From: Candidatus Hydrogenedentota bacterium
Lineage (GTDB): Bacteria > Hydrogenedentota > Hydrogenedentia > Hydrogenedentales > JAGMZX01
Assembly (NCBI GenBank): GCA_029556545.1
Contig: JAKQEQ010000153.1
Coordinates: 1 to 64,000 of the forward strand
Reading direction: 5' to 3'
DNA length: 64,000 nt
Under the pieces are notes generated by a model. It did no database searches. It was not told the DNA's origin and saw nothing but the letters and a program-made list of their open reading frames with translations. Below, in pieces: positions 1-64,000 of this stretch. A program made the translations under genes and the position numbers. Position 1 is the first letter of the stretch. Each line of letters begins with the position of its first letter.

Positions 1-726
1 CCGGACCTTGTCGGGCTGACGGTGGAGGCGGCGGAGGCGGTGCTTGACGCGGCGCTGCTGGTGCTGGGCACAGTGACGGAGGAATCGAGCGAGACGGTTC
101 CGGCGGGCGAGATCATCAGCCAGTTGCCGTTGCCGGAACAGTTGATTTCCTGCTGGGCGTCGGTGGACGTGGTGGTTTCGACGGGTCCGGGGGCTGAAGG
201 CGAGGGCGAAGGGGAAGGCGAGGGTGAAGGTGAAGGTGAAGGTGAAGGTGAAGGCGAGGGCGAAGGCGAAGGCGAGGGCGAGGGCGAGGGCGAAGGCGAA
301 GGCGAGGGTGAAGGCGAGGGTGAGGGTGAAGGTGAAGGGGAAGGCGAGGGCGAAGGTGAGGGTGAGGGTGAGGGCGAAGGTGAGGGTGAAGGTGAAGGCG
401 AAGGCGACCCGTGCTTCAGCGAGTACCACACGGCGGACCAGTCACAGAACAACCTGATCGAGTTGACCGAGTTGCTGCGGGTAATCCAGTTCTACAACTC
501 GGGCGGTTTCCACTGTGCGGACGACCCGTCGAGCACGGAAGACGGGTACGTGCCAGGGCCGGACGCGGACCAGGATTGCTGCCCGCACGCGAGCGACTAC
601 GCGCCGCACAACTGGCAGATAGCCTTGACCGAGTTGTTGCGGGTAATCCAGTTCTACAACTTCCCCGGCTACCACTACTGCCCGGACGAGGGCACGGAGG
701 ATGGTTTCTGCCCGGGACTGGCATAG
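1..726 (+). CDS. Secreted protein, 3' end: PASTA domain, Glu-Gly tract, two dockerin-like repeats (partial)
   Basis: The frame is open from base 1, so only the C-terminal part is present and the GTG at 22 is not a true start. The first 63 residues read as a PASTA domain: PDLVGLT at the start, TVPAGEIISQ in the middle and VDVVVSTGP at the end. PASTA domains are known in penicillin-binding proteins, Ser/Thr kinases and bacterial surface proteins. About 35 Glu-Gly pairs follow as a linker, then two copies of a ~45-residue Cys-containing module, each with LTELLRVIQFYN and ending in a TEDG(Y/F)-type turn. The acidic stretch before each LTELL helix resembles a degenerate dockerin/EF-hand loop. That reading is inference, as is a role in surface anchoring or sorting. 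The upstream catalytic or structural part lies outside the window. The gene ends at a strong hairpin and converges on the fructokinase gene. Confidence 0.8.
   Translation, partial: PDLVGLTVEAAEAVLDAALLVLGTVTEESSETVPAGEIISQLPLPEQLISCWASVDVVVSTGPGAEGEGEGEGEGEGEGEGEGEGEGEGEGEGEGEGEGEGEGEGEGEGEGEGEGEGEGEGEGEGEGEGEGEGEGDPCFSEYHTADQSQNNLIELTELLRVIQFYNSGGFHCADDPSSTEDGYVPGPDADQDCCPHASDYAPHNWQIALTELLRVIQFYNFPGYHYCPDEGTEDGFCPGLA
196..405 (+). repeat. Glu-Gly codon tract, (GAR GGN)n
   Basis: Seventy codons alternate GAA/GAG with GGC/GGT/GGG/GGA, encoding about 35 Glu-Gly pairs between the PASTA domain and the C-terminal repeats. Synonymous codons are mixed, so the tract is old or selected at protein level rather than a fresh slippage expansion. 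It also produces long spurious open frames on both strands. Confidence 0.95.
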
Positions 727-765
727 GTCATCGCCCTTTAGGGTGACGCGACAACAGCGATAACA

Positions 766-810
766 ACGGGCGGTCCGGCCCCATCGGGAACGATGGATCG
801 GGCCGCCCGT
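766..810. terminator. Hairpin between convergent genes
   Basis: The outer arms ACGGGCGG and CCGCCCGT pair, and inside them CCATCG-GGAA-CGATGG forms a perfect tetraloop stem. The structure sits between the end of the PASTA protein and the end of the fructokinase gene, so it probably terminates transcription from both sides. No clear U tract is present. Confidence 0.7.
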
Positions 811-843
811 CATGTCTGAGCCGGGGCGCGAAGTGGCCGTGAT

Positions 844-1740
844 CTATCCCAGAGTGGCTTCCTGCGCGAGCGCGATGGCGCCGAGCACCCCCGCGCGGTT
901 GCCCAGCCCGGGGGACACGAGGAATCCGTCAATGTCTTCCATAAGTGTCGGTTGCCGGATGTAGTTGTTGAGGAGGCGCAGGACGCGTTCGCGGATACGC
1001 GGCAGCAGGTGGGCCTGATCCATGACCCCGCCGCCGAGGATGATGCGTTGCGGGGAGAGTATGTATATCTGCGGCACAAGACCGTGGGCGAGATAGTCCG
1101 CCTCGAGTTCCCAGGCGGGATGCTCGGGAGGAAGGGTGTCCGCGGGACGCCCGCAGCGCGCCTCGAGGGCCGGCCCCGAGGCAAGTCCCTCGAGACAGTC
1201 CGCGTGATACGGGCATATGCCGGGGAACGGGTCGCGCGCGCGGTCGTGGGGCACAAAGACGTGGCCCATCTCGGGATGCATCAGGCCGTGCAGCAGTTTG
1301 CCGTTTACCATGGCCCCGCCGCCAATACCCGTCCCCACCGTCAGATAGACGAACGTATCGAGTCCCCGCGCGGCGCCCCAACGCGCCTCGGCCAAGGCGG
1401 CGCCGTTGACGTCGGTGTCGAATGCCACGGGCACGCCCAGGGCTTCGCGCACGGGCCCCGCGAGATCGACATGCGCCCAGCCGGGCTTGGGCGTGGTGGT
1501 GATGTATCCGAAGGTCGGCGACGCCGGGTTTGGGTCCACCGGCCCGAAGGAGGCGATGCCGACGGCCGCGATCTCGCCGTGCGCCGCCCGCTGCTCCCGG
1601 AGAAACGCTATGGCCCGCGAAATCGTCTCGTCGGGCGTCGTCGTCGGGAAGCGTGTCTCGGCCAGCATCGTGTCCGGACCCGAGGCCACGGCGCACACGA
1701 ATTTCGTTCCGCCCGCTTCCATGCCGGCCCAGAGGGTCAT
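844..1740 (-). CDS. ROK-family fructokinase
   Basis: This predicted cytoplasmic kinase would phosphorylate fructose (or mannose) with ATP. The 298-residue product begins with GMEAGGTKF, the ROK phosphate-binding loop in the form typical of fructokinases. FDTDVNGAA carries the likely catalytic Asp110, and VGTGIGGG is present at about 135-142. The cluster H160/H165 then C176-x2-H179-x2-C182 matches the zinc-binding element of ROK fructokinases ([12 protein letters not shown]). Length is normal for the family. The ATG at 1740 has a GGGGAG ribosome site ahead of it. The frame continues upstream, antisense to the GH4 gene, but only this part has family motifs. It is divergent from the GH4 glycosidase across a ~300-base gap, which suggests joint use of sugars released by that enzyme. 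Glucokinase or mannokinase activity is possible. Confidence 0.88.
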
Positions 1741-2037
1741 ATTGCGTTCTCCCCGTTTGACGGGGGCATCGTAGCAATTCGAGGGAAGGCGAATGCAAGC
1801 TTTCACAGCGCCTCGGGCAAGAGAAGCACTTGAGAATGAAAGGGACCAGAGGGACCAGAAGGACCGAAGGGACCAAAGTGGCCAAAGGGACGCGGCGCGG
1901 CACGCGCAATGCGACATCGTGTGTGCCGACCCGACCTCGGCATGCCTCTCGAAACATCGACAGAGCACGTGGTAGTCTACGCTGGAATGCAGGTTGTATC
2001 GGCAACGACGCCAACCGCCCAGCAGGAGGAACATGCG
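1741..2037. other. Divergent intergenic region with GGGACC-type repeats
   Basis: This spacer separates the fructokinase (minus) and GH4 (plus) genes and should hold both promoters. Positions 1841-1891 contain a degenerate run of GGGACCAGA/GGGACCAAA units. No convincing -35/-10 pair was found by eye. The Shine-Dalgarno site AGGAGG for the GH4 gene lies at about 2022-2029. Confidence 0.6.
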
Positions 2038-3465
2038 ATGCCGAAGATAGCGATGATTGGCGCGGGCAGCATTGTGTTCGCGAAGACGTTGTTCATGGAC
2101 ATTGTGGCGACGCCTGCGCTGCGAAACAGCGAGTTCCGGTTCATGAGCCGGACGCGGCCCAAGCTTGAGCGGTTGAAGACGTTCGCCGACAAGGTGATTG
2201 CGGAGAACGGGATCGGCGCGACGGCGCACATCACGCTCGATCGGCGCGAGGCGCTGCGAGACGCGGATTACGTGATCGTGATGCTCCAGATCGGCGGGGT
2301 GGACGCCTTCGAGATGGATTACCAGATTCCGTTGCGGCACGGGGTGGACCAGTGCATCGCGGACACGCTGGGGCCGGGCGGGGTCTTCCGCACGCTGCGC
2401 ACCGCGCCGGTGATGATGGACATCGCGCGCGAGATGCGGGAACTCTGCCCGGACGCCTACCTGCTGAATTACGTGAACCCGATGGCGACGGTGTGCTGGG
2501 CGCTGGGGAAAGTGCCGGAGACGAAATTCGTGGGGTTGTGCCACGGGGTGCAGACGACGCTCGATTTGATCTCGGGCTACGTCGGCGTACCGAAGGACGA
2601 GATCGATTATCTCGCGGCGGGAATCAACCACATGGGCTGGTTTCTTCGCCTGGAGCACCGCGGCAAGGACCTCTACCCCCTGTTCAAGGAGCGGTGCGAA
2701 CAACCCGAGTACTACATCAACGAAAAGGTGCGCATCGAAACGATGCGGCACATGGGCTATTTCATGACGGAGAGCACGGGGCATCTGTCGGAGTATCTGC
2801 CGTGGTTCCGCAGCAGCAAGTATGCGCTCGATCTCTACTGCGACGAGCCCTCCTTCGGGGGCGAAAGCGGCGCGTATTACAAGTGGTGCCGCCTTATCGC
2901 GGACAAGCTCGAGAACGTCGACATGCTCGCGTCGGAACCGACGAAGATCGACAAACGAAGCGTCGAGTATTGCTCGTACATTCTCGAGGCGCTCGAGTCG
3001 GGGAAGACCTTCAAGTTCCAGGGCAACGTGCGGAACGACCACTACATCACGAACCTGCCCGTAGGCTGCTGCGCGGAAACCCCCGTGTTCGCGGACAAGA
3101 TGGGCCTGCACCCGACGGTCGTGGGAGATCTCCCGCCACAATGTGCCGCCTTGAACATGCTGAACGTGAATACGCAAGGGTTGGCCGTCGAGGCGGCGAT
3201 TACGGGCGACCCCGAACTCGCGATGGCCGCTTGCGCCGTGGACCCGCTCACGAGCGCGTGCCTGACGCTCAAGCAGGTGCGCGACATGGTCGGCGAGATG
3301 CTCGAGGCGGAGGCGCGGTGGCTGCCGCAATTCGAAGGGCGGAAACTGCACCCGGCACCGATTATCTCGACGCCGCCGGGCACGAAACACGCGCAAGTGC
3401 CGCTTGATCCCGCGCTGGCCGTGGTGCACCGCTTCGGCGAACTGGCGGAGAAGGCCGGAGGGTAG
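2038..3465 (+). CDS. Glycoside hydrolase family 4 (alpha-galactosidase/alpha-glucosidase type)
   Basis: GH4 enzymes cleave alpha- or beta-glycosides by an unusual NAD- and Mn-dependent oxidation-elimination mechanism in the cytoplasm. The N-terminus is a Rossmann nucleotide-binding loop ([14 protein letters not shown]). NYVNPM at 144-149, the metal-ligand motif CHG at 168-170 and GINHMG around His198 are the family hallmarks, and their wording is closest to MelA-type alpha-galactosidases. The 475-residue length is typical. The ATG at 2038 follows AGGAGG at good spacing, so an in-frame upstream extension to 1909 is rejected. It is divergent from a ROK kinase and ends 12 bases from the convergent IolE-like gene. 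Exact sugar and anomer specificity cannot be read from sequence. Confidence 0.88.
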
Positions 3466-3477
3466 GCGGGGCCGCGC

Positions 3478-4410
3478 TTACAGGCCGAGGCCACGCAGAA
3501 ATTCGCGGTTGCGGCGGGCGCTGTCGCGGGGCGCGCCCATGCCGGGGAGCACGTCCTGCTCGACGCAAATCCAGCCATCGTAGGCGCGGTCGCGCAGCCA
3601 CGCGCTGCCGCGGGCGAAATCGCAGCAGCCTTGCCCGAGTTCACAGAACACGCCTTGGGCTACCGCCTCGAAGTAGTCCAATCTCTGTTCGCGCACACGC
3701 GCGGCGACTTCCGGCGCGCAGTCCTTGTAGTGCATGTACCAGATACGATCCGCGAAGCGGTCCAGACCTTCGAGCACGGCGTCCGTCGCGGGTGATCCGG
3801 TCCCGAGCGCGTAATGACCCGTGTCAAAGACCAGACCGAGAAGTTCCGGGTCGGTGCGGCGCATCAGTGCGGCGATTTCGTCCGGCGTCTCGACGTAACC
3901 CGCGCAATGATGATGGAACACGGTGCGGAGCCCGGTATCGTCGCGCACGGCGCGCGCGACCTCTTCCGCGCCCGCCGCGAAGACCGCCCATTCGTCCGCG
4001 CTTAATGCGAGGTCCGCCGTGACGCGGCCCGCGTTCTGTGTGCGCGCCGGCACGGTCCCGTTCTCGTCCGCAAGAACCAGGCACGGGGCATAGTCGGGCG
4101 CGGCGACGGCGGCGAGGAGGCGGGCCGTGCGGACGGCGACGGCGGTCCCCGGCGCGTGGCGCTCCTTATGTTTCAATGCGACGGGCACGAACGCGCCGAG
4201 CATGGTGAGGGAACGGCGTTCGAGTTCCGCGCGCAGGGCGCCCGGCACCGTAGGCATATAGCCCCAGTCGCCGAGTTCCGTGCCGGCGTATCCGGTTTCG
4301 GCGAGTTCATCGAGCATTTGGGCATAACCGATTCCCTTGCCTTCCATGCCTTCAAATTCGAGACTGCCCCATGAACAGGGCGCGTTTCCGATGCGTATGG
4401 ATGCGGACAT
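3478..4410 (-). CDS. Sugar-phosphate isomerase/epimerase family TIM barrel, IolE-like
   Basis: The 310-residue product has the AP-endonuclease-2/xylose-isomerase-like TIM-barrel pattern. The N-terminus IGNAPCSWG closely resembles inosose dehydratases (IolE). Metal-ligand regions include VFHHHCAGYVETPDE, GLVFDTGHYALG, and WYMHYKD, followed by WICVEQD near the end. IolE dehydrates 2-keto-myo-inositol, but many relatives are uncharacterised isomerases, so only the fold is firm. The ATG at 4410 has an AGGTGA ribosome site. No other inositol-catabolic gene (iolB, iolC, iolD) is visible nearby. It converges with the GH4 gene and is divergent from the DegT aminotransferase. Confidence 0.78.
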   Translation of the reverse strand: MSASIRIGNAPCSWGSLEFEGMEGKGIGYAQMLDELAETGYAGTELGDWGYMPTVPGALRAELERRSLTMLGAFVPVALKHKERHAPGTAVAVRTARLLAAVAAPDYAPCLVLADENGTVPARTQNAGRVTADLALSADEWAVFAAGAEEVARAVRDDTGLRTVFHHHCAGYVETPDEIAALMRRTDPELLGLVFDTGHYALGTGSPATDAVLEGLDRFADRIWYMHYKDCAPEVAARVREQRLDYFEAVAQGVFCELGQGCCDFARGSAWLRDRAYDGWICVEQDVLPGMGAPRDSARRNREFLRGLGL

Positions 4411-4623
4411 AGCGAATCACCTCATGAGTTGACGGGCAGCATAGCATGGCCGGGGAATGGGGGACACTCCCGCGCGCCATGCGGGTTGAACGCTCGCGTC
4501 CGCACACCTATGATACGAACGAGATGCCCGAACAAGACCATGGGGAAGTCTCCAGCAGCGCTGTCCGGGTTGCGTTTCCCGTTTTTCCCGCGGTTACGAC
4601 ACATTGACGGAGGGTCATGTTCT

Positions 4624-5808
4624 ATGGAGCGCGGCTTGCCCAAGGCGTACGAGGAGATCGCCCGCGCGCATGCGCGTCCCGAGCGGGTATACGTGACGCG
4701 GCCCGCGATGCCTTCACTCGAATCGTTTCAAGCGCACGTCGCGGGCATTTGGGAACGACGCTGGCTCACAAACGCGGGGCGACTGCACGGGGAGTTGGAG
4801 GGCCGCCTCGCCGAGTACTTGGGCGCGCCGCACCTCAGTCTGTTCTGCAACGGGACCATTGCGCTGCTCGCGGCGCTGCGGCTTCTCAAGATCGAGGGGG
4901 GCGAGGTCGTGACGACGCCGTTTACGTTTCCGGCAACGGCGCACGCGCTGACGTGGATGGGGTTGCGCCCGGTGTTCTGCGACATCGATCCCGTCACGCT
5001 CAACCTGGACCCTGGGCGTATCGAGGCGGCGATCACGCCGGAAACGAGGGCCATCCTGCCGGTCCACGTCTACGGCATCCCCTGCGACGTGGACGCGATT
5101 CAAGGCATCGCCGACCGGCGAGGGATCCGCGTGCTCTACGATGCGGCGCATACGTTTGGCGCACGGTTTCGCGGCCGCGCGCTTGCGGCCTATGGCGACG
5201 CGGCCATGCTCAGTTTCCACGCAACGAAGCTGTTCTCGACCATCGAGGGCGGGGCCCTCGTCGTGCCCGACGCGGCGCGCAAGCGGGAGGTGGACCTGCT
5301 CAAGAACTTCGGGATCGTGGATGCCGAGACGGTTGCAGTGCCGGGCATCAATGGGAAGATGAACGAGTTTCAGGCGGCCTTCGGTCTGCTGCACCTCGAA
5401 CAGGTGGATCGCGAGATCGCCGCGCGACGCGCCATTGCCCAGGTCTATCGCGACGGGCTTGGCGAGGTGCCGGGCATTACGCTGCCGTCCGAGCCCGCAG
5501 ACCTCGAACAAAACTACGCCTACTTCCCTATTTTTGTGGACCCGGCAGCGTTCGGGATGTCCCGGGACGACTTGCACCGGTGCATGCTGTGGGCCAACAT
5601 CGAGCCGCGCAAGTATTTCCACCCGCTGTGCAGCCGCTACCCCTGCTATCGGGAACTTCCCTCGGCGCGGCCGGAACTGCTCCCGGTGGCGGAGCGCGCC
5701 GCCGAACGGGTGCTGTGCCTGCCGGTCTACAGCGAACTGCCGCTAGATGCGGTCCGCGACGTCTGCGCCCTGACACGGGAATTGCAGGAAGCGGCAGGCG
5801 CCGGATAA
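4624..5808 (+). CDS. DegT/DnrJ/EryC1/StrS-family PLP-dependent aminotransferase
   Basis: These enzymes transfer an amino group to a keto-sugar, usually nucleotide-linked, for surface polysaccharides or antibiotics. The product has 394 residues. Visible motifs are FCNGTIALLAALR, TPFTFPATAHALTWMG, FCDIDPVTLNLDP, VHVYGIPCD, YDAAHTFGA and SFHATKLFSTIEGG, whose Lys202 is the expected PLP Schiff-base lysine. The ATG at 4624 follows GGAGGG at ~9 bases. The frame remains open further upstream, but that part lacks family similarity. It converges with a GT2 glycosyltransferase, consistent with a shared glycan-synthesis role. The substrate is unknown. Confidence 0.87.
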   Translation: MERGLPKAYEEIARAHARPERVYVTRPAMPSLESFQAHVAGIWERRWLTNAGRLHGELEGRLAEYLGAPHLSLFCNGTIALLAALRLLKIEGGEVVTTPFTFPATAHALTWMGLRPVFCDIDPVTLNLDPGRIEAAITPETRAILPVHVYGIPCDVDAIQGIADRRGIRVLYDAAHTFGARFRGRALAAYGDAAMLSFHATKLFSTIEGGALVVPDAARKREVDLLKNFGIVDAETVAVPGINGKMNEFQAAFGLLHLEQVDREIAARRAIAQVYRDGLGEVPGITLPSEPADLEQNYAYFPIFVDPAAFGMSRDDLHRCMLWANIEPRKYFHPLCSRYPCYRELPSARPELLPVAERAAERVLCLPVYSELPLDAVRDVCALTRELQEAAGAG

Positions 5809-5827
5809 GGGCCGCGAACGCGGCGAT

Positions 5828-6787
5828 TCAGCTTGTGGGCGGATCGCGGCGGATGCGCTCGCGCACGATGTATTTGGGCACGTTGCGGCTTGCGCGGAAG
5901 CTGCGGATCGTGAATTCGCCGATCATGCACAGGCAGCCGAGCAACACGAGGAAGGCAATCATAAGGGCGTTCAGGAGCAGACCGGGCGTGACCTCGCGCA
6001 GCACCTGGAAGGGCGTGAACCACCCGCCGATGACGCGAAGCATGAACAGGGCCGCGAGCGCCAGGGCGCCGATACCGAGGTACTGGAACGGCTTCTCCGT
6101 CATGATCACCATTTGATCCATCTGGTAGTTCCAGAGCTTCTTGAAGGTCCAGCCGGACTTGCCGTGCTTGCGCGGGGCGTGCGCGACGGGCACCTCCTTG
6201 CAGCGCGCGCTTGCGGCAATGGCCGTGACGGGGTTGAACACGTTCAAGGGGCCGAAGGAGAACGCGCGAATCAGCTTGCCGTTGTAGAGTTTGAACGTGC
6301 AGCCGAAATCGCGGAACTTGGTGCCGGAGGCCTTGCGCATGATGATGTTGGCCAGCACCGACGGCCATTGGCGCAAGAGGGAATCCTTGCGGTCTTTCCG
6401 GTAGCCGCTGACCACGTCATAGCCCTTGTCGTATTCGGCGAGGAGGATCGGGAGGTCAGCGGGGTCAAGCTGCAGATCACTGTCCATCGACAGCATCACG
6501 GCGCCGTGGGCCTCGCATATCGCGGCGGTGACGGCGGCGGGCTGCCCCGCGTTCTTGAACATGTCGATGATACACGTCACATGCGGATCGCGATCGAAGA
6601 TGGCCCTTAACTTATCGAACGTGCGGTCCGTGCTGCCGTCGTTCACGAGAATGATCTCGTAGGAACGGCCCGAAGCTTCGAGGGCCGCCGAGAGTTTCGC
6701 GTGAAACTCGTCGATGGTCTTCTCCTCGAAGTAGCACGTGATTAACGCCGAGATTTCCGGCCCCGTTTCCCGCTCTTGTCCGTTCAT
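5828..6787 (-). CDS. Glycosyltransferase family 2, polyprenol-phosphate type
   Basis: The N-terminal GT-A domain has EISALITCYFEE, ILVNDGSTD and MDSDLQLDP, where the DxD-like metal site coordinates the sugar nucleotide. Near the C-terminus are two hydrophobic segments (about LGIGALALAALFMLRVIGG and ALMIAFLVLLGCLCMIG). This matches DPM1/ArnC-like enzymes that load a sugar onto polyprenol phosphate at the inner membrane. The 319-residue form starts at the ATG at 6787; a TTG at 6814 is possible but no better supported. It lies downstream of the Gfo/Idh gene on the same strand with a 64-base gap, so the two may form one operon with a glycan-modification role. Confidence 0.86.
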   Translation of the reverse strand: MNGQERETGPEISALITCYFEEKTIDEFHAKLSAALEASGRSYEIILVNDGSTDRTFDKLRAIFDRDPHVTCIIDMFKNAGQPAAVTAAICEAHGAVMLSMDSDLQLDPADLPILLAEYDKGYDVVSGYRKDRKDSLLRQWPSVLANIIMRKASGTKFRDFGCTFKLYNGKLIRAFSFGPLNVFNPVTAIAASARCKEVPVAHAPRKHGKSGWTFKKLWNYQMDQMVIMTEKPFQYLGIGALALAALFMLRVIGGWFTPFQVLREVTPGLLLNALMIAFLVLLGCLCMIGEFTIRSFRASRNVPKYIVRERIRRDPPTS

Positions 6788-6851
6788 GACCGTTGTCCGC
6801 AATGTCGTGGCCAAGCGCGCGTCCGCGCAATGAACCGGTTGTCGCCGCCCG

Positions 6852-7904
6852 TCAGGCGAGACGCACTTCCTTGCCGCTCGCGGCGCTTCGATACAGGCCG
6901 TCGAGAATCGTGATCACATCCAGGGAGTGTTCGGCGGGAACGGGCGAGGGCTTGCCCTCGACGACCGCCTCCGCGAACGCCATGCATTCAAGGGCGTGGG
7001 GCTCGATGCCAGACGTGCTGAGGACTTGGGTGTTGCTGTGCTGCTTCGCCTTGTAGTCCGTGGTCAGAATCTCGTTGTCGGGCCAGTGCGCTCCGCCCTT
7101 TTCGCCGTACAGCCACATCTGCATGTCTTCGCTTGTCGTCTTGTGATGCAGCAGCCAGGCGACTTCGAGCACGAGCGTGGCGCCGTTCGCGAAGCGCACC
7201 ATCGCCGCGGCGAACTCTTCAACGTCCCAGCTTTTCGGAATCGGGCCGCCCCAGTCGCTGTAGCATCCGGGCTGCTTCGAGAGCCGCCGCTGCGTTACAC
7301 CGGAGACGGCCACCGGTCGCGGATGGCCGAGCATCCAGAGCGTCAAGTCGAGAATGTGCACGCCGATGTCGATGCAGGGGCCGCCGCCGCTGTGCTTCTT
7401 CTGGATAAAGCCGGGTCGGGTCGGCGCGCCGCTGCGGCGCAGCATCCAGCTGCGGGCGTGGTAGACCTCGCCGAGCGTTCCCTTGTCGATGACTTTCTTC
7501 AGCGCCTGCGCGCTGCTCTGGAACCGGAAATGCTGCGCAGTCATGAGGAGTTTGCCGCTCTTGTCGCGGGCGGCGATCATCCGTCGGATGTCCTTCGGCG
7601 TGGGGGCGAGTGGTTTCTCGCACAGGACATGCTTGCCGGTCTGGAGCGCCGCGACGGTCAACGGCGCGTGGCAGGCGTTCGGCGTGCAGATATCGACGAT
7701 ATCGATGTCCTTGCAGCGGATCAGGTCAAGCGGGTCCTGGTACAGGCGGTCTATTCCGAGTTCGTCGCCCTTCTGTCGGAGGACCTGCTTGTCCACGTCG
7801 GCAAGGGCGACGATTTCGGTATGCGGGCTCTGGCGCCACCCCGGGAAATGGGTCTTGGCGATCCCTGCGAGTCCGATTACACCTACCTTCAACTTCTTCG
7901 ACAT
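6852..7904 (-). CDS. Gfo/Idh/MocA-family NAD(P)-dependent oxidoreductase
   Basis: The 350-residue product begins with a Rossmann loop (KVGVIGLAGIAKTHF). CEKPL has the catalytic Lys97, and GGGPCIDIGVHILD supplies the paired Asp179/His183. This family oxidises or reduces sugars and cyclitols with NAD(P). The ATG at 7904 has a GGGGAA ribosome site. No export signal is seen, so it is cytoplasmic, unlike the Tat-exported relative at 18121. It precedes the GT2 gene and may be cotranscribed with it. The substrate is unknown. Confidence 0.87.
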   Translation of the reverse strand: MSKKLKVGVIGLAGIAKTHFPGWRQSPHTEIVALADVDKQVLRQKGDELGIDRLYQDPLDLIRCKDIDIVDICTPNACHAPLTVAALQTGKHVLCEKPLAPTPKDIRRMIAARDKSGKLLMTAQHFRFQSSAQALKKVIDKGTLGEVYHARSWMLRRSGAPTRPGFIQKKHSGGGPCIDIGVHILDLTLWMLGHPRPVAVSGVTQRRLSKQPGCYSDWGGPIPKSWDVEEFAAAMVRFANGATLVLEVAWLLHHKTTSEDMQMWLYGEKGGAHWPDNEILTTDYKAKQHSNTQVLSTSGIEPHALECMAFAEAVVEGKPSPVPAEHSLDVITILDGLYRSAASGKEVRLA

Positions 7905-8075
7905 AACGATTCCCCTTCCGCGTTGGCGTGAATGCGTAGGGGCATTCTACCTGAACCGGGAGGCGCTATGCACCATGCGCTACGCCGTATGGACAGCCAG
8001 AAGGGGACGCGCGCGGAGGCGGCGGTCCCTGAATGAGCGCGCCGGGGCGCGATCATGTGATCGTATCACTTATGC

Positions 8076-8699
8076 CTAACAGCTATATTTCTGGCGGAAT
8101 CGCACATGAGCCTCGGAGGCCTGCACCAACCCGGGAGCGTAGCCCCCGTCCTCAAGGTTGTCCCGCAAGCGATGCACCAGACGCCGAATCCAAGTCGGGC
8201 CGCCGGAAGTACCGGTCAGGTCTTCCAGCCGCCGCTTGATCTCGTGATGCGACTTCCAGGGAAGGCAATCGTCGCTACTCACGCCTTTCCCATCGAGCAA
8301 GATGTCCAGAAATAGTCCCACTGTCTTCGTGAGGCGAACGATCGGTCCGCCGTCGATGACCAGGTGGAAGCCGTCTCGCGGTCCGGCTCCGGTCGGCTGA
8401 AGAATCACCAGCCGCGCAGGGTTCGCGGGCGTTGTGCGCTTCTGGCGTGGGGGGCGCTTCTTCCGAGGCGAGGTTGCCGTGTTCTCCGGCGGCCTCGATT
8501 TTATGCTGTTGGACTTGTCGATACGGCGCATGTGGTTTACAATGGTGTCCGCCTCCTTGAGGAGCGCGTTGATCTTCCTGACGGTGTAATTCAGGTCATT
8601 GAGCAAGTCGGGAAGTTGCATATGAATCTCGAGCAGGTGCTCGTAGAGTTTCCAGAAGTGCTCGACGATCTTCTGATGTGTCTCAGGGTCCCATACCAT
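8076..8699 (-). CDS. Unknown protein: N-terminal helical segment, C-terminal winged-helix-like region
   Basis: I do not recognise the family. The 207-residue product starts with about 65 residues of predicted amphipathic helix (leucine heptads around LLEIHMQLPDLLNDLNY). A basic Pro/Lys/Arg linker follows (SPRKKRPPRQKR). The C-terminal ~115 residues have the strand-helix pattern of an OmpR-type winged helix: LVIDGGPIVRLTKTVGLFLDILLDG, then a recognition-helix-like WIRRLVHRLRDNL. The start is firm because AAAGGAGG lies 8 bases before the ATG. It is divergent from the gene at 9179, whose product shows a similar C-terminal pattern. A DNA-binding role is inferred. Confidence 0.6.
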   Translation of the reverse strand: MVWDPETHQKIVEHFWKLYEHLLEIHMQLPDLLNDLNYTVRKINALLKEADTIVNHMRRIDKSNSIKSRPPENTATSPRKKRPPRQKRTTPANPARLVILQPTGAGPRDGFHLVIDGGPIVRLTKTVGLFLDILLDGKGVSSDDCLPWKSHHEIKRRLEDLTGTSGGPTWIRRLVHRLRDNLEDGGYAPGLVQASEAHVRFRQKYSC

Positions 8700-9100
8700 G
8701 ATGCCTGCCTCCTTTATGTCGGCGCTTCCCGGACGCCGCGGTTGCCGCCGCCTGTCAACCGTATCGTCGCTGAGTCGCGCCCGATACTTTCCCTTGCCGT
8801 GATTCGCGAGGACTTCATCTCGCGGGATGACCTCCTTTCTTTTGGCGGCTTCACAATGGGTGATAGCACAGGATTTTGCACCTAACGGGCGCCTAACGAT
8901 TGATTAACATCGTCATAATCTGATGTGAAACATGCCAGCAGTGGATGAAAATAGATGGCAGATTTTTGTCAAGTTGTGTGGATTGATTTGACCAATATGA
9001 TTGCATAAAAAGGCGCTCTTGCCTGCCGTAGCCCACCGCTCCTGGTTGAAACTACCTGTCGTGACGCGCATGAGTATTTCTCTCCGCAGAAGATTACCTA
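8700..9100. promoter_or_regulatory. Divergent control region with CCTAACG direct repeats
   Basis: About 400 bases separate two divergent genes. The part from 8870 to 9010 is distinctly AT-richer than its surroundings. Two CCTAACG copies (8881-8887 and 8892-8898) lie 11 bases apart, one helical turn, which is a common arrangement for an operator. No gene is seen inside. Confidence 0.4.
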
Positions 9101-9129
9101 TTGACAAGACCCCGGAAATCGAGTATGCT
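9101..9129 (+). promoter_or_regulatory. Sigma70-type promoter TTGACA-N17-TATGCT
   Basis: TTGACA at 9101-9106 and TATGCT at 9124-9129 are separated by exactly 17 bases. Transcription would begin near 9136, shortly before the gene at 9179. This also argues against the in-frame TTG at 9101 being the start codon. Confidence 0.7.
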
Positions 9130-9178
9130 GATGCCAAGGCAGGCGAACGGGCGGTGGTGGAGGGATGGAGGACCGGCC

Positions 9179-9853
9179 ATGGCAGGCAGACGGACACGAG
9201 ATTGTACGAGGCATTGCGTCGGACCGCTGATGCTGGACCTGGACAACGGAACACTGGGTCTTGCCGAGCCGAGCGAGCGAGTGGACGTGCCGCATTCGGC
9301 GCTCCTGTTCCTGGCGTGGTTGGTGGAGAAGGGCCCGCTGACGGCGTCGGTGCTTTATGGACTAGCTTGTCGGCATCCCCGGGAATCGAAGCGGTCACGA
9401 AGCGCGATTGAATTGGCTGATGGTTATAGCCGATACCAGTTGTCGCTGTTACGAAAGGCGTTCGGAACATTGCGGATGCCGTGCCCGGTTCACAAGAAGG
9501 GCAGGGGCCCTGCCGCGCCGTATTATCTCGCGGAGGACGAGGCGCCGATTCGGGTATGCTCGAGCGTGCTGCCTTTTGAGGACAGGTTGCTGAACCAGGC
9601 CATCCGTGAATACGACAGGAAGGCGCACCGGGGTTGCCTGGAGACCTTGTGCGAGAACGACGCGCTGGAGACGGGGTCGTACTGTTATCGCAGTCGCGGG
9701 GCGCTGTACGCCATGCGTGCAACGTTGGCGATGAGGGATATGTCCGCGGCATTTGGGTACGAACGGGATGTGATGCCGTCGCTGCTGCTTGAAGAGGAAC
9801 GACGGCTGCATCGGGAAGCAGTCGCCCTGCTCAGTGAGCGGCGGTCCGCCTGA
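9179..9853 (+). CDS. Unknown protein with winged-helix-like region
   Basis: The 224-residue product is not recognised. Residues ~15-100 follow an OmpR/SARP-like winged-helix pattern: LMLDLDNGTLGLAE, then RVDVPHSALLFLAWLVEKG, then YQLSLLRKAFG. A helical C-terminal half follows. The ATG at 9179 has GGAGG upstream and a strong sigma70 promoter at 9101-9129. It is followed 20 bases later by the SorC-like regulator, so the two are probably cotranscribed. Its wing pattern recalls that of the divergent gene at 8076, so the pair may be distant paralogues that regulate their shared spacer. This is inference. Confidence 0.6.
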   Translation: MAGRRTRDCTRHCVGPLMLDLDNGTLGLAEPSERVDVPHSALLFLAWLVEKGPLTASVLYGLACRHPRESKRSRSAIELADGYSRYQLSLLRKAFGTLRMPCPVHKKGRGPAAPYYLAEDEAPIRVCSSVLPFEDRLLNQAIREYDRKAHRGCLETLCENDALETGSYCYRSRGALYAMRATLAMRDMSAAFGYERDVMPSLLLEEERRLHREAVALLSERRSA

Positions 9854-9873
9854 TTACGGGAGTGTTCGCGATT

Positions 9874-11259
9874 ATGGATTCCAAGCTGGAAGCGCTGGTC
9901 ATGGCGCAGCAGGCATTCGTCGAGCGGATGAATTATAACGACATCGCGCAATTGCACGGCGTGTCGGTGGCTACGGTTTCGCGGCGCCTCGCCGAGGCGA
10001 AGGAGAGCGGCTTTGTGCGGGAGATTCGCCGTGTTTTGCCGCCCAACGATCTCCGGGAGGCGCTTTACCGCTATGTGACCTTCGACAAGATCGGCAGGCG
10101 ATTGCGCGAGGCGCTGAACCAGCGCGGCGCGGGGCTCAAGCGGGTCATTGTCACGGCGGGGGACACCAATCCGGCCGAGGAATCGTCCGAGGATGAGGAA
10201 CGAAAGAAGGGGTTCCCGCGCATTACGCGCGTGGGCATTCACGGCGCGCGACTGCTCCAACAGGAACTCAAGGTGTTGCTCACGACGCAGAACTGTGTGC
10301 GCATCGGCGTCAACTGGGGATACGCCGTCCAGATGGTTTGCACCCAGTTTGGCGAATGCGACGATGAGGCATTGTTGGACTGCCCGCCGGAGCGCATCGA
10401 ATTCAACGCGTTGTCGGGGTTGTTCTGGATAGACTGTGACCCTGATATTGAACGGGCGCGAAGATCGTGGGTGTCCTCGTCCGCGGTCAACGCACAGCGG
10501 CTTGTGCAGGCGTTCCGACACCAGGAAGACATGCGGGTGCATCTTATCCGCGTGCCGGCGATTATCGGCAAGGAGATGTTCGAGAGCGAGCGGAGGCGCC
10601 TGGACATGACGCGGGAGGTGCTGCAGAACTTCTGCAAGTCGGACCCAGGGTACCGATACCTGTACGGCGACAAACCGATCTTCCCGACCACCGCCCAGGC
10701 CGAGGCGTATCTCAGCGAGCGTTGGTTGCGCCGCGGTACGGATCCCGGGCAATTCGGCACGATTCTCGAACAGGATTTCCTGCTTACGGGCCTGAGCAGC
10801 CTCGATAAGACCGCCGGGTTCGTGCACTTGAGCGACCTCGCCCTCGATAAACAGGTCGAATACTTCCGCGAGCGTTTCCATGCTTCCGGCGACGTCGCCA
10901 GTCACATCTTCACGGAGGACAGCAAGATACCGAGACTCGACCACCCGGCGCATCCGGAAATCGGCGCGGAAAACGCGCGGGTGCTCTCGTTGTGGCCGGA
11001 GGACCTGACGCAGTGCGCCGACCTGCACCGGGCCACACCAGGCGGGGTTATCGTGCTTTCGTGCGGCCAGAAAAAAGCGCATGCGCTTCTCATCGCGCTG
11101 ACCGGCCTGCAAATTGCGAACTACGTCGTGATCGACACCAACCTCGCCTGGAAGCTTTACGAGCACATGGGCATGATCAACGAACAGGAGCGGGATTTCT
11201 CGACTGTGGAGCTCTGGGACTTCTCCGTCAACGGGTCGAACGGGCAAGAGAACGGCTGA
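9874..11259 (+). CDS. SorC/DeoR-like transcriptional regulator with sugar-binding-type domain
   Basis: The N-terminus carries a helix-turn-helix at about residues 19-45 (YNDIAQLHGVSVATVSRRL), the pattern of SorC-family repressors. In that family the remainder is a sugar-phosphate-binding domain related to NagB. Here the C-terminal ~400 residues are longer and diverged: NWGYAVQMVCTQF and PGGVIVLSCGQKKAHALLIAL fit such a fold, but I cannot confirm effector residues. The product is 461 residues, against ~320 for typical SorC proteins, so there are large inserts. The ATG at 9874 is 12 bases after GGGAG; a GTG at 9862 in the same frame is the alternative. A regulatory role is fairly likely, with unknown targets. 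Confidence 0.6.
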   Translation: MDSKLEALVMAQQAFVERMNYNDIAQLHGVSVATVSRRLAEAKESGFVREIRRVLPPNDLREALYRYVTFDKIGRRLREALNQRGAGLKRVIVTAGDTNPAEESSEDEERKKGFPRITRVGIHGARLLQQELKVLLTTQNCVRIGVNWGYAVQMVCTQFGECDDEALLDCPPERIEFNALSGLFWIDCDPDIERARRSWVSSSAVNAQRLVQAFRHQEDMRVHLIRVPAIIGKEMFESERRRLDMTREVLQNFCKSDPGYRYLYGDKPIFPTTAQAEAYLSERWLRRGTDPGQFGTILEQDFLLTGLSSLDKTAGFVHLSDLALDKQVEYFRERFHASGDVASHIFTEDSKIPRLDHPAHPEIGAENARVLSLWPEDLTQCADLHRATPGGVIVLSCGQKKAHALLIALTGLQIANYVVIDTNLAWKLYEHMGMINEQERDFSTVELWDFSVNGSNGQENG

Positions 11260-11280
11260 CTTGCGGCGGCCGCACGCGCG

Positions 11281-12900
11281 TCACCAGTACGTATAGAAGT
11301 ACGATTCGATCAGCCAGCACTGAAACGCGAGAAAGGCGAGTGTGGCGACGAGAGGGGTTACGCTCTTCGCGTTGCGGCCCCATGCTTCGATCAGGTGCGC
11401 CGCGGGCAGCGCGAGAAACGGAAACACGTACAACGCCGACCGCTCCCCCTCACCGCGCGCCAGATACAGGAGATTCAGCGCCGCCAGCGTGAGCAGGCAC
11501 ACGAGGAACAGCCCCTTGCGCGCGGGGTCCGGCCGCAGCAACCGCTTCACGAACAGCACCGACACCGGAATCCCCGCGAAGAATAGCCAGGACAAAGGAT
11601 TGACTATGCGCCAGGTCCACGCGGGCCATCGCGGTGTCATCAGATCGAGGTGGCGCTGGTCCGCGTCGAATTGCGCCTTGCACGCCTGGAAGCACGCGAT
11701 CATGTCGAAGCCGGACCAGAGGCGCACCGCGGCGTGAATCGCGATGAACGCCAGCAGCGTGGCCGCCGCCGTCGTCACGACCGCCGTGGGCGCGCGCCGC
11801 AGCTTCCACAGGCCGACCAGGGCGAAATAGGCCCCGATCCCGACGAGGGAAAAGGATAGGAGGGACATGACGCCGTAGCCCAGCCCGGCGGCAAGCGCAT
11901 AGGCGACCGCGCCGCGTTGAATCGCCCGCGTGAACAGGAACAGGGTCAGGAGCGTGAACGGCGCGAACAGGATGTCCGCGCTGGTGGCGGTGAACAGGAC
12001 GATGGCGGGGATGACGCTGTACAGGAGGCAGCAGGTAAGGGCCGTTCGCTTGTCGGTGAGTTCGCGCGTCCACCAATACAGCGGGGCTATCGCGAGCGCC
12101 CCGAAGGCGACGGTCGCCAGCGACAGCGCCATAGGTTCTCGCCCGACCACGTAAGAGAATATCCAGAGGAGCGCGATAGGGCCGGGCGGATGGACGCGCG
12201 CGTGCATGGATAGGTGGGGACGCAGCCGAAGATAGCGCCCGAAGAGTTCCTGGATCGACCCTCCCGCGCCGATGTCGCCGACGTACTCGTAGGTATGGCG
12301 GGCGTACGCTTGGGCGATGCCCGCGGGACCGCCGCGAATCATGGCGACCGCGCATGCGAACAACGCCGCGAACGCGATGAGTCCCGCCAGGAACCAGGCG
12401 ACGCTCCGGGGCGAGGGATCTTGATCAAACCAACGTATCCACGCGAGAACACGCAGACAGACGGCCAGCCCGCCGCAGAACACGAGAAACGCGAGCAGAT
12501 GCCACCGCATCAAGCGCGCATATTCCGCGGCAACTGCGCGCAAGGGTTGGCTTTGCGCGACCGCGTCTTGGTACAATGCAGATGCGGCCAGCGCGGCAAG
12601 CAGCGCGCACGCGGCGACGGCCGCCGCCGTGCGCCGGTTGCTCCGGCGCACATAGGGACGCCCCAACAAGAGATACGCCGCCCCGATCAAGGCGGCCATG
12701 GCCAAGGGAACCGCGGCGGTCCGAAAGGCGGGGGCCGGTATCGCGTAAAAGGGAGTCACGTTGCCGTGGATTCCCTCGAGGCCGACAAGCCATAGCACCA
12801 ACACCCCGACCAGGCTCCAGATCAGGGTGCGCGTGTAGAGGCCGGTAAGCCGGGCGCCCAACGGCGCGGGGGCGCATCCGCCGGATGTGTCCAGCGACAT
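11281..12900 (-). CDS. Polytopic membrane glycosyltransferase (GT-C/GT39-like)
   Basis: The 539-residue product has about 11 hydrophobic segments spread along its length. After the fourth is a polar loop with MHARVHPPGPIALLW, the His-Pro-Pro-Gly element common in GT-C enzymes that take sugars from polyprenol-phosphate donors. ATSADILFAPFTLLTLFLF later in the chain is also typical. It would act at the periplasmic face of the inner membrane. It pairs conceptually with the polyprenol-phosphate glycosyltransferase at 5828, although they are 4.5 kb apart. It is divergent from the TonB/TolA-like gene. Acceptor and donor are unknown. Confidence 0.75.
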   Translation of the reverse strand: MSLDTSGGCAPAPLGARLTGLYTRTLIWSLVGVLVLWLVGLEGIHGNVTPFYAIPAPAFRTAAVPLAMAALIGAAYLLLGRPYVRRSNRRTAAAVAACALLAALAASALYQDAVAQSQPLRAVAAEYARLMRWHLLAFLVFCGGLAVCLRVLAWIRWFDQDPSPRSVAWFLAGLIAFAALFACAVAMIRGGPAGIAQAYARHTYEYVGDIGAGGSIQELFGRYLRLRPHLSMHARVHPPGPIALLWIFSYVVGREPMALSLATVAFGALAIAPLYWWTRELTDKRTALTCCLLYSVIPAIVLFTATSADILFAPFTLLTLFLFTRAIQRGAVAYALAAGLGYGVMSLLSFSLVGIGAYFALVGLWKLRRAPTAVVTTAAATLLAFIAIHAAVRLWSGFDMIACFQACKAQFDADQRHLDLMTPRWPAWTWRIVNPLSWLFFAGIPVSVLFVKRLLRPDPARKGLFLVCLLTLAALNLLYLARGEGERSALYVFPFLALPAAHLIEAWGRNAKSVTPLVATLAFLAFQCWLIESYFYTYW

Positions 12901-13012
12901 GGCGGCATTTTAGCCGTGTTTCTCCTTGTTTTCCAAGGCCGAAAGGAACTTCAGCTTGACCCGAGGGATACACGAAGACGGCGGAAAGCCCGCTGTTTCA
13001 ACGGGTCAGAGC

Positions 13013-13807
13013 ATGTCGGCAAGAGCATCGCGCGAATATTTGCGGGGTAGCTATGCGGCCCTGTATGGAGATGCGTTGGCGCGGCGGCGCCTGCGCCGCT
13101 TTCTCGTGCTATCCGCCTTTCTGCATGCGTCGTTTTTGACGGCGCTGGTGTTCGTGCCGCGCCAGCGTCCGCCCGAGCCTGTGCGCATGGTCTATCAGAT
13201 GGAGATGGTCCACGAAACGGTCGAGGCCGCTCCGGTCGAGGAACCGGCCCCGCCGGAACCAGAGCCACCGAAACCGGAGCCGCCGAAGCCGGAGCCCAAG
13301 CCGGAGCCCAAGCCGGAACCCAAACCAGAACCCAAGCCGGAACCCAAACCGGAGCCCAAGCCGGAACCTAAGCCAGAACCCAAGCCAGAACCCAAGCCGG
13401 AGCCCAAACCGGAGCCCCCTAAGCCGAAGCCAAAACCGGAGCCGCCCAAGCCGCAGCAGGTGGCGCAGGCCAAGCCGCCCAGTCGGGCGTCCATCTCGGC
13501 GCAACAGGACTTGGATCCCAAACTCGGGTGGTGGATCAACCAAGTCCAGCGAAAGATATCCTCGATGTGGCAGATTCCGCCGGGCATCCGGCTCGACGCG
13601 ACGGAAACATCGGCGCGTGTCAGTTTCTGGGTTGACCGCGAGGGACGCCTGCTCGAGATGCCCGTCGTGACGCAGCATGCCAGCGACCCGGCGCTCGGGA
13701 ACTCGGGCGTGCAGGTCATCCGCCTGGCGGCGCCGTTGCCGCGCCTGCCGGACGACTACCAGGGAACGGAACTCCGAGTTGAAATGACGTTCACGCTTGA
13801 GCGATAG
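13013..13807 (+). CDS. TonB/TolA-like energy-transducing protein
   Basis: The 264-residue product has a cytoplasmic Arg-rich start and a single transmembrane anchor (about LVLSAFLHASFLTALVFV). A long PKPEPK-type rigid spacer is followed by a C-terminal TonB/TolA domain (WINQVQRKISSMWQIPPG to ELRVEMTFTLER). Such proteins span the periplasm and link inner-membrane proton-driven motors to outer-membrane partners. Being immediately upstream of tolB suggests the TolA role. TolQ, TolR and Pal are not in the window. The start is uncertain: ATG 13013 lacks a clear ribosome site, and a TTG at 12926 is in frame. Confidence 0.82.
   Translation: MSARASREYLRGSYAALYGDALARRRLRRFLVLSAFLHASFLTALVFVPRQRPPEPVRMVYQMEMVHETVEAAPVEEPAPPEPEPPKPEPPKPEPKPEPKPEPKPEPKPEPKPEPKPEPKPEPKPEPKPEPKPEPPKPKPKPEPPKPQQVAQAKPPSRASISAQQDLDPKLGWWINQVQRKISSMWQIPPGIRLDATETSARVSFWVDREGRLLEMPVVTQHASDPALGNSGVQVIRLAAPLPRLPDDYQGTELRVEMTFTLER
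13246..13450 (+). repeat. Pro-Lys-Pro-Glu codon repeat
   Basis: Roughly twenty near-identical CCN-AAR-CCN-GAR units encode the periplasmic spacer of the TonB/TolA-like protein. The units differ mainly at third positions (AAG/AAA, CCG/CCA/CCC), so slippage and selection for an extended rod are both plausible. Confidence 0.9.
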
Positions 13808-13861
13808 AGAAGGGAACGGGTTACGGCCGCATTGCGCCGCCCGAACGAAAGGGAGAATCTC

Positions 13862-15178
13862 GTGAAACCGCTTTGCAGCTTGTTGGTGTTACTGGCGGCG
13901 TTGGCCGTCCACGTTCCGGTTTGGGCGCAAGGGGCCGTCGCGATTGACATCCGGCGCGGCGCGGACAAGCGCGCGGTAGTCGCCGTCCCGCCGTTCCTGG
14001 CGCAGCCCGGCCTTGAGACCGCCGCACGGGAGATATCGCAGGTCATCAGTTACGACCTGGAGTTCTCGGGGCTGTTCCTGGCGCTTCCGCCGAACGAATA
14101 TCCGCCGGGATTCGTCGGCTTCGACCCGGACGTGAACAAGATCAACCTCGATCCGTGGCGTCAGACTCGGGCGGAGCATATCGTGTTCGGGCTGATCACG
14201 CTCGAGGGCGACACGCTCGTGGCGGAATTGCGGCTTTTCGACCTCTTCTCGAAGCAGCAGATTGTGGGCCGATCGCTGCGCGCGCAACGCGATCTGCCCC
14301 GGCTGCTCGCCCACCGCTTTACCGAGGAAGTGATTCGGTACGTGGACGGGACGCCGGGGATCGGCACGTCGGAGATTTGCTTCAGCGCGGTCGCCGGGCA
14401 CAACGTGAAGGAGATTTTTGTCGCGGACTACGACGGCGCGAACGCGCGTCAGGTGACACAGCACGGCACGGTGTCGATCATGCCGCAGATGTCGCCGGAC
14501 GGGAGCCGCATCGCCTATCTCTCGTACAAGGACCGGTACTGTTTCCTCTACATTTACGATCGCGGCACGGGCAAGTCCACGCCGCTCTCGAAGGAAGTGG
14601 GACTCAACGCCGCGCCCGCGTGGTCGCCGGACGGCAGCCACCTCGCCATCGTGTTGAGCAAGGACGCCAATACGGAGATTTACCTGCGCAACGCGGACGG
14701 AACCGGGCTCAAGCGCCTCACGAATAACAAGGCGGGCGACACGTCGCCCACTTTCGATCCGTCGGACCAGCGCATTGCGTTTGTGAGCGATCGCGGCGGC
14801 AGCCCGCAGATTTGGGTGATGAACGCGGACGGGTCGGGGGCGCGGCGTCTTTCCGTGCAGGGCGGCAACGCCTACGACCCCGAGTGGTCGCCGGACGGCA
14901 AGTGGATCGCGTATGTTGGCGAGCGGCGCGGCGAAGGTCTCGAAATCTACATCATGGACGCCGAAACCGGACAGAACTATCAGCGCCTGACGAACTCGCC
15001 GGGCAGCAACGAATCGCCCGCGTGGTCCGCGGACGGACGGCACATCATGTTTTCGACGACGCGGAACGGGCGCGCCGAGTTGTACAGCTACACGATCAAG
15101 ACGGGCGAAGAGCGCCCCGTGCCCAATATCGCCACGCGCGCCCAGGGACCGTCCTGGGGGCCGCGTCGCGGCAACTGA
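13862..15178 (+). CDS. tolB: TolB, periplasmic Tol-Pal system protein
   Basis: TolB is a periplasmic component of the Tol-Pal envelope system. The 438-residue product has a signal peptide (KPLCSLLVLLAALAVHVPVWA) and an N-terminal alpha/beta domain. A C-terminal beta-propeller follows, made of repeats with (W/M)SPDG: MSPDGSRIAYLS, WSPDGSHLAIV, FDPSDQRIAFVS, WSPDGKWIAYVG and WSADGRHIMFS. The GTG at 13862 follows AAGGGAG at good spacing and places the signal peptide at the very start, so the ATG at 13832 is rejected. It follows the TonB/TolA-like gene by 54 bases and is followed by smpB after 13 bases. Confidence 0.92.
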   Translation: MKPLCSLLVLLAALAVHVPVWAQGAVAIDIRRGADKRAVVAVPPFLAQPGLETAAREISQVISYDLEFSGLFLALPPNEYPPGFVGFDPDVNKINLDPWRQTRAEHIVFGLITLEGDTLVAELRLFDLFSKQQIVGRSLRAQRDLPRLLAHRFTEEVIRYVDGTPGIGTSEICFSAVAGHNVKEIFVADYDGANARQVTQHGTVSIMPQMSPDGSRIAYLSYKDRYCFLYIYDRGTGKSTPLSKEVGLNAAPAWSPDGSHLAIVLSKDANTEIYLRNADGTGLKRLTNNKAGDTSPTFDPSDQRIAFVSDRGGSPQIWVMNADGSGARRLSVQGGNAYDPEWSPDGKWIAYVGERRGEGLEIYIMDAETGQNYQRLTNSPGSNESPAWSADGRHIMFSTTRNGRAELYSYTIKTGEERPVPNIATRAQGPSWGPRRGN

Positions 15179-15191
15179 GCGAAGGGGCCGT

Positions 15192-15653
15192 ATGGGCGAA
15201 AAACTGATCGCCACGAACCGGCGCGCCGGCCGGGATTACCATATCCTGGACAAGATCGAGGCGGGCGTCTCGCTCACCGGCACGGAAGTGAAGTCGCTGC
15301 GGGTCACGGGCGGCATTACGCTGAAGGACAGTTACGCGGACATCGAGGGGGGCGAACTTTATCTGCTCAACGCGCACATCAATCCCTACGAACAGGGCAA
15401 CCTCTTCAACCATGATCCCGAGCGGCCGCGGAAGCTGCTGCTGCACAAGCGCGAGATCATCCGGCTCGCGCAACGTGTCGAGGAGAAAGGCTTCACGCTT
15501 GTGCCACTGCGCGTTTACTTCAAGCGCGGCCGCGTGAAGATCGAGATTGGCGTGTGCCGCGGCAAGCACGTCTTCGACAAGCGGGAGGACATCAAGAAGC
15601 GCGAGAGCGATCGCGAGATTGACCGCGCGTTGAAACAGGCGCGGCGAGGCTGA
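15192..15653 (+). CDS. smpB: SmpB, tmRNA-binding protein
   Basis: SmpB binds tmRNA and brings it to stalled ribosomes for trans-translation. The 153-residue length is standard. Signature stretches are IATNRRAGRDYHILDKIEAG, LTGTEVKSLR and the basic C-terminus GKHVFDKREDIKKRESDREIDRAL, which enters the mRNA channel. AAGGGG precedes the ATG. It sits within the tolB cluster. A tmRNA gene (ssrA) was not recognised in the window. Confidence 0.96.
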   Translation: MGEKLIATNRRAGRDYHILDKIEAGVSLTGTEVKSLRVTGGITLKDSYADIEGGELYLLNAHINPYEQGNLFNHDPERPRKLLLHKREIIRLAQRVEEKGFTLVPLRVYFKRGRVKIEIGVCRGKHVFDKREDIKKRESDREIDRALKQARRG

Positions 15654-15663
15654 GGCGGCCATC

Positions 15664-16092
15664 ATGCACAAGGCATTGCCGCACGCACGCCCGCTGCTGG
15701 TAACGCTGCCCATCCGCGTGCAGACCTACGACATCGACCTCGCGCGGCACGTGAACAACGGGGTCTATATTCGTTGGCTGGAAGACCTGCGGATGGAGAT
15801 GCTGCGCGTCTACTACCCGCTCGAGCGGCTGATCGCGCAGGACGCCGTGCCTATCATCCACTCGACGCGCATCACGTATCATCGCTCGATACGGTTGTTC
15901 GACCACCCCGAGGGCCGCATGTGGTGTTCCCAGATGGGCCGCGCGACGCTCACCCTCGAGGCGGAGATCGTTGTGGGCGATCTCGTGTGCGCGAGCGCGA
16001 CCCAGCGGGGCGTCCTCCTCAAGATCGGCACTAGGCGCCCCGTGCGTATCCCTCAGGAGCTTGCGGACGCGTTCTTGCGGCAGAACGTTTGA
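15664..16092 (+). CDS. Hot-dog fold acyl-CoA thioesterase (YbgC/FadM-like)
   Basis: The 142-residue product has the 4-hydroxybenzoyl-CoA thioesterase-type motif YDIDLARHVNNGVYIRWLED, whose Asp is the expected catalytic residue. These enzymes hydrolyse acyl-CoA or acyl-ACP thioesters. In many bacteria a ybgC-type gene belongs to the tol-pal cluster, which fits its place two genes after tolB. It starts 10 bases after smpB and is likely cotranscribed. A second protein of the same length and motif is encoded at 63461-63889. Confidence 0.86.
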   Translation: MHKALPHARPLLVTLPIRVQTYDIDLARHVNNGVYIRWLEDLRMEMLRVYYPLERLIAQDAVPIIHSTRITYHRSIRLFDHPEGRMWCSQMGRATLTLEAEIVVGDLVCASATQRGVLLKIGTRRPVRIPQELADAFLRQNV

Positions 16093-16158
16093 GCACGCGC
16101 CGTATCGCGTGCATCCTGATGAATCCTGTAATATCACGCGAAAACCGAGGGATGCCTT

Positions 16159-17052
16159 ATGCAATTATCCGTCGGAAAGCATAGCGGCTTGTGGAGCAGG
16201 AGGCGCTTTCTCGTTGCGGCGGGCGCGGTCTTGCCGTGCGCGGTTCTGGCGGGACCACGCGCGGAGGAAACGGGTGCGGCGCCGCCCGAACCGCGTTTTC
16301 GCACGATCACGTACAACGCGCGCGAAGGCGAGGGATGGGGACTGCGCCCGGAACAACAGGCGCGTCTCGCTTGCCTGCGTCCCCAGCTTCCGCAACGAAT
16401 GGCCCTCGAGTTGGCGCTTTACGCGCCGGACGCTGTCACGCTGGTCGAAGCGCCAAGCGAAGCCGCGGTGGCGGAGATGGCGGAAGTCCTGGACATGGAA
16501 TATCGCTACTCCCACGACGCCTCGCCAGGCGCGCTGCTGACGCGCTGCAAGATCGTCGAGTGGGACCCGTCGCCCGAGGGCAAGAACGCGCCGTACACAA
16601 AACAGCAGCGGCCCAAACACTGCGCGCGCGCCGTCATCGAGACCGCGATCGGCCGCGTCACGCTGTATGGCGTCCATTACACGGCCCGGCGCGCGGAACG
16701 GCGCATCGAGGAACTGCGGACGACGCTGGACATCATCGCGGGCGACGTCGCCTCGGGCGGATCATTCCTCCTGCAGGGGGATCTGAACCATTCCCAACGG
16801 ACGCCGGAATATGCGTATTGGACGGATGCCGGGCTCGAAGACGCCTTTCGCTTGAAGGGCGCGGGCATCGAGCACACGCTCGGAACGGCGCAGCCGACGA
16901 TGCGCATCGACTACGTATGGCTGCATGGGCCCATAACGGAACGCTTGGTCGAATGCCGCGTCTTGTTCGAGGGCGCGTTCCGCACCAACCCGGAGGACCC
17001 GAGTTCCGTCGCCCTGAGCGACCACCTGCCCCTGATGGCGACCTTCGGGTGA
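16159..17052 (+). CDS. Tat-exported endonuclease/exonuclease/phosphatase-family hydrolase
   Basis: The N-terminus has a twin-arginine signal (SRRRFLVAAGAVLPCAVLA), predicting folded export. The mature domain shows the EEP-fold order: TYNAREGEG, a Glu in VTLVEAPSE, YGVHYTARR, QGDLNHS and the C-terminal SDHLPLMA. These give the Asn, Glu, Asp and His of the metal site. EEP members cleave phosphodiesters in nucleic acids, phospholipids or inositol phosphates, and the substrate is not readable here. Length is 297. It closes the forward run that starts with the TonB/TolA-like gene, 66 bases after the thioesterase. Confidence 0.82.
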   Translation: MQLSVGKHSGLWSRRRFLVAAGAVLPCAVLAGPRAEETGAAPPEPRFRTITYNAREGEGWGLRPEQQARLACLRPQLPQRMALELALYAPDAVTLVEAPSEAAVAEMAEVLDMEYRYSHDASPGALLTRCKIVEWDPSPEGKNAPYTKQQRPKHCARAVIETAIGRVTLYGVHYTARRAERRIEELRTTLDIIAGDVASGGSFLLQGDLNHSQRTPEYAYWTDAGLEDAFRLKGAGIEHTLGTAQPTMRIDYVWLHGPITERLVECRVLFEGAFRTNPEDPSSVALSDHLPLMATFG

Positions 17053-17073
17053 CGCGGCCGCCCCGCGACACGC

Positions 17074-17334
17074 TTACCAGAACGGCGTGCTCTTCGGTGT
17101 TTCCGGCAGGGGTTCTCGCTGCACGTTCTCCCAGAACGCCGCCTCCATCTCCTCCTTGCCGGACTCGTATTGCTCGACGGAAACGCTGCCGATGAGCTGT
17201 ACGGTGAGTTTCGTATCGACGCTGGTGAACCGCACGCCCGTGCCGCTGGGCAGCACCTCGGGCTCCTGTTCCGTCTTCCACTTCTTCGAGGGTCTGCCGC
17301 CGGACCACATGGTGACGATGTAAACGGTCTTCAT
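17074..17334 (-). CDS. Small unknown protein
   Basis: The 86-residue product has no recognised family. It is hydrophilic, without signal or membrane segment. It begins MKTVYIVTMWSGGRPSKKW and has a Glu-rich helix near the end (EQYESGKEEMEAAFWENVQRE). A GAAAGGG ribosome site before the ATG and ordinary amino-acid usage support it as real. It lies downstream of the PilZ gene on the same strand, separated by an intergenic repeat. Confidence 0.55.
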   Translation of the reverse strand: MKTVYIVTMWSGGRPSKKWKTEQEPEVLPSGTGVRFTSVDTKLTVQLIGSVSVEQYESGKEEMEAAFWENVQREPLPETPKSTPFW

Positions 17335-17361
17335 GCCGCGCCCTTTCCGTCTCTTCTTCCT

Positions 17362-17393
17362 CTCCCCGAGGGAGAGGGCTCGGGTGAGGGTTC
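17362..17393. repeat. REP-like intergenic repeat, copy 1
   Basis: The core CCCCGAGGGAGAGGG followed by GGGTGAGGGTTC also occurs at 36840-36869. CTCTCCC and GGGAGAG form a small stem. Similar 'PLPRGEG'-encoding repeats are common between genes of many bacteria. It lies between two same-strand genes. Confidence 0.75.
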
Positions 17394-17399
17394 GCCGTC

Positions 17400-17930
17400 T
17401 TATAAACCGACGTTTTCGTCGAGTTCCTTCAGATACTCGAGGATCGCCTGCTGGTCGGGCGCGCTAATACGGCTGAACTGCACGCCTGACCCGTAACCGT
17501 TGTGCTGGGGGATGCCCTTCGTCCAGCGGACTTGGCCGCGGGTACGCAGTTCGCGCTTGTTGCGCAGGCCGATGACCAAATCGAGCACCTGCCCTATTTC
17601 GAGGGGCTGCGCCGTGAATAACGACGCGCCGTCCGCGCTCAGATCGAGTAGACGTCCCTTGATCGCATGATGGGCTACGCTCCAGGTGTCGTCGCTGCCG
17701 GCGCGATGCGAGATTTCCAGGCTGATCTGGACCGAGCAGTTATGGCGAATCGCCCGGCGGCGCTTATGGCGGAACTCCTTCGACCAGAGCTCGCCGCGCG
17801 GGTCCGCGCCTTGCTCGATCGCATCGAGGCGCGTCCGCGCTTCGCGGTCGGCCTGACGCCGAAGGGTCCTGCGTCGATCCTGATCCACGGCTGTTCTCCC
17901 GCGTTGTGTCCCGGCATCCACCGCGCTCAT
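17400..17930 (-). CDS. PilZ-domain protein
   Basis: PilZ domains bind cyclic di-GMP and regulate motility, exopolysaccharide or other envelope functions. The 176-residue product has a charged helical N-terminus (~60 residues). The binding-loop-like RRRAIRH is followed by LDLSADGASLFTAQPLEIGQ, which corresponds to the D/N-x-S-x-x-G motif, and VQFSRIS near the end. The basic RxxxR pattern is present as RRRAIR, so binding is plausible. No partner gene (diguanylate cyclase, pilus operon) is adjacent; the PilC/GspF gene is 27 kb away. Confidence 0.82.
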   Translation of the reverse strand: MSAVDAGTQRGRTAVDQDRRRTLRRQADREARTRLDAIEQGADPRGELWSKEFRHKRRRAIRHNCSVQISLEISHRAGSDDTWSVAHHAIKGRLLDLSADGASLFTAQPLEIGQVLDLVIGLRNKRELRTRGQVRWTKGIPQHNGYGSGVQFSRISAPDQQAILEYLKELDENVGL

Positions 17931-18120
17931 TCTGCCGCACCGCCGCGGTCAATACAAGCCGCGTTTGTAGTACACGCTTCATCGTGTCTTCAAGACAGCC
18001 TGAAGGCTGCACTACGAATGGCAACCGTCAAGATGCAAGAGAGCGGGCGCGGCTGCTAGGATGGATGGACCGGCCCTTCACATAGGTGAAGCGGTCCTGC
18101 ATCAGGAAGGAAGCAGCAAT

Positions 18121-19524
18121 ATGGATTCAAGCACATTGACACGGCGGGCGTTTCTCGCGGCCACGACAACGACGGCGACGCTGGGGGCGATGGGCGGCAC
18201 GCTCGCGCCGAATGCGGCGCGGGTCGTTCCCGGCAAGACGTCTCCGAACGAGAAGTTGAACGTGGCGGCCATCGGCGCGGGCGGCAAGGGCATGTCGGAC
18301 ATCATGAGTTGCCATCAACTCGGCGAGAACGTGGTGGCGTTGTGCGACGTGGACTGGGACCGCTGCAAGGAGGCGTTTTACCGTCTGCCGGAGGCGAAGA
18401 AGTATCGAGACTACCGCAACATGCTCGAGGAGATGCCCGAGATCGACGCGGTGACCATCTCGACGCCGGACCACATGCACGCGCCCGCGGCCTATATGGC
18501 GATGAAGCTGGGCAAGCACGTCTACGTGCAGAAGCCGCTCACGCACACCGTGGCCGAGGCGCGCCTGATGACGCTGACCGCGCGCGAGATGAAGGTGGCA
18601 TCGCAGATGGGTAACCAGGGCCATTGCGGGGACGGCGTGCGGCGGCTTTGCGAGATGATCTGGAGCGGTTGCATCGGTCCCGTGCGCGAGGCGCATATCT
18701 GGACACACCGGCCCGTGTGGAAGAACCAGGGCCTGGCCGAGCCGCTCCCGCCCATGACCACGCCGGAGAACCTCGATTACGATCGGTGGATCGGCTGCGC
18801 GCCGTGGCGGCCCTACAACAGGGGTTTCGTGCCCCACGACTGGCGCGCCTGGCTCGACTTCGGCGGCGGCTCCCTCGGCGACATGGCCTGCCACATCATG
18901 GACCCGGCGTACATGGCGCTGAGGTTGGTCGAGGCCACGGACTATACGGTCGAGGTCGTCGAGCAGCGGGGCCGCAACGACCAGACCTTCCCGATCATGT
19001 CGACCATCAAATACTCGTTTCCGGCGCGCGGCGACATGCCGCCCGTCGACGTCTACTGGTACGACGGCCACTGGCCGGACCCGGCCACGGGCGAGAAGGT
19101 TTACAACCGGCCCAAACGCCCCGAGAGCGTCCCGGCGGACCAGAAACTCGGCGACGACGACATGAACGGATCGTTTTTCGTCGGCGACACGGGCGTCCTG
19201 ACGGCGGGCGAATACGGCGGCGAACCGCGGCTCATGCCCATCGAGAAGATGGAAAGCTATGAGTACCCGCCCAAAACCCTCGAACGCATCCCGAAGGAGA
19301 GCCCGTATCTCGACTGGCTGCGCGCGTGCAAGGGCGGCCAAGCTTCCTGCTCGAACTTCGACTATGCCGGGCCCTTCACGGAAATGGTTCAGTTCGGCAA
19401 CCTCGTCGTGAAATCAGGGCAGAAACTCCATTGGGACAACAAGAACGGCGTGGTCACGAACGTACCCAACCCCGCGGAGATCGTCAGCAAGGAATATCGA
19501 AAGGGTTGGGAATTGCCCTGCTGA
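18121..19524 (+). CDS. Tat-exported Gfo/Idh/MocA-family oxidoreductase
   Basis: The 467-residue product opens with a twin-arginine signal (LTRRAFLAATTTTATLGAMGG) and a Rossmann loop (NVAAIGAGGKGMSD). The catalytic motif is VQKPL with Lys138, the Gln form usual in exported relatives of Planctomycetes-type bacteria. GGGSLGDMACHIMD supplies Asp and His. It probably acts on sugars in the periplasm with tightly held NAD(P). The ATG at 18121 follows a purine-rich AGGAAGGAAG site; the frame opens at 18061, but the Tat signal fixes the start. No partner enzyme is adjacent. Confidence 0.88.
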   Translation: MDSSTLTRRAFLAATTTTATLGAMGGTLAPNAARVVPGKTSPNEKLNVAAIGAGGKGMSDIMSCHQLGENVVALCDVDWDRCKEAFYRLPEAKKYRDYRNMLEEMPEIDAVTISTPDHMHAPAAYMAMKLGKHVYVQKPLTHTVAEARLMTLTAREMKVASQMGNQGHCGDGVRRLCEMIWSGCIGPVREAHIWTHRPVWKNQGLAEPLPPMTTPENLDYDRWIGCAPWRPYNRGFVPHDWRAWLDFGGGSLGDMACHIMDPAYMALRLVEATDYTVEVVEQRGRNDQTFPIMSTIKYSFPARGDMPPVDVYWYDGHWPDPATGEKVYNRPKRPESVPADQKLGDDDMNGSFFVGDTGVLTAGEYGGEPRLMPIEKMESYEYPPKTLERIPKESPYLDWLRACKGGQASCSNFDYAGPFTEMVQFGNLVVKSGQKLHWDNKNGVVTNVPNPAEIVSKEYRKGWELPC

Positions 19525-19665
19525 ACCATAGCGCGTTCGGGGCGCGGGTGCGACGCCTTGCGGCGCGTGCCGGGAATCCGGTACGATGCGCGTCGCGGGG
19601 GTAAACGAGTTTTCGGGGTGAAAACGCGATCGAGCACAGGATCGTGAAATAGGTGGAGAACCAGT

Positions 19666-19824
19666 ATGTTGGGTTGGAGCGGATTTGTCACGTGGTTGGA
19701 TGCATGGTGGACGAACGTGGTGGACGACCTCGTGACGCGGGGAACGGACCTTATCTCAGGTCTGCCGCTGTTCCAGGTTATTCAGTTCATCCTTGCGCTG
19801 TTCGGCGTAAGGGTTGACCTGTAA
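19666..19824 (+). CDS. Tiny Trp-rich hydrophobic peptide 1 (52 aa)
   Basis: The frame is short but has AGGTGGAG 9 bases before its ATG. The product has four Trp in its first 15 residues (MLGWSGF, WLDAWW), a charged middle and a hydrophobic C-terminal segment (LFQVIQFILALFGV). It could associate with membranes. A second peptide of similar size follows after 34 bases. No family is recognised. There is no double-glycine leader or signal cleavage site, and no immunity or export gene next to it. Confidence 0.5.
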   Translation: MLGWSGFVTWLDAWWTNVVDDLVTRGTDLISGLPLFQVIQFILALFGVRVDL

Positions 19825-19858
19825 GCGTCTGGGACGGCTTCTCAAGGAGTGCGACATC

Positions 19859-20008
19859 ATGGACTGCGGGGATTTCTGGGCCGATGTGACGGACCAGGTC
19901 TGGACGATGGCGATCGGTTACTGGCTGAAGGCTTTCACCCAGTGGATCACGGCGATGTTCAACTGCCTGTTCGGCCTGAACGAGTGCGGCCACAATATCG
20001 TTCCGTAG
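19859..20008 (+). CDS. Tiny Trp-rich hydrophobic peptide 2 (49 aa)
   Basis: The ATG at 19859 has a textbook AAGGAG site 9 bases upstream. The 49-residue product begins MDCGDFW and has Trp at four positions. A central hydrophobic helix (VWTMAIGYWLKAFTQWITAMF) is followed by CLFGLNECGHNIVP. The order aromatic start, acidic residue, hydrophobic helix, LFG(V/L) resembles peptide 1. Three Cys could form disulfides if exported. Function is unknown; a two-component membrane-active peptide pair or small membrane-protein regulators are possibilities. Confidence 0.5.
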   Translation: MDCGDFWADVTDQVWTMAIGYWLKAFTQWITAMFNCLFGLNECGHNIVP

Positions 20009-20137
20009 CCGCCGGGCCGAGCGCTAAGATTACGCTGTCCGAACGCGACACAAGGCATTGAGGGGGGCCGCGAGCGTCTGTTACACTCGCGCTTTCCGTG
20101 CATATTCCTGAGTCAAGCAGGCCGGGTGTGTTCCGTC

Positions 20138-21604
20138 ATGGGTGAAAAGAAGCAATTGGTCGAGCCGCGCACGCTGAAGGGGTTCCAGGACCTGCTCCCC
20201 GAGCAGGTCATTCCGAGGCAGCGGCTGCTGCGCGTCATCGAGTCCGTCTTCGAGCGCTACGGCTACGCGCCGCTCGAAACGCCGGCCCTCGAGTATCTCG
20301 ATGCGCTCTTGGGCACGGGCGGCGAAGGGACGAACAAGGAACTGTTTCGCCTGGAAAGCCCGGAGAACGAGCCTATCGCCCTGCGCTTCGATCTGACCGT
20401 GCCGTTCGCGCGGCTCCTTGCGCAATACCCCGACCGCCTCAAGCCGCCCTTCCGCCGCTACGCCATCGGGCCGGTCTGGCGGGCCGACAAGCCGGGCGTG
20501 GGCCGCTTCCGCCAGTTCGTGCAGTGCGACATCGACGTGGCGGGCGCGCCGACGGTCGCGGCGGACGGGGAGATCGTGGCGGTCATGGCGGATGTCATGC
20601 GCGCGCTGGGCGTTACGCGGTTTGTCGCACTCATCAACAATCGCAAGGTCATCGACGCGCTGCTCGACGGCTGTGGCGTCACGGAGGAATCCGTGCAGAA
20701 GCACGTGCTGCGCGTCATCGACAAACTCGGCAAAGTCGGCGCGGACAACGTGCGGCTCGAATTGGGGCCGGGGCGCATCGACGAGTCGGGCGACCCCATC
20801 GCCGGCGTCAAGTTGGATGACGCCACGATCGACCGCATCCTCGGCTTTATCGCGATCAAGGGCGACACCCGGGCGGCCATCGTCGCCGCCCTCGAACAGG
20901 CGCTGCCGGAGAGCAAGGCGGCGCGCGAGGCCGTCGCCGAGATGCGCGAACTCGCGGAGGCGCTCGAGGCCCTCGAGGTGGACGAGGCGCACGCGCGGTT
21001 CGACCCGAGCCTGGCCCGCGGCCTGGACTATTACACTGGCCCCATCTTCGAGATGACACTGCCCGACGCGCCGCAGTTCGGCTCGGTCATGGGCGGCGGC
21101 CGCTACGACGGTCTCGTCGCGCGGTTTATGGACCGCCCCATCCCTTGCACGGGCATGTCGGTCGGCGTGGACCGACTCGTAGCGGCGCTGCTGCACCTGG
21201 GTTGCCTTGCCCCGGTCAAGACGCCGGTCCAGGCGCTCGTGGTGACGATGGGCAACGTGCCGAAAACCGAGACGCTGAAACTGGCGGCGGAGTTGCGGGG
21301 GGCGGGGCTGTGCGTCGAGACTTTTTTCGCGTCGCGCAAGAAGATGCAGATGGGCAATCAACTCTCGCACGCGGACCACTACGGCATTCCCGTCGCGGTG
21401 ATTCTGGGTGAAGACGAATTAAGGAACGGCGTCGTCGCGGTAAAGGACCTGCGGGCTGGCAAGGCCGAACGCGAGCACATCGAAGACCGCGAAGCCTATC
21501 GCGAGGCAGGCAAGACGGGACAAGTGACCGTGCCGCGCAGCGAGGCGGCCGCCGCCATCCGGGCCATCGTCGGGGGGAACTCGGGCACCGCGTCTGGCGA
21601 ATAG
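20138..21604 (+). CDS. hisS: Histidyl-tRNA synthetase
   Basis: HisRS charges tRNA-His. The 488-residue product carries class II motif 1 near the N-terminus and LGTGGEGTNKELFRLE. Motif 2 is FRRYAIGPVWRADKPGVGRFRQFVQCDIDV, and the histidine-specific LARGLDYYTGPIFEM precedes the C-terminal anticodon domain. The length is at the long end and the wording is nearer to long-form HisRS than to the E. coli form. The ATG at 20138 has no strong ribosome site; a GTG at 20126 is in frame. The gene stands alone. Confidence 0.94.
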   Translation: MGEKKQLVEPRTLKGFQDLLPEQVIPRQRLLRVIESVFERYGYAPLETPALEYLDALLGTGGEGTNKELFRLESPENEPIALRFDLTVPFARLLAQYPDRLKPPFRRYAIGPVWRADKPGVGRFRQFVQCDIDVAGAPTVAADGEIVAVMADVMRALGVTRFVALINNRKVIDALLDGCGVTEESVQKHVLRVIDKLGKVGADNVRLELGPGRIDESGDPIAGVKLDDATIDRILGFIAIKGDTRAAIVAALEQALPESKAAREAVAEMRELAEALEALEVDEAHARFDPSLARGLDYYTGPIFEMTLPDAPQFGSVMGGGRYDGLVARFMDRPIPCTGMSVGVDRLVAALLHLGCLAPVKTPVQALVVTMGNVPKTETLKLAAELRGAGLCVETFFASRKKMQMGNQLSHADHYGIPVAVILGEDELRNGVVAVKDLRAGKAEREHIEDREAYREAGKTGQVTVPRSEAAAAIRAIVGGNSGTASGE

Positions 21605-21648
21605 GACGACCGACATAAGCAGCGATCGCAACCGGAGGGTTTCGTGTC

Positions 21649-23613
21649 ATGCACACCGTATTCGTCCGACTGTTTCTTCTCTCCGCACTCGTATTGAGCC
21701 TCGCGGGATGCGCCACGTCCGGCGAACACGCCGTAGGCGAGACGCCGCTTGCACATGCCGCGCCCGCGGATAACGGCCCGCCACAAGAAACGTGGACCGG
21801 CGGCCTCGTGCTGCTTCCGCAGCCGCGCGAGGTGGCTGTCACGTCGAAGGTGTTTCGCGTCAGCACGAGCCAAGTGTACGTGACCAACGGGATGGATGTG
21901 GCGTTCGTGGAACGGCTCGTGCCGCATGTGAACGATGTGCTCGACACCATCGGGTTGGGCGAGCCCGGCCCGCGGGAGTGCGCGGTCGAGGTGAATATCG
22001 ACCGGGTCAAGGCGCCGCGCCCGGAAGGGTACCTGATCGAAGTGACGCCGGACGCGGTGCGGATCACCGGTCACGATGCGGCGGGCGTGTTTCACGCGGT
22101 TATGACGCTGCGGCAGATCGCGCGACAGTGCGCGGGGACGGGGTCGCTGCCATGCCTGCGCATCGAGGACTGGCCGGACTTTCCGAATCGGGGCGTAATG
22201 ATCGACGTGGCCCGCTGCAAGGTCCCCGAGATGGAGACGCTGTATGCGCTGGTCGACAAACTGGCGGAACTCAAGTGCAACCAGCTTCAGATGTACACGG
22301 AGCACACCTTCGCCTATCGCGATCACCACACGGTGTGGGAAGACGCCTCGCCCATGACGGCCGCGCAAATCCGCGCGCTGGACGCCTACTGCCGCGACCG
22401 ATTCATCGAACTGGTGCCGAACCAGAATTCCTTCGGCCACATGGACCGGTGGCTGCGCCTGCCCGCGTATGCGCATCTCGCCGAGACGCGCGGCGGCAGC
22501 GACCTCTGCCCGATTGACCCCGGCAGCATCGCGCTGCTCGAGAACATGTATGACGACCTGTTGCCCTGTTTCAGCAGCGGGCAGGTCAACGTCGGCTGCG
22601 ATGAGACCTGGAGCCTCGGCAAGGGCCGGAGCAAGGCGGCGTGCGAGGCGCGCGGCGTCGGGCGCGTTTACTTCGAGTTTCTCATGAAGATTCGCGATCT
22701 CTGCCGCAAGCACGGCAAGACGATGCAGTTCTGGGGCGACATCATCATGAATCATCCGGCCCTTATTCCCGAGATTCCCGAGGGCGTCACCGCGATGGAA
22801 TGGGGCTACGAGGCGAACCATCCTTTCGCCGAGCACGGCGCGAAGTTCGCACAATCCGGCATCCCGTTCTACGTCGTGCCGGGCACTTCCTCGTGGAATT
22901 CGCTCGTGGGCCGCACGGACAACGCCCTCGCCAACCTGCGTAACGCCGCCGAGAACGGCCTCGCAAACGGCGCCATAGGCTATCTCGTTACCGACTGGGG
23001 CGACGGCGGCCACTGGCAGTTCCAGCCCGTGTCGTATCTCCCCTTCGCCTATGCCGCCGCGCTGAGTTGGGCTGTCGCGGAGAACAAGGACATCGACCTC
23101 GAACGCGCCGTGAACGTTCATTGGTTCGAGGACCGCGCGGGCGTCATGGCCGGCCTCGCCCACGACCTCGGCAACGCACACCTCAAGAGCGGCGTCACTT
23201 TCGGGAACAACACCATCTACTACCGGCTGTTGCAGCATCGGATCGACGGCCCCCTCGACGACCGTTGCACGAAGCAGGGATTGCTCGACGTCATCGCCGA
23301 AGTGGACCGCGTCATGGCGCGCCTGCCCGAGGCCGACATGCGGTGCGCCGACGCGGCGCTCATCCGCGCGGAGTTCGAGCTGGCCGCGAGCCTTGTCCGC
23401 ATCGCGTGCCGTCTCGGCATCGCGCGGGTCGACGCGGGCAACGTGGGCACGGCGGGCATACCGGCCGACGCACGGGCGCGGCTCGCGGACGAACTCGCCC
23501 CGTTGATCCCCGAGTTCCGCCAACTCTGGCTGGCGCGCAACCGTTCGGGCGGCCTGAAGGAAAGCGCGGGCCATTTCGAGCGCTTGCTGTCGATGCTGCG
23601 AGATGGGTCGTAA
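21649..23613 (+). CDS. Glycoside hydrolase family 20-like beta-N-acetylhexosaminidase lipoprotein
   Basis: The 654-residue product has a lipoprotein signal ending in LSLAGC, predicting membrane anchorage. Residues ~40-155 form a GH20b-like alpha/beta domain (LLPQPREV, AVMTLRQI). The catalytic barrel starts at RIEDWPDFPNRGVMID and has NVGCDETWSLG with the Asp318-Glu319 pair expected of substrate-assisted GH20 catalysis. Such enzymes release terminal GlcNAc/GalNAc from chitin-like or host glycans. The C-terminal ~150 residues are helical and not assigned. GGAGGG lies ~10 bases before the ATG. The gene ends at a hairpin shared with cimA. Overlap with GH84-type hexosaminidases cannot be excluded. 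Confidence 0.8.
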   Translation: MHTVFVRLFLLSALVLSLAGCATSGEHAVGETPLAHAAPADNGPPQETWTGGLVLLPQPREVAVTSKVFRVSTSQVYVTNGMDVAFVERLVPHVNDVLDTIGLGEPGPRECAVEVNIDRVKAPRPEGYLIEVTPDAVRITGHDAAGVFHAVMTLRQIARQCAGTGSLPCLRIEDWPDFPNRGVMIDVARCKVPEMETLYALVDKLAELKCNQLQMYTEHTFAYRDHHTVWEDASPMTAAQIRALDAYCRDRFIELVPNQNSFGHMDRWLRLPAYAHLAETRGGSDLCPIDPGSIALLENMYDDLLPCFSSGQVNVGCDETWSLGKGRSKAACEARGVGRVYFEFLMKIRDLCRKHGKTMQFWGDIIMNHPALIPEIPEGVTAMEWGYEANHPFAEHGAKFAQSGIPFYVVPGTSSWNSLVGRTDNALANLRNAAENGLANGAIGYLVTDWGDGGHWQFQPVSYLPFAYAAALSWAVAENKDIDLERAVNVHWFEDRAGVMAGLAHDLGNAHLKSGVTFGNNTIYYRLLQHRIDGPLDDRCTKQGLLDVIAEVDRVMARLPEADMRCADAALIRAEFELAASLVRIACRLGIARVDAGNVGTAGIPADARARLADELAPLIPEFRQLWLARNRSGGLKESAGHFERLLSMLRDGS

Positions 23614-23623
23614 GCGGGGTGGG

Positions 23624-23679
23624 GATCGGGGACAGGCACGTCTCGCTCGAAGACTCGCTCGCTTGTGCCAGTCCCCATC
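23624..23679. terminator. Bidirectional hairpin between GH20 and cimA
   Basis: GATCGGGGACAGGCAC pairs with GTGCCAGTCCCCATC around a ~25-base loop, with one mismatch and one bulge. It lies between convergent genes and ends a few bases before the cimA stop codon. Confidence 0.6.
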
Positions 23680-23684
23680 GTTCC

Positions 23685-25271
23685 TTATTCTTCGTGGCCG
23701 CGGGATTTCAGTAGCCGGTACTCGAAGCTGTCGACGAGGGCGAGGTAGGAGGCGGTGATGATGTTCTCGGAGACGCCGACGGTATTCCAGAGGTTGCCCT
23801 GGCTGTCGGCGGACTCGATGAGGACGCGGGTCTTGGCGCCGGTGGCCTCTTTGCCGTCGAGGATGCGCACCTTGTAGTCCGCGAGGTGTATGTCGCGCAG
23901 TTCGGGATAACGCCCCTCGAGGGCCTGGCGCAGCGCGTGGTTCAGGGCGTCGACGGGGCCGTTGCCCTCGGCGACGGTGTGATATGCGCGGCCGTCGATG
24001 TCGAGCTTGACGGTGGCCTCGGCGAAATCGTTCCCGGCGGTGAAGCGGTGCCAGACGCCGGCGTGGAAACGCAGGGTCTTGAAGAAGCGGCGGTACTTGC
24101 CGGTGGCGCGGCGGATTTCGAGTTCGAGCGAGGCGTCCGCGCCCTCGAATTCATAGCCTTGGTTTTCGAGGTCCTTGATCCGGGCGAGGATTTTTCGCGT
24201 TTCGGGCTGATCGCGGTCGAGGGGGATGCCGAATTCCTCGGCCTTTTCGAGGAGGCTCGATCTCCCTGACACTTCGCTGACGGCGATTTTGGTGCGGTTG
24301 CCGACGAGGGCCGGGTCCACGTGCTCGTAGCTCGCCTTGAACTTCCGCACGGCGTCGGCGTGCATGCCGCCCTTGTGCGTGAAGGCGTCGCGGCCCACGT
24401 AGGGCGCGAAATCGCGCGGCGTCTGGTTCGCCATCTCGGCGACGAAATGGGAGACGTGCCACAGCCGGGCCAGATGCTCCGGCGTGACCACGTCCAGCCC
24501 CATCTTGATCTGGAGGTTCGGGATAATCGTGCACAAGTTCGCGTTGCCTGTCCGCTCGCCGTAGCCGTTGATCGTGCCCTGGACCTGTTCGGCCCCTTCC
24601 GCGACAGCGGCGAGCGCGTTCGCCACGCCGCAGCCGGAGTCGTTGTGCGTGTGGATGCCGAGCCGGGCGTCGGGCAGGGCGCGCCGCACGGTCGCTGTGA
24701 TCCGGGCCACGTCCGCGGGCAGGCTGCCCCCGTTCGTGTCGCAGAGAATCAGGACCTCTGCGCCCGCCTCGAGGGCGGTGCGCAGCACGTCGAGCGCATA
24801 CGCCTCGTCCTCGCGAAAGGCGTCGAAGAAATGCTCCGCGTCCAGGAACACGCGCCTGTCGTGCTGTCTCAGAAAATCGACGGACTCGCGCACTATCTCG
24901 ATGTTCTTTTCGAGGGGCACGTGGAGCACCTCGCGCGTGTGGAGCGGCGACGTCTTCGCGAAGATGGTGACAATCTCGGTGCCGGCGCCGACGAGCGCGC
25001 GCAGGTTGCTGTCCTCGTCCGTACGGGCCCGGGGATTGCGCGTGCTGCCGAAGGCGGCCATCTTGGCGTGTTTGAGTTCCATATCACGCGCACGCTCGAA
25101 GAGCGCGACCGCCTTCGGGTTCGCGCCCGGCTGGCCGCCCTCGATGTAGGCGACGCCGAGTTCGTCGAGTTCGCGCACCACGCGCAGTTGGTCCTCGGAC
25201 GAAAACTTCACGCCCGGCCCCTGCGCGCCGTCGCGCAGTGTCGTGTCGTAGATTTCAATGCGTCGTGCCAC
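23685..25271 (-). CDS. cimA: Citramalate synthase
   Basis: CimA condenses pyruvate with acetyl-CoA to (R)-citramalate, a threonine-independent route to isoleucine. The 528-residue product has the HMG-lyase-like barrel: IYDTTLRDGAQGPGV, ILCDTNGG, GIHTHNDSGCGVANALAAV and GTINGYGERTGNANL. THKGGMHADAV follows, and a C-terminal LeuA-type regulatory domain runs from about residue 390. Wording and length match CimA rather than LeuA. The start is GTG at 25271, with no clear ribosome site. A telomere-like repeat begins 11 bases upstream. The acetolactate synthase that would continue the pathway is at 59975. Confidence 0.9.
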   Translation of the reverse strand: MARRIEIYDTTLRDGAQGPGVKFSSEDQLRVVRELDELGVAYIEGGQPGANPKAVALFERARDMELKHAKMAAFGSTRNPRARTDEDSNLRALVGAGTEIVTIFAKTSPLHTREVLHVPLEKNIEIVRESVDFLRQHDRRVFLDAEHFFDAFREDEAYALDVLRTALEAGAEVLILCDTNGGSLPADVARITATVRRALPDARLGIHTHNDSGCGVANALAAVAEGAEQVQGTINGYGERTGNANLCTIIPNLQIKMGLDVVTPEHLARLWHVSHFVAEMANQTPRDFAPYVGRDAFTHKGGMHADAVRKFKASYEHVDPALVGNRTKIAVSEVSGRSSLLEKAEEFGIPLDRDQPETRKILARIKDLENQGYEFEGADASLELEIRRATGKYRRFFKTLRFHAGVWHRFTAGNDFAEATVKLDIDGRAYHTVAEGNGPVDALNHALRQALEGRYPELRDIHLADYKVRILDGKEATGAKTRVLIESADSQGNLWNTVGVSENIITASYLALVDSFEYRLLKSRGHEE

Positions 25272-25282
25272 GGTGTGTTTGC

Positions 25283-25312
25283 TTTAGGGTTTAGGGTTTA
25301 GGGTTTAGGGTT
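25283..25312. repeat. Telomere-like (TTTAGGG)4, copy A
   Basis: Four perfect TTTAGGG units (25283-25310) plus TT lie immediately upstream of the cimA start codon. On the coding strand they read (CCCTAAA)4, ending 11 bases before the GTG. The flank TTTGC between repeat and gene is shared with copy B. Confidence 0.95.
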
Positions 25313-25326
25313 CGTCGAGGGCTCGT

Positions 25327-25698
25327 CTAATTATCCGGGGCATCCTCCAGGGATTTTATGAGCGCGTTAAGTAAACGCCCGACGTCCTGGGCGAGTTCCC
25401 ACACCGGTAACGTGTCTTCACGTTGAGCAAAGCCCAGTCGGGTCGCGATGGTCAGATGCGTCTCCATTTCGGCCTTCGAGCCACGGGCGATGGAGAGGTG
25501 GCGCAGGTAGTCGCCGCGATGCACGCGCGCATAGCCCTCCGCGATATTCGCGGGAACGGATACGGCGGCGCGTTGTAGTTGACTCGCGAGCCCGTATCGC
25601 TCCTCCGGCGGAAACCGCCGCGACAGATCATATACGGCAACGACCAAATCCATGGCTTTCCGCCAGACCGTAAGGTCTCGATAGGTCTTGAGCGCCAT
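25327..25698 (-). CDS. Four-helix-bundle protein (S23/23S rRNA-intervening-sequence family)
   Basis: The 123-residue product reads YRDLTVWRKAMDLVVAVYDL, then FPPEERYGLASQLQRAAVSVPANIAEG and later HLSIARGSKAEMETHLTIATRLG. These are the hallmarks of the S23 four-helix-bundle family, first seen in intervening sequences of 23S rRNA genes and structurally similar to Avd of diversity-generating retroelements. Molecular function is unknown. It is followed upstream on its strand by two decayed copies of its C-terminal part, and its ATG is 11 bases from a (TTTAGGG)n repeat. No ribosome site is evident between repeat and ATG. Confidence 0.88.
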   Translation of the reverse strand: MALKTYRDLTVWRKAMDLVVAVYDLSRRFPPEERYGLASQLQRAAVSVPANIAEGYARVHRGDYLRHLSIARGSKAEMETHLTIATRLGFAQREDTLPVWELAQDVGRLLNALIKSLEDAPDN

Positions 25699-25709
25699 GA
25701 CGCCTTTGC

Positions 25710-25737
25710 TTTACGGTTTAGGGTTTAGGGTTTAGGA
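25710..25737. repeat. Telomere-like (TTTAGGG)4, copy B
   Basis: Units read TTTACGG, TTTAGGG, TTTAGGG, TTTAGGA. The array begins exactly 11 bases upstream of the four-helix-bundle start codon, the same distance and flank (TTTGC) as copy A has to cimA. Confidence 0.92.
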
Positions 25738-25889
25738 GGTAAGAGATCAGGGTTCAGGGCTCGTTGTAGAAGCCCGCTCCGCCAGTTCCCGGTGTGTTCC
25801 TCCAGAGATTTCACGAGTCCGTTCAGTAGGCGCCCGACTTTCTGGGCAAGCTCACAAACGAGCCGCGCCTCTTGTTTTCCAGTTAACAT
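25725..25889 (-). pseudogene. C-terminal remnant of a four-helix-bundle gene
   Basis: A 54-codon frame from ATG 25889 includes CELAQKVGRLLNGLVKSLEE, which matches WELAQDVGRLLNALIKSLED at the end of the intact gene at 25327. The N-terminal two thirds are missing. The frame runs on to a stop formed by a TAA within telomere-like copy B. Confidence 0.75.
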
Positions 25890-25907
25890 TGTGATGCTCT
25901 CACGACT

Positions 25908-26028
25908 TCATGACTCCATTCAATAAGGGCGCAATTTCCTGGGGCCAGTCCCCCGACCGGTAACGTGTGTTCGCGTTGGGCGGTACCCAGCCGGGCGACA
26001 ATTGTCAGGCATGCCTCCATTTTCAGCC
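25908..26028 (-). pseudogene. Frameshifted remnant of a second four-helix-bundle copy
   Basis: One frame gives MEACLTIVARLGTAQREHTLPV, matching METHLTIATRLGFAQREDTLPV of the intact gene. The match then moves to another frame as DWPQEIAPLLNGVMKS and a stop. It is therefore a C-terminal fragment with a frameshift, clearly diverged from the neighbouring fragment. Confidence 0.75.
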
Positions 26029-26066
26029 AACTAACCGCAGGCCTGTTTCCGAGTTCGATACATTTT

Positions 26067-26090
26067 CAACCCTAGACCCTAAACCCTATT
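26067..26090. repeat. Telomere-like repeat, copy C, inverted
   Basis: ACCCTAGACCCTAAACCCTA is in opposite orientation to copies A and B. With copy B it brackets the two decayed four-helix-bundle fragments. The last codons and stop of the phosphoglycerate mutase gene lie inside it. Confidence 0.85.
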
Positions 26091-27304
26091 CTGTCCTCCC
26101 GGAATAACCGCTCCGTCAACTGATAGCCCTCGCGCAGTTCGATGCCCGTCCGCGCCGCTTCCTTCTCCGAATACGCCGCGACGCCAATCGGCTCCACGCC
26201 CGCGCCGCACAGGGCGAAGGGCGTCGCATCGCCGTAATGGCCCTTGGTGCTCAGCAGCGTGAAATGGTCCGGCGCCACGAGCAGCCGGGCCTCGCCGGTG
26301 CGCTCGACATAATTGAGGAACGGGGCCACGACCTTCGCATCGAAGTCCTCGATGGCCTGAATCTTCAGGTCGGCCCTGCCCTGGTGCGCGGCCTCGTCCG
26401 GCGCCTCGACATGTACATACACGAAGTCATGCCTACTGAGCGCGTCCATCGCCGCGGCGACCTTGCCGGCGTAATTGGTATCGATCCACCCGGTCGCGCC
26501 GGGCACGTCGATGACCTCGAGTCCAGCCAGCACGCCGAGCCCTTTCACCAGGTCGACCGCCGAAACCACCGCGCCGGAGACGCCAAATTTCTCGCGGTAG
26601 GGGGCCATCGCGGGCGTGGTGCCCTGACCCCACAGCCACGCGGAGGTCGCGGTAAGCTTGCCAGCGGCGGCGCGGCGCGCGTTCACCTCGTGGCCAGCCA
26701 GGACGCCCTGGGACTGTCGCATGATCTCGGCGACGCAACTGGCCGCCGGACCCTGGGGCCAGTAGGCCTGGTGCGGCTGGTCCATGATGTTGTGCGGCGG
26801 CGTACAGTCCGTGGCCACAAGGTCCTCGACGCTCGCGCCGGGCCCGGCGGTCACCACCGCGAGGTGGCGGTACGAGACGCCGGGATGAAAGCGCACGGAG
26901 CCGGCCCCGGACAAGGCGGCATCCAGCGACGCGATAATCGCCGCGCCCTCTTCGCTTGTGATATGGCCCGCGGTAAAGTCGCGCATGACGCCATCTTCGA
27001 GGGTCACCAGATTGCAGCGGAACGCGACCTGGTCCGCGGCCAGCGAAATGCGGCGGCTTGCGGCCTCGATGGGCGCCCGGCCACAAAAGGTCGTGCGCGG
27101 GTCGTAGCCGAACAGGGACAGGTTGCCGATCTCGCTGCCCGCGGGCATGCCTTCGGGAATCGGCCAGTACATTCCGACGACGCCGTGGCGCGCCACGGCG
27201 TCCAGGGCGGGGATGTGCGCCGCTTCGAGGGGCGTGCGGTCGCCCAGCGCCGGAACAGGTAGATCGGCCATGCCGTCGCCGACAAGAATGATATACTTCA
27301 TCAT
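26072..27304 (-). CDS. apgM: Cofactor-independent phosphoglycerate mutase, archaeal type
   Basis: This alkaline-phosphatase-superfamily enzyme interconverts 2- and 3-phosphoglycerate. The 410-residue product has YIILVGDGMADLP, GSEIGNLSLFGYDP with the catalytic Ser region, HVEAPDEAAHQG and LLVAPDHFTLLSTKGHYGD, all typical of the archaeal-type (ApgM) enzyme. An older annotation for such proteins is 'homoserine kinase', which is less likely. The final residues GFRV and the stop codon are written in the telomere-like repeat GGGTTTAGGGTCTAG, so the gene's original C-terminus may have been replaced. It is divergent from rsmG. Confidence 0.88.
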   Translation of the reverse strand: MMKYIILVGDGMADLPVPALGDRTPLEAAHIPALDAVARHGVVGMYWPIPEGMPAGSEIGNLSLFGYDPRTTFCGRAPIEAASRRISLAADQVAFRCNLVTLEDGVMRDFTAGHITSEEGAAIIASLDAALSGAGSVRFHPGVSYRHLAVVTAGPGASVEDLVATDCTPPHNIMDQPHQAYWPQGPAASCVAEIMRQSQGVLAGHEVNARRAAAGKLTATSAWLWGQGTTPAMAPYREKFGVSGAVVSAVDLVKGLGVLAGLEVIDVPGATGWIDTNYAGKVAAAMDALSRHDFVYVHVEAPDEAAHQGRADLKIQAIEDFDAKVVAPFLNYVERTGEARLLVAPDHFTLLSTKGHYGDATPFALCGAGVEPIGVAAYSEKEAARTGIELREGYQLTERLFREDRIGFRV

Positions 27305-27437
27305 GACTTCGGGAACCCTTGACGTTTCGGGGTGAAGTAAACAAAAATACCACAGAGGTATCGGGAAATCAAACTATCCAATTGCGGTGAAACACTTTGC
27401 AGTGCGTGATCATGCCCGGCGGCGAAATGTGAATACT
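27305..27437. promoter_or_regulatory. AT-rich divergent spacer between apgM and rsmG
   Basis: The stretch is much AT-richer than its surroundings and should contain both promoters. A short inverted repeat ATACC-N5-GGTAT lies at 27347-27361. I looked for DnaA boxes (TTATCCACA) and found none. Confidence 0.4.
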
Positions 27438-28073
27438 ATGAATAATACTATATTAACCAAACAGGTAACGCGCGTCCTCGCGGAGAGCGGCATCCAGATT
27501 ACGGCACGCATGGAAGCACAACTGGCGACGTACCTGGAACTTGTCCACGAGTGGAACGCCTTTGCGGGGCTCGTAGCGCCGGGCGACTTGGGCGTTCTGG
27601 TTACGGAGCACCTTACCGACGCGATCAGTCTTGCGCCGTGGGTGGTGGCGTTGTGGCGCGGCAAGGGGCCGTTGTTGGATATCGGCAGTGGGGGCGGCTT
27701 CCCGGCGCTACCAGTGAAGGTGGTTGTGCCGGAGTTGCCGTTGGTGCTTGTGGAGCGGTCCGGCAAGAAGGTGGGATTCTTGCGGAAAGTGGTCGGGGCG
27801 CTTGGACTGGAAGGGGTCGATATTCGGCACGGGGCATTTCCCGAGATTACGGTCGACGTACAGCCGGAAATCATCACGGCGCGCGCTGTGGAAAACCCGG
27901 CGAAATTGTCGACGGCGATTCTTGGCTTGGTCGCGGAAGGGGCCGTATACCTTTGTCAATCAAGTACTAACGCGATTCCGGGGCGGGAGATGTTCCACGT
28001 GGAACGTGTGGATGATGTGTGGACAACGCTCGGGCTTCGCCGCGCCTCGTTGCACTTGGTGCGCCATCGCTGA
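27438..28073 (+). CDS. rsmG: RsmG, 16S rRNA m7G527 methyltransferase
   Basis: RsmG (GidB) methylates G527 of 16S rRNA with S-adenosylmethionine. The 211-residue product has YLELVHEWNAFAGLV, the SAM loop LLDIGSGGGFPALPVKV, LVERSGKKVGFLRKV and ITARAVENPAKL. The ATG at 27438 gives the usual N-terminus; an in-frame start at 27387 is possible. Near the C-terminus the codons for MFHVER form a parS-like palindrome. In many bacteria rsmG lies near the origin beside parA and parB, but neither is adjacent here. It converges with the VOC-family gene. Confidence 0.93.
   Translation: MNNTILTKQVTRVLAESGIQITARMEAQLATYLELVHEWNAFAGLVAPGDLGVLVTEHLTDAISLAPWVVALWRGKGPLLDIGSGGGFPALPVKVVVPELPLVLVERSGKKVGFLRKVVGALGLEGVDIRHGAFPEITVDVQPEIITARAVENPAKLSTAILGLVAEGAVYLCQSSTNAIPGREMFHVERVDDVWTTLGLRRASLHLVRHR
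27991..28006. other. parS-like centromere site 1, inside rsmG
   Basis: TGTTCCACGTGGAACG contains the perfect 14-base palindrome GTTCCACGTGGAAC. It differs at one terminal base from the ParB-binding parS form TGTTCCACGTGGAACA known from proteobacteria. It is read through as codons in rsmG. Confidence 0.8.
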
Positions 28074-28080
28074 ACGTCCA

Positions 28081-28096
28081 CGTTCCACGTGGAACG
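28081..28096. other. parS-like centromere site 2, after rsmG
   Basis: CGTTCCACGTGGAACG is a perfect 16-base palindrome with the same 14-base core as site 1, whose start lies 90 bases upstream. It sits in the 32-base gap between the convergent rsmG and VOC genes, where there is no coding constraint. Confidence 0.8.
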
Positions 28097-28105
28097 TTTT
28101 AGCGG

Positions 28106-28486
28106 TCACGCGCTTCTTTGCCCGAACGTGATCGTATATCCCGCTGGGTCCGTCACGTCAAACTCGTCCAGCCCATAGAACGTCGCCCGAATCGGGCTGA
28201 CCTCGTGCCCCGCTTCCGACAGTCTCTCGCGCTGTCTTGCCAGATCGTCCGTCACCATATACAAGATGACTCGGCCACGGTCCAGCAGCTCCGCCGGCGC
28301 GTCGCCCACCGCCAGCGGATTATAGAACATAACCTCGGCCGTGCCCGATTTCAGCCGGCACCATTCCATCTCGCCGGATTCCTCATGACTGCTGTGCAAC
28401 GCAAACCCGAGCGCGTCCCGGTAGAACGCAACCGTCGCATCGAGGTCCTCGACCGGGAGGAGCGCTATGCATTTCCGTATAGACAT
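28106..28486 (-). CDS. VOC-superfamily (glyoxalase/bleomycin-resistance-like) protein
   Basis: The 126-residue product has the paired beta-alpha-beta-beta-beta pattern of a vicinal-oxygen-chelate domain: LLPVEDLDATVAFYRDALGF near the start and EFDVTDPAGYTITFGQ at the end. Likely metal-site residues include Glu in the first half and Glu/Asp near the end. Substrate is unknown. The ATG at 28486 lies 5 bases after the stop of the MalG-like permease, with a GGGTAACGG ribosome site, so it belongs to the ABC transport operon. The frame continues upstream inside the permease gene; that part is not used. Confidence 0.8.
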   Translation of the reverse strand: MSIRKCIALLPVEDLDATVAFYRDALGFALHSSHEESGEMEWCRLKSGTAEVMFYNPLAVGDAPAELLDRGRVILYMVTDDLARQRERLSEAGHEVSPIRATFYGLDEFDVTDPAGYTITFGQRSA

Positions 28487-28491
28487 GGCCG

Positions 28492-30231
28492 TTACCCTTT
28501 CAGTCCCGTCAAGGTGACACCCTGGATAAATTGCCGCTGCGCAGCGAAGAACAGTACAATGACGGGGGCCGTCATGAGCACTGCCGCCGCCATCATAATG
28601 CCGTGCTGGGCCTGCCATACCATGACCGCCTGCAACGCGAACAGCCCGAGGCTCAGCGGATACAACTCCTGGTTCGCAATGTAGATGAGCGGGCCCATGA
28701 AGTCGTTCCAGACTCCCAGGAACGTGAAAATGCCGATGGTCGCAATCGCCGGCTTGATAAGGGGGAGAATGATCCGCGCATAGATGCCCAGGTAGCCGCA
28801 CCCGTCGATTTTCGCGCTATCCTCGAGGTCCCGCGGAATCCCCCGCATGAACTGCCGGAGCAGGAAGATGAAGAACGCGCTCCCGAAGAAGGCCGGAACC
28901 CACAGCGGCCGGAGCGTGTTGTAGAAGCCCAGGGTCTTGAAGATGAGGAAGACCGGGATCATGGTCACCTGCGGCGGGATCATGAGGGTCGCCAGCACAA
29001 ACACGAAGAAGAAATCGCGGCCCGGCCAATGCAGTCGCGAGAAGGCGAAGGCCACCAGGCTCGACCCCAGCACCTGTCCCACGATGTTGAGCACCACCAG
29101 GAGCAGGCTGTTCCGTACATAGTTCCATAACGGGACCCGCCGAAGGACATCCCGATAATTCCCCGCGAACTTGTTCCACAAGCTTCCCAACCGCCCGGCG
29201 TCCCGATACTCGAGGGTCAACAACGCACGGCCCGGCTGATCGAACTCCGTTGCGCCCCCCTCCTCAAGCACCACCCAATTCCGAAACGTTACGCCCCGGT
29301 CCTGGTCGCTCGCAACCTGCCACGTCGTCTCCTGCCACCGGTCCGTGCCCACATACGCTGGATGCACCGCCCGATACCGTCGCCCCGGCTCGCCATCCTT
29401 GCCCGCAATATCGAGCGTGGCCCAGATTTCGTGCCACGAGCGGTCCCCGTGATTTGTCAGGCTGAATTTCTTGAACCCATCCGCCAGAATCTCCATCGAT
29501 AGATTGAGCCGCACGGCGAAGCTACCCTTGTTTCGATAGGAATAGAATATCTCCTGCGCGGACCGCGGCTTGTCCCGCACCTCGCAACGCGCGTCCCCTT
29601 GAATCGCGCAGAGCACCTCGCCCGCCGCCGCCTTACCCCTTGTTTCGTCCCACGCCACCAGCCGCGCGTCGCCCAAGTCAACGTACGCCCTGTCCATCTT
29701 CCAGGAAACGAAGAGCACCTCTGACAACGCGACACGCCGATAAACCGCGTCGAACACTTCCCGGACCAAGTCGGTCGTCAAACGCGCTTCATCCAGAAAC
29801 CAGCGCACGACCGCCGCCGACTCGCCCACGAACAAAGCATCCGGCGCCTCCCGCAACAATCGCGCGAACACGCCGTCCGTCAGGTCGGGGGCGTCAAGAA
29901 AATCCCTGTAGTACGGGGGCAGTTCGCCCGTCCAGTCGCGAATCCGCCTCCTAATGCCTTCGCGCACGGCGGGCGTCACCCGGTCCCAGTCCTCCGGCGC
30001 GACCAAGGGCGGCCGGGCGGGCCGTTCATTGTCGCGTAGGGCGATGTACGGCGAGTCCACGACGCGCGGCGGCGCCGGCGGCAGCCAGCGCGGCGGGAAC
30101 AGTTCGTCGGGCGACTTGGCGCTGGTGCTTGCGAGCCAGAGGAAGGGGGCGGCGAAGACGACGGAGCCGGCGACGAGCGCGGCATGCAACAGTGTGCCAC
30201 GTATTCCCTTAACTATTATTCTTTGCCTCAT
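28492..30231 (-). CDS. MalG-like sugar ABC transporter permease with a ~290-residue insert
   Basis: The 579-residue product is about twice the usual length. Residues ~10-60 form the first membrane segment and the typical STSAKSPDELFPPRWLP. In ordinary MalG-type permeases about 30 residues then lead to the second segment. Here about 290 hydrophilic residues (roughly 60-355) intervene before VRNSLLLVVLNIVGQVLGSS. The rest is canonical: LATLMIPPQVTMIPVF, FLLRQFMRGIPRDLEDSAKIDG (the EAA loop) and six membrane segments in total. The insert has beta-rich stretches (GRALLTLEYRDAG) and should lie outside the membrane. Its ATG overlaps the upstream stop as ATGA, implying coupled translation. Confidence 0.85.
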   Translation of the reverse strand: MRQRIIVKGIRGTLLHAALVAGSVVFAAPFLWLASTSAKSPDELFPPRWLPPAPPRVVDSPYIALRDNERPARPPLVAPEDWDRVTPAVREGIRRRIRDWTGELPPYYRDFLDAPDLTDGVFARLLREAPDALFVGESAAVVRWFLDEARLTTDLVREVFDAVYRRVALSEVLFVSWKMDRAYVDLGDARLVAWDETRGKAAAGEVLCAIQGDARCEVRDKPRSAQEIFYSYRNKGSFAVRLNLSMEILADGFKKFSLTNHGDRSWHEIWATLDIAGKDGEPGRRYRAVHPAYVGTDRWQETTWQVASDQDRGVTFRNWVVLEEGGATEFDQPGRALLTLEYRDAGRLGSLWNKFAGNYRDVLRRVPLWNYVRNSLLLVVLNIVGQVLGSSLVAFAFSRLHWPGRDFFFVFVLATLMIPPQVTMIPVFLIFKTLGFYNTLRPLWVPAFFGSAFFIFLLRQFMRGIPRDLEDSAKIDGCGYLGIYARIILPLIKPAIATIGIFTFLGVWNDFMGPLIYIANQELYPLSLGLFALQAVMVWQAQHGIMMAAAVLMTAPVIVLFFAAQRQFIQGVTLTGLKG

Positions 30232-32699
30232 CGTTCCGTCTCGTAATAGACCCAGCGCCGGGAGACCTGGAGTTGGAGGACGGTCAGGAGCAGCACGATG
30301 CCGAAGAGAATCCAAGCGAGCGCGGAGGCGTAGCCCATGCGCATGTAGCGGAAGGCGTTATTAAATAGATAGTACACATAGAAGAGCGTCGAATCCACCG
30401 GTCCGCCCTGGGTCATCACGAAAGCCTGCGTGAATATCTGGAACGTGCCGATGAAGCCCATAATCAGGTTGAAAAGAATGTACGGGCTCAGCATGGGCAG
30501 GGTCACGCTCACGAAGCGGCGCAGCCGCCCCGCGCCGTCGATCTCCGCCGCCTCGTAGAGGTGCTTCGGGATGCCCTTGAGGCCGGCGAGCCAGATGATC
30601 AACGTGCCGCCGCTGCCCCACACGACCATGATGATGAGCGCGGGCTTTGACCAGAGTTCGTCCTGGAGCCACTTCGGGCCGGCGACGCCCGCGCGGGCGA
30701 GCAGCGCGTTCAGGACGCCCTCCTGCGGGTTGAAAATCCAAATCCACAGGAGCGACGCGGCGACTGCGGGCATGATGGCCGGGAGGTAGAACAGCGTGCG
30801 ATAGAGGGCGATACCGCGGACTTCGAGGTTGAGCAGGAGCGCGATGCCAAGGGTGAGCGTGAGGCCGATCGGGACGGCCAGGGCCATGTATACGGTGTTC
30901 CACAGCGACTTGTAGAACAACGGGTCTTCGAACATATGGAGGTAGTTGGCGAGGCCGACGAATTTCGGCGGCGACAACACGTCATACTGGCAGAAGCTGA
31001 TGAACAGCGAGAAGATTAGCGGACCGCCGCCGAACGTGAGAAACCCTATAAACCAAGGCGAGGCAAAGAGATAGCCTGCATAGAACTCGTGGCGGAAATA
31101 GCCCCGCGCGCGCACGCGCCGGTTGAAATACCACACGATCCCGCCGAGCAACACCAGCAGGAACGCGACGTAACCGCCGACAATCGGCCCCCAGCGCACT
31201 TCGGGATAGGGAATGGGGTACAGGATGCGGTCGAGGTCGCGCTGCACCTTCACCGTCCCCACGTCGAGGGCGCGCTGGGCGTTCCGGTGGATGTCCTTGG
31301 CGTCAAAGCGCTTATAGATGCCGGCCTCCATGCCGCGGACCTGCTCGTTCCAGAGCAACTGGCCGACCGGCGTCACGGGCCGGTATTTCGACACGGGCAG
31401 GATGTCGATGAACGCGCGCATGGCCTCCTTGAACTTCTGCTCGACCGTCGGGTCGCTGTACAGATAGTGCTCCATCGCCCATTCGGTGATGTCCCTGCGG
31501 CCGCTCATGCGGGGGATGAACACGTTTCCGGCTGCGCGGACCATTTGCCGCTCGACGTCGCTGCGGATGCGATATGCGCGCTGCGACACGAGATACTTGA
31601 GGAAAAGCCATGCCTCGTCGGGGTGGCGCGCCCCGCTGGGGATGACATAGGCCCAGCCGCCGCACCACCCGAATTGGGGCTTCGGCGCGAACCAGCCCAC
31701 AGGCGCGGGCGCGGGCGCCACGCCGAAATCGAGGTCGCGCTTCTGCCCGGCAATGGCCGGCAGGAAGGGGTCGCCGTCGATTTTCATCGCCACCTTGCCC
31801 GAGAGAAACGGGTCGAGGTCCCCGGTTTGCAGCGTTGACCGGAACGCCTCGGCGTCCTTTACCCCGCCGATGGCGTCGTACAACTCGGTCATGTACGCCA
31901 GGGCCTCGACGACCTCGGGCGCGTTCAGCAGGCAGCGCCGCCCGTCCGGCGTCATGAATTGCGCGCCGTTGAGCCAGCCGTAGATATAGAGCCACGAATT
32001 TCCGAAATTCGGGATAAAGCCCACCTGGATCAGCTTGCCCGAGGCGTCACGTTCGGTCATGATCCGCGCGGCCGCCCGCAACTGTTCCCACGTGCGCGGC
32101 GGTCCCACGCGGCCCGCGTCGTCGACGCAGCCCGCCGCCACGAGTTCCCGCTCGTACTTCTTGAGCAGGCTGCGGTTGTAATAGAGCGCCCGGTTGTCCG
32201 TGTCGCACGCGACGGCGTACAGCTTTCCGCCGTAAAGCGATTCCTGCCAGCACGGCTCGAAGAATTGTTCCTCCCGCAAGAGAAACGGGTCAGCCTGGGC
32301 CGGGTCCGCCGACACCGCGGCCAGGTCGCGTTCGTAGAACTCCTGCAAACAGCGGAACGCGCCCCGTGCCGCCCATTCGCCCACCGCGAACCGGTCGAAG
32401 AAGACCACGTCCGGCGGGTCGCCCCCGGCCACGGCGCACAAGAGCCGCTGCGGATCGTCCGTCTTGTTGATGGTCGCGGATTGCCCCATGACCACCTTGA
32501 TCCGGGGTTTACCGTCCGCGCCGTCGAAGATCGCCTCGAAGTCCTGAATCACGTCGGTGGTCAGGACATCCATCTCGTTCCCCCAGAAATACAGCGTGAC
32601 CGGCTCGACCCCGGCCGCCGCAGCGCACAGACCCGCCAAGATGCACGCCGCGAGCGCCGCCGGAATGCGTGCTCTTATTCGACCACCACACCCAGACAC
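30228..32699 (-). CDS. Solute-binding protein fused to MalF-like permease
   Basis: One 823-residue chain carries two transporter parts. Residues ~1-30 are a signal or anchor. About 30-450 is an extracellular sugar-binding protein of family 1 (TLYFWGNEMDVLTTDVIQDF, GGDPPDVVFFDRFAVG, YAVACDTDNRALYYNRSLL, GWAYVIPSGARHPDEAWLFL). A membrane segment at ~505-523 (GGYVAFLLVLLGGIVWYF) follows, then a MalF/UgpA-type permease from ~540 with EAAEIDGAGRLRRFVSVTLP at ~715. Tethering keeps the receptor at the transporter. It begins with GTG after GGGGAGG and is coupled to the MalG-like gene. No MsmK/MalK ATPase gene is nearby, so it must come from elsewhere. The substrate is probably an oligosaccharide. Confidence 0.88.
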   Translation of the reverse strand: MSGCGGRIRARIPAALAACILAGLCAAAAGVEPVTLYFWGNEMDVLTTDVIQDFEAIFDGADGKPRIKVVMGQSATINKTDDPQRLLCAVAGGDPPDVVFFDRFAVGEWAARGAFRCLQEFYERDLAAVSADPAQADPFLLREEQFFEPCWQESLYGGKLYAVACDTDNRALYYNRSLLKKYERELVAAGCVDDAGRVGPPRTWEQLRAAARIMTERDASGKLIQVGFIPNFGNSWLYIYGWLNGAQFMTPDGRRCLLNAPEVVEALAYMTELYDAIGGVKDAEAFRSTLQTGDLDPFLSGKVAMKIDGDPFLPAIAGQKRDLDFGVAPAPAPVGWFAPKPQFGWCGGWAYVIPSGARHPDEAWLFLKYLVSQRAYRIRSDVERQMVRAAGNVFIPRMSGRRDITEWAMEHYLYSDPTVEQKFKEAMRAFIDILPVSKYRPVTPVGQLLWNEQVRGMEAGIYKRFDAKDIHRNAQRALDVGTVKVQRDLDRILYPIPYPEVRWGPIVGGYVAFLLVLLGGIVWYFNRRVRARGYFRHEFYAGYLFASPWFIGFLTFGGGPLIFSLFISFCQYDVLSPPKFVGLANYLHMFEDPLFYKSLWNTVYMALAVPIGLTLTLGIALLLNLEVRGIALYRTLFYLPAIMPAVAASLLWIWIFNPQEGVLNALLARAGVAGPKWLQDELWSKPALIIMVVWGSGGTLIIWLAGLKGIPKHLYEAAEIDGAGRLRRFVSVTLPMLSPYILFNLIMGFIGTFQIFTQAFVMTQGGPVDSTLFYVYYLFNNAFRYMRMGYASALAWILFGIVLLLTVLQLQVSRRWVYYETER

Positions 32700-32778
32700 A
32701 GGAGGCCTCCCCGCGTTTTCACAATCTCAGCATGAGAACATACCCCCGCGCGCGGTGTCAATGGGGGGTGAGCCGCCC

Positions 32779-32814
32779 GGTGGACCAAGTGGACTGGGTG
32801 GACCGGGTGGACCG
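32779..32814. repeat. GGTGGACC-type short repeats, intergenic
   Basis: Four imperfect copies of a 9-base unit (G)GTGGACCRR lie between the transport operon start and the S23-suffix gene. The same unit recurs inside that gene at 33044-33080 and, in the opposite orientation, at 33161-33190. Confidence 0.85.
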
Positions 32815-32864
32815 AACGGCCCCGGTGGGTCAAGGGAACTTCGGGGATGGTTTCTTATGGTGGT

Positions 32865-33629
32865 TCATTCTCGGTTCCTTCGTCTTTTTCGGGTACGGTA
32901 AAGGCGTTCGGTGAAGCCGCCGTTTTTCTCGAAGGCTTTGGCCTGGGCCTCGACCTGCCGCCCGAGCAGTGCCGAGGCCACAGCGATTAGGACAAGAGCG
33001 GCGTTTGCGGCGATCTCGGGGTAGGTGGGCGGGGCACCCTGCTGGGTGGACCGAGTGGACCCGGTGGACTTGGTGGACGCGGGGGTTGTTGGGGCGCCGC
33101 CCGGTGCGCCCGAAGCACTCGACCCGCCGCCCGGCCCATCATTGGTCTTGGCTGACGCAGCCGGTCCACCCGGTCCACCCGGTCCACCGCGTCCCTGCCG
33201 CTCCCTCTCATAGACTTCCCGCACCCACGCGGCCACTTCGTCGGCGTTCTTGAGCCGTCGGTCGATCAGTTCTTGGCGGCGCGGGTCTTCGCGGGGCCAT
33301 ATCGGCAGGTTGCGATGTCTCAGGAAGTCCTCGTAATCCAGGCGCAGTTCGTCCAGACTTGCTCGGGCCACGTTGGTCAGTTTCATCTCCATTTTCTTGG
33401 ATGTGCCCGAGGCGCGGCTTCCCTCGGCGATATTCTGCACGCCCGACCGCGCGGCCTGGACCATATGGTCCGTTGTCCTGCTCGACTCATCGATATAGCG
33501 ATCACAGAAACGGACCGTCACGTCATAGACCAGCCGCGCGACCTGAAAGCTGCGCAAGCGCCGGAACCCGCCGTGCGGCGGGATCAGCGGCTCCCGCTCC
33601 CTGATGTCCAACCCTCCTCTCGACCGCAT
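32865..33629 (-). CDS. Four-helix-bundle protein with suffix domain and low-complexity linker
   Basis: The N-terminal ~110 residues are an S23-type four-helix bundle (LVYDVTVRFCDRYI, SSRTTDHMVQAARSGVQNIAEG, SKKMEMKLTNVARASLDELRLDYEDFL). A suffix segment seen in some relatives follows (RRLKNADEVAAWVREVYERE). Next comes a low-complexity GGPGGPGGP and STKSTGSTRST linker encoded by GGTGGACC repeats. A single hydrophobic segment (AANAALVLIAVASALLG) and a basic tail end the chain. Membrane anchorage at the C-terminus is plausible. The ATG at 33629 (254 residues) is a working choice; a GTG at 33713 is also in frame and neither has a good ribosome site. Function is unknown. Confidence 0.72.
   Translation of the reverse strand: MRSRGGLDIREREPLIPPHGGFRRLRSFQVARLVYDVTVRFCDRYIDESSRTTDHMVQAARSGVQNIAEGSRASGTSKKMEMKLTNVARASLDELRLDYEDFLRHRNLPIWPREDPRRQELIDRRLKNADEVAAWVREVYERERQGRGGPGGPGGPAASAKTNDGPGGGSSASGAPGGAPTTPASTKSTGSTRSTQQGAPPTYPEIAANAALVLIAVASALLGRQVEAQAKAFEKNGGFTERLYRTRKRRRNRE
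33044..33190. repeat. GGTGGACC units in both orientations inside the S23-suffix gene
   Basis: 33044-33080 reads as GGTGGACCGAGTGGACCC-type units, and 33161-33190 reads CCGGTCCACCC three times, i.e. the reverse complement. The two blocks could pair as a stem, and they encode the low-complexity linker. Confidence 0.8.
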
Positions 33630-33965
33630 CCGCCCGGTCCACAATCTCCCAAGAACCCGGCGCGAATCGTTGTTTGTGCGTCCCAGGGATCCGCTATTTC
33701 GATAAAGGCCCACCGCCCGAAACCGCCGTGGTTGTTCACGGCGGACGCCTATTGTAAGGCGCGAGCGGCGTCACGCCGGACCCAATCAGCGCGCGTCCCG
33801 GATGCACGCATGAAAACACAGCCCCGGCAAAGGTGTCAATTCCCGGCGCGGGCGGATTCGCAAGAGCGCACCCATCCGCCGGGATGACGGCGTGCACCGA
33901 TTTCCGCTATCGTAGGGGGGCCGATTTCAGATCAGGTTGGGCCAATCCTTATCGAGGGCGGATGT
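33630..33965. other. Intergenic stretch, nothing recognised
   Basis: This divergent spacer lies between the S23-suffix gene and the acyl-CoA-synthetase/GNAT gene. If the GTG at 33713 is used, part of it is coding. No promoter consensus, RNA gene or repeat was recognised. A GAGGGCGG ribosome site for the next gene lies at its end. Confidence 0.5.
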
Positions 33966-36686
33966 ATGGCGTCCGAAGCGGAGCGGATCGAGGAGTGGCG
34001 GCTGCCGGAGCGGGAGCCGTTGCGGCCGCTGTTTGCGCCGCGGTCGGTAGCGGTGATCGGGGCGTCGGACCGACCGGAGAGCATCGGGCGGATACTGGTG
34101 CAGAACCTGATCAGTTCTCCGTTCGGCGGCACGGTCTATCCCGTTAATCCGAAATACCGCAACGTCCTCGGGATTCACGCGTACCCGACGGTGGCGGCGC
34201 TGCCTGATCCGGTGGATCTGGCGGTGATCGCGACGCGGGCAACGACGGTGCCGGACATCGTGCGGGAATGCGTCGACGCCGGGGTGAAGGCGGCGGTCAT
34301 CATATCGTCGGGGTTCCGGGAGACGGGCGATGCGGGACGGGCGCTGGAGGCGCGGATTCTGGCCGAGGCCCGTCGGGGCCCGATGCGCGTGCTGGGCCCG
34401 AACAGTTTCGGGATTATGAACCCGGTCTCGGGGCTGAACGCGACGTTCGCGCACGCGATGGTGCGCCCGGGGCCTGTGGGGTTCATCAGCCAGAGCGGCG
34501 CGCTGAATATGGCGGTGCTCGACTGGAGCCTGCGCGCAAACGTGGGGTTCAGCGCGTTCTTATGCGCGGGGTCGATGACGGATATCGGCTGGGGCGACCT
34601 GATCGACCATCTCGGGAATGACCTACGCACGCGGAGCATCGTCGTTTACATGGAATCCATCGACGACGCGCGATCATTCCTGTCGGCGGCGCGGCGGGTC
34701 TCGCTCAAGAAACCCATCATCATCCTGAAAGGCGGCGAGACCGAGGCGGCCGCGCGGGCGGCGGCGTCGCACGTGGGCGCGCTCGCGGGCAGCGATCAGG
34801 TTTTCGAGGCGGCGTTCCGGCGTTCGGGCGTGCTGCGGGTGCGCGACATCGAGAGCCTCTTCCGCATGGCGGAGGTGCTCGGCGTGCAGCCGCGCCCGAA
34901 GGGACCGCGCCTCACCATCCTCACGAATGCGGGCGGGCTGGGCATACTGGCGACGGACGCGCTCCTGAACGTGGGCGCGGAACTGGCGCCGCTGTCCGGC
35001 GAGACGATCGAGGCGCTGAACGCGGTGCTGCCGCCCCATTGGAGTCACAGCAACCCGATCAACGTGTACAGCGACGCGGACCTCGACCGCTACGCGCGCA
35101 CCATCGAGATTGCGGCGAACAACCCGGAGAGCGACGGGCTGCTGCTCATGCTGACGCCGCAGGCGATGATCGACCCGACGCAGACGGCGGAGCGGCTCAA
35201 GACGCTCAAGCTGCCCAAAGACAAGCCGATCCTGGCGTGTCTCATGGGCGGGGTGGCCCTCGCGACCTCCGAGGCCATCCTGAAGCAAGCGGGCATCCCG
35301 ACCTTTCCCTACCCGGACATCGCGGCGCGGGTCTTCTATTACATGTGGCGGTACACGTACAACCTCCGCGGACTCTACGAGACGCCCGCCCCCGCGCCGG
35401 AAGATGAAGCGCCGGACCCGGCGGCCGCGGCGACCATCATCGCGACGGCCCACGGCGAGGGCCGTATGCAGTTGACCGAGGCGGAATCGAAGGCGGTGCT
35501 CGCGGCATACGGCATCCCGGTGGTCGAGACGCGCGTGGCGGAGACGGAAGAAGAGGCCGTCGCCGCGGCGGCGGCGATCGGATATCCGGTGGCGCTGAAG
35601 GTTCTGTCGGACACGGTGGTCCACAAGTCCGAGCGCGGCGGCGTGAAACTGCACCTGAGCCGCGAGACCGAGGTTCGGGCGGCGTACCGGTCCTTGTGCC
35701 GCCGATTCCCCGAAGAAGACTTCCTCGGCGTCACGGTGCAGCCCATGGTGACCGCTCCGGGCTACGAATTGATCATAGGCAGCACGGTGGACGCGCAATT
35801 CGGTCCGGTCGTCCTCTTCGGCGCGGGCGGCTCTCTGGTCGACGTGCTGCGCGACCGCGCCGTCGCGCTCGCGCCGCTGAACCCGAGCCTCGCATTGCGG
35901 CTAATGGAGCAAACACGGGTATTCCACGCGCTTCGGCGCGGCCACGCGGGCCGCCCGATCGAGATGCCGCCGCTGCAACAGGCGCTCACGCGGCTCAGCA
36001 GGCTGATCCTCGACCACCCGCGCATTCGGGACATCGATATCAACCCGATGCTCGCCGGGCCGAACGTACTGATGGCGTTGGACGCCGCGATCATCCTGCA
36101 CCACCCCGCGACGCCCGATGCCGACCTCCCGAAACCCGTCATCCGCCCCTATCCGCGGCAGTACGTTACCCACGAGACGGTCAAGGGGATTCCGGTCACG
36201 TTTCGACCGATCCGCCCGGAGGACGAGCCGTTGATGGCGGCGTTTCACGAGGCCCTCTCCGACGATACGGTGTACTACCGCTTCCTCGTGCCCGTGCCGC
36301 TTAGCGTCCGAGTCCAGCACGAAACCCTCGCCGGCGTGTGCTCGATCGACTACAGCCGTGACATGGGGATCGTCGTCGAGCGCGCGCACCCCGAGACCGG
36401 CGCCCCCGAGATCGTGGCCGTGGGCCGCCTGAACCGCGTCCACGGCGCCAACGCGGCGGATTTCGCCCTCGTCGTGTGCGATCATTGCCAGGGACTTGGC
36501 TTGGGCCGCGCGTTGCTCCAGCGGCTTATCGACATTGGCCGCACCGAGGGCCTCGACCAGATCATCGGCACCATCCTTCCCGAGAACCGGCGCATGCTCG
36601 ACCTCTGCCGCAAACTCGGGTTCCGCCTCATCAAGCGCCCCGGCGAGGAAGTCACCGCCGTTTACCAATGCAAGTCACCCGACTGA
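33966..36686 (+). CDS. ADP-forming acyl-CoA-synthetase-like protein fused to GNAT acetyltransferase (Pat-like)
   Basis: The 906-residue product has four domains. These are CoA-binding (~20-150, [18 protein letters not shown]), succinyl-CoA-ligase-like (~170-450, [16 protein letters not shown]; His269 in SHVGALAG), ATP-grasp (~490-710, [22 protein letters not shown] and IDINPM) and a C-terminal GNAT domain (~735-900, [19 protein letters not shown]). This order is that of PatZ/Pat-type protein lysine acetyltransferases, which acetylate acetyl-CoA synthetase and other proteins. In those enzymes the synthetase part is usually inactive but here His269 is kept, so residual ligase activity cannot be excluded. 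The gene stands alone. Confidence 0.87.
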
Positions 36687-37029
36687 TCGACGGACAGCGC
36701 GCGGCCGCGACGCATTGGCAAGTCACAAGCCCGGGGACAAGACCATTCAAGTCGGTCTTCCGTGTGCGCTTCACAGGAGGTCGGGCGTCCCGCCCCACAA
36801 AGATGGGGGGCAGGATGCCCTCCGCTCCTGATTCCCTCGCCCCGAGGGAGAGGGTCAGGGTGAGGGTTCATTGGCCGGCGACAGGTGCGCGCGGGGGGTG
36901 TTTCGTGGTAGTCTGTGGGGCGTCGGTAGAAGGGGTCCGGGCGTGTGAGGCGTCCGCGAGAAACGCGTTCCGCGGGGGATGCCGCTTCCTGTGGAGCGCG
37001 CGGGATACGTCGCGAGGAGTTGTGCCCGT
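36687..37029. other. Intergenic region with REP-like repeat copy 2
   Basis: The only structure seen is the repeat CCCCGAGGGAGAGGG plus GGGTGAGGGTTC at 36840-36869, shared with 17362-17393. Apparent reading frames across it give the artefactual 'HPDPLPRGEG' peptide. The GAGGAG ribosome site for the next gene is at 37014-37019. Confidence 0.65.
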
Positions 37030-37965
37030 ATGCTTGCGATCCTGCTCGTGGGGATATGCTGCGTCGAGGTGGCGCTGTACCTCGGCATATCGTTGTTACT
37101 CGGGGCATGGGACCGGTTGTCCGCCGGCCAGTTGGCGCTGGTGGTGGCACTGGTCTACGTCGGCATTCGACTGGCGCTAATCGTGCTCACGTTCTTTCTG
37201 GCGTGGGTCTTTCGGTCGCCGCGGCCGCCGGAGATGAAGCTTCACGTTTTGGGCGCGCTTCGCCTGATGCTCGGCGAGTGTCGCGCCTTTTTCACAACCT
37301 TCTTCATGCTGGTGCCCTTTCAGATTCTGCTGCGTCGTCGCGATCCCAAGGGGCCGTGTCCGGCAGGGCAGCGGCCCGTGGTATTAGTCCATGAAATCTT
37401 CTGCAACGGGGGATACTGGCGTCCTCTCATCCGCTACTTGCGACGGCACGGGATTAGCCACTGCTACACGATCAATCTGGAGCCGCCGCTGGCGAGCATC
37501 AATCGCTACGCACGGGACCTTGCGCAATACGTCGAGGAGGTGTGCGCGACGGCGCAGGCCGAGCAGGTAATCGTGGTGGGCCACGGCATGGGCGGGCTGG
37601 TGGGCCGGGCCTATGTTCAGCGCGGCGGCGGCGACAGGCGGGTGGCGAAGATCATCACGATCGCGACGGCGCATCACGGCAGCTATCTGGCCTATTGCGC
37701 GGCGGGCCAGAACGTGCACCAGATGCGGCCCGGCAGCGTATGGATCGAGGGGCTCAACGCGGAACCGGCGGCGGCCGTGTCGATGACATGCATCGCAAGC
37801 ATCGACGACAACCTGGTTGCGCCGCAGGACAGCGCGCAGTTGCCGCACGCGCGCAATCACGTGATAAGCGGGGTGGCGCACATCGCGATGCTGTACGCGC
37901 GGCGCGTGCATGCCTTGGCGCTGCGGGAAATCCGCGAGGCGTGCCTGGGGGACCACGTGGCATGA
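37030..37965 (+). CDS. Membrane-anchored alpha/beta-hydrolase fold protein lacking the nucleophile serine
   Basis: The 311-residue product begins with two hydrophobic segments (MLAILLVGICCVEVALYLGI; LALVVALVYVGIRLALIVLTF), then a lipase-like domain. VVLVHEIFCNGGYWRPLIRYL is the oxyanion-hole strand. The nucleophile elbow reads VVGHGMGGLVGR, with Gly186 where GxSxG needs Ser. The Asp pair 259/260 (SIDDNLVAPQ) and His284 (GVAHIAM) remain in place. GGC for Gly is one base from AGC for Ser. It is therefore either a non-catalytic relative or a recent mutation. The ATG at 37030 has GAGGAG at 10 bases; an ATG at 36979 is in frame but less well placed. Confidence 0.75.
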   Translation: MLAILLVGICCVEVALYLGISLLLGAWDRLSAGQLALVVALVYVGIRLALIVLTFFLAWVFRSPRPPEMKLHVLGALRLMLGECRAFFTTFFMLVPFQILLRRRDPKGPCPAGQRPVVLVHEIFCNGGYWRPLIRYLRRHGISHCYTINLEPPLASINRYARDLAQYVEEVCATAQAEQVIVVGHGMGGLVGRAYVQRGGGDRRVAKIITIATAHHGSYLAYCAAGQNVHQMRPGSVWIEGLNAEPAAAVSMTCIASIDDNLVAPQDSAQLPHARNHVISGVAHIAMLYARRVHALALREIREACLGDHVA

Positions 37966-38028
37966 GCATCTTGCTCATGGTCTTATCCGCCCGCGGCGAA
38001 CACGGGCGGGCCGCCGCTGCCACAACCG

Positions 38029-38658
38029 CTACGGGGTAGGCGGTTCGTAGCCTTCGACGAGGTCCGGCGCGACCTTCTCCTGCATGTGTTCGGGTGTGAA
38101 GTGCCGCGGGTCGATGCGCTGCTCGGTGAGGGGTCCGCCTTCCTTGCCGGCGGTAAGCATCGCGTCTTCGACGACGTAGAAGAATTTCGCCTTCGATCCT
38201 TCGTTCAGACGGAGCTTGCCGCTGATGAGAACGGGCTCCTTATACCGGTTCGCGGTCCGGCCTTCGGCCATCTGCACGAGCACCACGTCCTCGCGCGGCG
38301 GCATATTGCAGAAGTAGCACTCGATCGGCAGCGGCAGGAGGAGGAAGTCGGTCATGTCGCGGTACCGGTCGATGGGGACCATGAACCCGACGATGTCGAC
38401 CGGCGTTTCGTTTCGGGCCATGAGTTCGTCCTTGAACGTCGGGCCTTCGCGGCGGGTCCATTTCGTGTCGCGCACCAGTTTCCAGCTCAGGAGCTTGTAG
38501 CCGCGGGCGGCGCGTTGCTCCTCGGCCTGCGCGCGCATGCGCGTGTAATACTCGACGTTGCGGCCGAGTCCGAACATGTAATTCGCGAACAACGCCACGA
38601 GCAGAATGGCGACAATGCCCCCGAGCATCGCCAGGTCGCGTTTGGCTCGTCTTCGCAC
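38029..38658 (-). CDS. DUF3299-like membrane-anchored protein
   Basis: The 209-residue product has one N-terminal membrane segment (LAMLGGIVAILLVALFANYMFG) and a globular domain outside. VDIVGFMVPID followed by FLLLPLPIECYFCNMPPREDVVLV is the pattern I associate with DUF3299, here with a C-x2-C pair. It starts with GTG at 38658; its AAGGAG overlaps the stop codon of the upstream permease gene. It is the last of three genes with the LolD-like ATPase and FtsX-like permease. I recall DUF3299 proteins beside such ABC sets in metal-regulated loci, but this is from memory only. Confidence 0.72.
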   Translation of the reverse strand: MRRRAKRDLAMLGGIVAILLVALFANYMFGLGRNVEYYTRMRAQAEEQRAARGYKLLSWKLVRDTKWTRREGPTFKDELMARNETPVDIVGFMVPIDRYRDMTDFLLLPLPIECYFCNMPPREDVVLVQMAEGRTANRYKEPVLISGKLRLNEGSKAKFFYVVEDAMLTAGKEGGPLTEQRIDPRHFTPEHMQEKVAPDLVEGYEPPTP

Positions 38659-38674
38659 GGTGTCCGATTGCTCC

Positions 38675-40060
38675 TTATGCGCGCGCGAGGTCGCGGGCGA
38701 CGTCCGCCCGGTACGCCTGCCAGGCCGGCAGCACGCCCGCGAGCATCCCGACAAACAGGATGACGCCATAGGCGTTCAGGGCGTCGCGGCCCAGGGTAAA
38801 CGCGCCGATAGTCATGCCGAACCGGGCGCTCATGAACGCGCTCAGGCCGTAGGTCGTCGCGCCGCCCAGCAGCCACCCGAGACCGATGCCGAGGAGCGTG
38901 ACCCAGAACGCCTCGATGAGGATGGCCCCAAAAATCTCGTAGGCCGATGCCCCAAGCGCGCGCATGATAGCGAGATCGCGGCGCCGCTGTAAAATCGAGA
39001 GGTAGAGACCGATGAGAATCGACAGCGCGGATACGACCACAACGAGGTAGCCCACGGCGAGCAGCACCGTCTTGGCCGTGCTCAGCAGTTGGTCGTAAAG
39101 CCGCTCGATGACTTGAATCGGGATGTCCGCCGCCGCGTTGTACTTCCGGTTCACGAGGTCCTTGAAGTAGAACCGGTCTCCGGGACTGTCCAGTTGCACG
39201 AGCACCGCCGTCACCTGGTCCGCGGCATGCGTCTGCTGCTCCTGCGGCGATGTCCCAGATTGCTCGTGTGCGTGCTCGTGCTCACGCTCGAGTTCGTACT
39301 CGTACTCGTGCTCGCACTCGTCCACGTGATCATGATCCGCGTGGTCATCTTCCTCCGCACCATGCCACTCGGGGAAATGGCCCGCTTCTCCATGTATCTC
39401 CCATACGGAATGGATATCGGTGAACAGAGCACGATCGTTGGGCGAATTCGAGGGCTGCAAGATGCCGACAACCATGTACGGCGTATCCGCGTGGCTGTGC
39501 CCGCCCACCTGTTCGAGCACGCGCTCCGAGAGTTCGATGAAGCCGTGTGTGCCGACGACCTGATCGCCGAGTATCACGCCCGTCGTGCGCGCCACATGCG
39601 CGCCGAGCACAATCTCCATCGGGGCTTCGAAGTTGCGTCCTTCGGCGAAGGCGAGGACGCGGGCGCGTTCCTCGGTGCGCACGTCGAGGCGCGTATGTTC
39701 GAGATACTCGCTCGTCGTACCGACGATCGGGAACCCCTGGAAGCTGTCGCCGATGCCGATGGGGAACGCGGCATGCACGAATTCCTCTTCGCGGATGGCC
39801 TCGTACACGTCGAGCGCGATATTGCCCGGCGGGCGGTCCATGAAATACACGGCGCACAGGACCAGTTGCAGGGCGCTGCCCTTCGCGCCGACGACGATGT
39901 CGAAGGTCTGGCCCTCTTCCTCGAACCGTTTCCGCGTTTCATCGCGTAAGGTGAGGACCGCCGTGATCAGGGCGACGCCGAGGGCGACCGAGAGCATCGT
40001 CAAGACGGTTGTCAGCTTGCGGTGCCAGAGGTAGGTCCACGCGATGCGCCAGAGGCTCAT
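38675..40060 (-). CDS. FtsX/MacB-like ABC transporter permease with His/Glu-rich loop
   Basis: The 461-residue product has the four-segment FtsX layout. One segment is at ~20-40 (LTTVLTMLSVALGVALITAV), a large extracytoplasmic domain spans ~45-320, and three segments lie near the C-terminus (LAVGYLVVVVSALSILIGLY; ILIEAFWVTLLGIGLGWLLG; AYGVILFVGMLAGVLPAW). About residues 234-273 form a striking His/Asp/Glu-rich loop with DDHADHDH and EHEHAH, a likely metal-binding or sensing region. Its ATG overlaps the ATPase stop as ATGA. LolCDE-like lipoprotein export, MacB-like efflux or metal-linked transport are all possible. Confidence 0.83.
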   Translation of the reverse strand: MSLWRIAWTYLWHRKLTTVLTMLSVALGVALITAVLTLRDETRKRFEEEGQTFDIVVGAKGSALQLVLCAVYFMDRPPGNIALDVYEAIREEEFVHAAFPIGIGDSFQGFPIVGTTSEYLEHTRLDVRTEERARVLAFAEGRNFEAPMEIVLGAHVARTTGVILGDQVVGTHGFIELSERVLEQVGGHSHADTPYMVVGILQPSNSPNDRALFTDIHSVWEIHGEAGHFPEWHGAEEDDHADHDHVDECEHEYEYELEREHEHAHEQSGTSPQEQQTHAADQVTAVLVQLDSPGDRFYFKDLVNRKYNAAADIPIQVIERLYDQLLSTAKTVLLAVGYLVVVVSALSILIGLYLSILQRRRDLAIMRALGASAYEIFGAILIEAFWVTLLGIGLGWLLGGATTYGLSAFMSARFGMTIGAFTLGRDALNAYGVILFVGMLAGVLPAWQAYRADVARDLARA

Positions 40061-40722
40061 GATCGGGCCTCCTCGCGGATGAGCACCGAGCAGTCGAATT
40101 GGTTCGGCAACCGGTGCGCCAGCCCGCGTTCATGCGTCACGAGCAGAAAGGTAACATGGGCCTCGTCGCACACTTCGAGCAGCAACTCCATGACCGCCTG
40201 CGCGTTTTTCGGGTCGAGGCTGCCGGTGGGTTCGTCCGCCACGACGATCTTGGGCCGGTTCGCCAACGCCCGCGCAATCGCGACGCGCTGCTGTTCGCCC
40301 ACGCTCATGGTGGCGGGCCTGCTGTGCCGCCGGTGTTCGAGGCCGACCCGTTCGAGCAGTTCCCGCGCGCGGGACCGCCATTCGGATGACGGGACCGTGT
40401 CGCTGAACCGCATGGCGAGCATGATGTTCTGGAGCGCGGTGAACGGCGCGAGGAGGTTGAACGTCTGGAAGACGAATCCGAAGCGCTCGCCGCGGAAATG
40501 GTCCATCGCCGCGTCGCCCAGCTTGTGCGTCTCGACGCCGTCCACGACGACCCGGCCCGCGTCCGGCGTGAGCAGCCCGCTGATGAGGTTGAGCATGGTG
40601 CTTTTGCCGCATCCGCTCGGCCCCCATAGCGCCACGTGCGCGCCCGCGGGCGCGTGGAAGTGTTCGCAATGAAACACGACGCCCGGACCGAGGCGACGTT
40701 GACACTGCTCGAGGGTAATCAT
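40057..40722 (-). CDS. LolD/MacB-type ABC transporter ATP-binding protein
   Basis: The 221-residue ATPase has Walker A GPSGCGKST, the Q-loop VFQTFNLLAPFTALQN, the signature MSVGEQQRVAIARAL (SVGEQ in place of LSGGQ), Walker B IVVADEPTGSLD and the switch His in LVTHE. It is first in the operon and overlaps the permease gene by 4 bases. It should power the FtsX-like permease, a mechanotransmission-type system rather than a classical importer, so it is unlikely to be the missing ATPase of the sugar transporter. Confidence 0.9.
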   Translation of the reverse strand: MITLEQCQRRLGPGVVFHCEHFHAPAGAHVALWGPSGCGKSTMLNLISGLLTPDAGRVVVDGVETHKLGDAAMDHFRGERFGFVFQTFNLLAPFTALQNIMLAMRFSDTVPSSEWRSRARELLERVGLEHRRHSRPATMSVGEQQRVAIARALANRPKIVVADEPTGSLDPKNAQAVMELLLEVCDEAHVTFLLVTHERGLAHRLPNQFDCSVLIREEARS

Positions 40723-40973
40723 GCGCGGCGTTTTCCAGGGCCGGGAACGGCGGGATGCTACCTCTATTTATCGCCGCGACACACTACCAACACCGCGGCG
40801 CACCACCACAAAATCAATCGGGTGCATTCTAGCCGCCGAAGCGCGGGCAGTCAACGCGAAATGCGCGGCGCGGGACGTTGCCAAAGGACACGACACTCCA
40901 CTGCGATCCATGAATCCGAAATGCCCGCTCTTCCCGGAATCCGTTCCACGCGGTTTGAAAAGCATGGCGAACC

Positions 40974-41120
40974 TCACGGGTCGGCGGTGAACAAGGCGAT
41001 CAGCAACGCCACCGGCAGCGCCAGCGTCGCCAGAATCGTAAACATCAGGCTGAGCAGCCAACCGAAGAACACGACCGACGCCGTCCCCATCCCTTTTTCG
41101 TCGTCCTCGAAGAAGCCCAT
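40974..41120 (-). CDS. Small single-pass membrane protein (48 aa)
   Basis: The product begins MGFFEDDEKGMG, and a long hydrophobic stretch (VVFFGWLLSLMFTILATLAL onwards) fills most of the remainder. AGGAGA precedes the ATG at 41120; an in-frame ATG at 41141 would add seven residues. No family is recognised. It is upstream of the LolD-like operon on the same strand but 250 bases away, with no recognised element between them. Confidence 0.55.
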   Translation of the reverse strand: MGFFEDDEKGMGTASVVFFGWLLSLMFTILATLALPVALLIALFTADP

Positions 41121-41238
41121 CGCCGCGTTATCTCCTGCCATTGCGCCGCGCCCGCATACGCGCGGCCCGCACGAAGGTAATACTACAGCGGGGGCCTTGG
41201 GTTCCACATGCGCGCCCAGCCGCTCGCTCCGGAGGAGA

Positions 41239-41262
41239 GGGTTTAGGGTTTAGGGTTTAGGG
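41239..41262. repeat. Telomere-like (GGGTTTA)n, copy D
   Basis: GGGTTTAGGGTTTAGGG and one further unit lie between the small membrane-protein gene and the NagB-like gene, about 14 kb from copies A-C. Orientation is the same as copies A and B. The neighbouring sequence shows no four-helix-bundle remnant that I could find. Confidence 0.92.
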
Positions 41263-41394
41263 TGACGGTTGGTAGCTGGAGCCCTTCAATCGGGGTTGTG
41301 GCGCGGTTCCTGCGTTCGTCACGCGCGGCGCAGTCCGGCAAAGGCAGAGAGGGTTGCGCACTATCGAGGCAGGCGCCGCGCGGTTCGCGGTGCG

Positions 41395-42144
41395 TCATTC
41401 CTCCGGCCAGGCGGCGGCGTCGCAGATGACGGTAAGGTTGCGGTGCAGCCACAGGAAGGATGCCGGAAACTCCGTGCGCAGCCGTTGATCGAGCAATGCG
41501 CGCATGGCGGGGCGCTTGTCCGCGCCGCTCACGAGCAACAGCAACTTGCGCGACCGGAGCAGGTCGCCCATGCCGAGGGTAAGCCCGTGCGTGGGCCGGG
41601 TCCGGGCCGTCGCGAGCATCCCGTGTCCCTGCGACGAAGGGGCGAGTTCCGCCACGTGAACGCCGTCGTGCAGCCACGGTCCGGGCTCGTTCAAACCGAG
41701 GTGGCCGTTTGTGCCCACGCCGAGCACGGACACGTCGATTGGCCCAAGGGCCGCCAGCGTTTCGCGGAACCGCCGGCATTCCGCCTGCGGATCGGGCACG
41801 TCCCCCCGCATCGCGAAATACCGGTCCGGCGCGATGCGCAACGGATCGAGCACCTCGCGCCGGATGTACGCCTCGCAAGACCCCGGATCGTCCGGCGGCA
41901 GCGGCCCCCATTCGTCCAGTTTCAGGATACGCAACCGGTCGACGGCGACCGCGCCGTCACTAGCCCGCCGCGCCAACTCCCGATACGCGCCCAACGGCGA
42001 GGCCCCTGTCGCCACGCACAGCAAGAGGTCCGATTGGCGGCGGATCGCCTCGACGAGCCAGTCCGCCGCCCGCGCGCTCATGCGTTCGTAGTCGGATTCG
42101 ATTGTGATGCGCGCATGGCCCCCGCATGGTATCTCGCGTGCCAT
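41395..42144 (-). CDS. Glucosamine-6-phosphate deaminase/6-phosphogluconolactonase-family protein (NagB-like)
   Basis: The 249-residue product has LLLCVATGASPLGAYREL, ILKLDEWGPL, SCEAYIRREVLDPL and GVGTNGHLGLNEPG, the hallmarks of the NagB family. NagB converts glucosamine-6-phosphate to fructose-6-phosphate and ammonia. With the GH20 hexosaminidase at 21649 this suggests amino-sugar use, although nagA is not seen and relatives with other substrates exist. The ATG at 42144 follows GGGGAGA; the frame is open further upstream without family similarity. Confidence 0.83.
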   Translation of the reverse strand: MAREIPCGGHARITIESDYERMSARAADWLVEAIRRQSDLLLCVATGASPLGAYRELARRASDGAVAVDRLRILKLDEWGPLPPDDPGSCEAYIRREVLDPLRIAPDRYFAMRGDVPDPQAECRRFRETLAALGPIDVSVLGVGTNGHLGLNEPGPWLHDGVHVAELAPSSQGHGMLATARTRPTHGLTLGMGDLLRSRKLLLLVSGADKRPAMRALLDQRLRTEFPASFLWLHRNLTVICDAAAWPEE

Positions 42145-42257
42145 CCTGTCTTCTCCCCGTCTGTGAGTACGCATGATAATGACAAGCGAACCGCGTCCGT
42201 GTCGAACGTCGCGGTAAACAGTGCTTTGAAATGGGTGAAGTCTTCGTTTCTCGTCGT

Positions 42258-42581
42258 CTAGACCAGCGTGAGAAAGATGAGCGTCGCGTGCAGGTAGACC
42301 GCGCCGCCGATCAACGCGGGGACACAACAGAGAGCAATCAACGGAATCGCAGTTCTGAGCCGTGCGCGCGTCAGCAAGAGGTACACGCCGCCGCCGCCGA
42401 GCAGGATGCTGATCGCCGCGCAGGCCGCGATGACGAAAAGCGACGCGGGCCACTCCCACACTTCGGGCAACAGACGCTGTTTCCCGTAGGTCGCGGAGGC
42501 AAGGAGGCGAATGAGTACTATCGGCAAAGCCTGGAAGAGCAGTGCGCACGGGGGGATGAGAAGGTGCAGCCAACATTTCAT
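42258..42581 (-). CDS. Small polytopic membrane protein of unknown function
   Basis: The 107-residue product has three hydrophobic segments (LHLLIPPCALLFQALPIVLI; LFVIAACAAISILLGGGGVY; AIPLIALCCVPALIGGAVYL). Its ATG overlaps the stop of the upstream caspase-like gene as ATGA, and GAGGAT lies upstream, so translation is coupled. This linkage suggests a functional partner for that lipoprotein. No family is recognised. Confidence 0.65.
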   Translation of the reverse strand: MKCWLHLLIPPCALLFQALPIVLIRLLASATYGKQRLLPEVWEWPASLFVIAACAAISILLGGGGVYLLLTRARLRTAIPLIALCCVPALIGGAVYLHATLIFLTLV

Positions 42582-43276
42582 TGCGGACAATCCTCGATTC
42601 TCAGTCGCGTGTCGCCAAAGGACGACGCCGTCGATTCCTGAATGAACCAGTCGGCCTTCGCGCGTCCCATCGTGAGCAGTTCATACTGCCGGAACGTCTT
42701 GTCGGCGACGGCGTTGCCCGCGGTAATAGCGTCGTCGAGCGTGCCGCCGCGTGTCCACCGCCGCAGCAGGAAGCAATAGAAGACGGAAGATGAACTCACG
42801 CCGGGATGACCGATGTAGGCGTCCGCGCCCAATTCGAGCCACCGCGGGCCTTGCGGCAGGTTGTGACAGCCGGTGTTGTAGACGAAGCGAATACGCTGTC
42901 GCCGCTCGACCGGCAGTTGTGCGACCCAGTCGACGTATTCGTTCGTATGCGCAAGCAGATAGAGGTCCACCGCCGGGTAACGATCGAGCGCCTCGTCCAG
43001 GCAAGCGACGAACTCGTCCTCCAGGTCCCCTTTCTTCGCCTGTGTGAAATACCACGCGGCGCCGTAATAGCGCTTGAGATACCCCCACGTGAAAAGCTTC
43101 GTGCCCCATTTCTGAAAGGGGGTTACATTATCCCGGATCGCCAGCGCCGCCCGGTGCTCGCGTCCCGGCGGGACCGACGTGTCCCAGAAGATGCCGTCGC
43201 CCACAACGACGACAACGAGGGCATACGCACACCCCGCGAGGATGACCGCTATTGCGGCGGCATATCGCTTGCTCAT
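42578..43276 (-). CDS. Predicted lipoprotein with caspase-like (clan CD) His/Cys pattern
   Basis: The 232-residue product starts with a signal ending LAGC (Cys16), a possible lipobox, although the hydrophobic run continues to residue ~26. The body has DLYLLAHTNEYVDW with His110, then IRFVYNTGCHNLPQG with Cys137, then LGADAYIGHPGVSSSS. This strand-His, strand-Cys, Gly-Ala-x-x-Tyr-Ile-Gly order recalls the catalytic core of caspase/gingipain/CHAT-type clan CD peptidases. Assignment is by pattern only. If correct it is a membrane-attached protease. It is translationally coupled to a small membrane protein. Confidence 0.6.
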   Translation of the reverse strand: MSKRYAAAIAVILAGCAYALVVVVVGDGIFWDTSVPPGREHRAALAIRDNVTPFQKWGTKLFTWGYLKRYYGAAWYFTQAKKGDLEDEFVACLDEALDRYPAVDLYLLAHTNEYVDWVAQLPVERRQRIRFVYNTGCHNLPQGPRWLELGADAYIGHPGVSSSSVFYCFLLRRWTRGGTLDDAITAGNAVADKTFRQYELLTMGRAKADWFIQESTASSFGDTRLRIEDCPQ

Positions 43277-43320
43277 GGGCGTCCCTCGTTCACGGGTCCT
43301 TGCCGGAGGCTGAACAGGGC

Positions 43321-43345
43321 GCGAGTACGAGTACGAGTACGAGAA
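43321..43345. repeat. GAGTAC hexamer repeat
   Basis: Three perfect GAGTAC units plus a partial one lie between the GntP gene and the caspase-like gene. This is a simple microsatellite-like tract in noncoding DNA. Confidence 0.85.
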
Positions 43346-43411
43346 GTCGTCGGATTGCCACGGTCGCTTATCATGGACGTATCATCGCTGATTCGCGGGG
43401 TCAATGGAAAT

Positions 43412-44752
43412 CTATGTGCTGATAATCACGCTCAGCGCCCAGACGGCGATGGCCGCGGTGACGCCCTGCGCGAGGGTGCCGAGGGTCTGAAGCCGGTAGC
43501 CTTGGGGTACGCTCCAGCCGGACAACTGGGTCACGACCCAAAAATAGCTGTCGTTCGCGTGGCTCACGACCATCGAGCCCGCGCCGATGGCGACGACGGC
43601 CAGGGCGCGGCCGGCGGGCGCATCGAGTCCGAGCGGTTCGAGCAGGGGCGCGACAATGCTCGCCGTGGTCAGGATGGCGACGGTCGAGGAACCTTGCGCG
43701 GTCTTGAGCGCCGCCGCGACGAGGAAGGGCAGCCAGAGGCCGAGTTGCGCGCCGCCGAGGCGATCCTGGACGACGCCGGCGATGCCGCTGGTCTCGATCA
43801 CCTTGCCGAACGCGCCGCCGGCCCCGGTCACAACGATGATGACCGCGGCGGCCACAACAGCCTCCCCGACCCAGCCCTGCACCGAGTAGCGTCCCGGTTC
43901 CCGCCGCGCGGGCAGCGTGCACGCCATCAGGACGCCCAACAGCAGCGCGACGGCGGGATGGCCGATGAATTGCACGAAGACGGCGAACTGTCCGTCGCCG
44001 AAGGGCTGGGAGGGCAGACTCGCGGCGGATTTCATGACGATGAGCGCCAGGGGGACGACGATGGGCAACGCCGCGCGGCCCGCCGAGGGCGCGTCGGCGG
44101 GAGTTTCCGGGGTATCGTGCGGCGCGTCGGACGCGGCGTCAGGGGCGACACGCGGCGCATAGCAGACCGCGAAGGCCCAACCGGCCAGCAGCGTCACCGC
44201 GCTGACGATCAGCCCGAGCAAGATGACCAGTCCGAGGTCCGCGCGCAGGATGCCCGCCGCCGCGACCGGGCCGGGTGTGGGCGGCACCATCGTATGCGTG
44301 GCGTACAGCCCGAGACTGAGCGCGATCGCGGCCGCCGCCGTTGAAGCGCCGGTCTTGTGCGCAAGGGCGCGGCCCAGCGGCGCGAGGATCACGAACCCCG
44401 AGTCGCAAAACACGGGCACGCTGACAACATAGCCCATAACGCCCATCGCCAGCGGCGCGTTGCCGCGCCCCGTGAGGCGAAGCACGCTCTCCGCCAAGCG
44501 ATAGGCCCCGCCGGAACGTTCGAGGAAGACGCCGATGATCGCGCCGGCAAGGATCACGATGCCGATCTTGGAAATGGTGTCTCCGAATCCCGAATTGACC
44601 GCATCGACCACTTGCTGCAACGAGAGCGTGCCGCAGAGGACGCCATAGCCAAATGCGGCCACGATGAGCGCGAGAAAGGGATGGAGCTTCAGCACCGTGG
44701 TGGCGACGATGATGAAGGCCACGGCGCATACGAGCAGCGCAATGAGTGCCAT
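43412..44752 (-). CDS. GntP-family gluconate/organic-acid permease
   Basis: The 446-residue product is almost wholly hydrophobic with ~12 membrane segments. GntP hallmarks are present: KLHPFLALIVAAFGYGVLCG, GIVILAGAIIGVFLERSGGA, VSVPVFCDSGFVILAPLGRALA, HTMVPPTPGPVAAAGILRADLG and LKTAQGSSTVAILTTASI. These are proton symporters for gluconate or related sugar acids. A GGGAG site precedes the ATG. The neighbouring gene at 44841 is unrelated. Exact substrate is unknown. Confidence 0.9.
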   Translation of the reverse strand: MALIALLVCAVAFIIVATTVLKLHPFLALIVAAFGYGVLCGTLSLQQVVDAVNSGFGDTISKIGIVILAGAIIGVFLERSGGAYRLAESVLRLTGRGNAPLAMGVMGYVVSVPVFCDSGFVILAPLGRALAHKTGASTAAAAIALSLGLYATHTMVPPTPGPVAAAGILRADLGLVILLGLIVSAVTLLAGWAFAVCYAPRVAPDAASDAPHDTPETPADAPSAGRAALPIVVPLALIVMKSAASLPSQPFGDGQFAVFVQFIGHPAVALLLGVLMACTLPARREPGRYSVQGWVGEAVVAAAVIIVVTGAGGAFGKVIETSGIAGVVQDRLGGAQLGLWLPFLVAAALKTAQGSSTVAILTTASIVAPLLEPLGLDAPAGRALAVVAIGAGSMVVSHANDSYFWVVTQLSGWSVPQGYRLQTLGTLAQGVTAAIAVWALSVIIST

Positions 44753-44840
44753 GAGGTCTCCCGGTCCGGCAAGTACATAGTACGGGCTTGAGCCCGTATC
44801 CGGCGCCCTGAAGGGTGCGCTTCGTACCCAGAGAACCGAC

Positions 44841-46061
44841 TTACTGCACGAGGCTCGAAAGCTGGAGGATGGGCATGAAGAGGGCGACGACGATGCCGCC
44901 GACCACGATGCCCATCATGCCGATCAGCATGGGCTCGATGATGCTGGTCAGGCTGTCCACGGTCGCGCGCACCTCGGAGTCGTAGAAGTCGCTGATCTTC
45001 ATGAGCATCTGTTCGAGGGCGCCTGTCTTCTCGCCGACGGCGATCATGCGGGTGACCATGGCGGGGAAGACCTCGGAGCGGGCCAGCGGGTCCGCCAAGG
45101 TCTCGCCATTGCGCACGCTGTCGCCGGCCTCGTGCACGGCGCGGGCGTAGACCTCGTTGCCGGCGGTCCGCTCGACGATTTCGAGGGCCTGGAGGATGGG
45201 CACGCCACTGCGTGTCAGTGTGCTGAGGGTGCGCGTGACGCGGCTGATCGAGACCTTGCTCAGCAGCTTGCCGAAGACGGGCAAGCGGAGCTTGAGCGCA
45301 TCGAGGTTGTAGCGGCCCGTGGCCGTACGCGCGTACATGCGCAGGAAGACCACGATACCGACGATCGCGCCGATGATCACGAGCCACGAGATCGGGGTGC
45401 GCAGGAAATTGCTCACGTTGATCAGAATCTGGGTCGGCGCGGGCAGGTCGCGCCCGAAGCTCGCGAAAATCTCGGCGAATTGCGGCACGACCCAGATGAT
45501 CAGACCGGAAGCGATCAGGATGATCATGCTGAAGGCGACAATAGGATACGTCATCGCCGATTTGATGCGCCGTTTCAGTTCCTCGGTGGCCTCGAGGTAA
45601 TCCGCCAACTGCATGAGCACGCCATCGAGGTCGCCGCCGGCTTCACCGGCGCGCACCATGCTCACGTACAGGTCCGGAAATGCGCGCGGGAACTTGCGCA
45701 ACGCGTCCGAGAAGGTTTCGCCGGACTCGACGTCTTGCCCCACATTCGTGATGACCCCGGCGAAGTTCACGTCGTCCGTCTGATCCGAAAGGATGTCCAA
45801 CCCCTGCAGCAACGGCAGACCGGCACTGACAATGGTCGAGAGTTGGCGCGTGAAAACGAGGAGGTCCGCGGTCTTCACCCGTTTGTTGAGTCGCGCCCCT
45901 CCTCCACCGAGGGAGAAGAGGCCTCGCGATTCGGTCAGTGCGTCCACCTGCAGGCCCCGCGATTGCAGCGCCTGCGTGGCGGCTTGCCGGTTATCGGCGG
46001 TAATGCTCCCGGATTGCTTGGCGCCGTTGGCGGCGCGCGCCGTATACTTGAACGTAGGCAT
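44841..46061 (-). CDS. Type IV pilus/type II secretion inner-membrane platform protein (PilC/GspF)
   Basis: The 406-residue product begins MPTFKYTARAANGAKQSGSI and has two T2SF domains: FTRQLSTIVSAGLPLLQGLDIL, and later LSTLTRSGVPILQALEIVE. SIIEPMLIGMMGIVVGGIVVALFMPI lies at the end. Three membrane segments are visible. The protein forms the inner-membrane platform on which PilB or GspE ATPases act. No other pilus or secretion gene is adjacent, so it depends on distant partners. AGGAGAG precedes the ATG at 46061. Confidence 0.92.
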   Translation of the reverse strand: MPTFKYTARAANGAKQSGSITADNRQAATQALQSRGLQVDALTESRGLFSLGGGGARLNKRVKTADLLVFTRQLSTIVSAGLPLLQGLDILSDQTDDVNFAGVITNVGQDVESGETFSDALRKFPRAFPDLYVSMVRAGEAGGDLDGVLMQLADYLEATEELKRRIKSAMTYPIVAFSMIILIASGLIIWVVPQFAEIFASFGRDLPAPTQILINVSNFLRTPISWLVIIGAIVGIVVFLRMYARTATGRYNLDALKLRLPVFGKLLSKVSISRVTRTLSTLTRSGVPILQALEIVERTAGNEVYARAVHEAGDSVRNGETLADPLARSEVFPAMVTRMIAVGEKTGALEQMLMKISDFYDSEVRATVDSLTSIIEPMLIGMMGIVVGGIVVALFMPILQLSSLVQ

Positions 46062-46456
46062 ATGCTGGCTCTCCTGCTTCCCATTCCCTCGCCACAGTAT
46101 AAGCACAATGGTCGATTATGACAAGTATCCTGTTTCCGGCGGGCGCGCCCCCGTCAAAGACCATGGAAACCGAGGAGCGAGGCGGCCCGCGACGACGTCC
46201 GCGCGGCGGAAACGCAATCGGGCCCGCTTGGGACCGACGCGCCGAAGGGGGTTTGGCGTCAGGTACGGTTCTCTTTCCCGCACGGCGTCGTTCGCAGGCC
46301 GCCACTATGGCAAAGAGAGCAAGCGTTATGCCAAGAGGGCGCGTCCCGCGAGAAGGCCGTACAATGCGGGCGTTGAGGAGGTGGGGGAAACAAGACGCCT
46401 CCCCGCCGGTCGTCAAATCGCCTGTTTTCCGGCAGTTTCCGCCAGTGGTTCGGCGG
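46062..46456. other. Intergenic region, nothing recognised
   Basis: About 395 bases lie between the flippase-like gene and the PilC/GspF gene, both on the minus strand. Overlapping open frames exist on both strands but none has a ribosome site or recognisable content. It should contain the PilC promoter. Confidence 0.5.
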
Positions 46457-47647
46457 TTACTCGGCGGTTTCCGGCGCTTCGGCCTCCTCGGCTTCGCGCC
46501 GCAATTGAAACAGCCCCAATTGCTCGCGGTACAGGCAGAACAGGCCCACCGCGAAGACCGGGAACACGTTGATGAGGTGCGCCACGATGGCCACGGCCAA
46601 TCCCAGGCCCTTTGCCGTCGCGAGGCTGTGTTCCGCCGCCGCGCGCGGAATCTCGCCAAGCGCCGCGGCCGCCGGTCCCACGTATAGGGAAGTGAATCCC
46701 GCGACGGCATGGCCCGCGCATTCTCCGAAGGCATAAGTGGCGGTCACGGACGGCATGAGCAGGAGTACGGGAATCGCCACGCCAAAATGAAACTGCCCGA
46801 TGAACCCAGGCGCGCCGGGGACGCTGATGGCGAGCGCCAGGAAGGACACCACGACGAACGGCGCATACCACGGCAGGTCAAGGCCGAACGCCATGCCGAC
46901 CGCGGCATACGTCAACACGAAGACCGCCCACGTAAAGAGAGAGAAGAAGAGGGACTTCGCCATATCGCGCGCCGAGCGGAACACGTGCAGTCCGTCGGCG
47001 AAATGCTGGAGCATTTCATGGACCCGCGCGGCGAGGCGTTGCGAGACCGCGCCGAGCACGGCGTCGGACAGCCCCAACACGAGGCGCTGCCGAACGTACA
47101 GCAGCACGAATGCCCCGACAATCAGCATGATGAACAGCGCCACGCGCACGGCGTAGGTGCTCACCAGGTCCGCCGGGATCACGCCCGCATAGATCGAAGG
47201 GGGCAGGCGGATGTCGTGGGCGGGCCGGAACGCGACCGCTGCGACCAGGATCACCGCCATCAAGCCGAACAGGTCCGTCACGCGGTCCAGGGCCACGAAC
47301 GCCAGCGCGCGGCTGAAATGGAGATTCGCCAGACGCCCGAGGGCCAGTGCGCGCACGGCTTCGCCCGCGCGCGCAGGCAGCACGAAATTCCCAAGAAACC
47401 CAATCTGAGTCGCGCTGAACATGTGCCGGAAGGACACGGGCTTCGCGGTGCGCACGATGTAGCTCCACCGCTGGATGCGCGTCACGAAGGTGACCAGCAC
47501 CCCCGCCACGCTCACCCCGATCCAGCACCAGTTCGCCCGCGAAATGGCTTCGCCCACCGCGCGCCAATCGGTCTCCCGGAAGAGCCACCAGACCAGCGCC
47601 GCGCCGATGACCAGCCCCAGGGTAAACTGCGCCTTCTTGTTTTTCAT
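46457..47647 (-). CDS. Lysylphosphatidylglycerol-synthase-like flippase-domain membrane protein
   Basis: The 396-residue product has ~8 membrane segments. TRIQRWSYIVRTAKPVSFRHMF, QIGFLGNFVLPARAGEAVRAL and ISVPGAPGFIGQFHFGV are typical of the integral-membrane domain shared by UPF0104/AglD-like proteins and the MprF flippase part. No soluble synthase domain is attached. It may move a lipid or glycolipid across the inner membrane, which fits the glycosyltransferases elsewhere in the window. Substrate is unknown. Confidence 0.82.
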   Translation of the reverse strand: MKNKKAQFTLGLVIGAALVWWLFRETDWRAVGEAISRANWCWIGVSVAGVLVTFVTRIQRWSYIVRTAKPVSFRHMFSATQIGFLGNFVLPARAGEAVRALALGRLANLHFSRALAFVALDRVTDLFGLMAVILVAAVAFRPAHDIRLPPSIYAGVIPADLVSTYAVRVALFIMLIVGAFVLLYVRQRLVLGLSDAVLGAVSQRLAARVHEMLQHFADGLHVFRSARDMAKSLFFSLFTWAVFVLTYAAVGMAFGLDLPWYAPFVVVSFLALAISVPGAPGFIGQFHFGVAIPVLLLMPSVTATYAFGECAGHAVAGFTSLYVGPAAAALGEIPRAAAEHSLATAKGLGLAVAIVAHLINVFPVFAVGLFCLYREQLGLFQLRREAEEAEAPETAE

Positions 47648-47709
47648 GCAATCCTTCCCCGCCCGTCAGGCGCGGATTATAGCACGGCGGCGCAACCCCG
47701 GGGGGCGCG

Positions 47710-49833
47710 CTAGAGCGGCGTCAATAGCGCCGCGTGGGCCTCGGTGTATTCCGCGTCCTCATAGACCGTCTGGAACGCGGGCGGCTCGGTGCCCACGAGA
47801 AATGCTTCGCGCCATCCGCCGCCGCGCACGCCGCTTTCCCGCTCGACGTTCACGAAATGCACCCCCTCGGGCACCGGGAAATCGCGCACGGGAAGGCCCT
47901 CGTGCGCGCGAATCATGAATTCGGTCCAAATGGGACAGGCAAGCCGGCCCCCCGTATAGTCGCGCCCCCGGCCCAGCGGGCTGTTGTCGCGGTAGCCCAT
48001 CCAGACGACGGCGGTGAAGTCGGGCGTGTAGCCGCAAAACCAGACGTTGCGGTTCTCGTTGGTGGTGCCTGTCTTGCCGGCGCGCGGCCTGCCGAGCGCG
48101 CGCGATCGCGAGCCCGTGCCGTATTCCGCCGCGCCGCGCAAGAGGTGGGTCATGACATAGGCCACGTTCGCCGGTATGCTGCGTTCGACGCGTTGATCAT
48201 TGTGGTAGTCGTAACGGGTGAGCCCGTCGCGATTCCGAATCTCGGTGATCATTACCGGGTCGTAGCGCACCCCTTCGTTGGCGAAACAGGAATAGGCCAC
48301 ACAGTGATCGAGCACCAGCACGTCCGGCGTGCCCAGGCCGATGGTAAGGCCCACCACGTCGTCAATGGGCGTCGTGATGCCGCAGCGGCGCAGGAGCGAC
48401 CGCACCTCGGGCATGCCGACGCGCTCGACCAGCTTGATCGAGATGATGTTCACGGATTTTTCGAGGGCGCGCCGCAGCGTGACGGGCCCCTCGAACGTGC
48501 CGCTGAAGTTCTGCGGCGTCCACGCCTTTCCCGCCCCATCATAACGCACAAAGGGCGCATCCACCTCGACGCTCGATGGCGTGAGCCCCTTCGAGATGGC
48601 CACGGTCCACACAAACGGCTTGATGCTCGAACCGGGCTGGCGGCGCGCCTGCGTTACGGTGTTGTATTTCTGCTTATCGAAGTCTCGACCGCCCACCATC
48701 GCGCGGATGAACCCGCGGTACGGCTCCCGGTTGTCGATGCACACCAAAGCGCCGCTTACCGGCTGGAATTCCTCTTCCTTGCCCGCCCGCGCAAGCTGCG
48801 CCATGCGTTGTTCGTCAAAGGCTTCGAGGCCGGCGAGCAGCGTTTCCTCGGCGGCGCGCTGCAAGCGCATGTCGATCGTCGTGTGCACCTCGAGCCCGTC
48901 CCCGAAGACCTCGTCCTTGTCCGTCTGGGCCAGGAGAAGGCGTCGCACTTCCTCCGCGAAATACGGCGCCTTGAACCGGTTCGGCCTCCAGAGGCCGTCC
49001 CCGCTCGCGGCCAGCGCCAGCCGTTCCTCGGGCGTCACCACGGAGGCGTCCATGTCCTCCGCCATGGCCGCGTCATACTCGGCTTGGGAGATGAAGCCGT
49101 TCTCGAGCATCTGGCCGAGCACCACGCCCCGGCGCGCCAGGGCGGCCTCGCGATTGGCGAACGGGTTCTGCGAGTTCGGGGCGCGCGTGATGCCGGCGAG
49201 GAGTGCCGCTTCGCCCAAGGTGGTCTCGGCGCAGCTCTTGTTGAAGTATTGATGGGCGGCGGCCTCGACGCCGTACGCGCTGATGCCGAGGAAAATCTGG
49301 TTGAGATAGAGTTCGAGGATTTCGTCCTTGGTGAAATGGCGCTCGACCTGCAGCGCCACGATGGCCTCGCGAATCTTGCGATCAAAGGTGACGTCTTGTC
49401 CGATCTCGAGCGGCTCGACGTTGCGCACCACCTGCATTGTGATCGTGCTCGCCCCCCGCATTCTGCCCGTCTGAAAATAGTACAGCAGCGAGTTCAGAAT
49501 CGCGTCGGGCCGTACCCCCATGTGCTGGTAGAAGATGCCGTCTTCCGTCGCGAGAAACGCTTTTTGCAGGTGCAAGGGGATATCTGTCAAGCGCACCAAC
49601 TGGCGCTGTTCCTCCGAGAACTCGCCCAGTAGCTCGCCGTCCCACGAATAGAGCTTGCTCCCGATCTTCGGACGGAACTCTTCGAGGACCGCGATGACCG
49701 TCTGTGCGTCCTCGAGCACCTTGATAAACACGCTCAGCCCGGCGCCCCATAGCGCGCCCATGACCAGCATGATCAGGAAAAACAGCGCGCCGCAGCCCCG
49801 GCGAAATGTCTCTGGAGCCTGTGTGTCCGACAT
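47710..49833 (-). CDS. Class A penicillin-binding protein (PBP1a-like)
   Basis: The 707-residue bifunctional cell-wall synthase has one N-terminal membrane anchor (~15-38). A GT51 glycosyltransferase domain follows (Glu97 in FLATEDGIFYQHMG; RMRGASTITMQVVRN, Met where Gln is usual in STITQQ). The transpeptidase domain has the S402-x-x-K405 nucleophile in QPGSSIKPF, then SVN and the KTGTT box. The STITM variation is mild. No outer-membrane lipoprotein partner is nearby. It polymerises and cross-links peptidoglycan at the periplasmic face. Confidence 0.93.
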   Translation of the reverse strand: MSDTQAPETFRRGCGALFFLIMLVMGALWGAGLSVFIKVLEDAQTVIAVLEEFRPKIGSKLYSWDGELLGEFSEEQRQLVRLTDIPLHLQKAFLATEDGIFYQHMGVRPDAILNSLLYYFQTGRMRGASTITMQVVRNVEPLEIGQDVTFDRKIREAIVALQVERHFTKDEILELYLNQIFLGISAYGVEAAAHQYFNKSCAETTLGEAALLAGITRAPNSQNPFANREAALARRGVVLGQMLENGFISQAEYDAAMAEDMDASVVTPEERLALAASGDGLWRPNRFKAPYFAEEVRRLLLAQTDKDEVFGDGLEVHTTIDMRLQRAAEETLLAGLEAFDEQRMAQLARAGKEEEFQPVSGALVCIDNREPYRGFIRAMVGGRDFDKQKYNTVTQARRQPGSSIKPFVWTVAISKGLTPSSVEVDAPFVRYDGAGKAWTPQNFSGTFEGPVTLRRALEKSVNIISIKLVERVGMPEVRSLLRRCGITTPIDDVVGLTIGLGTPDVLVLDHCVAYSCFANEGVRYDPVMITEIRNRDGLTRYDYHNDQRVERSIPANVAYVMTHLLRGAAEYGTGSRSRALGRPRAGKTGTTNENRNVWFCGYTPDFTAVVWMGYRDNSPLGRGRDYTGGRLACPIWTEFMIRAHEGLPVRDFPVPEGVHFVNVERESGVRGGGWREAFLVGTEPPAFQTVYEDAEYTEAHAALLTPL

Positions 49834-49922
49834 GATCTCAGCTTATCACTCCGGGCATGCCGCCGCAACGGGCGGGCCTGGTCTTTGGGTAGCAGAGTAA
49901 TCCCGCCGTGCCCGGCAGAGTT

Positions 49923-50309
49923 TCAGGGAAGCCGCGAAGTGCCGGTCAGCGGGACACGCCACCACCGGCACAGCGCGACCTGGGCGGCGAGCGCGCCCAC
50001 GGTGTTCGCGACGATATCCAGCGGATCAAAGGACCGCTCCGGGATGAAATACTGGTGAATTTCGTCGGAGATTCCGTACAGCACGGCGAACGCGAGCGGG
50101 ACCAGCGCCTGGACCGCCGGGCGCGTGGGCCGGCCCGATCGCCGTATACCGCTGGACACCAGGGCCGCGAGCCCGGCGTAGACCACGACATGGGCGAGTT
50201 TGTCCAGGCCCTCGAAACGATAGTCGGTCGGAACCGGCTCCGATTGCGAGGAAACCCAGAAGATGGCGGCGCAATACAGCGCCGTGAACACGTAATAGCG
50301 CGCTTTCAT
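49923..50309 (-). CDS. VanZ-like family membrane protein
   Basis: The 128-residue product has about four membrane segments and the VanZ-like motifs DKLAHVVVYAGLAALV and YGISDEIHQYFIPERSFDPLDIVANTVGA. Relatives are widespread with mostly unknown roles; the founding member gives low-level teicoplanin resistance in enterococci, and resistance should not be inferred here. It begins just downstream of the secreted unknown gene and may be cotranscribed with it. Confidence 0.85.
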   Translation of the reverse strand: MKARYYVFTALYCAAIFWVSSQSEPVPTDYRFEGLDKLAHVVVYAGLAALVSSGIRRSGRPTRPAVQALVPLAFAVLYGISDEIHQYFIPERSFDPLDIVANTVGALAAQVALCRWWRVPLTGTSRLP

Positions 50310-50323
50310 GGCGCCTACCGGTC

Positions 50324-51808
50324 CTACTCGCGGAAGCAGCGGACCGCGCCGCCCCGCACGTTGAGTTGAAAGGCCCAGAGCGTCCCGTCGACGCCCAATC
50401 CGGTCACGTATGCCAGGTCAGGCGTCGCGAGGACGCGCCGCAGCGGCGTCTCCTGGCTGGATACGCGCCCGAGTGCATCGGTCCGAAACAGCAGCGTCGA
50501 TCCGCCGCCGCCCGAGAGCATGTCCGCGAGGAGGAGCAGCGCGTCCGCGGCCTCGCCCAGGCGGATGTCGAGCAGTTCCATCGCCATGTGGAAAGCGCGC
50601 GCGGAATCGAGTATCCACAGGTAGCCCGTCAGCGGCAGCAATTCGTCCGGGTTGCTCAAGTAGAGCTCCGGCGCGATGGTGCGGCGGAGATACCGTTCGC
50701 GACGCGGCCCCGCCCGCGCGAGGAGGGCGTCGCGCCGCAGCGCCAAGTCGGGCCGGGCCGTGAACTGCACGCGCTGGATGATCCTCAGCAATTGGGTCGC
50801 CGCGGCCAACGTAAACTCCGGGGCGGCGGTCTGCCCCACGCGCGGGATAAACTCGCCGGGGTTGGACGTGACCTCCATCGGGAGAGGCGCTATCTCGAGA
50901 ATCGGGCGCGACGTGACCAGCCCGAGCTGCGCCGCGTTCGCGCCGAGCCCGTCCGGGACCAGGACCGCAATTGCCGCGTGCAACTGAGGGGGAAACGCCG
51001 CGAGAAGGCTGCCAAGGCTCTGCAACTGCGCCTCATCGAGCGCGCCGCCGTCGAACAGGAACACGCCGTGCCGCGCATAGAACGGCCCACCGGTACCGGG
51101 CAGGATCACGAACTTCACGAACGCGGGCGGCGGCAGGAATGGGCTCAGCGAGAGCGCCGCTTGAATAGCCGCCTGCAGCCCCGGCGTCCCGGGCGGCGCC
51201 AAGAGCAGGCCCAGTTCCAGCGGCGGGGTGAAGGCTTCCCGAAGCGCCTCCGCGACCGCCTCCATTTGCGGCCCGGCCACCGCCGGCCCCGCGCGATCAA
51301 GCCATGCGAGCGCGCGCCCCAAGCTTTCATAATCCGGCGGCGTCTTGCGCGCCGCCGCCGCGACGGCCTCGAAAGCGAACCGGCACGATGCGGGCGCGCG
51401 CGCCGGTCCCGCTGGTATGCCGCCCTCGCGCAGCGCGAACTCCCAGAATGCCGCGTGCCCCGCCGTGAACGCGCGCGTCGCGAAGAACTCGACGTAGAAC
51501 GCGTGCCAGGCGTTCTCCGTGATCGCCGGGTTGTCGATCTCGCCGATGATCGTCCTGGCCGCCGTCGCGTTCTCCTGCAAGGCGACGCTATCGAAAGCGT
51601 CCCGCAGTTGCGCCGCCTGCTCCGCGGGCAACTCGTCCGTCGGCGTCTTCTCCTCGGGCGCGGCCTCTTCAGGCGGCTTCGCCGCCTCGTCGAGGGTGTC
51701 CGCGGCGGGCGCGTCCGCGGGGGGCTCGGGGACGGTCCCCTGCGCCCAAGCCGCCGCCGCGATGAAAAGCAGCGGCCACGAAAGCCGCCGCCGCAAGTGC
51801 AACCACAT
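50324..51808 (-). CDS. Secreted protein of unknown function
   Basis: The 494-residue product has a signal peptide (LHLRRRLSWPLLFIAAAAWA) and a Pro/Glu/Ala-rich linker (~25-60). Helical repeats and a central alpha/beta stretch follow (VKFVILPGTGGPFYARHGVFLFDGG; LHAAIAVLVPDGLG). Two related segments, NPGEFIPRVG and NPDELLPLTGYLWILDS, suggest an internal duplication. The end forms beta-strands (STLLFRTDALGRVSS, GTLWAFQLNVRGGAVRCF). I do not recognise the family. The ATG at 51808 follows an AGGAA site; the open frame extends further upstream across the divergent perR promoter and is not used there. Confidence 0.68.
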   Translation of the reverse strand: MWLHLRRRLSWPLLFIAAAAWAQGTVPEPPADAPAADTLDEAAKPPEEAAPEEKTPTDELPAEQAAQLRDAFDSVALQENATAARTIIGEIDNPAITENAWHAFYVEFFATRAFTAGHAAFWEFALREGGIPAGPARAPASCRFAFEAVAAAARKTPPDYESLGRALAWLDRAGPAVAGPQMEAVAEALREAFTPPLELGLLLAPPGTPGLQAAIQAALSLSPFLPPPAFVKFVILPGTGGPFYARHGVFLFDGGALDEAQLQSLGSLLAAFPPQLHAAIAVLVPDGLGANAAQLGLVTSRPILEIAPLPMEVTSNPGEFIPRVGQTAAPEFTLAAATQLLRIIQRVQFTARPDLALRRDALLARAGPRRERYLRRTIAPELYLSNPDELLPLTGYLWILDSARAFHMAMELLDIRLGEAADALLLLADMLSGGGGSTLLFRTDALGRVSSQETPLRRVLATPDLAYVTGLGVDGTLWAFQLNVRGGAVRCFRE

Positions 51809-51921
51809 AAGGCGAGTTTCCTGCAAAGACTGCGTCCGCGATACGCTCCTATTATCGGTTCGCACGGCGACGCGCCGCAAGTGCGAGCATTCCGCTCGAT
51901 GTGAGTCCGCAATTCGCCGGC

Positions 51922-51950
51922 TTGACACGCGGCACGAAATAAGATACGCT
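51922..51950 (+). promoter_or_regulatory. Probable perR promoter, TTGACA-N17-TACGCT
   Basis: TTGACA at 51922-51927 and TACGCT at 51945-51950 are 17 bases apart. The AT-rich GGAATTATTCTTAT that follows, next to the start codon, could be part of an autoregulatory Fur/PerR-type operator, but the box is incomplete. Confidence 0.5.
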
Positions 51951-51970
51951 GGCACATAGGAATTATTCTT

Positions 51971-52426
51971 ATGAAACCGGGTCGCGACACCATCGAGCAG
52001 CGCATGCGGACCTTCAACGCCGCCTGCGCGCGGCTGGGTATCAAGATCACGCATCAGCGCATGGAGATATTTCGCGCCGTGATCTCGACGGAGGAACACC
52101 CCGACGCGGAAACGATTCATCGCTGGGTCAAGAAACGGATTCCGACAATTTCCCTTGATACGGTATACCGGAATCTTCGGTTGCTCGCGGAAACCGATCT
52201 CATTGCGATTGTGGGTATGAGCCAGGAGAACCTTCGCTTCGACGGCAACGCCCATCCGCATCATCATTTCGTGTGCGTGCGGTGCGGGATGATCCGGGAC
52301 TTTGCCTCCAACGCGCCGGATTCTCTGCAGACGCCGAAGACGGCGAGGGTCTTCGGCGAACCCTTGTCGGTCCACTTGGAGGTCAAGGGGATATGTACCG
52401 GGTGCCGGGGCGACGTTAGACGATAA
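51971..52426 (+). CDS. perR: Fur-family regulator, PerR-like
   Basis: The 151-residue product has the Fur winged helix (KITHQRMEIFRAVIST, SLDTVYRNLRLLAETDLI) and the metal-site cluster HPHHHFVCVRCGMIRDF. A C-terminal CTGC supplies the second pair of a structural Cys4 zinc site. The catalase gene follows 138 bases downstream, the classic arrangement of peroxide-sensing PerR and its target. Fur or Zur function is less likely given this context. The gene has its own promoter and an AGGAA ribosome site. Confidence 0.85.
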   Translation: MKPGRDTIEQRMRTFNAACARLGIKITHQRMEIFRAVISTEEHPDAETIHRWVKKRIPTISLDTVYRNLRLLAETDLIAIVGMSQENLRFDGNAHPHHHFVCVRCGMIRDFASNAPDSLQTPKTARVFGEPLSVHLEVKGICTGCRGDVRR

Positions 52427-52450
52427 GAGGGGGCTTGGGGGGCGTCAAGG

Positions 52451-52484
52451 ACAAGGAAGGCCGCGATATGGCGGCGGCCCTTGT
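52451..52484. terminator. Hairpin between perR and catalase
   Basis: ACAAGG-AAGGCCGC pairs with GCGGC-GGCCCTTGT around a short loop, with a small internal bulge. No T tract follows. It could terminate or attenuate perR transcription ahead of the catalase gene. Confidence 0.45.
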
Positions 52485-52564
52485 GCGAAGGTGCGGTCTT
52501 GAGCAGTTCAAGGTTCCGGCGTAGCATGGAACGCCACAACCATAACGGCAAGAGGAGTATAGCC

Positions 52565-54028
52565 ATGAGCGATTCGAAGAAACTCACGAACAACGCGGGC
52601 GCGCCCGTCGTCGACAACCAGAACTCGATGACGGCCGGACCGCGGGGGCCGATGCTGCTTCAGGATGCGTGGTTCCTGGAGAAACTCGCCCATTTCGACC
52701 GGGAAGTGATTCCCGAGCGGCGCATGCACGCCAAGGGATCGGGGGCGTATGGGGTTTTCACCGTGACCCATGACATCACGCGGTACACGAAGGCCAAGAT
52801 TTTCTCCGCCGTCGGGAAGAAGACCGACCTCTTTGTCCGTTTCTCGACGGTCGCCGGGGAGCGGGGCGCGGCGGACGCCGAGCGCGACATTCGCGGGTTC
52901 GCCATCAAGTTCTATACCGAGGAAGGGAACTGGGACCTGGTGGGCAACAACACCCCCGTGTTCTTTCTGCGCGACCCGCTGAAATTCCCCGACTTGAACC
53001 ACGCGGTGAAACGCGACCCCCGCACCAATCTGCGCAGCGCGCTGAACAACTGGGACTTCTGGACGTCGCTGCCGGAAGCGCTGCATCAGGTAACCGTCGT
53101 GATGAGCGACCGGGGAATTCCAGCGACGTATCGGCATATGCACGGTTTCGGCAGCCATACCTTCAGCATGATTAACGACCGGAAGGAGCGGTTCTGGGTC
53201 AAGTTTCACCTCCACACGCAGCAGGGCATCAAGAACCTCACGGACGCTGAGGCCGAGGCGATTATCGGCAAGTGCCGCGAGAGCCATCAGCGCGACCTCT
53301 ACGAGAGCATCGAGAAGCGCGACTTTCCCCGCTGGACCATGAGCATCCAGGTCATGCCCGAAGAAGAGGCGGCAACCTGCCCGTACCATCCGTTCGACCT
53401 TACCAAGGTCTGGTATCACAAGGATTACCCGCTCATCGAGGTGGGGGTTCTCGAACTGAACCGCAACCCCGAGAATTACTTCGCCGAGGTCGAGCAAGCC
53501 GCCTTTAACCCCGCGAACATCGTTCCCGGCATCGGTTTCTCGCCCGACAAGATGCTCCAGGGACGCCTGTTCTCCTACGGGGACGCCCAGCGCTATCGAC
53601 TTGGCGTGAACCACCACCTGATCCCGGTGAACCGCGCGCGCTGCCCATTCCACAGCTACCACCGCGACGGCGCGATGCGCGTGGACGGCAATTACGGCAG
53701 CACGCTCGGGTACGAGCCGAACAGCTACGGCGAATGGCGGGAACAACCGGAATTCGCGGAGCCGCCGCTGGCGCTCGAAGGCGCGGCCGACCACTGGAAT
53801 TACCGCGACGACGATGACGACTACTACACGCAGCCGGGCAAGCTCTTCCGACTGATGTCCCCGGAACAGCAGCAAGCCCTCTTCGGCAACACGGCACGAG
53901 CCATGGGCGACGCGCCCAAGGAGATCAAGATACGCCACATCGGCAACTGCCTGAAGGCCGACCCCGCCTACGGCAAGGGCGTCGCCGACGCGCTGGGTAT
54001 CTCGTTGAGCGAGGTGCCCCAAACGTAA
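52565..54028 (+). CDS. katA: Monofunctional haem catalase
   Basis: Catalase dismutates hydrogen peroxide. The 487-residue small-subunit-type enzyme has the active-site His region [35 protein letters not shown], the Asn site [15 protein letters not shown] and the haem-ligand Tyr region [15 protein letters not shown]. The ATG at 52565 has AGAGGAG. No signal peptide is present. Regulation by the adjacent PerR-like protein is likely from context. Confidence 0.95.
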
Positions 54029-54060
54029 TGAGATAGATTCCAGAACATCCTCTTTACCCG

Positions 54061-54089
54061 GGGGGCTGCCCGCACGCGCAGGTAGCCCC
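54061..54089. terminator. Hairpin after catalase
   Basis: GGGGGCTGCC and AGGTAGCCCC form a stem with one G-T pair around a 9-base GC-rich loop, about 30 bases after the katA stop. There is no T tract. Confidence 0.5.
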
Positions 54090-54168
54090 TCGTGCACAAT
54101 CGCTTCTTGTATTCGCCTCGCGGCCCTGCGAGAATAGCGCGCGTCGAGGACTGGGAGGGCGAAGGTCG

Positions 54169-57100
54169 GTGCAACCTGTCTTACACTATCTGCGCGAGAT
54201 CGAAGAGCAACTCGCCACCGGGCTCGCGACGGAGCATTCGCACCGCGCCGCATTGCAGCGTCTGGTCCATGCGCTCGGGAAAGACGTGCTCGCCACCAAC
54301 GAGCCCGCGCGCACGGCCTGCGGCGCGCCCGATTACATCGTTACCCGCGCGGGAACCATCATCGGTTACATCGAGGCGAAGGACCTCGGGGCGGACCTGA
54401 ACCAGGTCGAGCGGAGCGAACAACTGGCCCGCTACCTCGACGGACTGCCCAACCTCATACTCACCGACTATCTCGAATTTCGCTTGTACCACGGCGGGCG
54501 CTTCGCGATGGATGCGCGCCTGGCGCGTCTAGACGCCAAGGGCGCGCTGTGCCCGGACGCAACGGGGCCGGTGGCGCTTGCACGGCTCTTCGACAGCTTC
54601 TTCACCGCCGCACCACCGCCCATGGCCACGCCGCAGAACCTCGCGCAGCGGATGGCGGCCACCGCGCGCCTTCTCTGCGAAGTCATCGGCCGCGTGCTCG
54701 AGGATGAGAGCGAGACGGGCGGGCTGCACGGTCAATTGGAGGCGTTTCGGCGCGTGCTGCTGCACGAACTCGAAGCGGCGCAGTTCGCCGACATGTACGC
54801 GCAGACCATCTGCTACGGCCTCTTCGCCGCACGGTGCAACCACAAGGACGCGCGCGGGCCGTTCACGCGCGAGGCGGCGGTTCATGAGCTTCCCGAGACG
54901 AATCCCTTTCTCCGGCAGATGTTCGGGCATATCGCGGGCCCGGAACTCGACACGCGCCTCGCGTGGGCCGTCGATCAACTGGCCCAGATGCTCGACCGCG
55001 CCGACATGGGCGAGATTCTGCGCGATTTCGGGCGTCGCACGCGCCAGGAAGACCCGGTGGTCCATTTCTACGAGACCTTTCTCGCGGCTTATGACCCGAG
55101 CCTGCGCGAGACCCGCGGGGTGTATTACACGCCCGAGCCGGTTGTCTCCTACATCGTACGGTCCGTCGACGGCATCCTGAAGCGGGACTTCGGCATCGAG
55201 GACGGCCTCGCGGCGACAGACAAGGTTCCGGTCTACGAGACGCATGTCCCCAACGGCAGCAGGACCTCGAAGGCCGTGCGCAAGAAGGTGGGCGAGGTCC
55301 ACAAAGTCTTGATTCTTGATCCCGCCGCCGGCACGGGCACGTTCCTGCACGGCGTGGTGGACCAGATTCACGAAACCGTCGTGACCAAGCGCGGCAAGGG
55401 CATCTGGAACGGCTACGTCTCCGAGCATCTCCTGCCGCGTCTCTTCGGCTTTGAACTGCTCATGGCGCCTTATGCCGTCGCCCACATGAAACTGGGCATA
55501 CAACTCGCCGAAACCGGCTACGCCTTCCAGAGTGGCGAGCGGCTGCGGGTCTACCTGACCAACACGCTCGAAGAGGCGTTTGAACTGGGCGGCCTGCCGC
55601 TCTTCGCGCATATTATCGCGGAAGAGGCCAACGCCGCCGGCCGCGTCAAGACACGGCATCCAGTCATGGTCGTGCTGGGCAACCCGCCGTATTCGGGCCA
55701 CTCGGCGAACAAGGGCGCGTGGATCGCACACCTGCTACGCGGCACGGATACGACCTCCGGCGAACGCACCGGGAACTACTTCGAGGTGGACGGGCAACCG
55801 CTCGGTGAGCGTAACCCGAAGTGGCTCAACGACGACTACGTGAAATTCATCCGCTTCGCCCAATGGCGCATCGAGCGAACCGGTTACGGCATTCTCGCGT
55901 TCATCAGCAATCACAGCTACCTCGACAACCCGACTTTCCGGGGCATGCGGCAGAGCCTCATGGAGACCTTCGACGACATCTACCTCCTCGACCTGCACGG
56001 CAACGCGAAGAAGAAGGAGGTCGCGCCGGACGGTTCGAAGGACGAGAACGTATTCGATATCCAGCAGGGCGTGGCCATCGGCATCTTCGTCAAGCGCAAG
56101 AACGGCCCGAAGCGCCGGCTTGCGCTGGTGCGCCATGCGGACTTGTGGGGCGCGCGGGAGCTCTATGAGCGAACCCCTGACGGCGCGCCACGCCTCGTCG
56201 GCGGCAAGCACCGGGCGCTATACGATAGCAACGTGAAATCGACCAAGTGGACGCGGCTCAAGCCGGAAAGCCCCTTCTACCTGTTCGTGCCGCAAGATAC
56301 GAAGCGGCTCGAGGAATACAAGGCCGGCCGGAGCATCCCCAAACTGATGCCGGTGAATTGCGTGGGCATCGTCACCGCGCGCGACCACCTGACCATTCGA
56401 TGGAGCGCCGACGAGGTATGGAAGACTGTGCGGGAATTCGCAGGTCTCCCCCCCGAGACGGCACGGGAACGATTTCGGCTTGGACCGGACGCACGGGACT
56501 GGAAGGTCCATCTGGCGCAAGCGTCCGTTCGGGAGTCCGGCCCGACACGGGACCATCTGCGACGCATACTCTACCGGCCTTTCGACGTGCGCTGGACCTA
56601 CTACACCGCCCAGTCGCGCGGTTTCCTGTGCAAGCCGCGCGGCAAGGTCATGCGCCACATGATCGAGGGCGAGAATCTGGGGTTGTCCACCACGCGCTCG
56701 ATAGAGATTGGGCGCGGCTGGGAACACGTTTTCTGCACGCGCGAAATGATCCAGCATCATACGGTATCAATTAAAGAGGTGAATTACCTTTTCCCGCTCT
56801 ATCTCTACCCGAAGAACAGGGACGAGGTGGACGACCTCGAGGAGTGGGGCGCGCGCGAGGCGGCGGCGGAGTACGGCGGCCGGCGCAGGCCGAATCTGGA
56901 CCCGACGCTTATGGACGAATTGGCGCGGCGGCTGAAGATGGCCTTCATCGAGGCCGGGACAGGCGATCTGACGAAGACCTTCGGGCCGGAGAACGTGTTC
57001 CATTACGTGTACGCCGTCCTCCATTCACCGTCTTATCGCGCGCGCTATGCCGAGTTTCTCAAGCGCGATTTTCCGCGCGTCCCTTTCACGTCGAAGGCGA

Positions 57101-57477
57101 GACTGTTTCGGGCGCTCTGCGCGCACGGCGCGCGCCTCGTACAGTTGCACCTGCTCGAAGCGTCGCCGCAAGGCGGGTTTCTGTATCCCGAGCCCGGCCA
57201 TAACACAGTGGACACGCCGCGCTACGTGGCGGCGCAAGGCCGCGTGTACATCAACCAGACGCAGTACTTTGAGGGCGTCGCCGAAGACGTGTGGAACTTT
57301 CACATCGGCGGCTATCAGGTCTGCGAGAAGTGGCTGAAAGACCGGAAGGGCCGCGCGCTCGACTACGAGGACATCGCGCGTTACATAAGCATCCTCGGCG
57401 TGCTGACGGAGACCTTGGCCCTCATGAAAGACATCGACGCCGCCATCATGAAGGACGGCGGTTGGCCCCTGGGCTGA
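54169..57477 (+). CDS. Single-chain restriction-modification enzyme: PD-(D/E)XK nuclease plus N6-adenine methyltransferase
   Basis: The 1102-residue product combines several parts. Residues ~1-125 look like a PD-(D/E)XK nuclease, with Asp55 in APDYIV and Glu69-x-Lys71 in GYIEAKD. A helical connector follows. The methyltransferase carries YYTPEPVVSYIVRSV, SAM motif ILDPAAGTGTFL near 384 and catalytic N505PPY508. The remaining ~550 residues include the probable target-recognition region. The MTase and C-terminal wording resembles type ISP enzymes, but no SF2 helicase region is present, so it is closer to a type IIG/IIL layout. It starts with GTG after GGGAGG. No separate specificity or restriction gene is adjacent. 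Confidence 0.85.
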   Translation: MQPVLHYLREIEEQLATGLATEHSHRAALQRLVHALGKDVLATNEPARTACGAPDYIVTRAGTIIGYIEAKDLGADLNQVERSEQLARYLDGLPNLILTDYLEFRLYHGGRFAMDARLARLDAKGALCPDATGPVALARLFDSFFTAAPPPMATPQNLAQRMAATARLLCEVIGRVLEDESETGGLHGQLEAFRRVLLHELEAAQFADMYAQTICYGLFAARCNHKDARGPFTREAAVHELPETNPFLRQMFGHIAGPELDTRLAWAVDQLAQMLDRADMGEILRDFGRRTRQEDPVVHFYETFLAAYDPSLRETRGVYYTPEPVVSYIVRSVDGILKRDFGIEDGLAATDKVPVYETHVPNGSRTSKAVRKKVGEVHKVLILDPAAGTGTFLHGVVDQIHETVVTKRGKGIWNGYVSEHLLPRLFGFELLMAPYAVAHMKLGIQLAETGYAFQSGERLRVYLTNTLEEAFELGGLPLFAHIIAEEANAAGRVKTRHPVMVVLGNPPYSGHSANKGAWIAHLLRGTDTTSGERTGNYFEVDGQPLGERNPKWLNDDYVKFIRFAQWRIERTGYGILAFISNHSYLDNPTFRGMRQSLMETFDDIYLLDLHGNAKKKEVAPDGSKDENVFDIQQGVAIGIFVKRKNGPKRRLALVRHADLWGARELYERTPDGAPRLVGGKHRALYDSNVKSTKWTRLKPESPFYLFVPQDTKRLEEYKAGRSIPKLMPVNCVGIVTARDHLTIRWSADEVWKTVREFAGLPPETARERFRLGPDARDWKVHLAQASVRESGPTRDHLRRILYRPFDVRWTYYTAQSRGFLCKPRGKVMRHMIEGENLGLSTTRSIEIGRGWEHVFCTREMIQHHTVSIKEVNYLFPLYLYPKNRDEVDDLEEWGAREAAAEYGGRRRPNLDPTLMDELARRLKMAFIEAGTGDLTKTFGPENVFHYVYAVLHSPSYRARYAEFLKRDFPRVPFTSKARLFRALCAHGARLVQLHLLEASPQGGFLYPEPGHNTVDTPRYVAAQGRVYINQTQYFEGVAEDVWNFHIGGYQVCEKWLKDRKGRALDYEDIARYISILGVLTETLALMKDIDAAIMKDGGWPLG

Positions 57478-57487
57478 ATTGCGGCTT

Positions 57488-57516
57488 TCCCGCCCCCGAG
57501 CGCGAGGGGGGCGGGA
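57488..57516. terminator. Strong hairpin after the R-M gene
   Basis: TCCCGCCCCC and GGGGGCGGGA form an almost perfect 10-11 base-pair stem 10 bases after the stop. No T tract follows, so release may need Rho. Confidence 0.6.
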
Positions 57517-57549
57517 CCGGCGCGGGCTGCGATACGTTTCGCGCGGCAT

Positions 57550-57579
57550 TTGACTCTTGTCGAGTTTACTTGCTATTCT
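57550..57579 (+). promoter_or_regulatory. rpsA promoter, TTGACT-N18-TATTCT with extended -10
   Basis: TTGACT at 57550-57555 and TATTCT at 57574-57579 have an 18-base spacer, and TGC directly before the -10 gives the TGN extension. It is the only promoter-like element in the gap ahead of rpsA. Confidence 0.65.
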
Positions 57580-57634
57580 ATCTGACCGCCCAAGCCGGGC
57601 AAATTCTATGTTTCAAAGGAGATGCAAGATTGTC

Positions 57635-59794
57635 ATGAGTAACGAACAACAGGACGTGCAAAGCACACAACCGGCTGCGGCCGCCGCGGCGACCGATTTA
57701 GCCAACACCCTCGCGTACGACGATGATGAGGCCCTCGGCCTCGAGACCGAATCCCTTTCCATGGCGGAAATGGAAGCGCTGTACGATGAGACCATGCGCA
57801 ACTTCAGGGAAGGCGAGGTGGTCAGGGGCAGCATCGTCGAGATCACCGACGACCGCGTGCTTGTGGACATCGGCTACAAGAGCGAAGGGGTCGTCAGCAT
57901 TACGGAGTTTCCGCCGGAAGCAGAGATCAAGCCGGGCGACACCTTCGATTTCTACATCGACGAACCGGAAGACGAGGAGGGGTTGCCCGTCCTCTCGAAG
58001 ATGAAGGCGGACCGGATCAAGAACTGGGAGAAGGTCCAGGCGGTGTACGAGGATGACGGCATCATCGAGGGCGTGATCACGCGACGGGTCAAGGGCGGCC
58101 TGAAGGTGGATATCGGCATCGACGCGTTTATGCCGGCCAGCCAGCTTACGTTCCGTCCGACGGGCGACCTCGAGCGTTACATCGGCCAGAAGATGGAGTT
58201 CAAGATCATCAAGCTGACGAAGCGCAGGCGGAATGTGGTAGTCAGCCGCCGCAAGCTCTTGGAGGAGCAGCGCGCGGGCGAGAAGAGCCGCCTGCTGGAA
58301 ACGATTCACGTGGGGCAGATTCTCCCCGGCGAGATCAAGAATATCACGGACTTCGGCGCCTTCGTGGACGTGGGCGGCATCGACGGGCTGTTGCACGTGA
58401 CGGACATGAGCTGGGGCCGCGTGAAACATCCGTCCCAGGTCGTCCAGGTGGGTCAACGGATCGAGGTCATGGTGCTCAGTTTCGACCCGCAGTCGGAGCG
58501 CATCAGCCTCGGCCTCAAACAGAAGAGCGAGAACCCGTGGAAGACCGCCGCGGAGCGGTATCCGGTCGGCAACGTCGTGCACGGGCGTGTGGTCAGCATG
58601 ACGGACTACGGCGCGTTTGTGCAGTTGGAGGACGGCATCGAGGGCATGGTGCACGTGAGCGAGATGAGCTGGACGCGGCGCGTGCGGCACCCGAACGAGA
58701 TGCTCAGCATCGATGACGAAGTGCCGGTCATGATCCTCAGCGTCGACGCCGATGCGGAGAAGATCGCGTTGGGCATCAAGCAGACGCAGCCGAACCCCTG
58801 GCGTGAGATCGGGCAGAAATATCCGGTCGGATCGATCGTGAAGGGCACGGTGCGCAACATGACGGACTACGGCGCGTTCGTGCAGCTCGAAGAGGGCATC
58901 GATGGGCTCCTGCACGTCAGCGACATGTCCTGGACGAAGAAAGTGAACCATCCGTCCGAGCTGATCGAGCGGAACCAGGAACTCGAAGTCAAGGTGCTCA
59001 GCATCGACCCCGAGAACGAGAAGATCAGCGTCGGGCTGAAGCAGCTTATGGAAGACCCGTGGCTCGCGGTGGTGCAAGGATTGCCGATCGGGAGTCACGT
59101 CGAGGTCGAGATCGCGAAGCTCGTCAGCTTCGGCGCGTTTGCGCGGCTGGACAACGGCATCGAGGGGCTGATTCACGTGAGTGAACTGTCGACCGAGCGG
59201 GTGCAGAAACCCGAGGAGGCGGTGGCGGTCGGCGACAAATTGATGGCGAAAGTGATCAGCATCGATCCGGTCGAACGCAAGATCGGCCTGAGCGTGCGGG
59301 AATATCAGCGCGATCAGGATCGGCAGCTTCAGGATGACTATCGCGAGGGCGCGGAAGGCGAGCGCGTGGACGTGGCCGCGGCGATGCGCGGCGCCGTGCC
59401 CGCCAACATGATCCAGGCAGGCCGCAGCCTCGCCGACGTGGCCACGGAACTCATGGCCGCCGTCGCGCGCGGCACCGAAGCCGCCCGCCAGGAACAGGCG
59501 GCGGCAGCGGCGGCGGAAGCCGCGGAGGCCGCGGAGGCGGAAGCCGTGGAGGCCGCGCCCGCGGAAGCTGCGGAGGCCGCGCCCGCGGAAGCCGTGGAGC
59601 CCGCGGCGGCGGAAGCCGTGGAGCCCGTGCCGACAGAGCCGGAGCCCGCGCGTGCCGAAGCGGAAGCCGGGCCGAGCGCGCCTGTGGAGGACGCAGCCGA
59701 AGAGGTCACGGCGCCCGCCGCCGAAGACGCCTCTTCGGAGTCGGTAGTACGGACGCCGGAGGAAGATGCGGCGTCAGACTCGACTAACGCCTGA
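57635..59794 (+). CDS. rpsA: 30S ribosomal protein S1
   Basis: S1 binds mRNA at the small subunit. The 719-residue product has six S1 RNA-binding repeats, each with wording such as VDIGYKSEGVVS, TDFGAFVDVGGIDGLLHVTDMSW and TDYGAFVQLEDGIEGMVHVSEMSW. A tail of ~120 residues, dominated by Ala, Glu and Pro (AAEAAEAEAVEAAPAEAAEA and onward), is unusual beside the standard ~560-residue protein. The ATG at 57635 follows AAAGGAGA by 12 bases; an in-frame ATG at 57608 lies before that site and is rejected. It has its own promoter and terminator. Confidence 0.94.
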   Translation: MSNEQQDVQSTQPAAAAAATDLANTLAYDDDEALGLETESLSMAEMEALYDETMRNFREGEVVRGSIVEITDDRVLVDIGYKSEGVVSITEFPPEAEIKPGDTFDFYIDEPEDEEGLPVLSKMKADRIKNWEKVQAVYEDDGIIEGVITRRVKGGLKVDIGIDAFMPASQLTFRPTGDLERYIGQKMEFKIIKLTKRRRNVVVSRRKLLEEQRAGEKSRLLETIHVGQILPGEIKNITDFGAFVDVGGIDGLLHVTDMSWGRVKHPSQVVQVGQRIEVMVLSFDPQSERISLGLKQKSENPWKTAAERYPVGNVVHGRVVSMTDYGAFVQLEDGIEGMVHVSEMSWTRRVRHPNEMLSIDDEVPVMILSVDADAEKIALGIKQTQPNPWREIGQKYPVGSIVKGTVRNMTDYGAFVQLEEGIDGLLHVSDMSWTKKVNHPSELIERNQELEVKVLSIDPENEKISVGLKQLMEDPWLAVVQGLPIGSHVEVEIAKLVSFGAFARLDNGIEGLIHVSELSTERVQKPEEAVAVGDKLMAKVISIDPVERKIGLSVREYQRDQDRQLQDDYREGAEGERVDVAAAMRGAVPANMIQAGRSLADVATELMAAVARGTEAARQEQAAAAAAEAAEAAEAEAVEAAPAEAAEAAPAEAVEPAAAEAVEPVPTEPEPARAEAEAGPSAPVEDAAEEVTAPAAEDASSESVVRTPEEDAASDSTNA

Positions 59795-59829
59795 CGATAC
59801 GTTTCGATATTTACCCCTTGAACGAGTCA

Positions 59830-59865
59830 AGAGCGCCGCGCGTCACGTCGCGGTGCTCTTTGTTT
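59830..59865 (+). terminator. Rho-independent terminator of rpsA
   Basis: AGAGCGCCGCG and CGCGGTGCTCT pair over 11 bases with one G-T wobble, around an 8-base loop. TTTGTTT follows. Confidence 0.85.
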
Positions 59866-59974
59866 GAATCGGGCGCGCTGGAAGCAGCCGCCCCAGGATC
59901 GGTGTTACACAGGATATGACATGGGGCAACGGCCCGCCGGCCGGGCGGTGTCGTGATCCATGAGGAGACCAGGA

Positions 59975-61792
59975 ATGGCAGTGCAACCTAAGACGGACCA
60001 GTCGGTGGGCAAGCAGATGTCCGGCGCGGACATGATTATCCACGTGCTGGCCGAGCAAGGCATCGACACGATTTTCGGATACAGCGGCGGGGCTATCCTG
60101 CCGACTTATGACGCGATCTTCCGCTACAATCGGGAGAACCCGGACAATACGCTGAACCTTGTGGTGCCCGCGAACGAGCAGGGGGCCGGCTTCATGGCGG
60201 CGGGCTACTCGCGCGCGACGGGCAAGGTGGGCGTCTCGCTCGTCACTTCGGGCCCGGCTGCAACCAACAGTGTGACGCCGGTGCGCGACTGCATGGCGGA
60301 CTCGGTGCCGATGGTGCTGATCTGCGGGCAGGTCGCGCGCGCGGCGGTCGGCACTGACGCCTTTCAGGAGGCGCCGGTCTTCAGCATCATGAGCTCGTGT
60401 GCGAAGCACGTCTTCCTCGTGAAGGACGAGCGGGAACTTGAGGCCACCGTGCGCACCGCTTTCGAGATCGCCCGCAGCGGGCGGCCGGGGCCCGTCGTCG
60501 TCGATGTGCCGAAGGACGTTCAGAACTACATCGGTGTGTATCAGGGCGCCGGCATGTTGCCGCTGCACGGGTATCAGCGACGGCTGGAGCTCATCAACGG
60601 GTCCCGCGTCGCCGACGGTCACGCGGCGAGGTTCTTCGAACTCCTTGGCGCGGCGAAGCGCCCGCTGATCTATGCGGGCGGCGGCGTCATTCTGGGCGAC
60701 GCGGCCCAGGAACTGCGCGCGTTCGCCGAGCATTTCCAGATTCCCGTCGTTACGACGCTCATGGGCATCGGCGCGCTCGACACCGCCGGCGATTTGTGCC
60801 TGCGCATGCTCGGCATGCACGGCATGGCCTACGCCAATTACGCGGTCATGGATTGCGACTTTCTCTTCGCGGTCGGCGCGCGCTTCGACGACCGGGTCTG
60901 CGCCGTGCCGAAGAAATTCGCGGGGAACGCGAAGATCGCGCACGTGGACATCGACGCCGCGGAGATCGGCAAGGTGAAGCAAGTGGATTGGGCGCACGTC
61001 GGGCATGCGAAAATCGCGCTGCGCGACCTGCTCGCCTATGGCCGGGACATCAAGACGGACTTCTCGAAGTGGACGGCGCGCGCGCGCGAAATGAAGCGCC
61101 TGCACCATCAGGACTTCAATCGTGACGCGGAGATCATCCAGCCCCAGCGCGTCTGTGAACTGCTCAACGAGATCACGAAGGGCGAGGCGATCATCAGCAC
61201 CGGCGTCGGCCAGCACCAGATGTTCGCGGCCCAGCACTTCGACTTCAAGGAACCGCGCATGTGGCTGACCTCGGGCAGCATGGGCACCATGGGCTTCGGG
61301 CTGCCCGCCGCCATAGGCGCGCAGTTCGGCCGCAAGGACCGCATCGTGGTGGACATCGACGGCGACGGCAGCCTCCGCATGAACATGGGCGAACTCGAAA
61401 CCTGCACGACCTACAACATCCCCGTGAAGATTTTGCTCCTGAACAACTTCGGCGACGGCATGGTCGTGCAGTGGCAGACGCTCTATTACGAGGGGCGCTT
61501 TTCGGGAACCGACAAGTCGCTTCACAAGAAGGATTTCGTCAAGGCGGCCCAGGCCGACGGCTTCGAGTTCGCGCGTCGCGTCGAGCGCGAGGAGGACCTG
61601 AAGAAGACGCTCGAAGAATTCGTGGCCTTTCCCGGTCCCGCGTTCCTCGAGGTGATCGTCGATAAGGAGGCGTTCGTGTATCCCATGGTCGGGCCGGGCA
61701 TGTACTACGACCAGATGCTGACCGGCCCCTACATCACGAGCCGGGAAGCCATTGCGCGCGACGCCAAACTCGATACTTCGGACAGTTTCTGA
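59975..61792 (+). CDS. ilvB: Acetolactate synthase-type thiamine-diphosphate enzyme, large subunit
   Basis: The predicted enzyme condenses two pyruvates (or pyruvate and 2-oxobutyrate) for branched-chain amino acids. The 605-residue product has the three ThDP-family domains: Glu68 in VPANEQGAGFMAAGYSRATG, LVTSGPAATNSVTPVRD, the central FAD-type domain, and the GDGSLRMNMGEL...LLLNN ThDP motif. The ATG at 59975 follows GAGGAG. No ilvN regulatory subunit or ilvC follows, so either the partner is elsewhere or this is a stand-alone family member. It fits with cimA at 23685 as part of isoleucine synthesis. Confidence 0.85.
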   Translation: MAVQPKTDQSVGKQMSGADMIIHVLAEQGIDTIFGYSGGAILPTYDAIFRYNRENPDNTLNLVVPANEQGAGFMAAGYSRATGKVGVSLVTSGPAATNSVTPVRDCMADSVPMVLICGQVARAAVGTDAFQEAPVFSIMSSCAKHVFLVKDERELEATVRTAFEIARSGRPGPVVVDVPKDVQNYIGVYQGAGMLPLHGYQRRLELINGSRVADGHAARFFELLGAAKRPLIYAGGGVILGDAAQELRAFAEHFQIPVVTTLMGIGALDTAGDLCLRMLGMHGMAYANYAVMDCDFLFAVGARFDDRVCAVPKKFAGNAKIAHVDIDAAEIGKVKQVDWAHVGHAKIALRDLLAYGRDIKTDFSKWTARAREMKRLHHQDFNRDAEIIQPQRVCELLNEITKGEAIISTGVGQHQMFAAQHFDFKEPRMWLTSGSMGTMGFGLPAAIGAQFGRKDRIVVDIDGDGSLRMNMGELETCTTYNIPVKILLLNNFGDGMVVQWQTLYYEGRFSGTDKSLHKKDFVKAAQADGFEFARRVEREEDLKKTLEEFVAFPGPAFLEVIVDKEAFVYPMVGPGMYYDQMLTGPYITSREAIARDAKLDTSDSF

Positions 61793-61804
61793 CCGCGGGA
61801 CTCT

Positions 61805-61845
61805 CGGGGGCCGGCGCGCCTCGAAACGCAGCGCCGGTCCCCGTT
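61805..61845 (+). terminator. Hairpin terminator after ilvB
   Basis: GGGGGCCGGCGC pairs with GCGCCGGTCCCC (one G-T) around a 13-base loop, followed by GTTTCC. It lies about 12 bases after the stop codon. Confidence 0.7.
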
Positions 61846-61975
61846 TCCATGGCGGACGAACCGATGATTCGGGCGCGCTGTTTGATCTCCTTCGACGGCT
61901 ATGTTATAAGAAATCCGCTTCGACGTTTTGATGCGTTCGATGCGTTCCACTACACGTTCCCACTGCGGGGTTTTC

Positions 61976-62731
61976 ATGACCCAACCTCTAATTCTCGCCA
62001 CCAATGACGACGGCATCGGTGCGCCCGGCCTCGAGGCGCTGGTCGCGGCGCTGCGGCCCTTGGGCGAGGTGGTCGTATACGCGCCGGACCGGCAGCAGAG
62101 CGCCGTGGGGCACGGCGTGTCGCTGCACGAGCCGCTGCGCGTCGTTACCCTGCGCGACGGCTGGCACATGGTGGACGGCACGCCGACGGACTGCGTCATG
62201 CTCGCCATCCGGCGGCTGCTCGGGCGGCGTCCGAATCTGGTGGTCTCGGGAGTGAACCCGGGTGCGAATCTCGGCGATGACGTGACGTACTCGGGCACGG
62301 TGGCCGGGGCGTATGAGGGGATGCTGCAACGGGTACCCGCGTTCGCGGTTTCGAACGTCGCCTATCGTCCGCAGCACATCGATACGGCGGCGACGTTCGC
62401 GGGCAAACTCGCGCGGTACGTGCTCGAACACGGCATGCCGGAGGAGACGGTGCTCAACGTAAACGTGCCGGACGTGCCTTACGCCCAATTGACCGGCGTC
62501 GCCATCACGCGGATGGGCCGGCGGCACTACCAGGACGAGATCATCGAGCGGCGCGACCCGCGCGGCCAGGTGTATTACTGGATCGGCGGGCCGGAGCCTT
62601 CGCATTACCCGGAGGAAGGCACGGATTTCGAGGCTATCGAGAAGACCATGGTCAGCGTGACGCCGTTGCACCGGGACCTCACGCACCACGCGGCGCTGCA
62701 CCATTTCTACGACCCGAGATTGGAACTCTGA
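61976..62731 (+). CDS. surE: SurE, 5'-nucleotidase/survival protein
   Basis: SurE removes phosphate from nucleoside 5'- and 3'-monophosphates. The 251-residue product has the metal motif ILATNDDGIGAPG (Asn10-Asp11-Asp12). It is followed by YAPDRQQSAVGHGVSLHEPLR, VDGTPTDCVMLAI and VVSGVNPGANLGDDVTYSGTVAGAYEG, all diagnostic. The ATG at 61976 has only a GGGG stretch upstream; an in-frame start at 61928 is possible. It is followed after 30 bases by a DedA-like gene. Confidence 0.93.
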   Translation: MTQPLILATNDDGIGAPGLEALVAALRPLGEVVVYAPDRQQSAVGHGVSLHEPLRVVTLRDGWHMVDGTPTDCVMLAIRRLLGRRPNLVVSGVNPGANLGDDVTYSGTVAGAYEGMLQRVPAFAVSNVAYRPQHIDTAATFAGKLARYVLEHGMPEETVLNVNVPDVPYAQLTGVAITRMGRRHYQDEIIERRDPRGQVYYWIGGPEPSHYPEEGTDFEAIEKTMVSVTPLHRDLTHHAALHHFYDPRLEL

Positions 62732-62761
62732 CGCGCGCGGCGCACGAAGGAATCGCGGTGT

Positions 62762-63433
62762 ATGTTCATTGTGATGCGGCGGGCATATGACTGGGTCTTG
62801 AGTTGGGCCGAGACGCCTTACGGCGCCATCGCATTGGCCGTGCTGTCCTTCGCCGAGGCGAGTTTCTTCCCCATTCCGCCGGACGTCTTGCTCATCGCTT
62901 TGTGTATCAGCGTTCGTGAGAAGGCGATGTGGTATGCGGGCGTGTGCGCCGTGGCCTCGTTGTTCGGCGGCATCCTCGGATACCTGATTGGCTGGGGTTT
63001 CTGGGGCGCGACGGACCAGTTCTTCTACACCTACGTGTTTTCGGAGGCGAAATTCGCCGCGGTGCAGGCGTACTATCAACAATACGATTTCTGGATTGTC
63101 TTTATCGCGGCGTTCACGCCGATCCCATACAAGATCATCACCATCGCCGCGGGTGTGTGCGAGATCAACGTCGCCATGTTCCTGATCGCCTCGCTGGTCG
63201 GGCGTTCGGCGCGGTTCTTCCTTGTTGCGGGGCTCATTTATTGGCTGGGATCGCCCATCAAAGCGTTCATCGACCGATGGTTCAACGCCCTGACCGTCGC
63301 GTTCGTCATCCTGCTCGTCGCCGGTTTCGGCGCGCTGAGATACTTCGAGAAGCACGAAGAACCGGACGCGCCGACCGAACTCGATACGCCCGCCGTGCAG
63401 ATCGAGGCGCCCGAGGCAACGCCGTCCGTCTGA
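62762..63433 (+). CDS. YqaA/DedA-family (SNARE-associated-type) membrane protein
   Basis: The 223-residue product has ~5 hydrophobic segments with SFAEASFFPIPPDVLLIAL near the start, GGILGYLIGWGFWG, and FIAAFTPIPYKIITIAAGV. These are the two re-entrant-loop regions of the DedA/VTT superfamily in their YqaA form. Members are linked to lipid scrambling or transport in the inner membrane. The C-terminus is a short acidic tail. AAGGAA precedes the ATG, and it probably shares a transcript with surE. Confidence 0.84.
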   Translation: MFIVMRRAYDWVLSWAETPYGAIALAVLSFAEASFFPIPPDVLLIALCISVREKAMWYAGVCAVASLFGGILGYLIGWGFWGATDQFFYTYVFSEAKFAAVQAYYQQYDFWIVFIAAFTPIPYKIITIAAGVCEINVAMFLIASLVGRSARFFLVAGLIYWLGSPIKAFIDRWFNALTVAFVILLVAGFGALRYFEKHEEPDAPTELDTPAVQIEAPEATPSV

Positions 63434-63460
63434 GACGGGCGCGCGACGCGGCCCGTGCCG

Positions 63461-63889
63461 CTACATCAGCCGCTCGAGCGCCTCGCGCAACGCGGGGGAA
63501 ATTTCCACGGGTTCGCCGGTCGCGCGGTTGATCCACACCACGATCGAGCGCGCGTCCGCCACGAGCGTATCCGTCCCATCGAGAAAGAGGCCGTGCTCGA
63601 AGTGGAAGGACCGGCGGCTTATCTTGCCGACCCGCGTTCCCACTTCGATAGTCGCGGGGTGTTGCACCGGACGGCGGAAATTGCACGTGACCGAGGCGAG
63701 CACCGGGCCCTCCGCGGCATGGAGCCAGTCGCCGTCGGGCGCGAGCGACCGGAACACTTGAATCCGGCCGATTTCGAGGTACGTGACGTACTTCGCGTTG
63801 TTGACGTGATGGTAGGCGTCCATGTCGCTCCAGCGCACGGGCACGGACACCCAATCCCGGAATTCCCGGCGGTCCACAGCGGGCTTCAT
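63461..63889 (-). CDS. Hot-dog fold acyl-CoA thioesterase, second copy
   Basis: The 142-residue product carries VRWSDMDAYHHVNNAKYVTYLEIGR, the 4-hydroxybenzoyl-CoA thioesterase-type active-site motif, with FEHGLFLDGTDTLVADARSIVVWI in the second half. It is the same length as the enzyme at 15664, but the two share only the family motif. GGGAGGG precedes the ATG at 63889. It converges with the DedA-like gene. The substrate is unknown. Confidence 0.85.
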   Translation of the reverse strand: MKPAVDRREFRDWVSVPVRWSDMDAYHHVNNAKYVTYLEIGRIQVFRSLAPDGDWLHAAEGPVLASVTCNFRRPVQHPATIEVGTRVGKISRRSFHFEHGLFLDGTDTLVADARSIVVWINRATGEPVEISPALREALERLM

Positions 63890-63969
63890 GAGCGGTTTTG
63901 CCCTCCCAAGTCGCTCGCGTATACTGGGCGCGCGGGCCACGGGTTTTCAAGCAAGAGGCGAGGACACGC

Positions 63970-64000
63970 ATGCAGGAACACCACGAACGACCCTCCTGGG
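63970..64000 (+). CDS. Possible start of a further gene (partial)
   Basis: An ATG at 63970 preceded by GAGGCGAGG opens a frame (MQEHHERPSW) that runs off the window. Ten codons are too few to assign a function. It would be divergent from the thioesterase gene. Confidence 0.35.
   Translation, partial: MQEHHERPSW

What the first reader, a model, noticed from the sequence alone, without database searches (positions are those of the whole stretch)
25283..26090. Telomere-like (TTTAGGG)n arrays framing a four-helix-bundle gene and its decayed copies
Three arrays of the heptamer TTTAGGG lie within 800 bases. Copies A and B sit exactly 11 bases upstream of two different start codons (cimA and the S23-family gene) with a shared TTTGC flank. 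Copy C is inverted and closes the block after two decayed C-terminal copies of the S23-family gene. This looks like a repeat-bounded cassette that has duplicated, with arrays serving as recombination or mobilisation junctions. A fourth array lies at 41239.
Basis: partly seen in the sequence, partly recalled or inferred. Interest (0 to 1): 0.78.

Follow-up and report, generated by a model that had tools for sequence, protein, structure and literature searches.

The report
Heptamer-armed S23 hairpin elements in operons
A small gene of the S23 family, known from inserts inside bacterial ribosomal RNA, sits here and across many bacterial phyla between the genes of ordinary operons, inside a hairpin whose two arms are tandem 7-base repeats; the repeats mark the ends of an inserted element and are not telomeres.

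Summary
In detail: three TTTAGGG arrays, one intact S23 (PF05635) gene, two decayed S23 pieces, and a fourth array at 41238. The telomere resemblance is accidental, but the idea of a repeat-bounded cassette holds and generalises.

In 72 de-duplicated S23 sites from many phyla, 44 have a period-7 array within 150 bases. Periods 4, 5, 6 and 9 give none, and control flanks give 0.9%. In 44 of 72 sites the two flanks are complementary (inverted), against 1.9 expected when flanks are swapped between sites. The unit differs from site to site (four units at the four S23 genes of this genome); the two arms of a site usually match. The 5' arm is G-rich.

In 60 Mesorhizobium-group genomes the same operon gap is empty (about 20-45 bases), filled by an S23 element, or filled by an array-only hairpin. 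In the window, arrays C and A are the two arms, between the apgM stop codon and the cimA start (gap 800 bases; median 86 in the order). B is an inner, older 3' arm.

Best reading: an intercistronic counterpart of the 23S rRNA intervening sequence, whose Coxiella form also carries heptamers. How it moves is unknown; no reverse transcriptase was found in this genome.

The parts
26072..27304 (-). apgM-like phosphoglycerate mutase, upstream neighbour; its last residues (..IGFRV stop) are encoded by array C
   Evidence: NF003242 E 4.5e-151; sequence
26068..26088 (-). Array C: 5' arm of the element, TTTAGGG on the S23 sense strand
   Evidence: TRF; pairs with A at -34.3 kcal/mol against -12.6 +/- 2.9 for shuffled arms; closing stem of the minimum-energy fold of the region
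25943..26023 (-). Decayed S23 piece 1 (residues 77-103)
   Evidence: tblastn E 3e-5
25785..25877 (-). Decayed S23 piece 2 (residues 93-123)
   Evidence: tblastn E 5e-5
25710..25736 (-). Array B: inner 3' arm (CCCTAAA on the sense strand), followed by GCAAA as array A is
   Evidence: TRF; sequence; pairs with C at -30.2 kcal/mol
25327..25698 (-). S23 / 23S_rRNA_IVP four-helix-bundle gene, 123 aa
   Evidence: PF05635 E 1.1e-34; TIGR02436 E 6.8e-34; PDB 2gsc E 1.5e-27
25283..25312 (-). Array A: 3' arm of the element (CCCTAAA x4 on the sense strand), ends 11 bases before the cimA start
   Evidence: TRF
23685..25271 (-). cimA, citramalate synthase, downstream neighbour
   Evidence: TIGR00977 E 6e-209
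41238..41263 (+). Solo TTTAGGG array, intergenic, no S23 gene beside it
   Evidence: TRF; tblastn of the window S23 protein against locus L026 gave only hits at chance level (E 4 and above)

Best explanation
The block is an inserted element of a widespread kind: an S23 gene in the loop of a hairpin whose arms are tandem heptamer arrays (sometimes octamers), placed between two co-directional genes of an operon, just after the upstream stop codon and just before the ribosome-binding region of the downstream gene. It is the protein-operon counterpart of the 23S rRNA intervening sequence (IVS). Shown by sequence: boundaries, inverted arms, intercistronic sites, locus-specific units, empty and filled sites, array-only versions. 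Inferred: in the operon transcript the arms pair, a double-strand RNase such as RNase III can cut the stem as it does in IVS, and both neighbours stay expressed because the 5' arm often carries stop codons (period 7 puts them in all three frames) and the downstream ribosome-binding site is kept. Also inferred, weakly: the S23 protein takes part in making or spreading the arms. In the window the element is C ... A; inside it lie two older decayed S23 copies ending at an inner 3' arm, B.
For: Period-7 arrays within 150 nt of 44 of 72 de-duplicated S23 sites; periods 4, 5, 6 and 9 none, period 8 four; inverted flanks 44 of 72, direct 5, swapped flanks 1.9 (maximum 6). Control flanks at least 900 nt away: 0.9% with period 7. 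The result repeats in a separate set found by HMM rather than by similarity to the window (17 of 29). 5' arm units G-rich 44 to 6; stop codons in sense units 27 of 50 against 19.4 in shuffled units (16 of 2000 shuffles as high). Both neighbours on the S23 strand in 40 of 67 de-duplicated sites, 21 of 28 confident ones. Empty, S23-filled and array-only versions of one operon gap in 60 genomes. apgM-cimA adjacent in 28 genomes of the order including this one, gap -4 to 227 nt in 26, 543 in one, 800 here. TAGGG-type arrays in 17 of 34 S23-positive against 2 of 26 S23-negative relatives, p 6e-4. C:A duplex and fold. Coxiella IVS: stem-loop, RNase III cutting, S23p in the loop, GACAGAT heptamers of strain-variable number (PMC4990558).
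Against: 28 of 72 sites show no clear period-7 array (some are decayed, some octameric). Substitutions inside arms do not favour G-U-preserving changes (19 keeping, 20 breaking), so RNA pairing is not shown to be under selection. The fold of the window element is only modestly better than shuffled (z -1.7, 20 shuffles). No RNA data. No mobility enzyme identified. Most TTTAGGG arrays in this genome are not beside an S23 gene.
Confidence: 0.72

Rival explanations
1. Heptamer arrays are general intergenic repeats made by replication slippage, and S23 genes merely tolerate the same permissive gaps.
For: Arrays without S23 are common in this genome; heptanucleotide repeats are reported as the most abundant long simple repeats in most bacterial genomes (stated in PMC4679880).
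Against: 61% against 0.9% enrichment within 150 nt, inverted pairing of arms at the same locus (44 against 1.9), arrays absent from empty versions of the same gap, arrays concentrated in S23-positive relatives. The 0.9% control is mostly coding, so part of the ratio reflects intergenic position.
Confidence: 0.15
2. A DNA-level palindrome mechanism (fold-back synthesis or inverted duplication) makes the arms, and RNA pairing plays no part.
For: Arms match within a site and differ between sites; no G-U bias in substitutions.
Against: Fixed polarity of the G-rich arm relative to S23 transcription and preference for the operon sense strand point to transcripts; the IVS precedent is RNA processing.
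Confidence: 0.3
3. A retroelement: S23 as an Avd-like partner of a reverse transcriptase that acts in trans.
For: S23 is homologous to Avd (bAvd and DivGenRetAVD weak hits; PMC10053308).
Against: No PF00078 reverse transcriptase found in this 96%-complete genome or in array-rich G016. An RT lost after the insertions, or lying in the missing 4%, is not excluded.
Confidence: 0.1
4. G-quadruplex elements: TTTAGGG arrays act through G4 folding.
For: Four GGG runs in array A; G4 heptamers are known in Xanthomonas and Nostoc (PMC4692102).
Against: Several sites use units without GGG (AGGCAGT, AATAGCG, AATCGTG, AAGTGAG) with the same architecture.
Confidence: 0.07

Closest known systems
23S rRNA intervening sequence (IVS) with S23p, e.g. 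Coxiella burnetii (PMC4990558)
   Same: S23-family ORF in the loop of a hairpin; complementary ends; similar total size (about 430-510 nt against 428-444); tandem heptamers beside the ORF
   Different: Lies between protein genes instead of inside 23S rRNA; arms are largely tandem heptamers; excision not shown
Avd, accessory protein of diversity-generating retroelements
   Same: Homologous four-helix-bundle protein (PMC10053308)
   Different: No RT found in this genome
Intergenic heptamer repeats: TAACTGA of Beggiatoaceae (PMC4679880), G-quadruplex heptamers of Xanthomonas/Nostoc (PMC4692102), cyanobacterial STRR (from memory)
   Same: Period 7, intergenic, lineage-specific units
   Different: Term searches of these two papers found no mention of S23 or four-helix genes
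REPIN/RAYT and MITE elements (from memory)
   Same: Short intergenic inverted structures, non-autonomous copies
   Different: Arm sequence is not conserved between copies here; only period, polarity and within-site complementarity are

Membership tests
23S rRNA IVS element | Encodes S23p (optional in IVS) | tested here: met
   PF05635 E 1.1e-34
23S rRNA IVS element | Complementary ends forming a stem | tested here: met
   C:A -34.3 kcal/mol against -12.6 shuffled; 44 of 72 sites inverted
23S rRNA IVS element | Inserted in a 23S rRNA helix | tested here: not met
   Lies between apgM and cimA
23S rRNA IVS element | Excised by RNase III | not testable with these tools
   Needs RNA
Diversity-generating retroelement | Reverse transcriptase in the genome | tested here: not met
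   PF00078: 0 matches in G000 at E 1e-10, 0 candidates; genome 96% complete
Diversity-generating retroelement | Template and variable repeats with adenine mutagenesis | not tested
   Not searched
Telomere repeat | Terminal position and one unit per genome | tested here: not met
   Internal to contigs, four different units at four S23 genes
Classical MITE / insertion sequence | Terminal inverted repeats conserved between copies | tested here: not met
   44 different upstream units in 50 unit-site pairs
REPIN/RAYT | REP-associated tyrosine transposase in the genome | not tested
   PF01797 was not searched

The most novel reading that the evidence does not exclude
S23 elements are an undescribed class of bacterial mobile element in which the S23 protein helps to build the heptamer arms afresh at each insertion site, so that much of the unexplained abundance of heptanucleotide repeats in bacterial genomes is the footprint of S23 elements and their S23-free derivatives.
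Probability: 0.3. Interest if true: 0.92.

Novelty: new variant of a known kind. Interest (0 to 1): 0.8.

Why it matters
It joins three things so far treated apart: rRNA intervening sequences, the S23/Avd-like protein family of unknown function, and the puzzle of why bacterial long simple repeats so often have period 7. It gives S23 proteins a concrete genomic partner to test against (their own arms), and culturable carriers (Mesorhizobium mmsB gap, Rhizobiales nuoC-nuoD gap, cyanobacteria) with natural empty-site controls.

Tried and rejected
Association by unit: only 1 of about 12 TTTAGGG loci in this genome has S23, so the unit is the wrong key and the period is the right one. Reverse transcriptase as required partner: none found in G000 or G016. 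G-U wobble test for RNA selection: null, 19 against 20. Naive longest-ORF neighbour calls were unreliable and were replaced by amino-acid-composition scoring. The G001 apgM-cimA gap (227 nt) showed no significant similarity to the block. L155 (gap 543) holds a hairpin with shared inverted 9-mers but no period-7 array and no S23. One genome search was wasted on a poorly chosen pattern. Independent insertion of a second S23 lineage in the nuoC-nuoD gap (L220) is suggested by the tree but not well supported. Literature: no paper in the held library linking S23 genes outside rRNA to heptamer arrays; the library lacks most subscription papers and bioRxiv.

Full report
What is in the window. The four arrays are present as described: A 25283-25312, B 25710-25736, C 26068-26088 in inverse orientation, and a solo array at 41238-41263. 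The gene at 25327-25698 (minus strand) is an S23 / 23S_rRNA_IVP four-helix-bundle protein (PF05635 E 1e-34; TIGR02436; closest solved structures 2gsc and 2rld). Two decayed pieces matching residues 77-103 and 93-123 lie between B and C. Because they overlap in residues 93-103, they are remains of two copies. On the S23 sense strand the order is: apgM, whose stop codon lies in array C; C (TTTAGGG sense); two decayed S23 pieces; B (CCCTAAA) followed by GCAAA; intact S23; A (CCCTAAA x4) followed by GCAAACACACC and the cimA GTG.

The unit is not the key, the period is. The unit TTTAGGG occurs at about 12 loci in this 6.1 Mb genome and only this one has an S23 gene. But all four S23 genes above the Pfam cut-off here have period-7 arrays: TTTAGGG at C192; TAGGGAC/TAGGGAT with an inverted CCCTGGT/CCCTAGT arm at C140; GAGTGCG/GAATGCG with a decayed inverted arm at C18; AAATTCC/AAATCTC on one side only at C42.

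The pattern is general. Eighty S23 relatives from many phyla were fetched by protein similarity. Perfect period-7 runs are 40 per 10 kb within 150 nt of the gene and 1.5-1.8 per 10 kb at 1-3 kb. In a stricter test, 62% of loci have a period-7 run in one of the two 150-nt flanks, against 0.9% of 431 control flanks at least 900 nt away; period 8 reaches 14%, and periods 3-6 and 9-12 stay at 0-3%. After merging loci with similar surroundings and adding a second set found by HMM, 44 of 72 sites have period 7, four have period 8, one period 10 and none period 4, 5, 6 or 9. The control flanks are mostly coding, so part of the contrast reflects intergenic position.

The arms are inverted and site-specific. 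In 44 of 72 sites the upstream flank shares at least three 9-mers with the reverse complement of the downstream flank; flanks swapped between sites give 1.9 on average and at most 6. Direct sharing is seen in 5. The 5' arm is G-rich in 44 of 50 unit-site pairs, with 44 different units. Within one genome different S23 sites can use different units, for example TAGGCAG and GAATAGC in G060. Stop codons occur in 27 of 50 sense units against 19.4 in shuffled units, mostly TAG; with a period not divisible by three such a unit closes all three frames, although a shuffled unit does so quite often too.

The elements are insertions in operon gaps. Both neighbours are on the S23 strand in 40 of 67 de-duplicated sites and 21 of 28 confident ones. 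In the acyl-CoA dehydrogenase-mmsB gap of 60 Mesorhizobium-group genomes, 39 have an empty gap of 19-45 nt with stop codon and ribosome-binding region, about a dozen carry an S23 element of about 430-510 nt bounded by (TAGGCAG)n and (CTGCCTA)n, and five carry array-only hairpins with other units (L242, L255, L295, L299, L300); L297 has octamers and a gap of 310, too short for a full S23 gene with arms. The upstream stop codon is often the TAG of the array, and the downstream arm ends just before the ribosome-binding site. S23 proteins at that site form one clade (support 0.98), so that insertion is inherited there. Other elements sit between nuoC and nuoD in several Rhizobiales genera.

The window fits. 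apgM and cimA are adjacent in 28 genomes of the order (median gap 86 nt); in the other 27 there is no period-7 array in the gap by the same 13-of-14 test. Here the gap is 800 nt. C pairs with A at -34.3 kcal/mol (shuffled arms -12.6 +/- 2.9), and this stem closes the minimum-energy fold, although the whole-region fold is only modestly better than shuffled (z -1.7). B pairs with C at -30.2. So C and A are the arms and B is an inner 3' arm left by an earlier copy.

Arrays follow S23 in the order. TAGGG-type arrays occur in 17 of 34 S23-positive relatives and 2 of 26 negative ones (304 against 5 matches; Fisher p 6e-4, not corrected for kinship). The only congener searched, G001, has neither.

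Mechanism. The best-supported model is an intercistronic relative of the 23S rRNA IVS. In Coxiella the IVS is a stem-loop cut by RNase III, holds S23p in its loop, and has strain-variable GACAGAT heptamers beside the ORF (PMC4990558). Shown here: anatomy, boundaries, sites. Inferred: stem pairing and cutting in the operon transcript. Unknown: how the element moves and how arms with a new unit arise at each site. A reverse transcriptase is not a visible partner (none found in G000 or G016). A test for G-U-preserving substitutions in the arms was null, so a DNA-level origin of the inverted arms remains open.

Novelty. S23 in rRNA IVS, and bacterial heptamer repeats, are each known. The link between them outside rRNA, with intercistronic sites, inverted arms, site-specific units and empty sites, was not found in the papers that could be searched; subscription papers and preprints are largely missing from that library.

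Noticed in passing
L242, L255, L295, L299, L300 (Mesorhizobium-group mmsB gap): Array-only hairpins without S23 at the same operon gap as S23 elements, with different units; L242 has almost no loop.
   Followed up: partly
L084, L085, L087, L126, L127, L143, L220: S23 elements between nuoC and nuoD of respiratory complex I in several Rhizobiales genera.
   Followed up: partly
L091, L103, L111, L112, L121, L130, L141, L147, L297: Octamer-armed versions (e.g. TAGGGCAG), so the period is 7 or 8, not divisible by three.
   Followed up: partly
L155 gap (G034, apgM-cimA): A hairpin insert with AAAGGAC-like arms, no S23 and no period-7 array, in the same gap as the window's element.
   Followed up: partly
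G027: 89 TAGGG-type matches but only one S23 gene, at a contig edge: many S23-free arrays.
   Followed up: no
L221 (G075:C3:224283-224597), L198 (G033:C69): S23 matches inside long open frames (683 and 327 aa); the heptamers there may lack sense stops.
   Followed up: no
L003 (G000:C33): Inverted TTTAGGG arrays bracket about 240 bases of other G/C-skewed short repeats without an S23 gene, perhaps a decayed element.
   Followed up: no
window 195-407 and 59498-59631: Other long tandem repeats (periods 6/12/18 and 24/72), probably in coding sequence.
   Followed up: no
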